NCBI GenBank assembly: GCA_910890315.1
Contig: CAJVGD010000010.1
Coordinates: forward strand, 744,001-808,000
Direction of reading: 5' to 3'
DNA from: Serendipita indica DSM 11827
Lineage: Eukaryota; Basidiomycota; Agaricomycetes; Sebacinales; Serendipitaceae
Length of the DNA: 64,000 nt
In this document: positions 1 through 64,000 of the stretch, in pieces
Position numbering within the stretch: the first letter of the stretch is position 1
Layout: every line of letters begins with the position of its first letter
Made by a program: the position numbers and the translations under genes
The notes under the pieces: model-generated
What the model saw: the letters and a program-made list of their open reading frames with translations, nothing else
What the model was told of the DNA's origin: nothing
Databases searched by the model: none

Positions 1-1097
1 GATAAACTTGGTGACATGAGCGTGTAAGTCGCCTCTTATTACCGTAACGAGTTGCAGTAATATTCATGCTTACATATTGACAGCACGGGCTGCCAACAGT
101 GTATCAAGCTACATCGACCATGCTCCAAACCAACAACACACCTGTCCTATTCACCCCCCACGCCATCTTCTAGTCGAGAGAACCTCTATACATATCCAAA
201 AACAGATAAAGAGGTTATCGATACGTGGATGTCGCGCTCATGGGAGAGAGCCTGGCTGCATGGGATTGATTATCGCCGGATGCCTTCCTGCCAGCGTCTT
301 CTTGGCAGGAGCAACGTAACATTGTCTGAGTATACAGAATGCTTATAGAGGTATCACTCGTACGTCTCAGTACATATCGAACATACGCTAGCTAGTTTGC
401 CCAGTTCGTAGTGTCCTATTCATTCAACGAATCACAACTTCTTAATTAGGTGCTCGGATTGTCAAGAATAAGAGTTGTTTTGAATTGCTTTCTGCCAATG
501 GTCGGATTTCATGCCGCCTGGACCAACACGGAGTCATTCTGGCTCGTGTGCTAGAGAGTAGAGCTTACTTAAATCTACCGAGACATTCCGGAAACCAATG
601 TTACATTTCATGTCACCGACCATCAATTCAAACCACGGACCGTCCAACGAGAGTCTGGGAGAGACCAGAGCCAAAACCAGTCCAAAAAGCAAACGAGACG
701 TAAAGTAAAGAAGGTTAAAGCTGTTAATTGAAGAAATAAGATAAAGAAATAAAACGAGCGACCACCTAGGTATACGTGTGGACGGCTCAAACGAATGGAA
801 TAACAAATCGAGTGCGCCGCGCCAGGGAAAGAAGTTAAAAAGGGAAACCGGCCTGGCATGGCAGAAAAGGAGGAGTCCCTGGCGATAGAATTAAAGTCCA
901 AAGCAAGGCGCACTCGAGGTATGCGAGGGAAAGGGAAGAAGTTATGACAGAGTGTGGCGTGGTGCTGTTCGTGATAGTAGGCGCTACAATTGTTTGTGAT
1001 GATTGAGAGAGGGGTGTTGTGCGCATGCATGCATCGCCTTGGTGGGCGACGGCCTAGTGGAAAAAACCCAGTTTAATAATACATCTTTACTTCTCCT
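1..1097. other. Left-edge stretch with no recognised gene
   Basis: Short open frames occur on both strands, but none has a recognisable domain, a convincing exon chain or coding-like composition. The right part lies just past the stop of the minus-strand membrane/acyltransferase gene and probably holds its 3' untranslated region. The left part could hold the edge of a gene outside the window. Confidence 0.5.
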
Positions 1098-3578
1098 TTA
1101 TTGCTTCTCCTTGTCCTCTTTGGTGCTCGTAATCGTCTCGGTGACCTTGTTCGCAAACAAGCCAATCATGGAGCGCAAAAACGGCGAGACGGCGTACATG
1201 GCACCCGTGATACCGACAGACGTGCACCCAATATCAATCTTGGGCTTGGACGTCGTTGGACCAAAATCGACAAAGCTCTTGCCCTCTTTGAGCGCAATCG
1301 CAATCGTGTGTTGCATCATGACGAAATACGCCTTGAGCGGACGCGCGAGCTCATAGTCGAGTCCCTGGAGATCCGACGTAATCGTATCCCCCAAGCGGAA
1401 CAAGACACACGATGCAATCGTCTTGCCGTCTGCGCGCAAAAAGAGCAAGCTTCGATCACCCTTGTTGCCACCGCCGAGTTCCATGAGCATATTCTCGTCC
1501 GGTTCCGCAAGCACGGCAGTTTGACCTTCACCCGTCCGCTTTTGAGCAATTTGTCGCCAGAGACGCATGACCTCTTCGCACTGTGTCTCCGTAAACTCTG
1601 TGCTCTCCAAGACTTCACCGTGCGCCTTTTTAAACGCAGCCTCTTGGTCGCGATACTTGATTGCCTTGAGGTACTCGGGGAGCGTCTTACCCTTGTACGG
1701 GCGCAGATCAATCACGTGCGATGGTGGGAGGGGAGAAGGTTGCCAGCCACTGGGGACAATCGCGCGTTCGGCATCACCGTGTTGGTACGTCGGGTCGAGC
1801 AAGATTGTGCAACGCTCCGAGCGCGGACGGTGGTCGTTCCACTCTGCGACAGCACGAAGGACAGCAGCCGAACGGGCAACGGGCCGCTTGGTAGCAGCAG
1901 TGTAAAATGTTGCTTGTCGGAAGGGCCAGTGAAAGGCGAGAAGGCCAAGTCTGACGCAGAGTGGCTTAAAGTACGAATCGGCACCAAGCGTACGACGGAG
2001 GATGCGTCCAAAGATTCCGGGAATCGTTCCAGTGAGATCATAGTCGGGGATCTGCGACATCATGACAAGGGCCTCTGTCGATTCGAGCTTTTGGGCAAAC
2101 TCGAGCTCGGCCTGGAGTTCCTCTGGTGAGTTGATGGGCGAGAGGGGCATGGTCGGTCCACCGTTGGCCTGGGCTTCTGCTTTTGCCTTTGCAATCTTCT
2201 TTTGTTGCTTCTTGCTCAGCTTTGGAGGGGCAGGCTGTTCCGGCTCTTTGATCTCGGGGATGATGACTGACCGATGGCGGATGGCCATTTGCTCCATGTC
2301 GAGATTTCTCCACGCCCAGTCATCCTCGTACGAGTAGTTGACGGCCATGTTGCTGAGAATGGTGCTCTTGTCGGGAACCTTGCTCGGCTTGTAGACACGG
2401 AGGACGATGCACTTCATGCCTGGCATGTTGGCGTTTTGGTACGCGTGCATGAGCGACATGGCCTCTTGACCACCAGGTGCGTCGGGAATGTTCTTGCCGT
2501 GCTTGTTGATGAGCTTGGCAAATGCCTCGCGTTGAACAGCGGAGAGGTCATTCAAGTCGATTGGCTCGACCGCGAGCGTCGACGGTGGGGGTTCCTGGAG
2601 ATAGTGGGTAGCCCAAAAATTGACGCCGAACAAGAGGAGGGCGCATCCGGTGAGGATGGGGTCGCAAGTGAGTGTCGCGTCGGTGACGATGGCCTTGAGC
2701 GATTTGTCGAACAAGAGGTGAATAGCGAGACCGAGGATGACAAAGAGCAAGAACACGGTAAAGGAGGCGAGGATGGTGTAAAAGATGATGAAGCGGGTAA
2801 AGACCTTGTTGATGCGGTCCCCCTCTTTGATAGCGCAACAGATACCAAAGCTGAATATGGCTGTGGTGAACACGAGAGCACCGACGTGTTGGTGAAGTGT
2901 AAATGTTGCGGTGGCTCTGATGGAGGGACGGAGGACGCAGCCGGTGTAGGGCTGCCAGTTGACGGCGATGAGGATGGTGGCAATGGTGCATTGGAGGAGA
3001 GAGGAGATGATCATGGTCGAGCGAGCCGCACGGTGTACCGGCCACCATACGAGTCTCGCCATGGCGGCACAGAGGACAATGTCGGCTACGAGGGCCATGC
3101 AGTCAACGATGACGAGCGAAGTACGCGGGGTGGTCTGGATGTGCAAGTACGCATTGAAGCGACCCTTGGCGTTGATTGCTTGGAGGGTGAGCATGACCAG
3201 AGTGACAATGACCGGGACAAAGGCCAGGAAGCAAATCATTTGACGAATTGCAGTCCTGCTTGGTGCGGAGAAGAGGAACCTCTTCTTCTTGGGGGACTGA
3301 GCCTTTGCGCTGGCCTCTGCCGACAAGAGGTCGAATGCGACTGAAGCGAGAGCAAGGGCCGCCGCGGTCATGCCAATAATGGCTGGTGGAAAGACATGGA
3401 GCTTCTTGTTGTGTACCAGAGAGATGTTGAGGATGAGTGCGAGCAGATTGAGCACAAAAGCGGCGACACTGCAGGCGACAATCCTCCATGAATCCAGATA
3501 TCGGACTTTGGTGGCCAAGTCGACGAAATGAGACTGCTCTTGCTTTGCGGGACGAGATGTGCTAGCCTGTAGAGACAT
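1098..3578 (-). CDS. Polytopic membrane protein fused to a GNAT/FemAB-like acyltransferase domain
   Basis: This is one uninterrupted 826-residue frame, unusual among intron-rich neighbours. About eight hydrophobic membrane segments are visible between residues 29 and 324. A cytosol-like middle part follows, with a Lys/Ala-rich patch (KLSKKQQKKIAKAKAEAQA) near residue 450. The last 260 residues look like an acyl-CoA N-acyltransferase fold of the BioF2/FemAB type: a region with FLRADGKTIASCVLFRLGD, then a helix and strand ending FVDFGPTTSKPKIDIG. The fold call rests on pattern memory and the substrate cannot be read from sequence. A role in acylating a lipid or cell-surface molecule at a membrane is only an inference. 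The start is the Met of MSLQASTSRPAKQEQ, just before the first membrane segment. Confidence 0.7.
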   Translation of the reverse strand: MSLQASTSRPAKQEQSHFVDLATKVRYLDSWRIVACSVAAFVLNLLALILNISLVHNKKLHVFPPAIIGMTAAALALASVAFDLLSAEASAKAQSPKKKRFLFSAPSRTAIRQMICFLAFVPVIVTLVMLTLQAINAKGRFNAYLHIQTTPRTSLVIVDCMALVADIVLCAAMARLVWWPVHRAARSTMIISSLLQCTIATILIAVNWQPYTGCVLRPSIRATATFTLHQHVGALVFTTAIFSFGICCAIKEGDRINKVFTRFIIFYTILASFTVFLLFVILGLAIHLLFDKSLKAIVTDATLTCDPILTGCALLLFGVNFWATHYLQEPPPSTLAVEPIDLNDLSAVQREAFAKLINKHGKNIPDAPGGQEAMSLMHAYQNANMPGMKCIVLRVYKPSKVPDKSTILSNMAVNYSYEDDWAWRNLDMEQMAIRHRSVIIPEIKEPEQPAPPKLSKKQQKKIAKAKAEAQANGGPTMPLSPINSPEELQAELEFAQKLESTEALVMMSQIPDYDLTGTIPGIFGRILRRTLGADSYFKPLCVRLGLLAFHWPFRQATFYTAATKRPVARSAAVLRAVAEWNDHRPRSERCTILLDPTYQHGDAERAIVPSGWQPSPLPPSHVIDLRPYKGKTLPEYLKAIKYRDQEAAFKKAHGEVLESTEFTETQCEEVMRLWRQIAQKRTGEGQTAVLAEPDENMLMELGGGNKGDRSLLFLRADGKTIASCVLFRLGDTITSDLQGLDYELARPLKAYFVMMQHTIAIALKEGKSFVDFGPTTSKPKIDIGCTSVGITGAMYAVSPFLRSMIGLFANKVTETITSTKEDKEKQ

Positions 3579-3615
3579 TGTGAGCCTAGTTATTCGAAGT
3601 GTTGACGACGACGGC

Positions 3616-3626
3616 GGGGGGGGGGG
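3616..3626. repeat. Homopolymer run of 11 G
   Basis: Eleven consecutive G residues lie about 40 bp upstream of the acyltransferase start codon, so they read as a C-run in the coding direction. Such runs are length-variable and prone to sequencing error. Here one would fall in the 5' leader or core promoter. Confidence 0.9.
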
Positions 3627-3914
3627 TGGCTTTTAAAATAGACATACCGACGAAGAACCCATGAGCGGCATCGGAGTTTCTGGGGAGAGCATTGGGCTTG
3701 ATCCTGAGGTGAAGATAAAAGGTTGTAAGAAAAAAAGAAAAGAGAAAAAAGTGGTCGGGGATCAAGAAGGCGCCAGGCTGGGGGGCGCGGTCGTGGGCGG
3801 GGCAAGCAGTTTATATGAGATGGGGCCAAAATTCTCAAGGGCGATGCGCCAACATCTTGTGTGCATACCCACGGCCTTTTATCCCGTTCCAAATCGTCCA
3901 TCAAAACAACTACA

Positions 3915-4316
3915 ATGTCGAGTCTTGTGGACGCTGCGGATATTTCTGACAGCCCAGACCCGAGCACGAGCGCCGGAACGGATGAAAATAACCTCGATCT
4001 CCTAAAAGAGGATGGGCATGAATAATCACCCAATATTCCCCCATCGTCAACTGCAGCGCCCCCGTCTTCTGAGTGCTGTGCTCGTTTGCGCTAGCAATTG
4101 TCTGAGCGCTCACTAACTGCGACAACAATGTACTCCAGTCTGGACGGTCCAGTCCCGCTAAAGGGCCATGGCTGCTGCGCCGGTCGGCTCGAGATGTCGC
4201 AGCCCGACTTGGAGCGTCTAAACACAGATTGATACCGCGTCACCAAACTGCCAGAGTTCCGTCTCGCCTTCAATTATAGTGCACATGACATGAATAGAAC
4301 CAGAGTCGATACCTAA
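3915..4316 (+). pseudogene. Possible small decayed gene, single frame with three stops
   Basis: From ATG 3915 to TAA 4314 one frame of 133 codons reads with coding-like composition: an acidic Ser/Asp-rich start (MSSLVDAADISDSPDPSTSA), a Pro/Ser linker, then MYSSLDGPVPLKGHG and RVTKLPEFRLAFN. It is broken by three in-frame stops, at about 4023, 4092 and 4230. Each could come from one C-to-T or G-to-A change. No family is recognised. It could equally be chance or an exon set I failed to join. Confidence 0.25.
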
Positions 4317-4430
4317 TGGCGCGTTCAATCCTGCCATCACTTCCCGGCCAAGCTCAAGGCATTCATCCATTGTTCTGTACCATTCTACATAATCGTATAC
4401 CTAGAAACAACGTACATCTTTACAGTTCAA

Positions 4431-8802
<4,372 letters not shown>

Positions 8803-8837
8803 TGGCTGCAATGGTCGGGGCCAAGTTGGAAGCCACC
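8803..8837. promoter_or_regulatory. Very short divergent promoter between SMC3 and NOC4
   Basis: Only 35 bp separate the SMC3 start (8802, minus) from the likely NOC4 start (8838, plus); if NOC4 starts at the upstream ATG (8811) the gap is 8 bp. Core promoter parts must therefore overlap the coding or leader sequence of the opposite gene. No clear TATA box is visible. Confidence 0.6.
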
Positions 8838-10864
8838 ATGTCGCGCCCAACCAAGAAACGCAAGATACAGGATAGCAACGCCGAACGCACTAACAATATT
8901 CAGGAAATAGAAAATTCTCTTCAAGCGGCTGTTTCCCAAGGAAGCTCTTTGAACCGACTGTCTGACCTTTTGGAGATCGCAGAAAAGAACGGCGAGGACC
9001 CCAAAGTTCTTCATAAAGCCCTTTATGCGCTATACAGGACCTTTTCACTCCTCATTTCAAAGAACTGGTTCCATTCTCCTCAGGCCCCATCCGAGAAAGC
9101 GCAAATTGTTCGGCAATGGCTCTTTAAAAGGCTGGACCAATATCTTGGCATATTATTCGCACTTTTAGATCACAGTGAGCCACTCATATTGGTGAATGCG
9201 TTTCTGCCTCGGGTCTCTGCCTCTACTAATAGCCGTTCAAGGACGCTGCATGGCAAATTCCGCTTTCACTTCTCAAGCAGCTCTCTTCATCGTTGTCAGC
9301 TGCTACCGGACGCCCACAAATTCATTACCGCATCTTTCGCCAGATCGTTCCAGCATATATAACTTCTGATACCGCCTTGGTCCGTCTCAAAAAACTGACG
9401 AACGAGTATGATGATATCCGTTGGTTTATACTTAGGGAGATACCGTACGTGATTCTTAGACACTGTGCGTAGCTCACTCTTGCTTTCAGATCTCTCCTGT
9501 CGGCGCACTCTTCTGTACCGGATAACAACGTGACTGAGCACGTCTTGGAACTCTTGGAAAACATTGATAGTATGCCGTCGCAGAAGGACGACATCAACGA
9601 GTTCTACATTACAGAATTGTCGAAGCCACCGGCAGGAGTCAAATTCAATCAAAAAGCGCAAGAAAATTCGGAGGATAGTGACGACGACGATGACTGGTCT
9701 AAGTTTTTCGATACTCAGCCAGCGGAAGAGACGGCCTCTGCACCAGAACGAGATGGACGTGCGAGCGAGTTTTCCACACACAAAGCTCTGTTCTATGTAC
9801 AGTCTCACCGTGCACAGTTCTCTGCAGCCTGGCTGGCACTGATGCAGCATATCAAGACGTCGCCTGAGCGCTCAAATCGTGTCTTATCAATTCTACACCG
9901 CTCCATTATGCCACATCTTACCCAACCCTTGCAGTTGGTGGATTGGATAGGCGCATGCGTTGACTTTGGTAGGGTACAAGTGGCATTCTATAGATTCCTG
10001 CTGACCCGTCAGATGGTGCAACGGCCCTACTCGCATTCAATGCACTATTCGTACTCATTCAGAAACACAACCTGTATGTCTAAGTTGGCAGCGCTCAAGA
10101 CTCTCTAACTTCTAGAAGGGACTATCCGGATTTCTACACGAGACTTTATGCTCTTCTCGATGCAAACATCCTACATGTTCGCTACCGGGCTCGATTCTTC
10201 CGCCTTTTGGAAGTATTCTTATCTTCAACGTGAGTTTCAGTCCCTCTAATGTTTCATTTACTTACCATGGAGAATGCAGGCATCTTCCTGCAACGCTTCT
10301 GGCCTCGTTCCTTAAGAGACTTGCCCGTCTATCTCTCTCTGCACCGCCGCCTGCAATCATCATGATCATCCCATTCACCTATAATATTCTCAAACGGCAT
10401 CCATCCCTTATGCCGATGATTCATCGAGATTTCGACCCTACGATCGAAACAGGTGCTCTCACACTTTATATTGTGGCAACTCACTAAGACCCTCACAGAT
10501 CCTTTCTTAGCCGAAGAACCGTCTCCACTTCGTACAAATGCGATCTCGTCGTCTTTGTGGGAACTGAATTCGCACCGATCCCACTATGCCGCACCAGTCT
10601 CAACTCTTACCCAAATCTTCTCCGAAGCGTTCACAAAACCGTCCTATATGCAAGAGGATTTCCTCGATCATACGTATGGCACGGTACGTCTTTCTCTCAG
10701 TTCCCCGCATACAATGCCCTGATGCCATTGGTAAGCTATACACATCCGAAACAAAACGGAAAATCACCAAGGAGCCGGCTCTCAATATCGTTGCTTCAAG
10801 TAACCTATTTGGTCCCCCTGAAGAGCTCTCAGTCTCTACAGACCCTTGTGGGTTGTGGGCGTGA
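8838..10864 (+). CDS. NOC4: Nucleolar complex protein 4 (Noc4/Utp19 family)
   Basis: Noc4 works with Nop14 in maturation and export of the 40S ribosomal subunit. The N-terminus is basic (MSRPTKKRKIQ), as expected for a nucleolar protein; an in-frame ATG at 8811 is an alternative start. The CBF/Mak21-type C-terminal domain is clear from 9.97 kb: NALFVLIQKHNLRDYPDFYT, LHVRYRARFFRLLEVFLSST, LASFLKRLARLSLSAPP, IPFTYNILKRHPSLMPMIHR, SSLWELNSHRSHYA and FSEAFTKPSYMQEDFLDHTY. An acidic linker (NSEDSDDDDDWSKFFD) lies in the middle. Introns of about 25-55 bp were placed by frame; one near 9.19 kb is uncertain. The last exon ends KRKITKEPALNIVASSNLFG...GLWA with the stop at 10862-10864. Its end faces the Scm3-like gene about 130 bp away. 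Confidence 0.92.
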
Positions 10865-10994
10865 TCGATTGGGTATATGACTGTGAGGCAACCGCCATGG
10901 TTCAGCACCTATGTATTTCCCTATGAAGTGATGCAAAGTTGTACAAGATGGCGCAGCAATGAGAAAGAGATGAGAAATATTAGCGAAAACTAGC

Positions 10995-13039
10995 TCAATA
11001 ACGGCGCGATTGGGTAAGAGGAGCGATAATATGGCTATTGTCTCTGCGGGGCGTATTGCTCGTGCCATAATTCCGCGCGCGATGCTCATATCTTCTGCTT
11101 GGGGACGAGTCGCGGACCGTTGAAACGGAGCGGTATGAGAAATCGTAACCTTCGGCATCCTCGTTGAAGCTGCGACGAGGCTTGCGACGAGTGGGGCAGT
11201 CTTCGTCCTATCCAAAGATAAGCCCTATATCAGAAGATTGGACAATACTCACCAGAGGATGTAATTTTGACATTGATGTCGAGTGGGCGTGATGGTGTCT
11301 ACTCGACGAGCTGGATTTGACGGGAGACGGAGAAGCAGAAAACGTGCCCTTGAGCGGAGATGATTCGAATAGTTTCACTGGTGTAGGTGGAGGCCCCATC
11401 GAACTAGAAAATGACCTATTCGAGTGGGTGGATGATGTTCCGATATCCCTGAATTGGTGCCTTTGCGCGTTCCTCGGCGTCGAGAATGAGCGAGACGTGC
11501 TTCCGGGAAACGTTGGAAAGTTTGAATTCTTTGACGGTGTGTACAACGGGCGAGGGTTCACATCAGCTGGTTCTTCGTCCTCCAACTCCGGGATATGATG
11601 GGTTTTGACCCAATCATTGACCTTCTTGAGGTGAAACAGTAGCTGTGATAAATCGGGAGTTCTGAGATCCTCGTCTCTTCGCTCGGAAGTGGAGGTTCGC
11701 TCCGAGTAATCCGGAGATCTTCTTCCGCTATACCCATAACTCGAGGCATCAAAGTCATCATACTCGGAAGTAAGATGAGTATCTAAAGAGTTCGAATATC
11801 TGTGACCAGTGGATGAGTGATGCGATTGTCGGTCAGCCGCACGAGAACTTGAAGCACCATGACGCTGATAGTATGATTCCGGGTGTTTAGGTGGAACAAA
11901 GCGAACAGGAGGTGACAATGGAGGCGTCGAGATTCGTTTGCGTTTTCCCAGCGAAGATGCATTCTTCGCTGGGATAGGCCTTGGTGGATGTTTGGGAAGG
12001 GGGGAATGGTTGACGCGCCTCGTGTCGGATTGTGAACGGGGAATATTGTGGCTGGAACGATCGGAAGCTTGGGTGAAGGCACTAGATTTGGATCGGGGAG
12101 GTGTGGAAAGCTGAGTATTTTCTAGTCCCTTGGTAGGTCGGTACGATGGGGCCTTTGAAGCTGCCCCGAGGTGGTCGAATACGACTCACGCGCACCTTGT
12201 GACGATGGAAGCGCTAATTCATCGTCACTGCTCTCCTCTTCCGAGTCGGGCTCGGACTGGTTGAAGGCAGATTCGGAGGCTGCGGTCCTGGATGCTGGAG
12301 GAGCGACTAATTCATCGGAGGAGGACTCTTCCTCCTCGCCTCCCGCTTCTCGATCAGATTTGAGTCGGAATGAGGAGGCGGAAGACTCCTCTTCGTCGGT
12401 CACTTGGTCTTCGCTCCTCTCGTCTCCATCAGTGAACTGCCTTTCACTGAAAGCACCATCTGTCGTTGTGCCTCCCTCGGTAAATCCTTCGTCAAACCCA
12501 TCTGGCTGACTCTGGTCATCGGAAAGGCCTTCCTCCTGCCGCCTTTGATGTTCGACGCGCAGAAATTCTTCGAGATCTCGCTCGTCCTCTTCGGTGAGAC
12601 GTGTTTTCCGAGCCGCCTCTTGCGTTTGCACAAGTGCATCGGCAGAATGTCGTTCGTCGTTCCAAATGGCCAGCTCGTCCTCTTCATCGTCGTCTCCTTC
12701 ACTGCCACTAGCATCCTCAGCTGCAAGAGATCCAAAAGGAACATCCTTTATCTGTCGAAGGGTGCCCGCGTCTTGAATTAGCGTCATGGACTCGAGGTCG
12801 ACAATATCGTCGTCATCCAAGTCACGATGATATCGCTTTTCGAGGCTTTCCCATACCGATAACACGCGTTGACGCGACGCTCTGCGCTGTGCTTCGAGCT
12901 CTTGAGCTGCGCGTTCTTCCACCTCTCGCCTGCTGGGCGTCGTTGACGACCACGAGCGCACCGATTCCTCTCGTGTATATTTGGGTCGTTTTGCAGGCCT
13001 TCTCTCAGCGGCCTGTGAGGTAGAGGCCACCGAGGACAT
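10995..13039 (-). CDS. SCM3: Probable centromere protein Scm3 (CENP-A/Cse4 chaperone)
   Basis: Scm3/HJURP proteins deliver the centromeric histone H3 variant to the kinetochore. After the start MSSVASTSQAAERRPAKRPK comes a block reading VWESLEKRYHRDLDDDDIVD, then LESMTLIQDAGTLRQI and, after an acidic stretch, DELAIWNDERH. This order matches my memory of yeast Scm3 (VWSNIISKYES, DLVDLKTGEIVEDNGHIKTL, then DEYTLWANDSE). Most of the rest is acidic, Ser-rich and disordered. An intron near 12.13-12.19 kb joins ...ALPSSQ to GLENTQLSTPPRSKS in frame, and another near 11.21-11.26 kb joins ...SKLHPL to DEDCPTRRKPRRSF. The product is about 620 residues, ending ...APLTQSRRY, much longer than the 223-residue yeast protein. 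The alternative is an unrelated disordered nuclear protein. Confidence 0.65.
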
Positions 13040-13178
13040 GGCGGTCAGGACCAAAACAAAACCTGATTGTCGCCACCACTCCGACGGCGTGTTCCTTTCA
13101 CAGAGGACGTCAGAATACATTGATTAAGAGGGGGCATTGGCTTTGGATATCTCCAATCGACAACCTAGACATTTCACA
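13040..13178. promoter_or_regulatory. Divergent promoter between the Scm3-like gene and BUD13
   Basis: The two start codons lie 139 bp apart on opposite strands, so both genes must be driven from this stretch. If the minus-strand gene instead began at its upstream in-frame Met (13120), the spacing would fall to 58 bp. Confidence 0.55.
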
Positions 13179-14258
13179 ATGTCAAACATGCAGCGTTATC
13201 TGGCCGAGAAGTACATGAGTGGGCCCAAGGCAGACGCTATACTAGCGAGAGACGCGCCAAAGAAAAAGAAGAAACGAAAACAAGGCGCAGTGTCGAGTGG
13301 TAGTGGCAGCGTTGGCATTGTCGACGAAGACGCGAGCTGGGCGGCACCTGTGGATCAAAACGAAGACGAGGATGAAGTAGAAGCCGTTGTGGCTAGTGAT
13401 AGGACGTTTAAGAAGCGTAGGCGAGTTGCAGATGATGGCGGCTGGGTCTCGCTTCCACCCCCCGGCGCTGACTCCATCAACCAACAGCCTGAAGAAGCAG
13501 AGGATGAAAAGCCCGTCGTTGTCGTAGAACCAGAGGCGCCAAAGAAGTCTGGAGGGCTACTCTCCCATGCAGAGTTGCGGAAAAAGCTGGGAACGGACGT
13601 GTCTACTACGTCAACAGATGCAAAACCGACTCCTGAGCAAATGGAGACGGTCTATCGAGATGCGAGCGGACGCAAGATTGACACCAAGGCCGCAAAGGCT
13701 GAAGCCGCGAGGCAGAAACGAGAACAGGAGGAGCAGGAAGCGAAACGTATGCAATGGGGAAAGGGTATCGTGCAGAGACAAGAAGCCCAGGATAAAAGAC
13801 GAGAAATGGAGCTGGAGCGTGGTCGTGGCTTCGAGAGGTGTGACATCTTTCTTCCAAGTTTGAAGGGACTGACAACTCTACTTGATAGGCGGAGAGATGA
13901 CGAAGCATTGAATGCGATGCAAAAGGAGGAGATGAGATGGAATGATCCAGCCGCCGCCTTTCTCTCCGTAGGTTTGGTATCAACAGGTGCATAGAATCTC
14001 ACATCCCTCTCTAGAAACCTCAGACCAAAGGTCCCAAAAAGCCCGAGTACAAAGGTCCACCACCTCCGCCAAATCGGTTCGGGATCAAACCTGGTTATCG
14101 ATGGGATGGTGTTGGTGCGTAGTATATTCCTTTGGTGAAGATTGCCTGAACAACTTCCAGACCGTAGTAATGGGTTCGAGAAAAAGTATTTCCAGCGGTT
14201 GAACGAGCGACAGCGCGTAGGCCAGGAGGCTTATCAGTGGAGTGTCGACGACATGTAA
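13179..14258 (+). CDS. BUD13: Pre-mRNA-splicing factor BUD13/Cwc26
   Basis: Bud13 is the scaffold of the RES (retention and splicing) complex with Snu17/Ist3 and Pml1 in the spliceosome. The start [20 protein letters not shown] is the typical Bud13 N-terminus. A Lys-rich segment (KKKKKRKQG) and the conserved GGWVSLPPP-like, [10 protein letters not shown] and [10 protein letters not shown] motifs follow. The C-terminal Snu17-binding part reads [20 protein letters not shown], then after an intron [17 protein letters not shown] and AYQWSVDDM. There are three to four introns; stop at 14256-14258. It is paired head to head with the Scm3-like gene. Confidence 0.95.
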
Positions 14259-14366
14259 TTTTCACTAATCGGGGTAGCTTCCGACGGGAATACAAGTATT
14301 CTCGTATTACTCGAACCCGACAATGCGATGCGCAAATGTGAAATGTCGCCCTGAAGACCAATTATT

Positions 14367-14659
14367 ATGCTACCGTTTTACCTTTGCTCATTGCTAGTCG
14401 ATCTCGGAAACGACTTCATTGGGCCTCCGGCTGTGTCCCTCCAAACGAGTCTGGCTTCTCTCCGGATCATGTCTATCGCTCAATGCGTCGAATACGATAA
14501 CGCTTGGGAGAAGGTTCAATACACAGGTATGTGACCCCTAGCATTTGAGCAGCAAACGGAACTCAGAATTATGCAGGATCGATTGCTGTTCAGAACATCG
14601 CGGAGAAGCTCGACCAATGCCCGAATGGCGTGTTCTTGAGTCTGAATTTTTACGACTGA
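14367..14659 (+). CDS. Small hypothetical protein, two exons
   Basis: ATG 14367 opens a frame starting MLPFYLCSLLVDLGND and reaching YDNAWEKVQYTG. A short intron ending in a tgcag acceptor joins it in frame to SIAVQNIAEKLDQCPNGVFL and a TGA at 14657-14659, giving about 80 residues. The first 20 residues are hydrophobic enough for a signal peptide. No family is recognised. It may be a fragment of a longer or decayed gene. Confidence 0.3.
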
Positions 14660-14861
14660 CACCGGAAACTCGCAAAAGCCGTCCTCCGTCGCTCAGCTGT
14701 CAAGGATGTCAGGGGTGCCATGCTTGTAGCTGCCTCGAGTGAGGCACGGGTTCATTTTTTTCCAAGGCTTAAAAGGGCGGCAGAATGAGAATGAGAATGA
14801 TTCTCGATTCTAATTCCCCCTCGAGTTCAGCTCACTCAACTCACGTTCTTTTTGGATAGCC

Positions 14862-17276
14862 ATGGTTCTGACGACCTTGGCGCTCGTAAACTCACTCGCT
14901 TATCTTATCACCTCTAATGCACGACCTCTCGAGGTAATATCTGGGACGCAATTGCTACGAGCTGGCGCTCACCATCTCGCAGCGACGCATAACACTATCA
15001 CCCTCCTCTAATGAACCCAATTGGAAGTCGTATGGATGCGTGACGTTGGTACTTTTATTAATCACGACGGAGCGCTCAATCTATCTTCAGAGACAATATT
15101 GCGGCACGCACGCTTACGGGCGCAACACTTATTTCCGACATTCTGACCACGGGTGCATGCCAATCGTTTTGCTTTGGTAAAGGATACAAATATGCTGGTA
15201 CAGAATGGAGCAAGGAATGCTGTAGGTTCGTTTCTTGATACTATACGCGATGGCTAAGCCTTGTAGATTGCGACAACGAATTTCGTAACGGGGGTGTCCC
15301 AGCGGAAACTGGCTGCGATATGCCATGCTCCGGAGACTCAAACGAAACGTGTGGGGGTGGCAACCGTCTCAGTGTCTACGAGAACACTGGCTCCCTGTCC
15401 CCCCCAGAAACAACCTATCCTGGCTGGAGCTCCCAAGGCTGCTACACCGACTCGGTCGCCAACCGTGCACTACCGAACCAGGTCTACGTGGAAGGTGACA
15501 TGAGCGTGGACAAGTGCACGTCCAAATGCTTCAGCCTGGGCTACCATCTCGCTGGTGTCGAATTCGGCCGCGAATGCTTCTGCGCGGATAGCATCGGTTC
15601 TTCTGGTACTCCAGCTACCATTGGATGTGATATACCGTGTACAGGCGCCGGAAACGAGATCTGCGGTGGCGGAGACCGCTTGAACATTTACAAGTATACT
15701 GGCGCATCTGTTCTTCCCTCGACAGGCTTTTGGGCTCTTGAGGGTGAAACTGGATGCTATACGTGCGTTTGGAGCTCTTCTGTGTGCATTCATCTAACGA
15801 AGAGTAGGGATGTCGTCGCCAATCGCGCTCTCGGTTTGCGCGTCTATGTCGACGGACCGATGACTGTATTCAAATGTACTGAAAAGTGCTTCTCTCTGCA
15901 TTATGGTTACGCAGGGGTGGAATATGCCGACGAATGCTACTGCTCCCACTCGATTGGCTCATCTGGCCAGCCGGCTGAGGACGGATGCACCATGGTAAGA
16001 TTCTGACCTGGCTTTCAAAGCGATCTCTGACACGATTAGCCCTGCTCTGGAGACATGTCTACCATTTGTGGTGGTCCCGACAGAATTACCGTCTACAAAT
16101 ATCGAGGCAAAGAATTCCCAGCAGGTGCAACTGTTCTTTCCTCGTACAAGGATTTCACGAGTCAAGGCTGCTACGCCGACTCTGTCCAAGCGCGTATCAT
16201 GACTGGAGTCGCGGCCAACGAAGAAATGACGGTGGAAACGTGCATCGACACCTGCATTGCAGCTGGCTATGAAGTGGCTGGAGTCGAATACGGAACAGAG
16301 TGCTATTGTTCTGCGACTTTGCCTGCAGAGAGCAACAAAGCGACAGACAACTGTATCATGCCGTGCGCCGGAGATTCGACTCACTTGTGCGGTGGAGGGA
16401 ATCGACTCAACGTATACCGATATCAAGTCCCGACAACGACGACGACAACGTCAGCTTCTAGTACCGAGACGAGCACCTCGTCGTCGACGCCTAGCATTTC
16501 TTCTTCTTGGAGATATGCTGGTTGCGTAAACCCACAGTACGAACATTTGGCTAGACTTGATTCGTTTCTGACATGGAACCAAGGCAGAATAGTGCCATCT
16601 TGTCAAGCCAACGCATGGACAGTAGTTTTAGGTCTGATACCATGACCATGACGGCATGTCGTAATCATTGCGGTTCTATTGGCTATGAAGTTTCGGCGGC
16701 ACATGGAGATGTGAGTCGTTTCCACTCGAGTGTACATGAGCTGACGTTTTCCCAAGGCTTGCTGTGCGCTTTTCTCTTCTCCGAGCTTCAATCTCTGATT
16801 CATGGTGCAGGGTGTTTTGAACATCAAATGACTGGATTTTCGTTTTCCGATATGTGTGATGGCGTACGTGTATATCTTTAGGCTGGCTTTACCTGACTGT
16901 CTTCAGGTTTGTCCGGGTGATGACTCTGAGCTATGTGGAGGCAGTTCCACTCTGGCAAGTTATCTGATTGATTTGCTCGCTCCTACTGATCTCTCGTCGT
17001 ATGCAGCTCTCCATTTGGGTCATCGATCCTGCGACGCAGAGTACGAGTACAAGCGCAGGGACATCCACTGGATCCAGCACAGAATCTACGTCGACAAGTA
17101 CAAGTTTGACAGTTGTGTGGTACTGACCGTGACCAGGGGACAGCTGCGGTGAGTGCCAGCAAGCCTTGTTTACACTCTTCTGATATTCTTTATAGGCGTC
17201 TGTTTATTTCCGCACCTCTGGCAATGGCGGGACGACGACGACGACCTCTAGCGCCCCAGTTGTGACCGAGGAATGA
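14862..17276 (+). CDS. Secreted or cell-surface multi-WSC-domain protein
   Basis: WSC domains are Cys-rich carbohydrate-binding modules found in fungal wall sensors and secreted enzymes. A signal peptide (MVLTTLALVNSLAYLITSNA) is followed by four clear WSC domains at about 15.03-15.38, 15.43-15.70, 15.76-16.11 and 16.16-16.42 kb. Each has the C..GY..AG.E...CYC core and a closing C.GDS...CGGGNRL.VY motif. A Ser/Thr linker, likely O-glycosylated, leads to a more diverged fifth WSC that ends CPGDDSELCGGSSTL, then another Ser/Thr stretch. One intron near 16.96 kb appears to use a GC donor. Splicing around 16.5 kb and after 17.1 kb is unsettled, so the C-terminus is provisional. No transmembrane helix was seen, which points to a secreted protein. 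The third and fourth WSC units are copied in inverted orientation near 22 kb. Confidence 0.8.
15839..16395 (+). repeat. Inverted duplicate, arm A
   Basis: This segment covers parts of WSC units 3 and 4 and the intron between them. It matches the reverse complement of 21868-22422 at roughly 85-90% by eye, including the intron. The arms are about 5.5 kb apart. Confidence 0.85.
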
Positions 17277-18295
17277 AGGGCGTCTAGGCTCTTACGCACT
17301 CTTTTGCAAGACTTTTACTCTATTGAATATAATAAACTCGCTTCCTGAGGGATGCAATTCTAGTTCAAGGCATTGGGCTGCGGCGAGTGCGCAGTGCGCG
17401 GTCGACTTGCCCCGGGCGTAGTCCGTCATGGGCTAGAGGTGGATGAATAGAGGATGAGAGAAAGTTTACGGCGAGTTCTACTGCTAATGAACGGCAGCTT
17501 GTTCATCGGGCGTAAGATCTCCGATGCGACTGGTCAGGATTCTTAATTGAAAATATTCCACGACGTTCTTCCTGGATATTATCACCTAGTGCGTCAGGAG
17601 GAAGCGGTCGCACCAGTGATTCGGGATCGCAGGCGCTCTCGACGGGGGGGGAGGGCTTACGTGGCGTACCGCTAGAAATGCAAAGTATGGCGGGGATGCG
17701 CTCATATCGTCGGTCGGAGGAGAGCAAGGGACACGTTTGCCATTGCCCGACATAGGCGGCGGCGGGGGGGTTGGAAGAATATTCATTGTCGAAAACGGAA
17801 GTCCCAACCTCTTAGTATTGCTGCCATGTAGGCTTGCTAAGCTACGGCACGATGGAGTGGACAAGGCGGGGTTGTGGCATGTCGTCGAATATTCTGTACG
17901 TACACCATGTCCCAGCACCTCGAAGCGCCCAAATTGCGCAGGTCCTGCGGGTGCTTGAATGCGCATCCCCTCAAAGGTCAAGTATACTGCAGGCATTCCC
18001 ATTCCATCTCGTGTATGATATCTTTTTCTCGTGTATTTTGGCAATTGGCCATGAGCAGTCGGTCGAGCAGAGTCACTCCAACGAGACGGTCGAGTGCACC
18101 CCGGCCGCCGTGGATTCGGTACCGCGACTAGACGATAAATTGGACGGGCTTATGTGGGTAGCTCGCCCAAGTCTCCCTGACCCCCCCACCACCTTTTGCC
18201 CGTCTCCCTCTCGTGCGGGCAGACGGCATCCACGACCACCAACAACGACGACGACGACAACGATTTAAGCAAGCTATCACGCACACATTCTAGCA
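17277..18295. other. Intergenic stretch, no convincing gene
   Basis: Open frames at 17586-18044 (minus) and 17834-18268 (plus) overlap each other and carry no recognisable domain. It probably holds the WSC gene's 3' region and the promoter of the DUF6699 gene. A G-rich tract lies around 17640-17770. Confidence 0.5.
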
Positions 18296-18415
18296 ATGTG
18301 CGCGATGAGCTCGTCCTTTCCCCGTCCAGCAGCCAGACGACCGCCTTCGCTGCCCGCAACAGCGACGACAACAGCGACAACGACGACGACGATGACGACC
18401 AACAACAACGACACG
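18239..18415 (+). repeat. Degenerate ACG/ACA/AAC triplet tract
   Basis: Two clusters of near-perfect trinucleotides (about 18239-18263 and 18357-18412) flank and overlap the start of the DUF6699 gene. They encode a Thr/Asn run if translation begins at 18296. Confidence 0.7.
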
Positions 18416-19207
18416 ATGAGTGAAGAGGAGCAGCAAAGACTCTTGAGGGCGCCCAGGATGCGCACCGTAGCGCTCCCAGACGTGCCCCCACCGTACTTTA
18501 TCCGTGGCTCTCTCGCCTCTGCATCTGCCTGTACGAGCTCGTCTCCATTATCATCAACATTTACGGACCATTGCTGACTATTTGCTGCAGTCCCCCAGCC
18601 TGGTTCAGGCTCCTCTTCCTCGTCCGCCTCTCCAACTCCAACCGGTCTAGGCCCCATCAACTTTGTGCTCCCTCTAGCGGGTGCATTGGTCCGTCTGACC
18701 GCAGACGAAGCAAGCCGACCTGCCACTTCGCCCGCAACTCAGTACCTGCGCATCGTCTCCCCGCTCCTCCACCCAAACCTCCGTCCAATCTACATTCTCC
18801 CCTCGTCTCATCCACACAATGGCGGCATCGTCACCGTCTACGACGTCCTTTCCTCCATCCACGCCTACCTGCACTCGCCAGTCGAGTCGCGCGACCTTGC
18901 CAAATTCCCCGCGGCTGTCAGGACAGAAGCCCTCTTGCATGCTCAGGAGAGGTGTCTTGTTCGGGGTGTCAGCAAGGACGTTGTCCGTGTCATTGACCTC
19001 TTGGACGGCGCTACCGTCTTTGGTGGCTTGGTCCAGCAGGAAGACGTCGCCAGGCGCTATGTCGCTCCAGGAGAACGTGGAATCGATGGTTGGCAAAGTG
19101 TCACTTGGATTCTCAACATGGTAGAAGGCCCACGCGCTGCTGCTGCGTCTGGCGCCTCCCATGGTCAGGCCCCTCTCGGCCTTGGTCCCTACCAGAGACT
19201 ACGCTGA
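18296..19207 (+). CDS. DUF6699-like basidiomycete protein
   Basis: Exon 1 has a Thr/Asn-rich low-complexity lead encoded by ACG/ACA-type triplets, then MSEEEQQRLLRAPRMRTVAL. An intron of about 60 bp ends at about 18590. Exon 2 starts as a Ser/Pro linker and holds a folded domain: YLRIVSPLLHPNLRPIYILP, VTVYDVLSSIHAYLHSPV and a closing VIDLLDGATVFGGL. This pattern fits my memory of DUF6699, a family of unknown function expanded in mushrooms. An in-frame Met at 18416 could be the true start, dropping the low-complexity lead. Confidence 0.65.
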
Positions 19208-20626
19208 GTCCGTTTTGGGAAAAATCAAACTGGCCGCATTTCATTTTTACATGGACACTGGATACGCTCTTCTTTCTTGGATATTGGCAGGAAAAGAGCC
19301 AGGCTTTGCTCGAGTTGAACTCGTGGTATGTCACCCCGTTTGCCTCAACGTCAACGACGACGTCTGACGTGTGTAGGACACGATACCCCGTTCCCAAACA
19401 GGCCCCTCGTCTCGACTCTTCCCCCTTCCCTTTGCCGCAAAGACGGCCGGGGCGTGCTATTTAGACTGCACAGGAAAAAAGCCCCCCCCACGAGTCATCG
19501 ACTGGTCGTACACTCGAATCGGAGTATCAAACACCCACTCGACGTTGTCGCATCGCTTCTCTCGGGGCGTAGAGGACGCGAGTCTGGGCCCCCCAATGTT
19601 CGTCCTCCCCTCGCTCTCTGTTTGCAGTCACGCGAGGACGACTACAAAAGTGGAATCACAAATCTATCTCATCCACCTCGGAGACTGGAAGCTGTTTATT
19701 GCCCCCTCACCTCCCCGGAATCATCATCACAAGCCCAAGTCTAGCCACGCATCGCCACCATTGAATCCAAGCTCAAATCCAACCCTCGCTAATTGCGTGT
19801 TCCATCTACTTTCCAGTTCCCCAGATACGGACTAGCCCCCCCTATCCACAGTCTGCGCCCATGATGGACCCTACCAACTCCAATCTTCCATTTCCCCTCC
19901 ATCATTTCCCTCATTTTCCTTTTTGGCTCGCATCCACGATTTCTAGTCTATTCTACGTCGGCCTATGTAGGCAAACGCGACGAATAGATTTGGAGGTGCG
20001 ATTGACGCCGAGCTCGAGACTCTGCCGGTTCAACGGGGTTAAGCCCGACGAGTCATCCTCGCGTCCGTCCAACCTCGTTCTTCTCTTCTTCTGCTGCTGC
20101 TGGGATCCCTTGCGGATTGGGTTGGATGCGCACGGCCAGCCATCGTTGTATGATCACGTCTCATTTGACATGGTCACAACTCGGGTGGTCTCTCCTCTCT
20201 TCATTTCCTGAGTGTAGCGCTCGCCGGCGCGTCCCTCCACCGGATCCCAGCACCAATTCCACAACTACAACGTTTTGGCCACTGTCCTACTGCTTGCTCA
20301 TCTCGTTCTCCCACACATTTCCAATCATCCTCCTCCATTCGCTCGTCGTCGTCGGTCACGAAAAAAACCCCAACCCCGTGTAACACCATCCAACGCTTGC
20401 CAAAGAAATATAATCTGTACTACTACCCACCATCATCATCATTCTCGTCCTTTCTTCTTGGTCTACCCCGTCTGCAAAGTGTTGTGCTTTTTTGATCTTG
20501 TCTTTTGCGAGGAGGAGAGGAATACAATCTTTCATTTACGATATTTTACATCTGGTCCCTGTTCAGTAAGCGAAAATGAATTGTGTATTACGATAGTTTC
20601 GGTACAACAAGAAAAAGGGAATGTGG
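19208..20626. other. Pyrimidine-rich intergenic stretch between convergent genes
   Basis: The plus strand is strongly C/T-rich from about 19.4 to 20.5 kb, with repeated CATCATCATC- and CTCTTCTTCTGCTGCTGCTG-like bits. No frame has a recognisable domain. It lies past the stops of both the DUF6699 gene and the minus-strand WSC locus, so it may contain long 3' untranslated regions or a non-coding transcript. Confidence 0.45.
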
Positions 20627-22450
20627 TTAGACCATCCTGGTTGGATACATATACCGCCTACATGCAGGTGTGGCTCCAGTCGTCCCGCACAAATCTCGCT
20701 TGTCTCCCGAGCAAGGTGTAGTACAGCTGGCGTCATACCGGAGTCCATCCACCCCATACCCCAGACAGGTACCCTGGTTTCCATTCAAAGCGGCGAACCC
20801 ATACGAACAAGCTTCGCGGAATCCTAGACAGTCTCGAATCGTCATCCCGGGCGTGCCGTGGACATCATTGCAGAAAGAAGCGATTGTCCTTCGCGAACCG
20901 TTTGCGCATAGCTAAGAAGTCGACAACATCAGTGGCGTGAATACTAGAGCCAAAAAAAGGGTGCAATTGTTACGTACGTAGGGTCGAGACAACCCTTTTG
21001 ATACGTCCACGGTACCACGGCATTGTTCGTCGGGAGAGGGTACTCCCTAAAGTAGGATCGAAAACGCCACGTCTCCAGTAGTCCCACACAGGTCACCAGG
21101 CTTGCCAGAGCAAGCGCTCGAGCACGTGGCCGTATATTCTAGGGTTTCGACAGACTGCGCAAGACAGAAGCAGTGGTCCCCGCTGAGTGCTGCAACTATT
21201 GGTGATTCTGTGTGCAATAGTCGAGGCACGTCTCAATATCCGTGGCCGTCGTTGAGAGAGCCGCAGAAATCTGCTGAGAAACGCCCGAGACAGTCTGTGC
21301 GTAGCTATGTGCGAATACATGAGTACAAGTTCCAACTACGTACATGCGTGGACTCACTTGGGTTCAAGGCAGCCTTTATACGTCCAAGGAGACGGCGTTG
21401 TTCTTTGGAGTCACCGGAAAAGACCTGGTGTACACGGAGAATGCATTTGAGCCGCCGCCGCACAGATCCTTGTCGTTACCAGGGCACATAATGTCGCAGG
21501 TTCCGGTGTATTGGAGATTCCCCACAATCCTTTCCTCGCAGACACATGTCTTGCTGTAAAGTCCCGCAAACGGTCGTTGGTTGGCCGTACAAAAGCCGAT
21601 GCACGATTCAATGTCAGAGTTGTGACTGCCTTTGAACCAAGTTCATGAGCTCTGAGCTTGTTGTCGCATAGCTGTCAGAAATATCAGAAATCCGTCCCTC
21701 CGAAAAGGAGTAGGCGACTCAACGTGTAATCTAGGCAACTGCGTAAGCCCATGGGGCGACGAGATTGTTACCAGGAGTAACGACCGGTTTGGAGCTGTAG
21801 ACATTAAGCCAGTGGGAAATAAGTAAGACAGAAGGGTGACGAGGTAAAGGACCAACGCGATTGAGTCCGCCACACAAATGGGTCGAATCGCCCGCACACG
21901 GCATGATACAGTTATCCAGCTGCCTTGTTGCTGTCTGCAGGCAAAGTCGCAGGGCAATAGCACTCCGTTCCGTATTCGACTCCAGCTACTTCATAGTCAG
22001 CTGCAACGCAGGTGTCGATGCACGTTTCCACTGCCATTTGGCCGTTGGCAGCGACTTGGTTCATGATGCGCGCTTGGACAGAGTCGGTGTAGCAGCCTTG
22101 ACTCGTGAAATCCTTGTACGAGGAAAGAACAGTCGCTCCGGCTGGCAATTCTTTGCCATGATATTTGTAGATGGTAATCCTGTCAGGGCCACCACAAATA
22201 GTAGAGGTGTCTCCAGAGCAAGGCTGCTCACGTCAGATATAGTCACAAGCCAGGTCAGATACTCACCATGGTGCATCCGTCCTCAGTCGATTGCCCAGAT
22301 GAACCAATCGAGTGGAAACAATAGCATTCGTCGGCGTACTCCACCCTGCGTACCCATAGGTCAACGGGAAGCACTTTTCAGTGCATTTGGGTGCAGTCAT
22401 TGGTCCATCGACATAGACGCGTCGGGGAAAGAGTGTGGTACGAATCCAAA
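20627..22450 (-). pseudogene. Decayed multi-WSC gene, inverted relative of the one at 14.9-17.3 kb
   Basis: Reading from the right, this strand has copies of WSC units 3 and 4 (22.42-21.87 kb). Three more diverged WSC-like units follow: one ending CDIMCPGNDKDLCGGGSNAF (about 21.6-21.4 kb), one with CLDYCTQN and TCSSACSGKPGDLCGTTG (21.25-21.05 kb), and one with TIRDCLGFREACSYGFAALN and SCTTPCSGDKRDLCGTTG (20.88-20.63 kb). Against the intact gene, one G is missing in unit 3 (near 22352) and one base is added near the end of unit 4 (near 21924). Both throw the frame, and no start or signal peptide is evident. The downstream units still read openly, so a shorter working gene from about 21.65 kb is possible. 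Confidence 0.6.
21868..22422 (-). repeat. Inverted duplicate, arm B
   Basis: This is the reverse-complement partner of 15839-16395. Similarity includes the intron between the two WSC units and stops just after the LCGG motif of unit 4, so it is a DNA-level copy and not only protein similarity. Confidence 0.85.
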
Positions 22451-23579
22451 GGGAGATCGTAAAGAGGTTTGGTTTTGCTGATACTAGAACCCTTTTACCA
22501 CAATCGACGTTACTGAAGCTCCATTGACTGTTGTTTCGGGTGACAGACGGAGGTCATGTTAACGAGTTTAATGCTTCAGGTCCATCAGCAAATGTCGCGG
22601 TCGCTTCACATTCCCGGTGTTTTCTCTTCGCACACTCAGTTGCTTGTTGACATCCTGGCGAGGCACAAAGCGCGACAGTCTGTTGGAGGTTTGGGTAGCT
22701 CAGTTTTGGTGACAACAGCCTTCCAAGATTGACAGTTTGTATTGTTAGAGTGAACTGAATCCTGGTAGCATCGAACTCTCTGAGGGAGACCTATCAAAAG
22801 TTGGGCAACAGCGTAATCTTGTCTATAACGCTGAATTTCGATGATATGTAACGACTCTCAGATTCCGCAACGAATAAAAGAGGCGCGAGTCTGACGGGTT
22901 GGTTGTGGTCAAGTCCAAGCTGGGTATCAGCCCTCCACTGAATGGAGAGCGAGGTCACTACCACCAGGTTATTTACCCTCAGACTGGTTCCCGATCTGTA
23001 TGATGATGTGTACATCTGGAGACGCTGTTCCGATGGATGTTCGGGCTACAATCTTCGGCGAGCTCCTCTTCTGACATTGGGTGATTGGATGATGCCTCCA
23101 TCAGACTTCTGGGAGATACTGCTGCAGATAGAATGTCTTGGGATGAGCAGCGTCTCGGCAGACTTTCATTTCCAAAGTTTGCCTCCGAAGCACCCTCTGC
23201 ACACGCTGGACAATACCCATCTTGGATCCAGCATTTTGGAAATGCTCACATACACTCAAATCGAGAAATCTAGTGGTATTACGACTCTCGCGGACATTCA
23301 CAGTTGGAACGATATCTTGCCTTGGACGAGGGGTCCTTCGGAGCCGTTATTTTGTTCATGAACACAAGCCTGGAATAGTCCCATGCGACGAATGCATTAT
23401 CGATATGCACATATTTTGCAGGAGCCGAGGACTGAGGTAGGAGCACAAGTTTGGTCGAAGTTGGGACGAGTCTCACGAAGAATTGATGAGGCCTCCACCG
23501 TAAGTTGTTCCGTAAAGTGCAGGTAATCAGTGGATTTCGCATTTGGACAGAGTAATATAGTCCATCGAGTCCAAAGCAA
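22451..23579. other. Stretch without a recognised gene
   Basis: A plus-strand frame at 22942-23361 (about 140 residues, starting MESEVTTTRLFTLRLVPDLY) is the longest, but it has no domain I recognise and no flanking exons. The stretch sits between the decayed WSC locus and the end of eIF2-alpha and may contain gene remnants. Confidence 0.4.
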
Positions 23580-24816
23580 CTAGATGCCTTCTTCGTCCGT
23601 GTCATCTCCTGACACCTCGGCGTTTTCTTTTGCGGCATCCGCCATCATTGCCGCAAGGTCCGTATCTTCCGTCTCCGAAATAGCTTTGGGCTAGTACCCG
23701 GGTTAGCCACCTTGGAACTCGCCTGGATGAACATGAGCATACCTTCATCTTGACGACAAGCGATCCACCATCTTCCTCGATAGATGTCTGTATGCATTCT
23801 ATAGCCCTATCTAATCTCTCTATGGCGGCTGTCTGTGAAATAAAGCAACCGTCATTCACTGCTGAGAGTTGTAACGACCCAGCGCACCTTGTCAGTGGCA
23901 TTGCTTCCGAGAACATACAGAGGCGGGGCCACAAGTTTGGCCTTGATTGGCACAGTCTCTGTTCCGACTGCCTCGCCTGCACGAAGAGCGCGCTTGATTG
24001 CATCGATGCCCCCAGATGTGTAGCAGGTGAGCTCTATATCAGCTCGCAACTTGATGGGCTGCGGCGTGAGTCGCCGAGCGATAGTATTAAGAAGTACATC
24101 CAGCGTTTCCTGAGGTATTGAAAGGCCCGCAAAGACTGTATCCGGCTCCCTGTGAGTCCAATGGTGAGGCTGGGCGGCAGGTGCGAAGAAAAGTAAAAGA
24201 CGCACGTAAGGGCGAGCTTGAAAGCATCATACGTGTGCCCATATTTGTCTGCGAGTGGCCATACGATTTGTTCGTACAGAGCCTCTAGACGCGAATCGTC
24301 AACACCAGCAACCGCCGCAGTCTCCTCTGGCGCCTCCTCTGCGCCTTCGTGGGGTTTGCTGGATGGCGCAGCTGTACGAGATGCGACGTGTCTCACGATG
24401 GATGCGATTATTTTTGACTTAGTGTATCGTTCGTCGCATTTTGCAATGTCTTCTGGAGACACTCGGCGTTTGGAGAGATCGATGTATCCTGTAGACAGTT
24501 TAGGCGACAATTTATGGCGTGTTTTATTGGAAACAGACCCTTTTCCTTGTCTACTCGGAGTACGACGACGACTTCGTTTCGGCCAACGCGTATGAGCTTT
24601 TGGATTGACCTGATTCGCCGCCTTGAGAGCTCTGCAAGCAGAATCATGCCTTCTATGTTGTCATACTCGAGCTATAGGCTGGGTGTTAGGCGGGGAAATG
24701 CCAACCACCATGGCTTGCCTCACCAGCTTCACATAAGCACCCATTTCTCCAATCTGTCGGACTTGAACCATTACTAGTTCATCGATTTCTGGGAATCTGG
24801 ATTTGTAGTACCGCAT
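23580..24816 (-). CDS. SUI2: Translation initiation factor eIF2 subunit alpha
   Basis: eIF2-alpha is the regulatory subunit of the eIF2 GTPase complex that brings Met-tRNAi to the 40S ribosome. The start [20 protein letters not shown] opens the S1-type beta-barrel. Exon 2 has [20 protein letters not shown]; the Ser in ELSRRR is the Ser51-type site phosphorylated by Gcn2-class kinases, and it is present. The helical middle ([40 protein letters not shown]) and the C-terminal alpha/beta domain ([17 protein letters not shown]) follow. The last exon ends with the usual acidic tail ...DDTDEEGI. An insert of about 25 residues rich in Ala/Glu/Pro lies in the middle helical part. Five to six small introns. 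Head to head with the CCCH gene. Confidence 0.96.
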
Positions 24817-24964
24817 CGTGAGATCCAAGTTTATTTCACCACCTTTACATCTTAGCCACCCACACCCTACAAAGCTAGGCCCGAGCTCGCAGCACACTCC
24901 ATCGACCAATCGCCGCCAGTCCGTCAACGAGATTCTCAGCAAATTAGCCAGCAAACATTCATCG
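24817..24964. promoter_or_regulatory. Divergent promoter between eIF2-alpha and the CCCH gene
   Basis: 148 bp lie between the eIF2-alpha start (24816) and the likely CCCH start (24965). The CCCH frame stays open through this stretch, so a longer N-terminus cannot be excluded. Confidence 0.5.
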
Positions 24965-27040
24965 ATGAACGATCGTCACGACGATTCCGGGAGCGTCTTG
25001 CATGCACTCGGTGCGTTTTTCGAGCAACCTAGCAGGCGACCCGCAGACGCTGACGATCCAGGTTTTTTTAAAGATCATGACAGTGATAATCGCTCAAAGA
25101 AGGGTCAAAAGGACAAGGATGCAGACTCTTCGTCGAAACTGAGCCATGTTCCCTGCAAGTTCTATCGAGTTGGGGCGTGTACGGCCGGAAATAACTGTCC
25201 ATTCTCGCATTCTGCCATCGATCGTGGAGGACCAAAGGAGACCTGCCAGTGGTTTATCAAGGGAAACTGCAAGTTTGGCCATAAATGCGCGCTAGCACAT
25301 ATCCTTCCTGGCCAGCCCATGGCGATGGACAAGAAGAATAAAAAGGCTGCTCAGCTCAGTAATCAGGCAGCTGGAGCCCACGATGGATCCAAGGACGGCA
25401 AGAATAAGCGAGGTCGCGGCGCGGCTAGTGGAGCGGCAAACGGTCATCAGCGCAATGATTCGAGAGCAGAAAGAGGCTCCAAACCTGCGAGTAATCTTAC
25501 AGCGACGGCCCCAATGATCCCCTCGCCAGCTCAGGACGATCCATCCGTCGAGGCGGGACATTCCCCTCCTCAGACTCTCGCAAAGGCGGGAACAAATGAG
25601 CAGGAGCATTTAAATGAGACTATTTCACAGCAACCATCCGCCGCTCGACCTGCCATGCCGACTCGCTTTTCGTCTGGTAGAAACACTTCGACAGACATGG
25701 GCTATGGCCCCATCGGGTCTCCTCCAAACGCGAGTGCTATGCGCGCTCCGTTTGTATCCACAAACAACAATGCCCATTACGCTCCAGGGACGAGTCCCCC
25801 TCCCAACCCCCCAAATGTCATTCATCCTTCAACATCGCCTTTTGCCCATGGAGAAGGCAAGCAGCACTTCTTTGGTGCATACAACCGCATGCAAGGTGAT
25901 AGAGGAGAGCAAAGCCCCATTGCCATTCAGCGAGCTGGCTGGCGCACCCAGGTGCCAGAACGCAATGAAAACGCAGTGGCCTCCGACGACGATGATCTAG
26001 AAGAGTTTCTCCCTTCCTCTCTCAACGACCTCCTTACCCCCGAGGAGCGACAGCGGCGCCTCAGCCGATCTGGAGGTACACGAGCCGGTTTGGGATATAT
26101 CGGAGAGAATAGCGTCGGAAATGTTGGTCTTGGAGGCGTGGGTAGTATGAGTGCTATGGGAATGGGCAACCATCGATACTCCAGGTCTGTTCCAGCTGCA
26201 CGGCTGTTAGAAGCTGCTAGTGTCTGGAAGGAAACGGACCGCGAACGGGAGAGGGACAATGCTCTCCTGTCCGCTGCATCCCTTTCCTTCCGAAGTACCG
26301 GCTTGGGTAGTGAGGGATTCTCTCCATCGCACGCCCAACTTGGTATATCCAACGCGTCGGGAGCCTTTTTACACGGCTTTTCCCGGACAACCATGGCCAA
26401 TCCTGTGCCGGGTCTCACTCGTCATGTGGTTTCTCAATCATACGAAGAGGCAGATGTACTTGGGGCGGTCCCCACGCCGGCCACCATCGCCGCGAGAGGG
26501 GGGAATCGCTACGAGTCTTATAACCTACAAACAAACACTCGTCACGCTCAACTAGGGGCTGACGCGCTTTCTCCGTCAGCACGAGCGCTGCAATCCCATG
26601 CACCAGGACAAAGTCTTCCTCAAGGACTTGCGGCTGGCTTAAGTCGTCTCCACCTTGGTGCCAACCCCCTCGGTGGTCAGCAGATTGGAGCGAAGCAACC
26701 GATACCAGGGATGAGCATGGGAATGGGAATGGGTTATGGTGTAGGCGACATCGCTCCAAAGTCCAACGTGCGCAGTCCATTGCGATCCCAGTTCACGTCT
26801 GCTTCACCGGATCCGAGATCTATCAACTCCGCGGTCGATTCGATCGGGACGAATCCCATTATTTCTGCTTCACCTGGCGGCCTCCACCTAGGCCGACCTT
26901 CATGGGCACAGCATTTACAGCACCAAAGCTCACCGGGAAATATGGCACAACCGGTGCCCACTCCCGTACCCACTGCTGTTCCAGCGGGCACAAAAACGGG
27001 TAACGACGCAGAGGAGGGTGTGTTCGCTCTGGACGATTAG
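24965..27040 (+). CDS. Two-finger CCCH zinc-finger protein
   Basis: This intron-free gene codes for about 690 residues from MNDRHDDSGSVLHALG. Two tandem CCCH fingers with spacing C-x7-C-x5-C-x3-H lie near residues 60-105: CKFYRVGACTAGNNCPFSH and CQWFIKGNCKFGHKCALAH. Such fingers usually bind AU-rich or other single-stranded RNA, and the closest memory match is the Lee1-type fungal group. The remaining 580 residues are low complexity, rich in Ser, Gly, Pro and Asn, with one acidic patch (ASDDDDLEEFLPSSLNDLLT) and a Gly/Met run. This suggests a disordered mRNA-binding regulator. The exact target is unknown. A start further upstream at 24818 is possible but would reach into the eIF2-alpha start region. 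Confidence 0.85.
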   Translation: MNDRHDDSGSVLHALGAFFEQPSRRPADADDPGFFKDHDSDNRSKKGQKDKDADSSSKLSHVPCKFYRVGACTAGNNCPFSHSAIDRGGPKETCQWFIKGNCKFGHKCALAHILPGQPMAMDKKNKKAAQLSNQAAGAHDGSKDGKNKRGRGAASGAANGHQRNDSRAERGSKPASNLTATAPMIPSPAQDDPSVEAGHSPPQTLAKAGTNEQEHLNETISQQPSAARPAMPTRFSSGRNTSTDMGYGPIGSPPNASAMRAPFVSTNNNAHYAPGTSPPPNPPNVIHPSTSPFAHGEGKQHFFGAYNRMQGDRGEQSPIAIQRAGWRTQVPERNENAVASDDDDLEEFLPSSLNDLLTPEERQRRLSRSGGTRAGLGYIGENSVGNVGLGGVGSMSAMGMGNHRYSRSVPAARLLEAASVWKETDRERERDNALLSAASLSFRSTGLGSEGFSPSHAQLGISNASGAFLHGFSRTTMANPVPGLTRHVVSQSYEEADVLGAVPTPATIAARGGNRYESYNLQTNTRHAQLGADALSPSARALQSHAPGQSLPQGLAAGLSRLHLGANPLGGQQIGAKQPIPGMSMGMGMGYGVGDIAPKSNVRSPLRSQFTSASPDPRSINSAVDSIGTNPIISASPGGLHLGRPSWAQHLQHQSSPGNMAQPVPTPVPTAVPAGTKTGNDAEEGVFALDD

Positions 27041-29079
27041 TGCGGCAGCCTGTTGTCTCTACCCTCCTAGATACCACTTTCCGGTTTAAACTCTAACGGA
27101 AATAGCGCCCAGAGGTCCATCAAAACTCTGCATCCTTTCTGCGCAGTGAACTCAGACGTTCGTGACTTGCGGTCACCTATATCTCATGCTTCAGCTAGGC
27201 CTTTCGTCATGTATTCTTGTAATAACACCACATTTGGCCCACCTTTCCGGTCCCGAAGCGAGGTGCATTTAGGGTGGTCAACATACAGGAACGGAGGGCA
27301 AAGCAAATCAAAGGCGAGACTCGCTCAACATTGGCAGTGGCAGGATGTAGAGGCTACAGATGCCGAAAATGCTGGCGCTGTGGCGCACGACTTTCCTGGA
27401 GAACTGCAGGTGACCAAAGCAAAGGAAACAATACAAGTGAGTAGAAGTGATGTGGAAATGAACGAGAGTGGCTGGCGGGGTGGAGAGAGGCCTTGCAGGA
27501 AGTGTAAGAAGATTCGCGCCTAAATTTCTATGGAAAGAGGTGATCATCTTCGAGACATAGGCTATAATTTAGAAAGTTGTACAATAGGTGTACATGCGTT
27601 TTGAAAGATCACGCAATCTGAAGCGTTAGCTGCAGATGGCCCGGATTTCCTTTCTGTCGCAGAAGACTTCGCTCTTTGGGCACTCATAAGAGGGCATAGA
27701 ACGAAGATTTATTTGTCCAAACGACTGGATATTCGACGGTATATCAACCCCCCCTGTTCATCGGGCATACTCCAAGGAAAGGCGACCTCATTTGTCGTTT
27801 CCAATTCAGGCCCTTCTTCACATATTCACTACTGAAGTTTCTTGGTCAAATCCATCGGCGAAGGTGGCCAAAGGACCGTGTCTTGCTTTGCGGATATCCT
27901 TCGGAATGCCGTATGAATGCCACAAAAACGATCATAGCAACGTAGATTCTAACAAAGTCTCGAGACCGGAATGCCCTTGTCCACTTTGTCTCTTGGTAAT
28001 GGTGGATACGGTGTATGAGTCCACCAAATTGATCATATGCGAAGCGCTTCGCTTCCTCGGAGATTTCTGACTCCTCAGAAAAGACTTCAGGTGATATGGA
28101 ACTCCCTTTGCTGAGCAGTCCACGTTGTGGAAGCATTCGACTGCAATCTGGGTGAAACCGCGAGTGACAAGAGCGGAGCTACTGATCTCGTGATTGCCCA
28201 GGTATGTCTCTGTGTCGTGCAGGGACAAGAGGTTTAGCTCCCAGCATGGTCGAAATTTGTCGCGAAATATTTGCTGACAAAAAAGCTGACTAGAAGCTGA
28301 GCAAAAAGGGTACCCGCGCCGGAAAGTGGGATAGACAGGGTATTTTACGAGTGGTGAAGGGTGCGCTTGAAGAGGTCGGCTCCAAAAGTCAAGGCCCCAA
28401 GACGACGAAGTAACCGACGCCAGCTACAACCGGAGATGGTCCCCAATGGCTGGGTACCAGCTGCAAATGAAGAAGATGGTATTATTCCCGTATCCTTTCC
28501 TATTTTCGTAACATACTCTTGGCAAACTTCGAACGACACCTCCCAGCCTGCACTCATCACCTATACAATAGAGCGTACCTAGACCCACGAACTTAATCAC
28601 CCTAATAAGCGCCCCATGTCTTGTTAATGATCGCGCCTTGGTTCCATGTAGTACCTGCTAGCGAGGGCAAATAAGATATATATATCTCTCTCTCTCCAAA
28701 AGTCAAGGGTACCACGCTAAATGTAACCTTTGCTACAGCTCAGCAGTAAAATAGCAATTAATATCATAATATTCCATAGATATATGTTCCCTGGTCTGCC
28801 TCTCCACGAGTTGTGCTCTCACAGCTGTCGTCTGCAATTGAATGAGCTCATTGAAACCCCACTATTAAGCGCCGTGTCTACCGTGAAAACGAGGCTTGTA
28901 GGCGCTGGGTGCACCTCTCTGTGGCTCAGAGCCTGGCGACCATTGGACCCTCCCACATTTCCACCAGAGCACTTTCTGGTTTAATTCCGACTCTTCTTTA
29001 ACCCGTTATCACCGGATAACCTCTTCAGAAATCGATTAGAGTGCATCCCTAATTCCCTCGAATATTTTTCAAGCCACTA
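27041..29079. other. Two-kilobase stretch with no convincing gene
   Basis: Open frames at 27146-27523 and 27792-28070 (plus) and 27846-28228 (minus) overlap and lack recognisable domains or joined exons. A TA/CT microsatellite lies at 28675-28697. This is the longest gene-poor stretch in the window. Confidence 0.5.
28675..28697. repeat. TA/CT compound microsatellite
   Basis: A short (TA)n run passes directly into (TC)n over about 23 bp in the otherwise gene-free stretch. Confidence 0.85.
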
Positions 29080-31810
29080 ATGTTTGACGAATCCGAGCTC
29101 GAGCTGGAACTCCTCTCGTTAGACCCGGGACCGCAGACAATCGGTGAACACGAGCTCAAGACGTCTCCTTTGATCACATATGACGCCGCAAAGCTTACAG
29201 CTGATCAATTCACCCAAAGAGGTTTGCTAGGCGGCGTCCTTGCCGTCAACGCGAGCGGTTTACCACCGACTCTGAAGGATCCAAGAATCTACATAAACCT
29301 CGATGCTCCTTCTAGTGGACTTGTATGCGGAGTCCAGGTACGTTTAATATCTGGTGAGGATTGGCCACTGCTCTGACGGTCACTCAAGGGCTCAGGCAAA
29401 AGTCATACCGTTTCGTGTATCATTGAAGGATCACTCATGATGGATCGGCGTATTGGAACGCTGCCCGCGCCTTTGGCTACCGTCGTGTACGTTAGTGTCA
29501 GCCTATAATCCCTTAACTGAGCCATCAACAGGTTTCACTACGACGAAGAGAATGGAGGACGTCCGTGCGAGGCAGCGTACCTCAGCGAGCTCAAGACTGG
29601 TAGCGCTCGTGGTGTCGAGGAAGTAGTCGTTCTCGTTTCGTATGTGCCTCTCGATTTGAGACCCATCCCATAAGGCTGATCCGGTTAATCCTCCTGGTCT
29701 CGGAATTGCCCACATCGCAACTAGCCCAAGCAATCTCAATACCAGGCGCAGAGTCTACTCGTCTTTGACACACGTCAAGGTTGAGCCATTGAGGATCTCC
29801 GAGACAGACCTAAATGCATCCCGTATGCTGAGTATGATGGGCGCCGACAATTTAGAAGTGAGTATTATACTCATAAAGAACCTCCACTGACCCCGTTGAT
29901 GAGACCATGCCTCTGTATTTGTTTTCCGCGATGGCCATTCTCCGCGAAATGGGCTCAGACGGATTCAGTTATCAGGGTGCGCTTGATGTTCTGGAGCTGA
30001 CCCAAGACTCATCCTTTACAGGTTTCAGGAAGAAGCTGGCCGAGTCGGACTTCAACCGCACACAACAGTCAATGCTCCAACTTCGACTTGACCTCCTTGA
30101 CTCTTTCCTCAAAGGGACGGGCAAGGATATCGTCAAGTTTTTCAATTCGGGAAGACTCGTTATCGTTGACCTTTCTGATCCTTTTGTTGATGGTTAGTAT
30201 TCTGCATCCCTCATTCCTAACTTACCTTGCATAGGCGTCACTGCCGCTATGCTATTCAACATCTGTTTGGGACTGTTCATTGAATGGAAGAACACGACAG
30301 GAAAGCTAATCGGTGCGCTTGTTATCAAATAATGCAAACGCGACTCATCGGCGATTAGTACTTGATGAAGCGCATAAATACCTTACCAACGCGGATGCAA
30401 ATCAGTTCACTCGCAGTATCTGCAGCATTATTCGACAGCAGCGACATCTTGCCGCACGTGTCGTTGTTTCCACTCAGGAGCCCACAGTAGTCCCCCCTTC
30501 AGTGCTTGACCTGATGTCGTGGATCATTTGCCACCGTTTCACCTCACCAAGTTGGGTCAAACACCTGATGCACCACATCTGTGTCGACGAAACCAGTGTG
30601 GGGGAAGACGACAATAACGGCAGTGGAAGCAATGCGCCAGATTGGGCCAAACAGGTAATGAGGTTACGCACGGGAGAGGGTTTATTGTGCTCCGCCTCTG
30701 CACTCTTCCCATCAAAGGAAGGAACATTGGAGAGACTGGGCACTGGATACGCAGTAATCAAGTCGCGAATGAGACTTACAAGAGACGGTGGGGAATCAAT
30801 TCTGGCAACGGACTCGACGTCGACCGCAGAGCATGTTCCCTTGGCGGGTCTTGCAACGCCAGAGTCCTCCACTTCGAGCGGAAACCCATCGCCTGAGCTT
30901 GGTCTCCGTTTGGGGTCTCAAGTTCACTGCGTAGATACCTCGAACGACACACCAGTGAGTGTCGACGTTCACCTTCTAACGGAGCTTAATGGTCTGCAGT
31001 CAACTGCATCTTCACCCTCTCTTACGGAAAAGATCCTCAGCCCTCGAATGTCGACGCTAGAAGCAGGTTCAAGACTCTTCAAGCCACCAACGTACACGGA
31101 TATTGGCTCCCAAAGCGTACGTACTTTGCCTTGTCTTCATGTAGCTACTGAAACTTCAGCAGGAGAACGAGCACGTAACAAAGGGATTGAACGCCTTCAC
31201 TGATGTCTCATCTACGCCCGTGTTGGTGATCCCGCGAGCTCGACCAAAGTCTATGGTGCACAATATTGCACCAGCCTTTCCCGTCTCCTCGACACCGTCT
31301 CAAAGCGTATTCGCTAAGACACAAGATCCTCAGTTCGACGTTCTGATCAAGGGTCTTGTCGAAAATAACGGCCGTGCACTTCACCAGTCCCTCCTCGATC
31401 GTGTTCACCAACTTTCCCCGAATCCTTATCCAACTGGTGAAAAAAAGCCCTGGAAGAACTTCCTGACTAGAGCAGAGGCGGCGGGAATCGTCACTCTCTC
31501 CGGTTCAGGGAGTAAAAAGATGGTCACACTCATTCCGGGGACCACCTTCTCCCAGGCCCAAAAGACCGCTTCTACGCTTATTCAGCAGTCTATTCCTTCC
31601 GGGGAAAGTTCATATGCGGTGTTGATAAGCGCGCTCTCAACATTGGCCCCCGGCAGGGGGGTCGTTAGAATTTGCGACCTAGGTCAAGAATTCAAGAAAA
31701 GAAAGTTCAAACACGACGGGAGGTTGAAAGATTTTCTTATTCAGGCAGAACAGAACGGCGTGGTCAAGCTTTCGGTGAGAAACAAGATGGATCACGTCCA
31801 ACTGGCATGA
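29080..31810 (+). CDS. HerA/FtsK-like P-loop ATPase with C-terminal winged-helix-like repeats (intact site)
   Basis: The N-terminus is MFDESELELELLSLDPG. Exon 1 ends SSGLVCGVQ and joins in frame to GSGKSHTVSCIIEG, giving a full Walker A. Walker B is LIVLDEAHKYL around 30.35 kb, joined across an intron. It is followed by a sensor-like strand VVVSTQEPTVVPPSVLDLMS and IICHRFTSPSWVKHL. This order fits the HerA/FtsK branch of P-loop ATPases, known as DNA or protein pumps, but the subfamily is not one I can name. A Ser/Thr linker then leads to two related units of about 65 residues: FDVLIKGLVENNG...KNFLTRAEAAGIVTL and YAVLISALSTLAP...KDFLIQAEQNGVVKL. These look like winged-helix or LOTUS (OST-HTH) folds. 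Six or seven introns. A related but degenerate gene lies at 34.5-37.8 kb. Confidence 0.75.
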
Positions 31811-32035
31811 AGCTCTCTTGCTTTTCAACTCAACCTTCGTAATACCAAGCAATTCCGTCACTTTCATGTCGCATGTAGCTCTTATACCATTCTTTTCTAT
31901 TAACTGCGACAGGGACAAATATTGAGTAAGATACGGCTACACCCTTTTCCAGAGAAATATGTGATCAAAAATGTCGAAAGATGCCATCAAATATGACGCG
32001 AAGAGATCGGCCAAGCTGTACGAGATGGACAAAAA

Positions 32036-33506
<1,471 letters not shown>

Positions 33507-34457
33507 TGCGGGCAGACTGGGGATCGACAAGGGCGGAATCAGAAGGTTCCTGACCTGCCGCCGCTCGATATCTGGCCAGACGGACTCTTTGGCCAGTACG
33601 CATTTCCCTCAGGTTTAATTTATTCATATATTAAGCAGGAGAAATAGATTGTTCAGAGTATGTCAACGACTTATGCATCAACAAAGGTTGAGCAACTCTG
33701 CGACGAAGGAAAGCGAACACGAGCCAAGACTTCTCGAAAATATAAAGGACAAGAGGAGACTTGGGGGCGGATTCCATTAGTAGTGGACGATGTAAAGAGA
33801 TTTTCACTCCTCGTCCACATTTTATCTGACACCGTCACAGCGGATGGACGTATCGAACAACCGAAGAGACGGATATCTTGCCTGTACACTTGTCATCCAT
33901 GTCAGAAACGAGGTGTCCCCGACGCGGAACTGGCTAAACGAAGACAGTCGCAGGTCAGCAAAGGGCATGCGTCTGATCAGCAGTAAGAGAAAGGAGACTC
34001 GCCATTTGTCAAAAGCCTATAGCTACCAGGGCTTGTCCGGGGTCTAGGTATGGGGATGCGCAGCCTACCAGCACCACGAGGGCGTGGTGGGCGTATGCGC
34101 ACTTTGAGGAATCCGGTCGTTTGGTATCGAGGCGACAGTCCCCGGGAGAGTTCTACAAATTTCTGTCAATTTTTCGATAGACGTCTTATCTCAGACTCAC
34201 GGACGATGAGGTTCAAGCTCCAAGGTCATTGGTTAGTGCGCTTGGGTAGTCTCATTGATTGGTTCCTCCCATATACTCCATTTGCGTCCTTCGAAACTTC
34301 TGAGAATAAATCATTCTTATTTGTAGACCACCTGACAAACGAGACTTGCATCGTCATTCGCGGAGAATGCGTTTTAATTTACTCCTTACTCTTCCGAGTA
34401 GAGTTGTCTGCCACCATTCTGTATAAGAATCTAGACTGGCATTTTATCCACGGACAA
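33507..34457. other. Intergenic stretch upstream of the MAP kinase
   Basis: It should hold the MAP kinase promoter and the 3' end of the second ATPase gene. A plus-strand frame at 34050-34796 is open, but its right half is antisense to the ATPase C-terminus and it shows no domain, so I do not call it. Confidence 0.45.
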
Positions 34458-37400
34458 CTACTTGTTCGTCATGCGTTGTCCCTGTGTTGCAGAATGTCCG
34501 TTGACCGAGTTCGATTTACCTGGAAAACGCCAGTCTTGCATTGCGATCCACGCCTTGTCCCCCGAATCTCCTGTCACCACGACACCTTGTCTCGCCGCCG
34601 CCGCTACATACTCTTTGAACGTCAGCCCCAACCTTGCCCTCGCCGACGGTGGAAGTTCTTGTCCAACCACCGAGTGGCGCACGCACTGTGCGCGATTATG
34701 CGGAGAGCTAACTTGTACCCGCGCCTTTTCCAATGCGTCGAGCAATGGCCAAAAGAAAGATTCCGGATAGACCGGTGGTGGTGGTGGTGGTGGTGAAGAC
34801 GAGGGCCCTGTAGAGCCCACACCCTCCGAGGAACTGAACTGGTTGGATGCATTAGACGAGCCGACGCCGTTGACTTGCGACCGCCCGGCCGTATCCTATC
34901 AACACTCTCGTGAGCGAGCGGAGCTCGTCTAATGACAAGACGACACGCACCATTTGTGGGCCGAGCAAAATGGCAGTGGCACGACGTTGAATGGTGCCGT
35001 CAGATACAGGTGCCTAATCCCAAGTTGGATCGCATCAGAACGCAAAACTCAAAAAGGTAGCGACAAGGCTCGCACCGTGACTCCGGCGTAGCTTCGCTTG
35101 AGGCCCAATGCGGCTAATCCATAGCTGCTCGACGGACCCGAGGAGCCTGCCGGACCACCTCCAGACGTTGCTACGCCTGCTTGGGCTAGGGGTCGTCCGT
35201 TGGATGAGGGAAGCGCGTCACGCATTGCACCAACGTCCACAAAGTCACCTCCACCGCTATCCGTGTCTGCTTTTGAGAACTGCCCTTCGCTTGCGCTGGA
35301 CATGCTCATCGTCATCGGTCGATAGCGGTCGAGGTGTGGACTGGGCACCCCGTTCCCGTCTCCATGAGCGGGAAAGAAGTGGCTCGAGATGGAAGAGGAG
35401 CTGTTCGAGAAGCTGTTTCCGTACTGAGATGTCCCAGCAACTTCTTGGCCCCTCCTTGCCATCGAAAAGGGAGAAAATGTTGCGCCTCCGGGAGAACACC
35501 GCGACTTGTCGGTGATATTGGGCTCGTTACCGCCCCAGCCGAGAGATACGTAGAGTTCAACGAACCCACGGTGCCCCTGTTCAAGGGAACTTCAGGCGAA
35601 GAGGCGGTTGGACTCACAATCGTGTCGAATGGGGACGATGTTGTGCGGGGAATGGAACGTCCAATTGTGCCAATTCCTGGAGGTGAGTGAAGGGAGACAT
35701 GCACTGACGCCGGTGTTCCCAGTTGTGTCTCGCTGGGCTGTCGCCATGGCTCGTAGGCCCCTCCCTCGATGCCAACACTGGACGAGAGTAAAGACGGCCG
35801 GATTCCACCGTAATTTACACTGTTGGTGGATCCAATCTCCAGGTCAGCAAGTTGGGGACTTCGTTTGGCGGCCGTGTGGTCGAGATTGGCTGGCGGATAC
35901 AGAGCCGTCGATCCGGTGGTTCGCATGGGCGATGTGATCGGAATACTGACTGGTTTCAGCGAGACCATCAATAGCTGTCGTCCGAGAGATGGGGATGTGG
36001 TGGCTGGTTTGACAGTTGGGCGCTGAATAGGGCCAAAAACGTTGCGAGGGTGGCCATTAGTCATAGCGCCTGCAGACTCATTGTGCTTATTTGCTTGAAA
36101 GTTCTGAGATTGGTCGTGGCCTTTGAAGCAGACGAGGACACGTCCGGCCTCGAGATCTAGAATTTGCTCTATGGTACTGATCGAAGTCAAGTTTGCGTCT
36201 GAGACTGTATTATCGGTGATATTGAAAACTTGGTGGACACGAGGCTGCAGGAACCAGTGCTTCTCGAGGCTTTGCAACCAGCGAGGGGCGGTGAATCGGT
36301 GAATAATCAAATACGAGAGGTGATCGAGAACATTTGGAGCCAAAGACACGGGTGACTGTGAGAGAATGACAAGATGCGGTGTCGTTTTTGAGGCTGGCGT
36401 TTTGCTGAGTGGTAGAGGAGCGACGAGGCTAGCAAGGGTCCTAGAAAAGGGGCTCTCGTCCTGAGAAAGATAGATATGTGCATCATCGCAGACTATCAAT
36501 CGAGTTTGTCAGCCAAGCGACGACCACCATTTCGCAAGAGTGGGAGAACTAACCGACGAGAGATTGCGCTGGTACTGGTGTCGACTCTTCCACATGGCAC
36601 GACCAAGATTTGGTGATGATATCAGCAAGTGTATGCTGGAGAACGAGCTCCGTCGGGTCGAAACCGGAGAGGTCGACACACAAGAGGAATGGGTCATTAG
36701 GTATGCTTGTCCCTTTTTCGGCCGCAGCGGACATTGCGGACTGACGAGAGCGAGTCCAAGACACCCAGTCTAGTGAAGCCGAAGGGAGCTGGTTCTCTGT
36801 GGACCCATTGGTAGATAAAAAGCAGCGGAGTTGGGCGGGGATATCGTCATGTGATATGGAGCCTGTGGGGGGTTATGAAGATTGGATCGCCAATTTGGGA
36901 TTTAGAGAGAGAGATTTACCTGACCGAGCTTGCTCCTGAGCGTGAAAAGGGTGCCAGTCAGGCTGATAAACGCTTTGAAGAAACGCAAGGTGACCGAGTG
37001 ATACATCTTGAAGATGAACTTTGATGGGAAGAACGGAGATATTCTTGGCCGTCCCGGCAAGGTTGGCCGAGAGTTCGCTAACCTTCCAAGGGCTGCAGAG
37101 TTGATTAGCAAACTAATTCATGAGCTATTTCGTGTAACTGACACTGTCAGGACGACAACTTCGGCCTCTTGACCGACGTCCTGCGCTGCCAGAGTCGCCG
37201 AGGTGGCCACCCCAAAGGAGCCATGGTCGGTTGTGAAGCTGAGTGAATAATGTCAGCCTCGAGGTGATTTCGAATGAGACTGTGTACCAGAGGATGCCTC
37301 GGAATGGGGAAGGATCATGGATAGACCATGCAGAGCGAATCAAGTGGCGGAGGATCGAATACTTGGTATTGTTCTGCAGAAATTAGGAATATAAATGAGT

Positions 37401-37828
37401 TTTCATAGGACAAAAGATTCGTTCAAGAGGGGACTGGCGGCGCAGTTGTCGGATTCGTGTTAACCACCCACCTCGAGCCCCGTCACTAGGACGCCACGAT
37501 CACAACCAGCAGTAGGTCGAAAGTAGAGCGGAGTAGTATATAATGACCTGTGGGCTTGCTGGGTGCTCTTTGGGGTGCCTTCTGTGCCTAGAGAAAGCGC
37601 CTGACCGTCTGGAATGGTGCAGCGGCCAGGCATCGTCGCGACTCCATGTGAGAGATTTTCCGGGTGATTTTGAGAGAGTATAGCGTGTCCAAACGGTATA
37701 GCGCGTTGTGAGTGGCTGTCGGGGGCAGCGACGGGTTCATTTGCCCCTTCAGAGGCGCGTTTGGCGCTGCCCGAGCCAGGAAGCGGGCTCGGTAGGAGAC
37801 TAGGAGAAGAAAAGGAGAAACAAGACAT
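34458..37828 (-). CDS. HerA/FtsK-like ATPase homologue with degenerate nucleotide site
   Basis: This gene runs parallel in structure to the one at 29.1-31.8 kb. Exon 1 ends DRGVLVTGLE where the intact relative has SSGLVCGVQ. The next exon begins NNTKYSILRHLIR where the relative has GSGKSHTVSCIIEG, so of the Walker A loop only the Lys remains. Later segments match: EAEVVVLTV against EEVVVLVS, Walker B LVVCDDAHIYL against LIVLDEAHKYL, and HLVILSQSPVSLAPNVLDHL with LIIHRFTAPRWL. A long Ser/Thr/Pro linker with a poly-Pro run (34773-34795) leads to one winged-helix-like unit, FFWPLLDALEKAR...FKEYVAAAARQGVVV. The start is ATG 37828 (MSCFSFSSPSLLP). About eight introns; some joins in the linker are uncertain. 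It probably does not hydrolyse ATP. Confidence 0.7.
34773..34795. repeat. GTG/CAC triplet run encoding poly-Pro on the minus strand
   Basis: About seven near-perfect triplets encode a run of Pro just before the winged-helix-like unit of the degenerate ATPase homologue. Length variation here would change only the linker. Confidence 0.8.
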
Positions 37829-38567
37829 GGACAAGAGGCTACAAGACGAGAAAGGAGAAGACGAGTAATATGGTGGACGACGTCGGGGACAAGAAACAAG
37901 GGTGCACTGGCAGCTGGCCTGGCGCTGACTGACAAGCTAGATTATCGGGATCAGATTTTAGAGTTTAGAGAGAATCAGAGTCTGGCGAGCCATCAACGCA
38001 GCCCAATGCATCCAGCTCGAACACGGATCACATTCCATTTAGGGGCCGCGACTGGATAACATAATCCAGCCTCCGTCTCGTACTTTTTCAGTTGACGGAC
38101 CCGCGTTTGGTTGCCAGTCTCACTGGTTGCGCCCCCAGCATTAAACGCCACGACAAGCGCCCGTCTTCTAGCCCACCAGATTGGCAAGCTCGATCCACGC
38201 AACGTCTGCATAACACGACCGGGCTTTGGTCTGCTAGACGTCTCTTTGGCTCATCCCGCGACCCATAGTTGTGAAAATGCACGTGGCGCCATTTACCGGT
38301 AAATTCTCAACGCCGCCGTGTCATAAAATCTATGCCACAGATGCAACGGGGTTCCCCGCCCTCTTGAATGCCTCACACTCACAGTCCATGCGGGTCCGCT
38401 GTCGTTACATAGACTGGATTCGCTACAACTCACACAACGCTCCTCCGCGTATCGGAGTGGGCGATACATTTCGGAAAACATGATGTCGAAACAAGGTGAG
38501 ACGGTGGTGACTACGACAGCGTTAGATTATTTCCGACTCGCGTCAGACACTCACTGGTCATTCTTAT
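37829..38567. other. Intergenic stretch between the degenerate ATPase gene and the NTF2-RRM gene
   Basis: Only short overlapping frames without domains are present. It should contain the promoter of the minus-strand ATPase homologue and the 3' untranslated region of the NTF2-RRM gene. Confidence 0.5.
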
Positions 38568-40222
38568 TCAGGCTTTGCCTCTTGTCCCATCTCCCCGTCC
38601 TCGCGGCCCCCCACGTCCACGATAGCTGCCGCCTGGAGATCCTCCTCCCGTCTGCGAACCTCCGGCTACACCCCGTCCTTCCCCAGCCACACCGACGGAC
38701 ACACCTCCCCTTCCACGAGGAGCTGGTCGGTCTCCCCTTTCCTTCCTCGTTTCGACATTGATCCTCGCCGGGCTCCCATACTTTTCCTCATCAAACCGAA
38801 TCCCACCTTCTCCGCCTGCCCCCGGATGCAAGCTCGCAATAATTGCCTTCTTTGCACTGTCGATTGACTTGAACTCGATGAATGCACACGCCTTGCTTCG
38901 CACAATCTCAACTTCTTTGATAGGTCCAAACCGAGTAGAGAGGACTTGCTCCAACGCCTGCTGCGGAATGTTTTCCGTCACTCCCTTGACAAAGCACATC
39001 GCCGTCGTCACCGACAACGCCGCCGCATACAGTGGATGCTGGTTCGCAGGTGGAATGTTTCGTGGGCCAACTCCACCTGGTTGCAGCACCGGATCGCCCC
39101 CAGCACTGGGTGCCGTAGGAGCATTCCCTCCTGCTCGTTCTCGTGGAGGTTGGGCCTGCGTCGCCCCAGCGGCTGGATGAGGCGCAGCAGCACTCACTCC
39201 CTTGGCTTCCTGTGCAACATTCTGACCCCACTTTGATGAATTGGTCGCAGCGAGGCTCGCCCACGTCTTTGGAGCTGGCGGACCCGCAGGTTGTGGAGTC
39301 GCTGGTTGCGAAGGTGCCTCTGTGGATGGAGGAAGAGCACTAGGCGGTGCTGGCGATGGCGACTTACGTGCTGGAACTGGACTCGGCGCGGCCGGAGGAG
39401 TGGAAACAGGCTCTTGCGTCGGTTCAATCACGTCTGGTACCGTTGGCAGCGCGGGTTCAGGGGTGGGTGTCGGTGGTCGAGGAGCTGGTTCCACATATGT
39501 GCTTTCCGGAACCGCTGGTGGTGCAGGCGTCTCTTTGGGGGTGATAGGTACCGGAGCGGTCACGGCGGGAATAGGTGCAGGAGCGGCAATCGTTGGAGGC
39601 TGTTGCACCGACGTCGCCTCTGCTGTACCATGATATCCGTTTGTGTGCGGCTGGTTGTACGACACGTCCTCTGCGACTGATGGTGGACCCTGCTCGGACT
39701 GCAGCTGATGGTCGTCTGGATTCTCTTCCTCTTCATCAAATGTCTCCTCCTTTAGGAAGCGAAAGTTGTCGTTTAAGACGAAATAACCGTTTTGCTGTTC
39801 AGCCAGGAAGAAGACTTGGACAAACTTCTTCCATGCCTCCCCACGGTTCGACATCTCGCCAATGACGTGAACAAGAATGCCATTATTTGCACTCGGGTGC
39901 GCGTCGACAGAGTGAATGAACACTTTGCAGTCTTTGAACCCGATTTCGACAAACTTTTTGTGGATAGCGGTCTGACCCTGGAGGAGATCCGTGTCTTCGC
40001 CTTCGATCCCATGCAAATAGTGCGATGATTTTGTATAGAACCGATGCAACTGGTCAGGCTTATCGTTCATGTATGTATAGTATTGCACGACAAACTGCCA
40101 TGCCACCTGGGAAACTGATGGCATTGGAACACTTGAGCAAACTCATTAGCATCTAGCTTGGCGAACTGACCCGTTCCCGTTGCGGTGGTTGCGGTTTGCG
40201 CGGCCACTGGTTGATTCGACAT
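38568..40222 (-). CDS. G3BP/Nxt3/Bre5-like NTF2 and RRM protein
   Basis: G3BP-type proteins bind RNA and help assemble stress granules; the yeast relative Bre5 is a cofactor of the deubiquitinase Ubp3. A short first exon codes MSNQPVAAQTATTATG and joins to SQVAWQFVVQYYTYMNDKPD. The NTF2-like domain covers residues 20-140 (HRFYTKSSHYLHGIEGED, IHSVDAHPSANNGILVHVIG, FVQVFFLAEQQNGYFVLNDN). A long Pro/Ala/Glu-rich middle follows, then an RRM with CFVKGVTENIPQQALEQVL and KACAFIEFKSIDSAKKA, and an RGG-rich tail ending GRGDGTRGKA. All parts of the family plan are present in the usual order. The gene has two exons, the second very long. Confidence 0.92.
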
Positions 40223-40609
40223 TTTCTGTCATGGAATAGACGTTGAGTGCACAAATTCTCTCTTGAACATTACACAAAGCTTGCAGAAGAATCCAACTTA
40301 CATTGTTTCAACAACGCTATACAACACCCGCGCCAACACCGCGCGACCGCCAGTCAGCCTCGCAGTCGTGCTACTAGCAATGAAGTGTACATACTCTTTA
40401 CTCGATAAAGCAGACTTTCGACGTTTTATAAGGCGTATAGTTTGAGGACAAACCCTCTGTTCAGAGACTGCTGGCTGTCCGTGCAGAGTCCAAAATCGGG
40501 TCGGGATGTTTGGCTCAAGTTGGCCAACGCAAGACGTTCACCACAACAAACCAGTGGTGGAGATTGACAGTGTGTGTATTCCATGCGCCATACAACGATT
40601 GGTTAACGT

Positions 40610-41703
40610 CTAGCGTAGTCTACCAAATGTACTAGGCGGTTGCTTCCGTACAAGCCTGTATAATAACAGCGCAGTCCCCAGGGATAAGGAGTACCTTGGA
40701 TAAAGCATGAATGCGAGTCGGAATCAGCAGCATATTCCTCACCATGTGATGGCATAGCTTGCATGCTGGTTTCTGAAGATGACCGCTGGATATCTTCCGA
40801 CTGGCTTGCCTGCTCCAATCAAATGAGACGCCTCACCTGAATCACCTTCTACAGGACTGTGAGCTAAAAAAATCTGCCAATGGCTCGCTCCTACCGAAGG
40901 TTGTCTCTATGAGAACTGGCTGAACGTTTTCTGCTGCGCCACCCGCGCGCTCAACAAGAGCCGTGAGGTCTGCCCATATCCATTCACCGGTATCTGTCTT
41001 GTTATCTGGTGTGAACATGCTGGGAACAAAGGACGGTGCGACCATCCCGGTTACTTGTACCGTATCGCCTCCAGGATTTGCCATTATTGAAAGTCTCTCT
41101 GGATTCTTGTCCATTGAAGCTGCCACGGTGTCGGAGATGAAGCCTCTATTCACCCAGACAGTCGAGGCATTTGGTAAAGTTGGCGAAGAACGAGCCAAGG
41201 GCGTGAACAAATGATATCCGTTGAATGATTCGTATTTTCTAGGTCCCAAGAGAAGGGAATAGGCATGCATCCAGATACCCTGAGTGACGACACGACGATA
41301 TGGCGGCAGATTGGACGTGCTGAAAAAGTTGTCGTCAAAGTGGTAGCCAAATCATGGTGATGAACATACTCTATGTAAGCTGGAAGAACTATAGGCTGCT
41401 TCTCCAATTGATCCTCGGCTTGTCGAACGAGGTCGTTTTTCCATTGCAGTCGTTGCACCTGCCCGGCAACGGTCACAAGAGCATTGTGGAAAATCTATGT
41501 AGCGAGTATACCTGCCAGGTTCCCAATCCAAATGTGAAAGGTGGTATGATGGCCAGTATCCATGTCCACGGAGACTTCCACGGTTCCCAATGCTTCGCCT
41601 TTACGGGACCTCGTTTCACACTGACGCTGAGGGCATCATTTTGGATCCACCTCTTGCCATAACTTCGTAGTAGGGGTTTAAAATGCCGCACAAATCGATT
41701 CAT
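40610..41703 (-). CDS. SHY1: SURF1/Shy1 cytochrome c oxidase assembly protein
   Basis: Shy1 sits in the mitochondrial inner membrane and helps insert heme a into Cox1. The N-terminus MNRFVRHFKPLLRSYGKRWI is basic and suits mitochondrial import. The first membrane helix is in WTWILAIIPPFTFGLGTWQV, followed by QRLQWKNDLVRQAEDQLEK, a family hallmark. The middle has GPRKYESFNGYHLFTPL and TVWVNRGFI. The C-terminal part GRYPAVIFRNQHASYAITW joins across an intron to YSLSLGTALLLYRLVRK, the second membrane helix. The stop is at 40610-40612. About six introns. Its start lies 72 bp from the stop of the next minus-strand gene. Confidence 0.93.
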
Positions 41704-41775
41704 AGAGCGGGAAAGTGGTACAAGGTGCAGAATCCACAAGCGACCAGAGGCGAGACTATGTATTGTGGCATATAG

Positions 41776-42918
41776 CTATTTAAGATTACCAAGACACCAA
41801 CTAACCCTGTCCATACCGCGCTTGGTCTTCTCTCGTTCGTTTTCCAGCACGAACCCTAACCATCGCGAGTTCTTGTCTGGGTGGAAACGCACATACGCCT
41901 CTCGTATTCGACTCTCCTTGCTCTTGTCCGTCGAATGGAATGGACTGAGCACAAACTCGCGGACCTCGTCCATCGTCAGCTCAGTTGGCTCGGAAAAGGG
42001 TGGGTCGTTCGAGAGTCGAAGAACTGGCCAAGGGAAAGTGGAAAATGTGAGATGCGGTTGTATTTGATCCTGATTTGCTCTTAAAATAAGATTATCCCAC
42101 GTTTCTGAATACGTTTCGAAAGCCGCAGCGATGAGCATGCCTCTTCGTGGATTTTGTTTGCGCCTTTCAAATTCCCAGAGAACATCTTGGCTCTCTACGG
42201 TGTTCTGATCTGATGCGAACCTGTGCGGATTTGGATGATGGTCTTGTAAATGTGTTGAACGACGTGAGTGAGGAATATACTGTGTATTCGTAGGGGATAA
42301 GGGAGGGGATACTTGTTGCAAGTCCCCTGCACCTCGGTTAACTTGCTGGGATTGCTGAGACCGCCTCCTCATCATGAATGCGGCAGCACGGTCTTCCCAT
42401 CCACCAGCGGTGGTCTCGTGTGTCGCCGGAACAGCCATCGTGGTGTGACGCCTAACGAGCGGTGCAGGTCGTGTTGGCCTTCCTTCGCTCTTGGGCTGAG
42501 GCAGAGGGGTTTTGTCTAGTATACCCTGCGGCTCTTCGGCACCCTTGGTCGTGACTTTGATGCTCTCCAGCGCTGCAGTGAGCTCTCTGACTCTCTCAGA
42601 CAGTATTTTGGCGATATATTCTGCCATCTTGAGCCGGCTCGACGTCGCGTCCAGAGTTCGAGCCACTTCTATGCGAATGTGAGACGCGTCTTGCTAGGCG
42701 ATGACTGAGAATACCTTCTTCAGTCCCTGTTCGTAGATCAACGACGGACACAATAGAGTTCGTATGGACCCACCTTGCTGGAGGTCGATTGCAAACTCCT
42801 TCATATCCTCTGCCAGCAATACGACCTTCAGAAGCCCAGAAGCCGCCATTTCCGTCGCATTCTCCGAATGAACGCAACACGTATGGGTAGCAGAGGGCAT
42901 ATCCGCAACCGCTGACAT
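41776..42918 (-). CDS. Hypothetical protein with a J-like C-terminal tail
   Basis: Exon 1 begins MSAVADMPSATHTCC. Exon joins in the 42.68-42.80 kb part are tentative. The long exon has a helical start (MAEYIAKILSERVRELTAAL) and a disordered, Pro/Arg-rich middle. The C-terminal domain of about 110 residues contains ELTMDEVREFVLSPFHSTDK and REAYVRFHPDKNSRWLGFV, ending VSWCLGNLK. The RFHPDK motif recalls the HPD of J-domains, and a similar tail is common in otherwise uncharacterised Agaricomycete proteins. I do not assign a function. Confidence 0.6.
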
Positions 42919-43355
42919 TCAGTAGAGGGCTTGAAACTGCCCAAGTTAGTCAAGGATTCTGCAGATCCAACCGTTGCGCCCACCCGACGGATAAAAAAAC
43001 GCTATCGATAGAGAACAGAACAGTCTTTAAACACCGAGGAAGTCGAGGAGAGCTGCAAAGATTGTGGGCTGTTTGGTCCCTTTGGTTTGCACGTGCATAT
43101 AGCCTGATAAGGTCGCGGGGTTTGAGCGAGATCTCTCCTGTAAGCCCGAGAAGGACATAGCTTTCTACGCCACACAATACGGCATCTATGCTCCAGGGTC
43201 AAATGTGGATGAAATACAGAATACATACACGGAGAGACAAGAGGCGGTCGGGTATTGAAGATGGTCGTGATAAGCTGGTCCCGGCGTACAGACTTTTCGG
43301 GAGACCGTCAGCGAAAGGGAAAACTCGAGCCCTCTTCTTTTCCTATCGGCCCTTG
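42919..43355. other. Short intergenic stretch
   Basis: It lies between two minus-strand genes and shows only short frames without domains. It should serve as the promoter of the J-like-tail gene and the 3' region of the coiled-coil gene. Confidence 0.5.
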
Positions 43356-44633
43356 CTACCTGGAAGGGTGCGCCGCAAGAGAAAGCCGCTGGCAAACGAG
43401 CCGCACCAGTTGCGGGAAATCATTCTTGGCGATGCATGCACTCATCGGCTCCAGGTCTATGTCGACCGGGGAGTCCATCAACTATCACACTGTTAGCCAA
43501 CGAGTCAGAGGAAAAGAGGTATCATTACTTGTGCAGTCGCAAGTGTGTAAGTTGTCGGATCAAAAACGACAGAAAGTACGGCTGGTTGCGTGAAGCCGGG
43601 TGGCCGGAGTGATAACCTCAGTTCGTTATCCGTCTCTTGGTGTATAGAGGAGATGCTCGTTTGCGACTTTAAGAATTCAGAATAGCTCGCAAGCCTGTCA
43701 AGCATCAGCAAACGTTTTGCATGAATGACGCGATCTCACCAATCTGGGACGAGAGCTCCCTGACCCTTGAGCTTCGCCTTTTGCTGTATCCGGTCTGCCT
43801 CTCTTTCCTTTTTCATCACGTCCTCTCGCAAAGACCGCAGTCTGTCCGCTTCAGCCTCGGTCCGAGCCTTTTGGCTTGCTGCCATCTCCACGAGAGCATC
43901 ACGTTGCTCTGTCAATGCAATATTCCTGTCCGTTTGTTGATCATATATTGCCGAGGCTTCGTCAATCGTCATTCGTGGCTCGGGATGTCGCGCCCGCAAT
44001 TGGGCAAGCTCTAGTTTGGCGGCCTGTATTTCTCGTGCCATCTTTTCGGTCCTCTCCGCTTTTGTGACCATTTCTGAGTGTTCTATATACTTCTCAGAAC
44101 CTGCTAATAGTTGCATCCCGCGGTGGGACACTCACGCTTCTGCCACTCGGGAATGAGAACCCTCATCCTGTCATAAGCGTCGTTCAAAACTTCCTTTTTC
44201 TGCTTGAGTCTTTCCTTTGCGGCAGCTTCTTCTGTTCTTAGTTCCTCCATCGCCTCTGGAGACAAGTCTGGAGGCTCGTCCTGACACAAAAGGGATGAGA
44301 GCTTGAGTTTTGCCGTCTTTTCCTGATACTTGAGCTTGAGCTTCGTCGCATATTGCTTTAGAAGGGGAAGCTGGTCAGCAGAAACACGGATACCAATGCA
44401 CTGGACAGCGGATAACCACGAACTTTGTGCGCTTCAACTTCAATAGCAAGCATTCTCGGATCCTCTGGGTTCGCATTCTCGACAATGTTGGATATCTGTC
44501 CCGCCTCTTCTCGAAACTCTTCCTTTGTGTGCGACAAGCTGAACGGCGTTTGCAATGCACGTGTCGCCAATGCACGCATACGTTCCACTGATGAATCCTC
44601 GATCTGGGGGCGTGTTTCTGGAGCTGCGGCCAT
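43356..44633 (-). CDS. Coiled-coil protein, possibly kinetochore-related (Sos7-like)
   Basis: The protein starts MAAAPETRPQIEDSSVERMR. Much of its length is charged heptad-type coiled coil (EHSEMVTKAERTEKMAREIQ, DALVEMAASQKARTEAEADR). The C-terminal 100 residues change character: ELRLSLRPPG, AVLSVVFDPTTYTLATAQ and, after an intron with its acceptor at about 43486, LMDSPVDIDLEPMSACIAKN and LVRLVCQRLSLAAHPSR. A coiled coil capped by such an alternating beta/alpha piece is typical of RWD-containing kinetochore subunits, and Sos7/Zwint-like proteins came to mind. This is a resemblance in plan and not a motif match. Five or six introns. Confidence 0.5.
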
Positions 44634-44920
44634 CTTTCCTGACACGCGTCAGCGGAGGTGGCGGAGTTCAAAGCGTGCACAAAGCAAGTCGAGCCTGTTG
44701 TGCCACATCCACGGCCCGTGCACTTGTGAGTATGAACATCCAATCTATATATTCGATAGCCATTCATGGAGGTACATATATATGATACTGCGTGCGTAGC
44801 CAATGTCCAATGCTACATTGGGAGCGATAACCCAGTCGAGCCAGGACAGAAGAATGGAAACAAGAATAAAATCGAAAATAGAGCCTCACTTCAATATGGG
44901 ATATGTGACCCCCCAGGAGT

Positions 44921-47900
44921 TTATGGATTCCAGTGACCCCATTCGTGGCTCATGTCTGTCTGACTCCATGTTCGTTTCTGCCCTCCACCATCCTGAGGCA
45001 GCTGTGTTGAAACATGATGCTGCGCCAGTGCTGCTAAACCGTCCATTTCTAGAGCTGGTGGTGCTGATTGTGGCTTGCTGCGCCCAATTTGCGTTGCGAA
45101 GGAGACTGGCCACGCAGATGCTGTCACTCTTGGAGCGATAGTGTCGGCATAACCAGTTGTAGGTATTTGATCGTTGGACGGGCGGCCCGTTGCTCTCGTG
45201 CCAAGCGCGTTATGGAGCTGAGGACGAACCCTAGACTGGGAACGCACCTCACGCCGACGATTTGCCACATCTGCACGGAGTCTCTCGTTGCGTATCCTAA
45301 GCTGTTGAAGCTCGTATAGCCAGCTGGAACCAAGAACGTCAGGACTGGCAGAATGCGTCGAAGAGCCAGGCCCATTCCCTCCACCATTATTATTGTCCAC
45401 GTGTTCGGGTGGGGAAGCATCTCCATCTGATGCAACAGGCTCATCGATCGCATTCACGTCCCCTTGCAAAGCGACACGGTAGCCACTGCGTCGTGCCAGA
45501 TTTGCCGACCTGCTAGAGGTTTGATCAGAAGAGGACGCATCCTGGCGGAAGAGTTGCAGCGGGGAAGTGATGGGCCGTGGCAACACCGCGGCTGCAAGGG
45601 TCATCTCGTTGGTGCTGAGGCCGTATCCCGTGGGTTGATAACTTGCTACTAGGTGCTTTTGTGCAGATACTGATGCTGGTCCTGTGAGCTCTGGGAGCTC
45701 CATTCTCATAGTTCTCCGGTTCAGCACACGAAGCCGGACAATCATCGTCTTCGGAGCCATCGTCCAGAACGATTCAGCTTCCCCATGCTTGCCAATGGGC
45801 ATGTATTCTTTCATCGCCATGGGAGGGAAGAATGTAATTTCCGTGGTGGCCAGCACCGCTGTCCCCCCGCCAGACTTGCTAGAGCTTTTCTTATCGCTAG
45901 GATTTCGACGCCTTGTTGCTGAGAGAATATTGCAAAAGACCACCCTCGAATCCTCTGTAGCGATCTGTTGACCACAAGCTTGCTCTCCTGCAGCGAGTGC
46001 GGAGCGGATTGCTTCACGCTTGGTGCCTTGAGGATCGTCGATCACGAGCTCGCTTAATGTCTTGCCGACAATATCCTCTCTCTTCCCACCCAGCAGCTCC
46101 TCGATGCCTCTCAAACAAGAGACAATCAACCCCCGATCATCGTTTGCGACTCGCAGATAATAATCGTCTTTGCTGACACCGCCATTGAGATTGACATTGT
46201 GCCATGTAAGTCGTGGCATATCGATGCGTCGCAACCGCAGCAATAGCGCCTTGCGACCTCGGGACGTGTCGGCATGGAGTTTTCCAGGGCAATCAACCCA
46301 GACATATGAGCCGTCAGCGCATCGAGCACGGAAGACGAGCTGAATCTCCTGTGGGGGGATTCCAGAGGTCGCGGGGATTGTGGTAGCGCCAGCCGGGGTG
46401 GTAGTCTGAAGTGTAGCAGGAGTAGTAGACTCCTTGACTTTGCGCATAGTCGGTGCGAGATCGGACGGGTGACAGATGTCGGAGATATTCTTGTTGAGAA
46501 AGTAATCGGCTTCGTATTTGAGGAGACGTGAGATCGACGGGGAGACGTAAAGGAAGGAGCCTTTCAAGGAGATGACGAGAATGGCATCTGAAAGAGATGT
46601 GATGAACACTTGACATATAGGATTGATACCAACGTACCAGGAGATTCCGCCAAGAGGGTCATGCTCAGTTTTTGACGATCTTGATTGTCGTTCATGGATG
46701 CAGGAGAAATACCTCCGATTCTGCCGATGATAGCGGACATGTCTTTTGATACTGCTCTCAGGTTGAGTTTATTGGGCTGATAAATGATGGGAGGGAGCGG
46801 TGTCGAGCTGTAGTTGGTCACATAGCTGCCCGTCTGAACAGCTTTCATAATGGCGAGGGGTTGAACAGCCAAGTCGACCTGAAATCCTACATGATAGCGG
46901 ACGGGTTCGTTGCCACCAGGTATAACTGGAATGATGGAAACACAATTGATAAAGGCCTCTCCGTTCTTGCGATAGTTGACCAGGGTCACCTGACATTCAC
47001 GATGGAGGGAAAGATTCTGCGCCATCTGTGTCACGCTGTCAATGTCGGTGTGCTCTCTTGGGCCACCTTTCTCGAGCTGAACGCCCGGTGGAGCCTGGAG
47101 AAAGCGACAATTACGCCCAAGTATCTCTGCTTCCGTGTATCCAGTGAGCTCGGTGAAGGTGTTGGAGACATAGATGATTGGAGAGTCATCCCTCGTGACG
47201 TCGACGACCAGGAAGCTACAAGACATGTCCACCGGTCCGAGGGCGACTTTTGGCTGAGGACGCGTCGCAATGCGCGCGAGAATATCTAACATATCAAATC
47301 CCGATGACGAGTATATTGGCAGTCCGTTTAATGCGAGGGCGGACGAGCGCGGGAGTCTGGCTGGCGGTTGGGCGAGGTTGGAACTGAAAAACCGACAGGT
47401 CAGACGACAGAGGAAGATCGGCGGGAAGAACATACGTTGTTGAAATTGCGCTATCTGGTATGTCTCCAGTGGGCATTGAAGGGAGCTGATAGCCATCGGT
47501 GGGCATGTGGATCGGGGGGAAAGTTGGTGCGTCGGGGTATCGAAACGCAGAGAAGGCCGCATTTGAGCCAGCGGAGGAGCCAATAAAACTGCCTTGATAT
47601 CCTGTACTTGCTCTAAGATCAAACGAATCGTCAAAGACGCCAAAATAAAACATGTCAGGGAAGGCCAAGTATGACAAAAAGTGGACAGACGAGGAAAACG
47701 AAAAACTCACGTCGCATAATCAACTGGTGCCAATGTCATGTCCTTGGACTGTGATTGCGAGGCTGTAGACGTGAGGGGAGCATACGCCGACGTCGATGAA
47801 TGGAGGATAGCTGGATCAAACGAATCTTGCATAAAGCGTGGAACTTGAAATTGGACAGAGCTTGAGAACGTCGTGGGGCTGATTCCGACCATCTCCATGG

Positions 47901-48075
47901 CCAGCTTGTCGCTGTCCGACGAGAGGCTCATAAATGCATCTGGGCCGAGCTCGTGCTGGTCCTGGTCATCGTCAGGAGACTGCTGAGGGCCTGAATTCGA
48001 CGTTGAGGATACTTGGTGAGCATAATAACGAGTATTTGTGGCATCGTGGTCACCGAATGGCCTGCTTGAGCTCAT
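44921..48075 (-). CDS. WC-1: White collar 1 blue-light photoreceptor (LOV/PAS), without GATA finger
   Basis: WC-1 binds flavin and, with WC-2, activates light-induced genes in the nucleus. The start is MSSSRPFGDHDATNTRYYAH. After a disordered N-terminus the LOV domain lies at about 47.30-46.87 kb: FLVVDVTRDDSPIIYVSNTF, then GRNCRFLQAPPG with the flavin-linking Cys, and HRECQVTLVNYRKNGEAFIN. A PAS-B region (DAILVISLKGSFLYVSPSIS) and a PAS-C region (YLRVANDDRGLIVSCLRGIE) follow. The C-terminus has a short coiled coil (WLYELQQLRIRNERLRADV) and ends SHEWGHWNP with no Cys-rich zinc finger. Basidiomycete WC-1 proteins are known to lack the finger that ascomycetes have, so DNA binding is left to WC-2. 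Four or more introns. Confidence 0.94.
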
Positions 48076-48193
48076 CGTGGAGGGGACCAAAGGGCAGGAA
48101 CATCGGGCCCCGCGGGATGACAAACTGCTGAGGGACCGCCCGTCGAATTCGCATTGTTATAGTGGAGATTCGGTTTGCAACTCGTTGGCCGCC
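48076..48193. promoter_or_regulatory. Divergent promoter between WC-1 and a small plus-strand gene
   Basis: 118 bp separate the WC-1 start (48075, minus) from ATG 48194 on the plus strand. If the small gene is real, the two share control sequences. A light response of the small gene is possible but not shown by sequence. Confidence 0.4.
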
Positions 48194-48420
48194 ATGGCGT
48201 CTGACGCCCATCTCTTGCCACTCGGTAAGTCATCAACATCCGAATACAAAAATTTAGAATTCCAGGCAATGGAGATCAACCTCTGGTCTTTGTTTGGCCT
48301 ACCCAAATTGTAAACAACCTTGTTTTCCAAGCCTTGGTCCTCGACCACAGTGCTGCCGTCGGGCCAAAGGATTGCTATCGCAGCTCACGCACACCTTGGC
48401 GACTTTTCTACATGACTTGA
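48194..48420 (+). CDS. Small hypothetical protein or N-terminal part of one
   Basis: MASDAHLLPLG is followed by a clear intron (gtaagt donor, ccag acceptor) and joins in frame to NGDQPLVFVWPTQIVNNLVF, then QALVLDHSAAVGPKDC and a TGA at 48418-48420, about 62 residues. The hydrophobic beta-like stretch looks coding. Further exons up to about 48.8 kb are likely, since coding-like frames continue (for example SSLSHTLSVLFPNAPLRKA), but I could not join them. No family recognised. Confidence 0.4.
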
Positions 48421-49140
48421 TCGTCCATGGACCCGTTTCTGCTGCGGGAAAAGTCCCCGGAGTCACAGCGTACACCAATCTGCTCGTGGTGTGTTGTCCG
48501 TGGCCGTCGTCTCATCAAATCCGGGTCCATGTCTTGTATCTGGAAAGCTCCCATCTCTAAGACGATGTGGTGATTGCGAGTCGGGCCCGGAGAGGCGTCT
48601 GTCACGACAATCCCAGGGCAGAGGTGCGGCATCAAAAGCTGTCGTCCTGCTCATTCGCTACCAACCGCACTCCTCTGTGTGTGTAGAAAGTGTGATGCAG
48701 TCGTCCTTGTCGCACACGCTGTCGGTCCTATTCCCCAACGCGCCTCTTCGGAAAGCGACGTTGGTGGGACCACACGTTTCTCATAGCTAAAGGTATGCAA
48801 TCGTCGTGTCGCTCTCAGCGACATGATATCTTAATGGGGCTCGCTCTTGGCCCGACGGCTTCGAATTTTTCATCCCGCGTTCATCCACGCAAAAGCTCGG
48901 TACCAACTTGGCGTCTTCTTCTTCGGTGAGTGCTTTCATCCTCTTAGTCTCACAAGATGCCCCTACCCTTATCGGGAATTTCTTCAAGGAGTATCCGCTC
49001 AGGACATGCTCCAGAATTGACACCCTGAACATTCGATTTACAAGCTGAGAGACCTGCTGATCACTCACATAGACCACCAATCGGCATGTGGAAAACACAA
49101 GGACATTATAGTGCATGTAACCCGACCAGCTATTGCAATT
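48421..49140. other. Stretch with possible further exons of the small gene
   Basis: Plus-strand frames up to about 48786 may be later exons of the gene starting at 48194. From there to 49140 I see only the 3' side of Pam17 and frames without domains. Confidence 0.4.
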
Positions 49141-50028
49141 CTACTTTGTCGCAGCGCCCCAGCTAGCCTTTCGTCTGTAACGAGCCTGCAACACACTCTT
49201 CAGAGCCCTATAGTCGCCTTTAGCAAGCACTTACCTGGTCTCGCAGCCATTGGCGGTAGTCCTTCATAGATCCAATTTTCTCCCCTGTTTCCTGCCTGTC
49301 AGGAGTAGAGTCCTTGAGTGTTCTGTACGCACCGTAAAAGTCTGGAACAGGATTGCTTGTGCTTTGGGTCGACGGGTCTACACGGTTCCGCTTGATATGC
49401 TTGTGGAATTCACGCTCTTTGTCTTCAATGAGGGGTAGCAGTTTACGATGAGTCAGTCGCCATATCTGTGAGCCAATGATTGGTCCAACAAGATAACCTA
49501 AACCTGGTGGGATTGATTGAACAAGAGGCAGGAAGAGGTAAGGAGAGGAGACCAACCCGACGTGCCCAAAATTCCCAGGATAGCCATCACTAGCGGATCT
49601 AATCCCATGAATTGAGGCATATTGACACCGAAATAGGCTGCCCCAGCCGCTCCAGCCGTTACGGTAATCGGGATGGTCGTCGCCTGTATTTGGTACATAC
49701 GTCAAAGGATGTCGATGACGAACGCATATCAATGATGTGCACCCTCAGCATGCTGATTCACAATCAAATGTCGTAAACTGATACACACCATTTCCCAACG
49801 ACGCTTCTTGCCACGAATGGAGAGATAATCACACCAAGAGAGTATTTCTCCTGCCGATACTGTCTCTGGCGACGGTGTCTTGTGGGCTGAAGATGTTGTC
49901 GAATTGGAGGAGTTGTTGCGAACGTTGACCAGCATTCTGCCCGGAATTACCCTAACTGTCGTGAATGTTGATGTTCTCAATAGAGATTGCCTGCGTAAAC
50001 AAGACGCATTAAGCTGTCTCAACGACAT
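49141..50028 (-). CDS. PAM17: Pam17, TIM23 import motor subunit
   Basis: Pam17 is a mitochondrial inner-membrane protein that helps organise the Pam16-Pam18 part of the presequence import motor. The start MSLRQLNASCLRRQSLLR is a basic import signal. Conserved blocks are LSWCDYLSIRGKKRRWEM, the first membrane helix TIPITVTAGAAGAAYFGV, MGLDPLVMAILGILGTSG with GYLVGPIIGSQIWRLTHRK as the second, EREFHKHIKRNRVDPSTQS and NPVPDFYGEKIGS. The last exon gives ARYRRKASWGAATK with the stop at 49141-49143. An intron after DFYG has no in-frame stop, so reading through it would add about 15 residues. Confidence 0.95.
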
Positions 50029-50458
50029 TTCGGCCACGAAGAAAAGTTGGGTCGAGACAAGATTTCGTCCACCACTTTGCACCTGAACTCTTGAGTTATT
50101 GTAATGCTTTCCGACGCTCAGACACTCTACTGTAGTCTACTTTGACTGTTCAAAGTTTTAAGCGCCTCAACCTGTGAACAGCCATTCTGTGTGTTAGGAA
50201 TACTGTGCAGCGCTAGCGTCACAACACAGAATAGTCTGGCTGAATTGCTATCACCTGCGAGACGGATACCCATCTCAGCTCTTGTTCCCAACCACTTCGA
50301 CTCGTCTTGCCGATATGGGTGCAGGATTGTCCATGCTTCCAACCCACAAGGGCGAGTTTTGTCAGTAAAGTCCTTTCGTTTTGTCTCCGCCTCTCGGGCA
50401 ACCAGGTCGACTGCGGCAAAATATACAGTGCGACAGGCTCACTGACCGTCATGCATCC
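50029..50458. other. Divergent intergenic stretch between Pam17 and the ARF-like gene
   Basis: Both flanking genes point away from this stretch. Open frames here on both strands lack domains; a short 5' exon of the ARF-like gene cannot be excluded. Confidence 0.45.
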
Positions 50459-51120
50459 ATGATAGTGGTCAATATGATAGGTCTCGAATCAAGTGGGAAA
50501 ACCTCGCTAGTCCACCGGCTGATGAATCCAGAACCCGGCAATCTCCCACCCACCACGCCCACAGTCGGTGTGCAAAGACATTTCGAACAGTGTGCCATCA
50601 AGCTAAGTCTAGATACTAGGATTCAACCTGGAGACTATTCATTTTACCCGTGGGAGTCTTGTTATCCGTGACTTTGGAGGCAGTGACACCAGTCGGGCAC
50701 TGTGGACAAGCTGTAAGCGTATAATCAGGATACGTGGCAAACACCATTAAAATTTGCAGATTACAACGCATCGGCATATATCTTTGTCGTCTCTGCGAAG
50801 GATAAGGAGCGCTTTCCTCTTGCAAAGCAAGAACTCGCCTGGGCGGCATCACATCATAACCTTAATGACTATCCACTGCTTATTCTTGTCAACAGACTTG
50901 GTGAAGAGGGTGCCGCTACACTAGACGAAGTCAAAGGGGCCTTGGAGGTCACAAAGCTCGATGGAATGAGGTGGGATATCAAGGTGAGTTACATGCGCTT
51001 GATAACGCGCTTTTTGACTTGCTTCCACAGCCCGTCTCTGCAGAAACTGGCCATGGATTGAAAGCGGCGTTCTCCTGGGTCCGTGTGTTATTATTCAGGC
51101 CGTTCAGTGCCGGCTTCTGA
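50459..51120 (+). CDS. Divergent ARF/ARL-family small GTPase
   Basis: The start MIVVNMIGLESSGKTSLVHR has a P-loop of the ARF type (GLESSGKTS). TPTVG supplies the switch I Thr. After a short intron comes VIRDFGGSDTSRALWTSYY, matching the ARF D-x-GG...R..W..Y switch II. The usual switch II Gln after DVGG is Ser here. YIFVVSAKDKERFPLAKQEL and LLILVNRLGEEGAATLDEVK follow; the G4 motif NKxD is changed to NRLG, so guanine recognition may be weak or altered. PVSAETGHGLKAAFSW covers the G5 area. No Gly at position 2, so no N-myristoylation unless an upstream exon exists. About 190 residues, a normal length for the family. Confidence 0.7.
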
Positions 51121-51226
51121 CCTCTTCACAGCTCTTGGAACAATTGTAGATATCCTATCAGTCATATCCTCTTCAATTTAGTTCTCTCCTGTAGTCCGCC
51201 TGTCTTCTACAAAGTGTGGTTTAGAA

Positions 51227-52654
51227 ATGTTGCCCCCAGAACTCATTCATAATATCCTCGAATTTGCCCTCGGCGACGTGGAATGCTGCGATTCTTTCAC
51301 CAACATTTCGTTTACACCACGATACCGGCTCGAAATCGACAGTGGCCGACGAAATGACGCGCTAAAACGCTCCCTGTTAACTGTCTCTCGTGCATTCTAC
51401 ATAATCATGCAGGATTATATATTTTCATGGATCTCTATACTCTCTTGGGCAAAGTTCTGGCGCGTCCTAGCGCTCCTTGACGCACAGCCTGCTGACATTA
51501 TGCCCGGGGGAGGCTCAACCATCACATCCATGGGGAAAAGACGGCTCTCTCACATCGTTAGGAGACTAGATATTTGCCTAGTATTCACGGCGGAGGAGTA
51601 CGGGGACAATAACAAATTGATTATGTCGCTCGCCCGGCTCATCACTGGCTGCCCCAATCTTCAAGTACTCGTCACAGACCTTTCGATTAGGGGCGTCGAT
51701 TGTCAAAGGACATCCCCCGTCATTCTCGACTCCATAAAGGTTCACACATTCCTTCGGAGACTAGACTTTGCGGGTCACGAAGGTCCGGCGTTGGAGGATT
51801 ACATCCTACTTATCGCCTATCTCCCAAATCTAGAGCAGCTCACGACAGGAAGAATCGCAGAACCACGTATGGAGCGGGAGCAGTTGCTTGATGCATTGAA
51901 CACTCTCAACGAGAGAAGGCTCCTCAAAGGGGCGGAGACCACGAAGGTTTCATGGCCTTTCCTCCATACGATCCAACTATCGCTCCGACCAGTGCACTCG
52001 AGCCTCCGTTTGCTCCAGGACATCGGCCTTCCTCATCTCCGGCGCATATCGATGAAGACAATCGACTTTTTCGAGCCACGGGTTGAGAATTTTTTCTCAA
52101 TTGTTGGCCATCAGCTCACTCATATTTACACCTACGACATACGATCAGACGGCCCACCTCATGGATACCGACGGCTCCTCGAAGCGTGTCCTAATCTCTT
52201 ACATCTGACCTTTGCTGTCCGGCAGGATGATCGACACAGCGAACCTTGGGCTCATCAAAATCTTCAGAGCCTCGGACTTCGGAACTTACTTCCAAAGACC
52301 ATGCCTGAGAGGGAGTTTGCCCAAAACGTGAGTCATGCTATCCTGCGGACATTGGGACGCATAATATTAGCCCGAAAAAACGACAAACTGCCTTGTCTCA
52401 GGATAATTAAGATGGAGGATGAGGGGACTACGCCTCTACAATTCATGAAAATATATGGTGCCGAATGGGCAAGGGAATGCGACGTTACTGGGATCCTTCT
52501 AGTAGAGTCATATGGAAGGCAGATCCCTGGTGGCCTTCCTGCCGTGGAGTATGAACCAAATGTCGAGACCAAATTGCATCGCACGTCGAAGCGGGCCGGG
52601 GAGTTGCTTTCCAAAGTCAGGCGGCGGATCCTCAGGTATGCCTCTCGCGTGTAA
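51227..52654 (+). CDS. F-box-like protein, intron-free
   Basis: This single 475-residue frame begins MLPPELIHNILEFALGDVEC, the Leu-Pro-x-Glu-Leu start typical of fungal F-box proteins, which link substrates to SCF ubiquitin ligases through Skp1. SLLTVSRAFYIIMQDYIFSW continues the F-box-like helix set. The rest has scattered leucine-rich pieces (LITGCPNLQVLVTDLS, IAYLPNLEQLT, LPHLRRISMKTIDFF, LLEACPNLLHLTF), as in large mushroom F-box/LRR families. No target can be named. Gene start is about 105 bp after the GTPase stop. Confidence 0.7.
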   Translation: MLPPELIHNILEFALGDVECCDSFTNISFTPRYRLEIDSGRRNDALKRSLLTVSRAFYIIMQDYIFSWISILSWAKFWRVLALLDAQPADIMPGGGSTITSMGKRRLSHIVRRLDICLVFTAEEYGDNNKLIMSLARLITGCPNLQVLVTDLSIRGVDCQRTSPVILDSIKVHTFLRRLDFAGHEGPALEDYILLIAYLPNLEQLTTGRIAEPRMEREQLLDALNTLNERRLLKGAETTKVSWPFLHTIQLSLRPVHSSLRLLQDIGLPHLRRISMKTIDFFEPRVENFFSIVGHQLTHIYTYDIRSDGPPHGYRRLLEACPNLLHLTFAVRQDDRHSEPWAHQNLQSLGLRNLLPKTMPEREFAQNVSHAILRTLGRIILARKNDKLPCLRIIKMEDEGTTPLQFMKIYGAEWARECDVTGILLVESYGRQIPGGLPAVEYEPNVETKLHRTSKRAGELLSKVRRRILRYASRV

Positions 52655-52931
52655 AAAATAATAATTCTGAAACGTAGATTCGTAGACCATATCGGGAGTA
52701 ATATATATGCCTCCCCTTAAAGGGGCATTCCACCGAAGGGACTCTCATTGCTAAGATTGTCCATAAGCATCACCTTAATCTAGGATAAATGCCTCAATTT
52801 TGCTCAGATTTGGTGTTGTGTAATCATTGGAAGCGTCAATCCGCGGAGCGCCCGGAGTCTTTATGGCGCTAGACTTGGACCTTACACTGTCTACACAGGA
52901 GGGTTACAGCCCATCTCTTGTAGTCTAAGTG

Positions 52932-55900
52932 ATGGCCGGTACCCTAGACCATCATCCAGGGATTCGTATCCTTAGCCTAGGTTCGAGTTGAACTGGCGCC
53001 GACTGGTAGACAATTGATAGTCCCCACAGACGGAGGTGACAATAGATGTCTCTCGCAAGTAGAGCTCCTACGCGAATATATGCAAAGACTGGAAATCGAC
53101 TCCTCACCCACCCCCCCATGCGACCACTTCCATTCCATTGTTGCTGTCGGCACTGCGAGGTCAGCCTAATTGTCACTTCTGTGCATATCCTTACATTCTT
53201 AGTCTCATTGCTGTGCTCATTGGTGTCTTGGGGCTCTCGATAGACGAGGCTGCTGAAGCGTTTATTCGCATCTGCAAGGACGTGTACCCGACCACAGAGA
53301 ATATAACGCCAGAAGTCCGCTCCCAATATCTAGAAACAGCTATTTCAAAGCTTCTCAGATCTCGAGGAATAGCAGAAGATGCGAAGTTGAACGGAGATGT
53401 CCACCTTACCAGCTGCAAGGTGTCATTGGGCTACATGTCTGCCGCAGGCATTGGTCGCTGGAGGTCATTCCGTAACTACGATTCCCGCCAATTCTCCTAT
53501 AATCCGACCATCGTACAAGCCGTAAAAGTCGCTATGGCCGTCCCCGGTGTCTTCGCTCCGGTCTTCATTGGTAGCGAATTGATGCAAGAAAAGCTCGTGA
53601 GCGCAGTACCCGCGATCATCAACCCGACATTAGAAGCTATCAAAGAGGCGAGGGACAGCTACCTCAACCAAAAAATTTCCCTCATTCTGAGCTTAGGTTC
53701 GGGGAAAGGAGCATTAGCCAGCGATTCTTACTCTTTGAATGCCGCAACGCAGCAAGCAGAGACGACAGCGGATGATCTCCAGAGGCGTTTCGGAAATCTC
53801 TTGATTTATTTCCGCTTATCCGTCGATCGAGGGCTTGAACACGCCATTCCTTCCAATTCCCGAGGTTTTGGCCTAATTAGGACTCACACCGTGTCTTATT
53901 TATCGTATACCACGAATGAATCAACTCTTGATTCAAGCCTCCGTGCCTCCCAAGTGGCAAGTAATACCACTATCAAACATCTCGGTGAGAGGACCACTTA
54001 AATGCTTCCTGTTTTTATAACTCCGTACAGTTGGTCAGGCAGTGGAACAATGTGGTTCTGCGAGCGCTGGTCTGCCTCCTTTATCTCCTTTCTTCATCGC
54101 AAGAGACGAGCCGATCTCCCGCATCGTCGCAGGTATTTTTGGGGACAAGAAAGCGGGTTTGCGCACTGTCGTTTTGTCTGGTTTAGGAGGATCTGGCAAA
54201 ACTCAACTCGTGATCCACTTTGCGCGAGAGAATATGAATAGGTATGGACCAAATCGCGAGAGGGGAGTATAGGATCCGAACTGGAGTACAGGTTCAGGCA
54301 CATATTTTTCATTGATGGATCATCTCGCGATAGCATCAAGAACGGTCTGCTAAGCCAGCTTGGGTCGTGTGACCCTCAGTTCAAGGGCAGGGACATCCCC
54401 GACATTACATCCGCTTTGTGTACTCCAAGCCCTTATTTAACTACCGAATGGCTCATCATTTTGGATAACGTGGATGCCCCGGAGATCAAGGTGCTAGAAT
54501 TCATCCCCCTTTGTGACCATGGGGCTATTATCATCACTACCAGACGTCATCTCATAGATGGTCTCTCCCCTGGCGATCATATTCACCTCGGAGTCATGTC
54601 GCCTAAAGAGTCTGTTGACGCTCTGATAGCCTCAGCGTTCAATTCAGATGAGGAACTACCAGAACGGCATCGTGAAGTAGCCCTTGAGATCGTTACACAA
54701 CTGGGGATGCTACCTGTTGCGATCAGTACGTTGAAATCATCGCGGCATACGAACCCCTGACTGACATTTTTTGAGTCCAAGCCGGGTGTTATATCAATAA
54801 ACAACAGTGTCTTCACGAATATCTCGACCGACTGAGAAACAATCGCCAGCGTATTCTTCAATATCATACAGCACAACGAGATCAGCTCAGATACAATCAT
54901 GGCGTATACGCTGCCTTTGACACCACGATGGATGTGTTGCCTGCAAGGGCTCTCCGCTTTCTCGGCATCCTATCCTTCTTTCACTATACAGATATTCCTC
55001 GTCGCTTGTTCAGCATTGCCGCATCATCTGACTTCAAATACGAACGACACAACTTACTGGAACGAGACCAAGAAATGACAGAAAGCGCGGCAGTCTTGAG
55101 GAACATCCTCTGTCCGAATGACGAGTGGGATGAAAGTGCCCTGGACGAGCTACTAGATGTCATGCAAAGTTACTCCATAGTCAGCCTTGTCTCGCTCCCT
55201 TCGACGGTTGTGCTCCGCTTCCACCCACTATTCCACTCGTGGGCCAACGACCGGCTTGTGACGGGGGAGCGTGGTAAGTTCAAAGCCGCGGCAATCCGGC
55301 TGCTCGCGTGTGGTACCCACAACAACAATTATGACATCTGGGAGCAGTTGGAGGCGCATATCATAGGATTTGTGGACTGCTTCGAGGAAATACACGTCAA
55401 CGACCGAGAGGCGTTCATAGATGTTTTGCGCATAGAGGGCAGAGCCGCATGGTCTCTGCGTCAGACCGAAGCTATCTATCAAAAGATCAGGGTAACTCAT
55501 GGAGGAGACGAAAATGTTCCGACCTCTCGGGCTCTCTTGCAATTTGCCCGCGTCTGCGGGACTGCAGGTGACGCACAGCGAGAGGAAACGCTCACCCGCC
55601 AAGTCGTCACTATTCGCAGACGAGTCTGTGGGTCAACAGACCTTGAGACAATGCATGCGACGTTTCATCTCGCATGTGTCCTCCAGAAGCATGGCACTCC
55701 AAGCAGGTTGAAGGAGGCAAAACTACTTTTACTCGAGGCTTTGCGAGTGCGCCGCACTCACCTTGGACCTCAACACTACTTGATTTGCGACACACTGATA
55801 GTGCTAGGCCAGGCGCACAACTCCTTATTGGAGTTCACGCTCGCCCAACCACTTCTGGAAGAGGCGGTGGAGAGCCTGACCGACTTACTTGGACGCCGAC

Positions 55901-56391
55901 ACATCAAGACGACTACAGCGATGAGAGCATTGGCGTATTGCTACCTGAGACAGGGTAAACCAAAGGCCGATGCTCTCTACCAAGAAATCGTCGAATCAAG
56001 GCAAAGTGCAGTCGGTGAGCGTCACCTGACGACGCTCTACGCACTGAGTTCCGTCGCGGAAACGACATTCCATAAGGGGAGGTTTGTCGAGGCTGAAGCC
56101 GAATGGCGCAAAGTATACGACGGAGTACGAGATCTCCTCGGTCCCCAGCACAGTGATACATTGTATGCGCTGCATTTTCTTGCGCTATCCGTCTATCAGC
56201 AACAACGCTTCGAAGAGGCCGAGGCGCTGTTGAGGGAGGAGGTCGAGGCCCGAGTGGCAACTATGGGTTCCAAACATGAGCTTACAATCCTTGCCAAACG
56301 ATGTCTCAAGCACTGCATCAAAGTCGCGCGAGGGCAGCACTCGGGAAGCGGCTCTATCCTAAGCAAGCTCGGTAAACTCTTTTCGTTGTAG
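52932..56391 (+). CDS. STAND protein: pseudo-patatin, NB-ARC and TPR domains
   Basis: This is a fungal NLR-type architecture. The patatin-like head starts MAGTLDHHPGIRILSL and joins across an intron to DGGDNRCLSQVELLREYMQR, where active members have DGGGxRG. The nucleophile elbow GTSTGG is reduced to GTAS before LIAVLIGVLGLSIDEAAEAF. The Asp of the later DGG/DGA motif is also gone (AVPAIINPTLEAIKEA). The NB-ARC part has RTVVLSGLGGSGKTQLVIHF (P-loop), EWLIILDNVDAPEIKVLEF (Walker B) and GAIIITTRRHLIDGL. A winged-helix-like stretch (LPARALRFLGILSFFHYTDI) precedes about six TPR units from 55.5 kb (for example EAKLLLLEALRVRRTHLGPQ). Such proteins act in self/non-self or xenobiotic sensing. Four to five introns; stop at 56389-56391. 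Confidence 0.85.
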
Positions 56392-56547
56392 ATTTTAGTT
56401 CATAGCTTGTAAATGCCACGCTTGTTTTCCGTTTCTCTGCTCGAGCGATGCACCCTAGTCAGAACGACAGAGACGGGACCAGTCGAAGTCATGTGTGATA
56501 CAGTGATACTGTACCGGTTATGGTCAAACTTAGACCCGCCCACAACC

Positions 56548-58402
56548 ATGTCTTTTCGAATAACAGCGCCATTGTGGGATAAGATATATCATTTCGCATC
56601 GTTTCCTCAAACACCTGGTAGCTGCTGTTGCACCGTCGCGTGTCTCGCTGACAGTGGCTCTCAGTCTCGTTGCAGCAGATGGTACTCTTCGGCCAAAACC
56701 CCAGTCAGGGAACGCTTCTAAAGGCATCTGAGTTTCTCAAAGGTCAGTGTGGAAATACATATTTTCGAGAAATACAGCTAAGCAATGTCGATGTTCAGAA
56801 GAACTGCCTATTCGGCTCGCGCATCGTGTCAAGGACCTCACGGAACTTCCACAAGGACTTAGTGAGATGCCCTCCATCATTCGCGTGAAGGAATGGTATG
56901 CACAATCATTCGAGGTCAGTTCCGCATCCATCCGTCCCATTATCACGTGCAGTATACACCTACTCGTCCCTATATATCTATTTCTTTTCCTCCAAATCTC
57001 CAAAATGGAGCAGCCCATGGGCCTTGCAGCGTAGCTTGTGTCGTCTTAGGCCCATTTCTAACCCGTATTAGGAACTGGTCAATTTTCCTGCCCCAAAGAT
57101 ACCACAGGAATACTCAAAAATCCTACACTCTGCCAATTTACCTCTCCCTGGTTCGATCCCCAACCCGTCGCTGCACAGTAGTCTACATCACGAAAGTGAC
57201 AGTCCTTCGATGTTCCTGTCTCCCGCATCAAACATCGCTGGACTCAAATCCCACTCTATGGACGGCAAAGGCTCACTGCGGCCGGGTGTCAATGGCAATG
57301 GAAACGGGAGCAAGAAATTGCGTATTCCAATGGAGAGACGATATTACTCGGATCCCGAGGCTAACATGGACGTGGTGTGGCCCCCAGAAGTCTACGAGTA
57401 TAACAAACGATTCACCAAGGCTCTTGAACATATCAAAAAGAGGCATGATCCTACCGTCACTACCGTTGCCGGAGGCGTACTGGAGTGGAAGAAGAAGAAC
57501 AGGAGTAAACTCATCGGAAGCGACGTTCAACGCTTCCTTGACCGCTTTTATATGAGCCGCATCGGCATCCGGTTCTTGATTGGTCAACGTGAGTTTCGGT
57601 TGAGCTGTCTAGTCATTTTATTAATCGAGGATGAACTCCAACAGATATTGCGCTGAATACCCTGCAGCCTCATCCGGACTATGTGGGAATCATCTGCACA
57701 CGATCTCGACTCCATGACATTGCATCAGAAGCAATCGAAAATGCGCGATTTGTCTGTGAAGAGCATTACGGCATGTTCAAAGCACCCCCGGTTCAACTCA
57801 TCTGCCCTCGTGATCTGACATTCCCTTATGTTCCCGGCCATCTGTCACATATTCTCTTCGAACTTCTCAAGAATTCTCTCCGTGCTGTTGTAGAGAGATA
57901 CGGCACAGAGCCGTCGGCGACCCAACCACATGGCGGTCAGTTCGTCGCTGCACCCGGAGGACAATTCCCACCTATCAAGGTGGTGGTGGTCGAAGGCAAT
58001 GAGGATATCACGATCAAGATCAGTGACGAAGGCGGTGGGATTCCTAGGAGTGCAGTGCCTTGGGTTTGGACATACATGTATACCACTATGGACGTTGAAG
58101 CGAGTGGGAAAGGCGGAAGCTGGAGCGGAGGAAGCGTACAAGGTAGTAGCGTCGGTAGTGTCGCACTGGAAAACCTCAAGAAGGGAGCAAATGACTTCGC
58201 TGCGCCCATGGCAGGGTTTGGCTACGGCCTGCCATTGTCACGATTGGTGGGCTCAATGATATAACAAACGCGGTTTCTGACCCCTTTTCAGTACGCTCGC
58301 TATTTCGGAGGAGATTTGCACTTGATCTCAATGGAAGGGTACGGCACTGACGTGTATATACACCTCAACCGACTATCCAGTAGCCGTGAACCGTTGCAAT
58401 AA
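56548..58402 (+). CDS. Mitochondrial pyruvate dehydrogenase kinase family
   Basis: PDH kinases shut down pyruvate dehydrogenase by phosphorylating its E1-alpha subunit in the matrix. The start is MSFRITAPLWDKIYHFASFP. The helical domain includes VSLQQMVLFGQNPSQGTLL, ELPIRLAHRVKDLTELPQGL and RFYMSRIGIRFLIGQH. The GHKL ATPase has the N-box HILFELLKNSLRA, the G1 box ISDEGGGIPRS and the G2 box AGFGYGLPLSRLYARYFGGD. An insert of about 70 residues rich in Ser/Pro/Asn (around 57.12-57.35 kb) lies between the helical blocks, longer than in animal PDKs. The last exon gives LHLISMEGYGTDVYIHLNRL, with the stop at 58400-58402. About seven introns. A BCKD kinase is the main alternative. Confidence 0.93.
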
Positions 58403-58976
58403 GAAGCTGCTCGGTACACAATGTACACATACTGTATATTAGCCAGTGACAATAGTAGCCACCGACAGTAAATACTTGGGCAAAGCGCAGGCAACCTCGA
58501 ATTCACCGACTCGAGACCGAATCAGGATTACCATCTCCTAGTTTGCGTCAACAATTAGTGTGAGTTTGTGGGCCGGTAGGGGGTTGATATGCATCAGAAG
58601 AATTGCAAACAGCGCTTTCCAAGGCTGTAATTATGCGCCATCGGGTTGTTTATGAAGTCAAATACTTCGAAACATCGACTCCCGACAAGAAATGGCGTCG
58701 GTATGCATGGGCTAGGTCTCCCCTTTGTAATCGAGCAATATGGATGAATCCAAATCCGAGTAGTGCCATGATTTCCATTCCTTGACTCTACGGGTTTGAG
58801 AGCAGGGCAGGGCCGTGAATTAGTGCGCTATAGGGCGAGGTGACATGCTCAGTTGGAGTCAATTTCTCTGTGAGAATATCATTAGATAATTTAATTTTAT
58901 CTATTAATCGGACCACCCGCGTTGAAACAAATGAAAAGCCGACCTATCGGACATTCCAGCGATTCTACACCACTTA
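58403..58976. other. Convergent intergenic stretch
   Basis: It lies between the stops of the PDH kinase and the HCNGP-like gene and has no coding-like frame. Confidence 0.5.
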
Positions 58977-59767
58977 TCAGTGCCTGTCGCTGCGTTGGCT
59001 TGTTTTCCCCTTTTTCGTGGGTCCTTCTCCCGCCCATCTTGCTCTGTTGTCAAGGGCACCATTCGTGCTCTGAGTATTCTCGTGGCGCTCGTTAGAGCGT
59101 GTCTTCTCGTCTCTAGAGTTAGAACCGGGCATAAAATCAATTCTGCTGCGCTTTCCTGGTGCTTGCGAGGTTTGCAAACGCTCATACTTCAGTTTTTGCG
59201 CTTCAGCTAGGTGTCAGGAATCAGTGGCAAGTAGGATTTGACCATGGAGCGTTGATCGAAGAATTTGAACGCACCAATGGATTCCGCGAGCCAATTCTTC
59301 TGAAAAACATGGGGATCCCATTGTTCCCGAGGGAAATTAGTCGCCCCTTCATCGACTTCAACGAACTCGACGAGTTTGGCGTATAAATGAGGATTCCGGA
59401 AGGACTTGTTTGACATCAAGGACTGGTTGAAGTGTACGTCTTGTGCTTTGAGTTCGGTGAATCGACGAAGCTTTGCCTGTGACAAATATAAGGTGGGTTT
59501 GCTTACTCATTCTGACAATACCTCCAGCTCGATGTCGCAAGATCTCCCCGCAGGCGGTGGAATACCCCAGTTAGCAGTGCCAGCAAGAGGTGGCGGCATC
59601 AAAAAGGCGCGAAGCTGGGATTGATTGGCCATATCGTCACTTGTTTCTACAGTTAAAGGCGCATATCTGGATGGACCTTGAACTGCTGCAGAATCTATTT
59701 TTATGTGTTGCGACGCAACAGCTTTCTCAGCAGTACGTCCACTGGTAGAGTGCCGAGAGCGTCCCAT
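58977..59767 (-). CDS. HCNGP/SAP30BP-like protein
   Basis: The family (SAP30-binding protein, HCNGP) is nuclear and linked to transcription repression and splicing. Exon 1 begins [20 protein letters not shown] and holds [16 protein letters not shown]. An intron joins it to [20 protein letters not shown] and [20 protein letters not shown], then [19 protein letters not shown], the core HCNGP block. The following part [19 protein letters not shown] is also typical, but it sits in another frame from the core and I found no clean intron between them near 59.21 kb. A small indel, an unusual splice or a sequence error may be present. The C-terminus is Lys/Arg/Ser-rich, ending KTSQRSDRH. Confidence 0.8.
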
Positions 59768-60134
59768 GGTTGATGTCTTCGGAAGTTTGGAAGAAATGGG
59801 CGGTTTTGAAGGGACCTTATCTGTCCCTTTTTGTCATCATCACATGTTTCTTGAATGCTCCTGCCTACTAACCATTTAACGAGATTGCGGAGACGTTAAG
59901 TGTACCCTCCTGGAATAGATTTGCATATAAGAGTCGTTTCCTGATGGTTTCCTTCATCTCTATAAGGGGACTGAAAATGTCCAACTCACGCCAGTCGGAC
60001 GTTGTTCCTCCTCCTCCTCATCAGCGTATTTTGCTAGTGCTAATCATAGTCATTTCTCGCATGCTTGCGCAAGATGGTGGCGTACAATTCATCAAAACGA
60101 AGGAAGCGGTGGTGACCAAGATTTGGTCCCCGCC
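59768..60134. other. Divergent promoter stretch between the HCNGP-like gene and GPI8
   Basis: Start codons at 59767 (minus) and 60135 (plus) are 367 bp apart. A plus-strand frame from 59944 lacks any domain and probably belongs to the leader. Confidence 0.5.
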
Positions 60135-61560
60135 ATGTCACGGCTACGAACCATTTGTCAGAGCCTGCTCTGTCTCGTATTATTTATTCATGCTGTTCGT
60201 TGCCTGGACTCCGGGTGGGAAGAACGAGTCCAAAGCTTCTTCAAGGACAAATCAGGTGTTGGTCATACAAACAATTGGGCCGTTCTTGTATGCTCATCAC
60301 GTTACTGGTTCAATTACAGGGTACGTGTGACATCCTTATTATGTCTGGTTCTGATTCTGAGCCAGCACATGGCCAACACCCTCGGAATGCGAGTCTATCT
60401 CCATTAAAGTCGCCGTGTCATGTTGACATTCACCAGGTATCGCACAGTAAAACGGCTGGGTATTCCCGACTCGAACATTATTTTGATGCTTGCCGACGAC
60501 GTGTCCTGCAATGCGAGGAACAAGTTTCCAGCTACGGTTTATTCCAATAATCGCCGCAGTCTCGACCTGTATGGGGAGAACATTGAAGTAGACTATAGAG
60601 GCTATGAAGTCACTGTGGAGAACTTTCTTCGCTTACTGACAGGTCTGTCTTGTTGTTGATTGGCAATTGTCTCTGAGCGACCTTCAAGGACGGGTTGATC
60701 CCTCTGTTCCTCGCTCCAAGCGACTGCTCACCGATGAAAGGAGTAATATTTTTGTCTACATGACTGGGCATGGTGGCGCAGAATTCCTCAAGTTTCAGGA
60801 CAACGAGGAAATCAGTGCATTTGACATAGCAGACGCATTTGAGCAGATGTGGCAAAAGAAACGGTAAGATATCATTGGTATGACTCGACTCTGTTCTCAC
60901 CGAGACAGGTACCATGAAATCTTCTTCATGATCGACACTTGCCAGGCGAATACTATGTACTCCAAGTTTTACTCGCCAAACATTCTAGCGACAGGTTCCT
61001 CTGAGATTGGTGAAAGTTCCTACTCGGTGAGTTGATCTGCAAGTAGTCGGCTGCGACTGACAGAGTCACTAGTATGTCAACGACGCGGATATCGGAGTAG
61101 CCGTCATTGATCGCTACACCCACCTCGTACTATCATTCCTTGAAGGAATCAACAAAACCTCACAAGCGACAATGCAAGAACTTGTAAGTCACTTCCTCTG
61201 TGTTCTTCTTCCGTTGACCAGCGGCAGTTTGACGCGTATGACTTCAACCACATGCGTTCGCACGCTGGAATACGCACGGACTTATTTGCAAGAAACCCAT
61301 CTGAGGTCCTTTTGACCGACTTCTTTGGGGGTGTTACCCAAACGGAAGTTGTCGATCTGACGACAGAGCTCTCCCTGACATCAGATATCGCTTCTGTGAG
61401 CGAGACTAATGGAACGAGAATGCAGCCGTCTAGTGTACGATCTTTTGACCACCAATGGGAGAAGGTGGAGCGTCAAGCACACTTGCAAGCCTGGCAAGGG
61501 TGGGTCGGATCTATGGCACTCTGTATTATGTTGGTAATCGGGTATCTATCGTTCAATTGA
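60135..61560 (+). CDS. GPI8: GPI-anchor transamidase catalytic subunit Gpi8/PIG-K
   Basis: Gpi8 is the ER cysteine protease that swaps a protein C-terminus for a GPI anchor. The signal peptide is [37 protein letters not shown] leads over an intron to HMANTLGM and [20 protein letters not shown]. The catalytic His is in [17 protein letters not shown] and the catalytic Cys in [20 protein letters not shown]. The C-terminal tail has a membrane helix ([17 protein letters not shown]). The join NTLG-M-YRTV is only in frame if the intron begins with GC (near 60390) instead of GT. Seven or so introns in total; stop at 61558-61560. Confidence 0.95.
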
Positions 61561-61908
61561 TCTATAGACCCTATTCTCGTGACATTGTTCTCGTAATCGT
61601 CACCATCCGGTGAATTGCTCAGGCGAATGCCTCACATCTCACCATCCGAAATTGGAGCAGTTTCTTTCCCGCGGGACGCGAGAGGACCGTGGGATCTCTC
61701 ACATCATCCCTCTTATTCGGTGTAGATGACTTGCGAACTCGCGGCGGCGTATCCAGTCTCGGAGAATCACGGGCATTGATCCCCATGTAAATTGCGGTCG
61801 GAGAACACACGATTAATCTTCGCGGGAAGAAAGTCAACAAGACGAGATGATTCCGGGCAGAGTAGTTCTTATAAATTGCAGTGGTCGCACAACTCCTGGA
61901 CATACAAA
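61561..61908. other. Intergenic stretch upstream of the GH131 gene
   Basis: A TATA-like run (cttataaattg at about 61868-61878) lies some 35 bp before the GH131 start codon. No coding-like frame was seen. Confidence 0.5.
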
Positions 61909-63086
61909 ATGTTCTCCCAACAATTTTATAGTGTTCTTTGCGGGCTTCTCGTCACCGTTGGCGTCGTTTACTCGACCCCAGTAGTGTACGATGGTCGGGC
62001 TGCCCTTGGTTTATCTGAAAGCACGTTTAATGATCTCAGCGGCGCCTATGTCTAGTGAGTGCGCACTCAATGTTTTTTCCAACAACTAATGAATGGGTCA
62101 GCGTCGTGAAAGGTAGCAAAAATGCCAGCGACGTATGAATCAAATCTTCGCTTGAATGTTATCTCTAACTCGCTTTCAGTATATTGATCTGTCGAAGAGT
62201 ATCAAGCCGACCCCACTCTGGGATAAGCTGTTCCAACCTCCCCAGGAGCAGACAATTTCGGTGTAAGTGACAGGAGCGCGCTTCAGATATAACCTAACAT
62301 GGCTAGATCTATCGATCCCTCCTCAGTCTTTGTCCCCGGAGGCAACCCAGCAAATGCCCAGAATGGCTTTCGCCGCACTGAAGTCATTGCACAACCCAGG
62401 AATCGGACCGTGATCGAGTCTGGGCGGACAGTATTCCACTGGTCCATCAGGAGAGACAAAAAGCACGACCTCAACTATAAACACGAATACCAGGTGGTCT
62501 TCATAGAGCCAAATGATGGTATGACTGAAAAGGGATATGGGCAATCACTGAAAGGATAACAGGCTCACATGTATTTGGGCTTCAGCTCGGATCGCCATTC
62601 ACCTATCCAACTGGAAGACTTCCAGTTCCCAACGCCCAGTCACTCCGAATTCTCTCGCGGGATCTGACCGTTCTATTCGAGACAGATTTCACCAAGAATG
62701 ATTGGCATAACTTTGCAGTACTGGTAGATTGGAACGCACTGACACTTGGTGTCTACTACTCCAAGAACGGACTTCCTCTGGCCCCCACTTCATGGCGAAC
62801 CGTCAAGAATAAGGGGCTTGTTGCTGGACCAGACGGACAGGGAGACTTTCATTTCGGCCTCTTAAAGGTGCGGCTTGCTCCCATACACAGTCCTTGCAGC
62901 CTTGACATGTCGCAATAGCTTCCTATTGCAAACCCGGCAGATAACTCGACGCAGGCCACTGATGTGGTCCACAGGGGAATCCAAGAGAACACGACGGAAA
63001 CGTTGCACTATTCAGGGGTCTTTGTAGAGAGCGCAGTAGGAGGCGTGAGCGTTGGCTATGGGCTCAAAATTCCTGCTATGGCCTGA
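61909..63086 (+). CDS. Glycoside hydrolase family 131 beta-glucanase
   Basis: GH131 enzymes cut beta-1,3-, beta-1,6- and beta-1,4-glucans and are secreted by plant-degrading and plant-associated fungi. The signal peptide MFSQQFYSVLCGLLVTVGVV precedes VVYDGRAALGLSESTFNDLS, the usual family opening. The core reads PLWDKLFQPPQEQTISVSID, NAQNGFRRTEVIAQP, VFHWSIRRDKKHDLNYKHEY and QVVFIEPNDG, then LFETDFTKNDWHNFAVLVDW and GVYYSKNGLPL. The last exon ends VGYGLKIPAMA with the stop at 63084-63086. No cellulose-binding module follows, so it is the single-domain form. Five introns. Confidence 0.85.
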
Positions 63087-63295
63087 GGGTTCAGACCTGA
63101 GGTTTGACAATTCCATCGCTAATCTTGTAGTATACCTGAGAACTGTCCGAGGTGACCACTGCCATAAATATATAGGCCTTGTGGTGCTGGCTATTGCGAC
63201 CGTTGTGACCGTCTTGGTTCGAATCTATTGTGCAGTTGCGCAGCATCTGCGCAGTAGAGTCGAACGAAAGGCGAATCCTTGTCATAAATGAGCGG

Positions 63296-63665
63296 TCAGT
63301 TGGCAAAGACGAGTTGAGAAACGGGATATTCATACTCGTTTAAGTCAAGTTGTTCATCCACCGCATATGGTACGACAATACTAACTGAACCAGGGATCTC
63401 ATTCCCCGTACGAGCCTTCTCCTCGAGAATCAGATCGACTCCTACCGCATGCCCTCGGGCCATCAACGCTGGTCTGGCTAGAGTATGTATATCCAGACAC
63501 ATGATATCGGTCCAACGCTGAGATAAAAGGAGATCTTGGTACACTTGCATCAGAAGACCCGCATGTAGAGGGTATTTGCGACATAGAATATTGAGCTAGT
63601 AGAGTTAGTCCGAGTCTCCGTCGTTTCGCCACTGACTCACGTCTGAATAGTCAGGCTGCTCCATA
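63296..63665 (-). CDS. SEN15: tRNA-splicing endonuclease subunit Sen15
   Basis: Sen15 is a small structural subunit of the tRNA-intron endonuclease. A short first exon, MEQPDYSD, joins across a 45-bp intron to LNILCRKYPLHAGLLMQVYQ, then DLLLSQRWTDIMCLDIHTLA, RPALMARG, SVSIVVPYAVDEQLDLNEYE and a final strand VSQLVFAN. The order VY.DL.L..RW.D and RPAL, then V.P, fits the Sen15 domain from memory. About 107 residues, a usual size. The call is moderate since the family is poorly conserved. Confidence 0.6.
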
Positions 63666-63691
63666 AGGAGATGATTCTCGTCGTTTAGGAG

Positions 63692-63957
63692 ATGCTTGAA
63701 GTAGATGGTTGGTTTGGCAAGGATCAACTCAAAACTTCACCTGCTCTCCGCCTTGACTTCGGCGCCGTCCAGAAACTACATAGCGGTACAATCGATCAAA
63801 CGAGAGCTCAAGAAATAGTATGGATGCGCAGAATGGGCATCGCAGGAGCAACAGAGGGGTTTATAATCATTCAGCGTCAAGGAGTTCGTCCTTTCTGATA
63901 GGAAAACGAGGAACTGCAGGACGCCCAGCGCCGAGTTGGTCTCCGAATATCAAGGTA
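63692..63957 (+). CDS. Possible 5' part of a gene running off the right edge
   Basis: ATG 63692 opens 68 codons (MLEVDGWFGKDQLKTSPALR and on) that stop at 63898. A strong donor-like site (caaggtaagg) at about 63955 suggests an exon on this strand. The start would be 26 bp from the Sen15 start on the other strand. No domain seen; it could be promoter sequence. Confidence 0.2.
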
Positions 63958-64000
63958 AGGCCCACTATCGGCTCCCCCTAGCAGAGTTGACTAACCTACC

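Follow-up and report, generated by a model that had tools for sequence, protein, structure and literature searches.

What does a HerA/FtsK-type ATPase that has lost its P-loop do beside a relative that has kept one? Two such genes lie on either side of a MAP kinase gene in the 64,000-nucleotide stretch of the Serendipita indica DSM 11827 genome analysed here (the window; positions 744,001 to 808,000 of contig CAJVGD010000010.1, below C10). A sequence-only reading had proposed that they form an intact/degenerate pair, in which a working pump is joined by a non-hydrolysing partner. Our genome searches do not bear out the pairing: the P-loop-less gene is one of six such relatives on C10, and not a unique partner of the intact gene.

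An intact HerA-type ATPase and its P-loop-less neighbour

Our genome searches found a single intact clade-6 HerA/FtsK member, the left gene. Our model matches a database protein, P0001, at 757 of 759 residues; P0001 lacks all nine introns of the gene, including two of 45 nt, and was therefore taken to derive from a transcript or a gene predictor. The closest named relatives, among the matches listed, come from Serendipita species. The protein has a HerA/FtsK P-loop NTPase core with both Walker motifs intact (GLVCGVQ, intron, GSGKSH; VLDEAH), followed by VSTQEPT and CHRFTSPSW, and GxGK[ST] occurs in 118 of the 120 homologs listed, the remaining two being short at the N-terminus. Eukaryotic "clade-6" HerA/FtsK domains have been described with a predicted function only, as far as the portion of the report used here goes (PMC10853773, Nucleic Acids Res 2024). 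In addition to the HerA core, the left gene, itself fungal and without a nuclease domain by Pfam, shares with them the C-terminal signature hxhxxRxRhsxDsGx[ST], present as AVIKSRMRLTRDGGES (strict pattern in 115 and relaxed pattern in 118 of the 120 homologs listed), and two C-terminal winged-helix-like units, within the clade-6 range of 1-2. Clade-6 proteins also have an N-terminal extension derived from a winged helix; the predicted left structure has helices and strands in residues 1-57. Helices 186-192, 203-215, 222-231 and 236-253, with a short one at 260-263, sit between strands 172-176 and 268-273, where the clade-6 four-helix insert would lie. The left protein is probably a ring-forming translocase of double-strand DNA that carries two winged helices at its C-terminus.

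Table 1. Features of the locus and of its relatives on C10. Positions are those of the window unless prefixed C10, which marks contig positions.
Feature	Position	Strand	Remarks
Left gene, intact HerA-type ATPase	29080-31810	+	759 aa; ten exons; P0001 match
Left exons 1-5	29080-29337, 29389-29486, 29532-29639, 29725-29857, 29904-29976	+	
Left exons 6-10	30022-30192, 30235-30312, 30359-30954, 31000-31116, 31163-31810	+	
Left phase-0 intron at the P-loop	29338-29388	+	directly before GSGKSH; position common to all seven family members found
Left Walker B, (V)LDEAHKYL	30359-30384	+	first codons past intron 7
Left last exon	31163-31810	+	two winged-helix-like units
MAP kinase, TEY loop	32139-33510 (approximate limits)	-	between left and right genes; PDB comparison made with one 231-aa open frame
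Right gene, P-loop-less HerA paralog	37828-34458	-	943 aa; hand-made model; nine exons, open throughout; intron 35530-35424 and last joins least certain
Right exons 1-5	37828-37472, 37373-37288, 37238-37143, 37092-36920, 36862-36554	-	
Right exons 6-9	36492-35531, 35423-35076, 35013-34951, 34895-34458	-	
Right intron 1, phase 0, P-loop position	37374-37471	-	following exon begins NNTKYS, not GSGKSH
Right Walker B, (V)CDDAHIYL	36467-36492	-	Asp-Glu to Asp-Asp; first codons past intron 5
Right last exon	34458-34895	-	one winged-helix-like unit
NTF2/RRM open frame	38568-40142	-	adjoins right gene
g839	C10:836277-840235		P-loop-less paralog
Neighbour of the array	C10:888604-893555		WSC-like repeats, glyoxal-oxidase-like frame
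g898, g900, g903, g907	C10:893838-908400		head-to-tail array
Exon 2-exon 3 joins checked	C10:901480-901797, 904130-904574, 907790-908142		possible decay or missed exons

The right gene has the same layout, as the sequence-only reading had described: introns 1-3 stand at corresponding places in the two genes with phases 0, 2 and 2, the first exactly at the P-loop. The reported motif changes are likewise present (VLVTGLE, intron, NNTKYS; VVCDDAH; LSQSP; IHRFTAPRW), so that neither Walker A (NNTKYS) nor Walker B (VCDDAH) is intact, and a profile search recognises the predicted C-terminal winged-helix-like units in both genes. The homology is not a matter of chance, since the exon carrying the right Walker B matches the family profile at E = 1.3e-10 among 5037 ORF segments. 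Over the aligned parts, the right protein is about 30% identical to intact members. A Lys still stands in register with that of Walker A, and the sensor Gln (in LSQSP) and HRF..P.W are retained; the RQQRH stretch and the family C-terminal signature are absent. Restoration of Walker A by another exon was considered and rejected: the pattern occurs in no unspliced minus-strand frame of the right gene or of the five other degenerate loci, in a scan that would miss a motif interrupted by a splice junction. To this extent the earlier interpretation is supported: judged by its sequence, the right gene is related to HerA, degenerate, and open in its frame.

The earlier reading had also taken the right copy to be open and apparently selected as a protein. 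Its openness stands, with zero stops across the nine exons of the model. As to selection, when the left core was made to mutate neutrally in a simulation, copies at 60% identity had gained about 6 stops and those at 33% about 10; 0 of 200 copies remained open at either level, against 15 of 200 at 80%. Neutral copies do not stay open, and the right gene is open at about 30% identity, which argues for selection on its protein; the test is weakened by the right exon boundaries having been set manually so as to preserve the frame. The simulation thus supports selection over most of the history of the right protein and makes no claim of function today. Against a function of the gene stands the lack of database counterparts: no homolog or transcript-like copy of the right protein was found at E <= 1e-3 (7995 candidates scored) or at E <= 1 (7994), in a database that does contain the spliced left protein.

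A linked family of seven on one contig

Protein searches of the whole 24.7-Mb genome, made with the left and right proteins and then with two degenerate members, recovered seven family members (left, right, g839, g898, g900, g903 and g907), all on C10 within about 135 kb, from about 773 to 908 kb; best candidates only were scored, so remoter members could be missed. One member is intact and six are P-loop-less. All seven have a phase-0 intron at the P-loop, preceded by a similar strand at the exon end (GLVCGVQ in left, VLVTGLE in right, and GLICGSS, GLIVASD, GVVTGGS, GIVCGNS and GVVCANS in the others). Past this intron, the left gene begins GSGKSH and the others NNTKYS (right), SKELLR, MPSLEP, QGDNEI, KSASNT and RTTLTT. 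The 16 residues past the intron can be aligned by eye without gaps in all six degenerate members and end in the same helix. The Walker B Asp-Glu of the left protein is replaced by DD in right, DQ in g839, DG in g898, NN in g900 and g903, and SN in g907, and HRF is kept only by right among the six, being HDF in g839 and unrecognisable in the four others. Neither right nor the ORF segments of the five other degenerate loci contain the C-terminal R.R..D.G.[ST] signature, which a scan of 5037 segments of C10:724001-922000 matched twice, in left and, in relaxed form, at 867 kb, outside the family. At the level of sequence, the six form a linked group that diverges fast; the motifs for binding and hydrolysing ATP are gone from them, and core elements and at least one winged-helix-like unit are kept.

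Open frames extend through the hand-modelled stretches of right, g839 and g898. Glu to Gln in Walker B, the change seen in g839, is the classic hydrolysis-dead substitution. The four members g898, g900, g903 and g907 form a head-to-tail array, where we looked by eye for joins of exon 2 to exon 3 and found none in frame in g907, and in g900 and g903 only via another acceptor, so that some copies may be decaying. Beside the array, a glyoxal-oxidase-like frame comes after a stretch of cysteine-rich WSC-like repeats, both named by eye. In a tree of 37 rows, 31 of them intact members chosen from 121, g839 and the four array genes fall into one clade (98/92), and the placement of right is unresolved (87/87, long branches). 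The branches of right (6.0) and g898 (6.9) are very long beside a median of 0.24, and fit relaxed constraint as well as they fit a new function.

Winged-helix-like units were counted with a profile built from the array-gene, left and right units and assigned to genes by position, so that the scores are not independent of the profile; folded models cover the left units, and those of the degenerate members are recognised by profile. By this count there are 2 units in left, 1 in right, 3 in g839, 2 each in g900 and g903, and 3 in g907. Behind g898 a single stretch contains 8 at i-E < 0.01 and 10 with weak ones included, in contrast to the 1-2 given for clade 6 in the portion of PMC10853773 used here; this g898 array could comprise two or more genes. 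The right unit scores 5.4e-22 with a profile that contains it, and 0.0024 among 5037 ORF segments with a profile excluding the left and right units. With the latter profile, the left units reach 5.4e-4 and 5.7e-5 when three sequences are searched, and the left last exon does not fall below i-E 1 among the 5037 segments. Twelve array units have a mean identity of 25%. Among the 120 homologs listed, 87 have no unit, 28 have one, three have two and two have three, in a count that would miss a diverged unit. As a genome query, a single unit found, besides C10, one weak match on C1 (E 0.099).

Possible roles of the motor-dead members

Our preferred reading, to which we give a probability of roughly 0.55, is that the left protein would be a DNA-translocating ring and the six degenerate members motorless binders or regulators that use their winged helices. 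The intact protein would form a ring and pump double-strand DNA, while the pseudo-ATPases would act as DNA-binding scaffolds or regulators and not as pumps, competing with the motor for DNA sites or recruiting it. We infer here that the degenerate members are expressed and functional and that their units bind DNA; winged helices can also bind protein or RNA in its place. The HerA P-loop mutant K154A binds neither ATP-gamma-S nor dsDNA, according to the portion of PMC5715905 used here; this counts against the idea that a ring built solely from dead subunits threads DNA. More broadly, it is possible, and we put it forward tentatively, that a DNA pump family gave rise to motorless DNA readers within one fungal lineage, with the ATPase core serving as a platform, the winged helices multiplying and diverging, and the one surviving motor being steered or blocked.

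The intact family was known already and, from the portion of PMC10853773 used here, is widespread in fungi; we came across no tested function of it. The titles and abstract openings listed by our literature search mention neither degenerate HerA paralogs in fungi nor a linked group of six that lack the motor and carry winged-helix units. With one intact member and six motor-dead ones sharing a contig, this small genome is a clean place to learn what the family does. Should the dead members prove to be expressed and to bind DNA, they would illustrate how a ring motor family can lose its motor and keep its DNA-reading parts. Serendipita species are studied as root endophytes for plant growth, as the portion of PMC10607969 used here describes, and material should therefore be at hand.

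The main rival is slow gene death, in which the six would be old duplicates of an intact cluster that lose function singly, the right gene being a late pseudogene or barely expressed. At least four intact members are listed for Serendipita vermifera, and the absence of a relative or transcript-like copy of right, its very long branch and the lack of an in-frame exon 2-3 join in g907 all count against a function of the right gene. We nevertheless consider this course somewhat unlikely, given that right is open over nine, albeit hand-set, exons at an identity where neutral copies close, that the residues past the P-loop intron align gap-free in all six, and that the winged-helix-like units have been retained or multiplied.

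The partnership first proposed would place the right protein in a hetero-oligomer with the left, supplying trans-acting residues while the left hydrolyses ATP. Inactive domains do occur in heteromeric ATPase rings such as Pex1/Pex6 and Mcm2-7. Such rings likewise combine related subunits that differ in the active site, but they are shown complexes (PMC10518020 and PMC13049513, as far as the portions used here go), in contrast to the present case of genes alone, with six degenerate members and one intact. Right has lost the nucleotide-binding residues yet keeps the Walker A Lys, the sensor Gln and HRFTAPRW, the only HRF among the six, about 2.6 kb from left; these retained residues keep a mixed ring in play, and the missing RQQRH stretch and family signature make it unlikely in our view. 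Most improbable is that the cluster is the remnant of a mobile element, one of the proposed 'novel genomic elements' with the degenerate copies as its defective genes: mobility is named as a possible family role in the portion of PMC10853773 used here and other fungi have several copies each among the homologs listed, but 27500-39500 contains no convincing inverted repeat (best pair 24 nt at 79%), and the same-site intron in all copies on one contig is as local duplication would give.

Distant relatives and neighbouring genes

Besides the loss of Walker A and signature in right and the five others, which separates them from clade 6, the family differs from archaeal and bacterial HerA proteins (4d2i, 7f6d, SIR2-HerA, DUF4297-HerA) in its added C-terminal winged helices. 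The left alignment to 4d2i_A begins at residue 111, leaving the N-terminal HAS domain (PMC9960219, in the portion used here) outside. Among prokaryotes and viruses, a pattern matched 11 stretches in GTDB contigs and 27 in IMG/VR, none of which tblastn confirmed as a close relative. A library of viral folds gave 32 matches at E <= 0.001; a nameless one (3.0e-9) comes first, followed mostly by packaging ATPases, FtsK-like and unnamed entries. By Pfam, the left protein stays below every cut-off, and a DUF87 search of the genome missed the C10 cluster and returned four sub-cut-off places on C12, C40, C2 and C15 (best E 0.0027), including C12:566367-566480, perhaps other ATPases. Some homologs are labelled 'Zona occludens toxin'; this label goes with weak matches to Zot, seen at E <= 0.01 in 27 of 62 members, and tells nothing about toxicity.

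The MAP kinase between the two genes looks like an ordinary neighbour outside the HerA system, the closest PDB match of its open frame being fungal MPS1 (E 2.2e-62). On the other side of the right gene, NTF2 and RRM domains share one large open frame, which we take to be G3BP-like.
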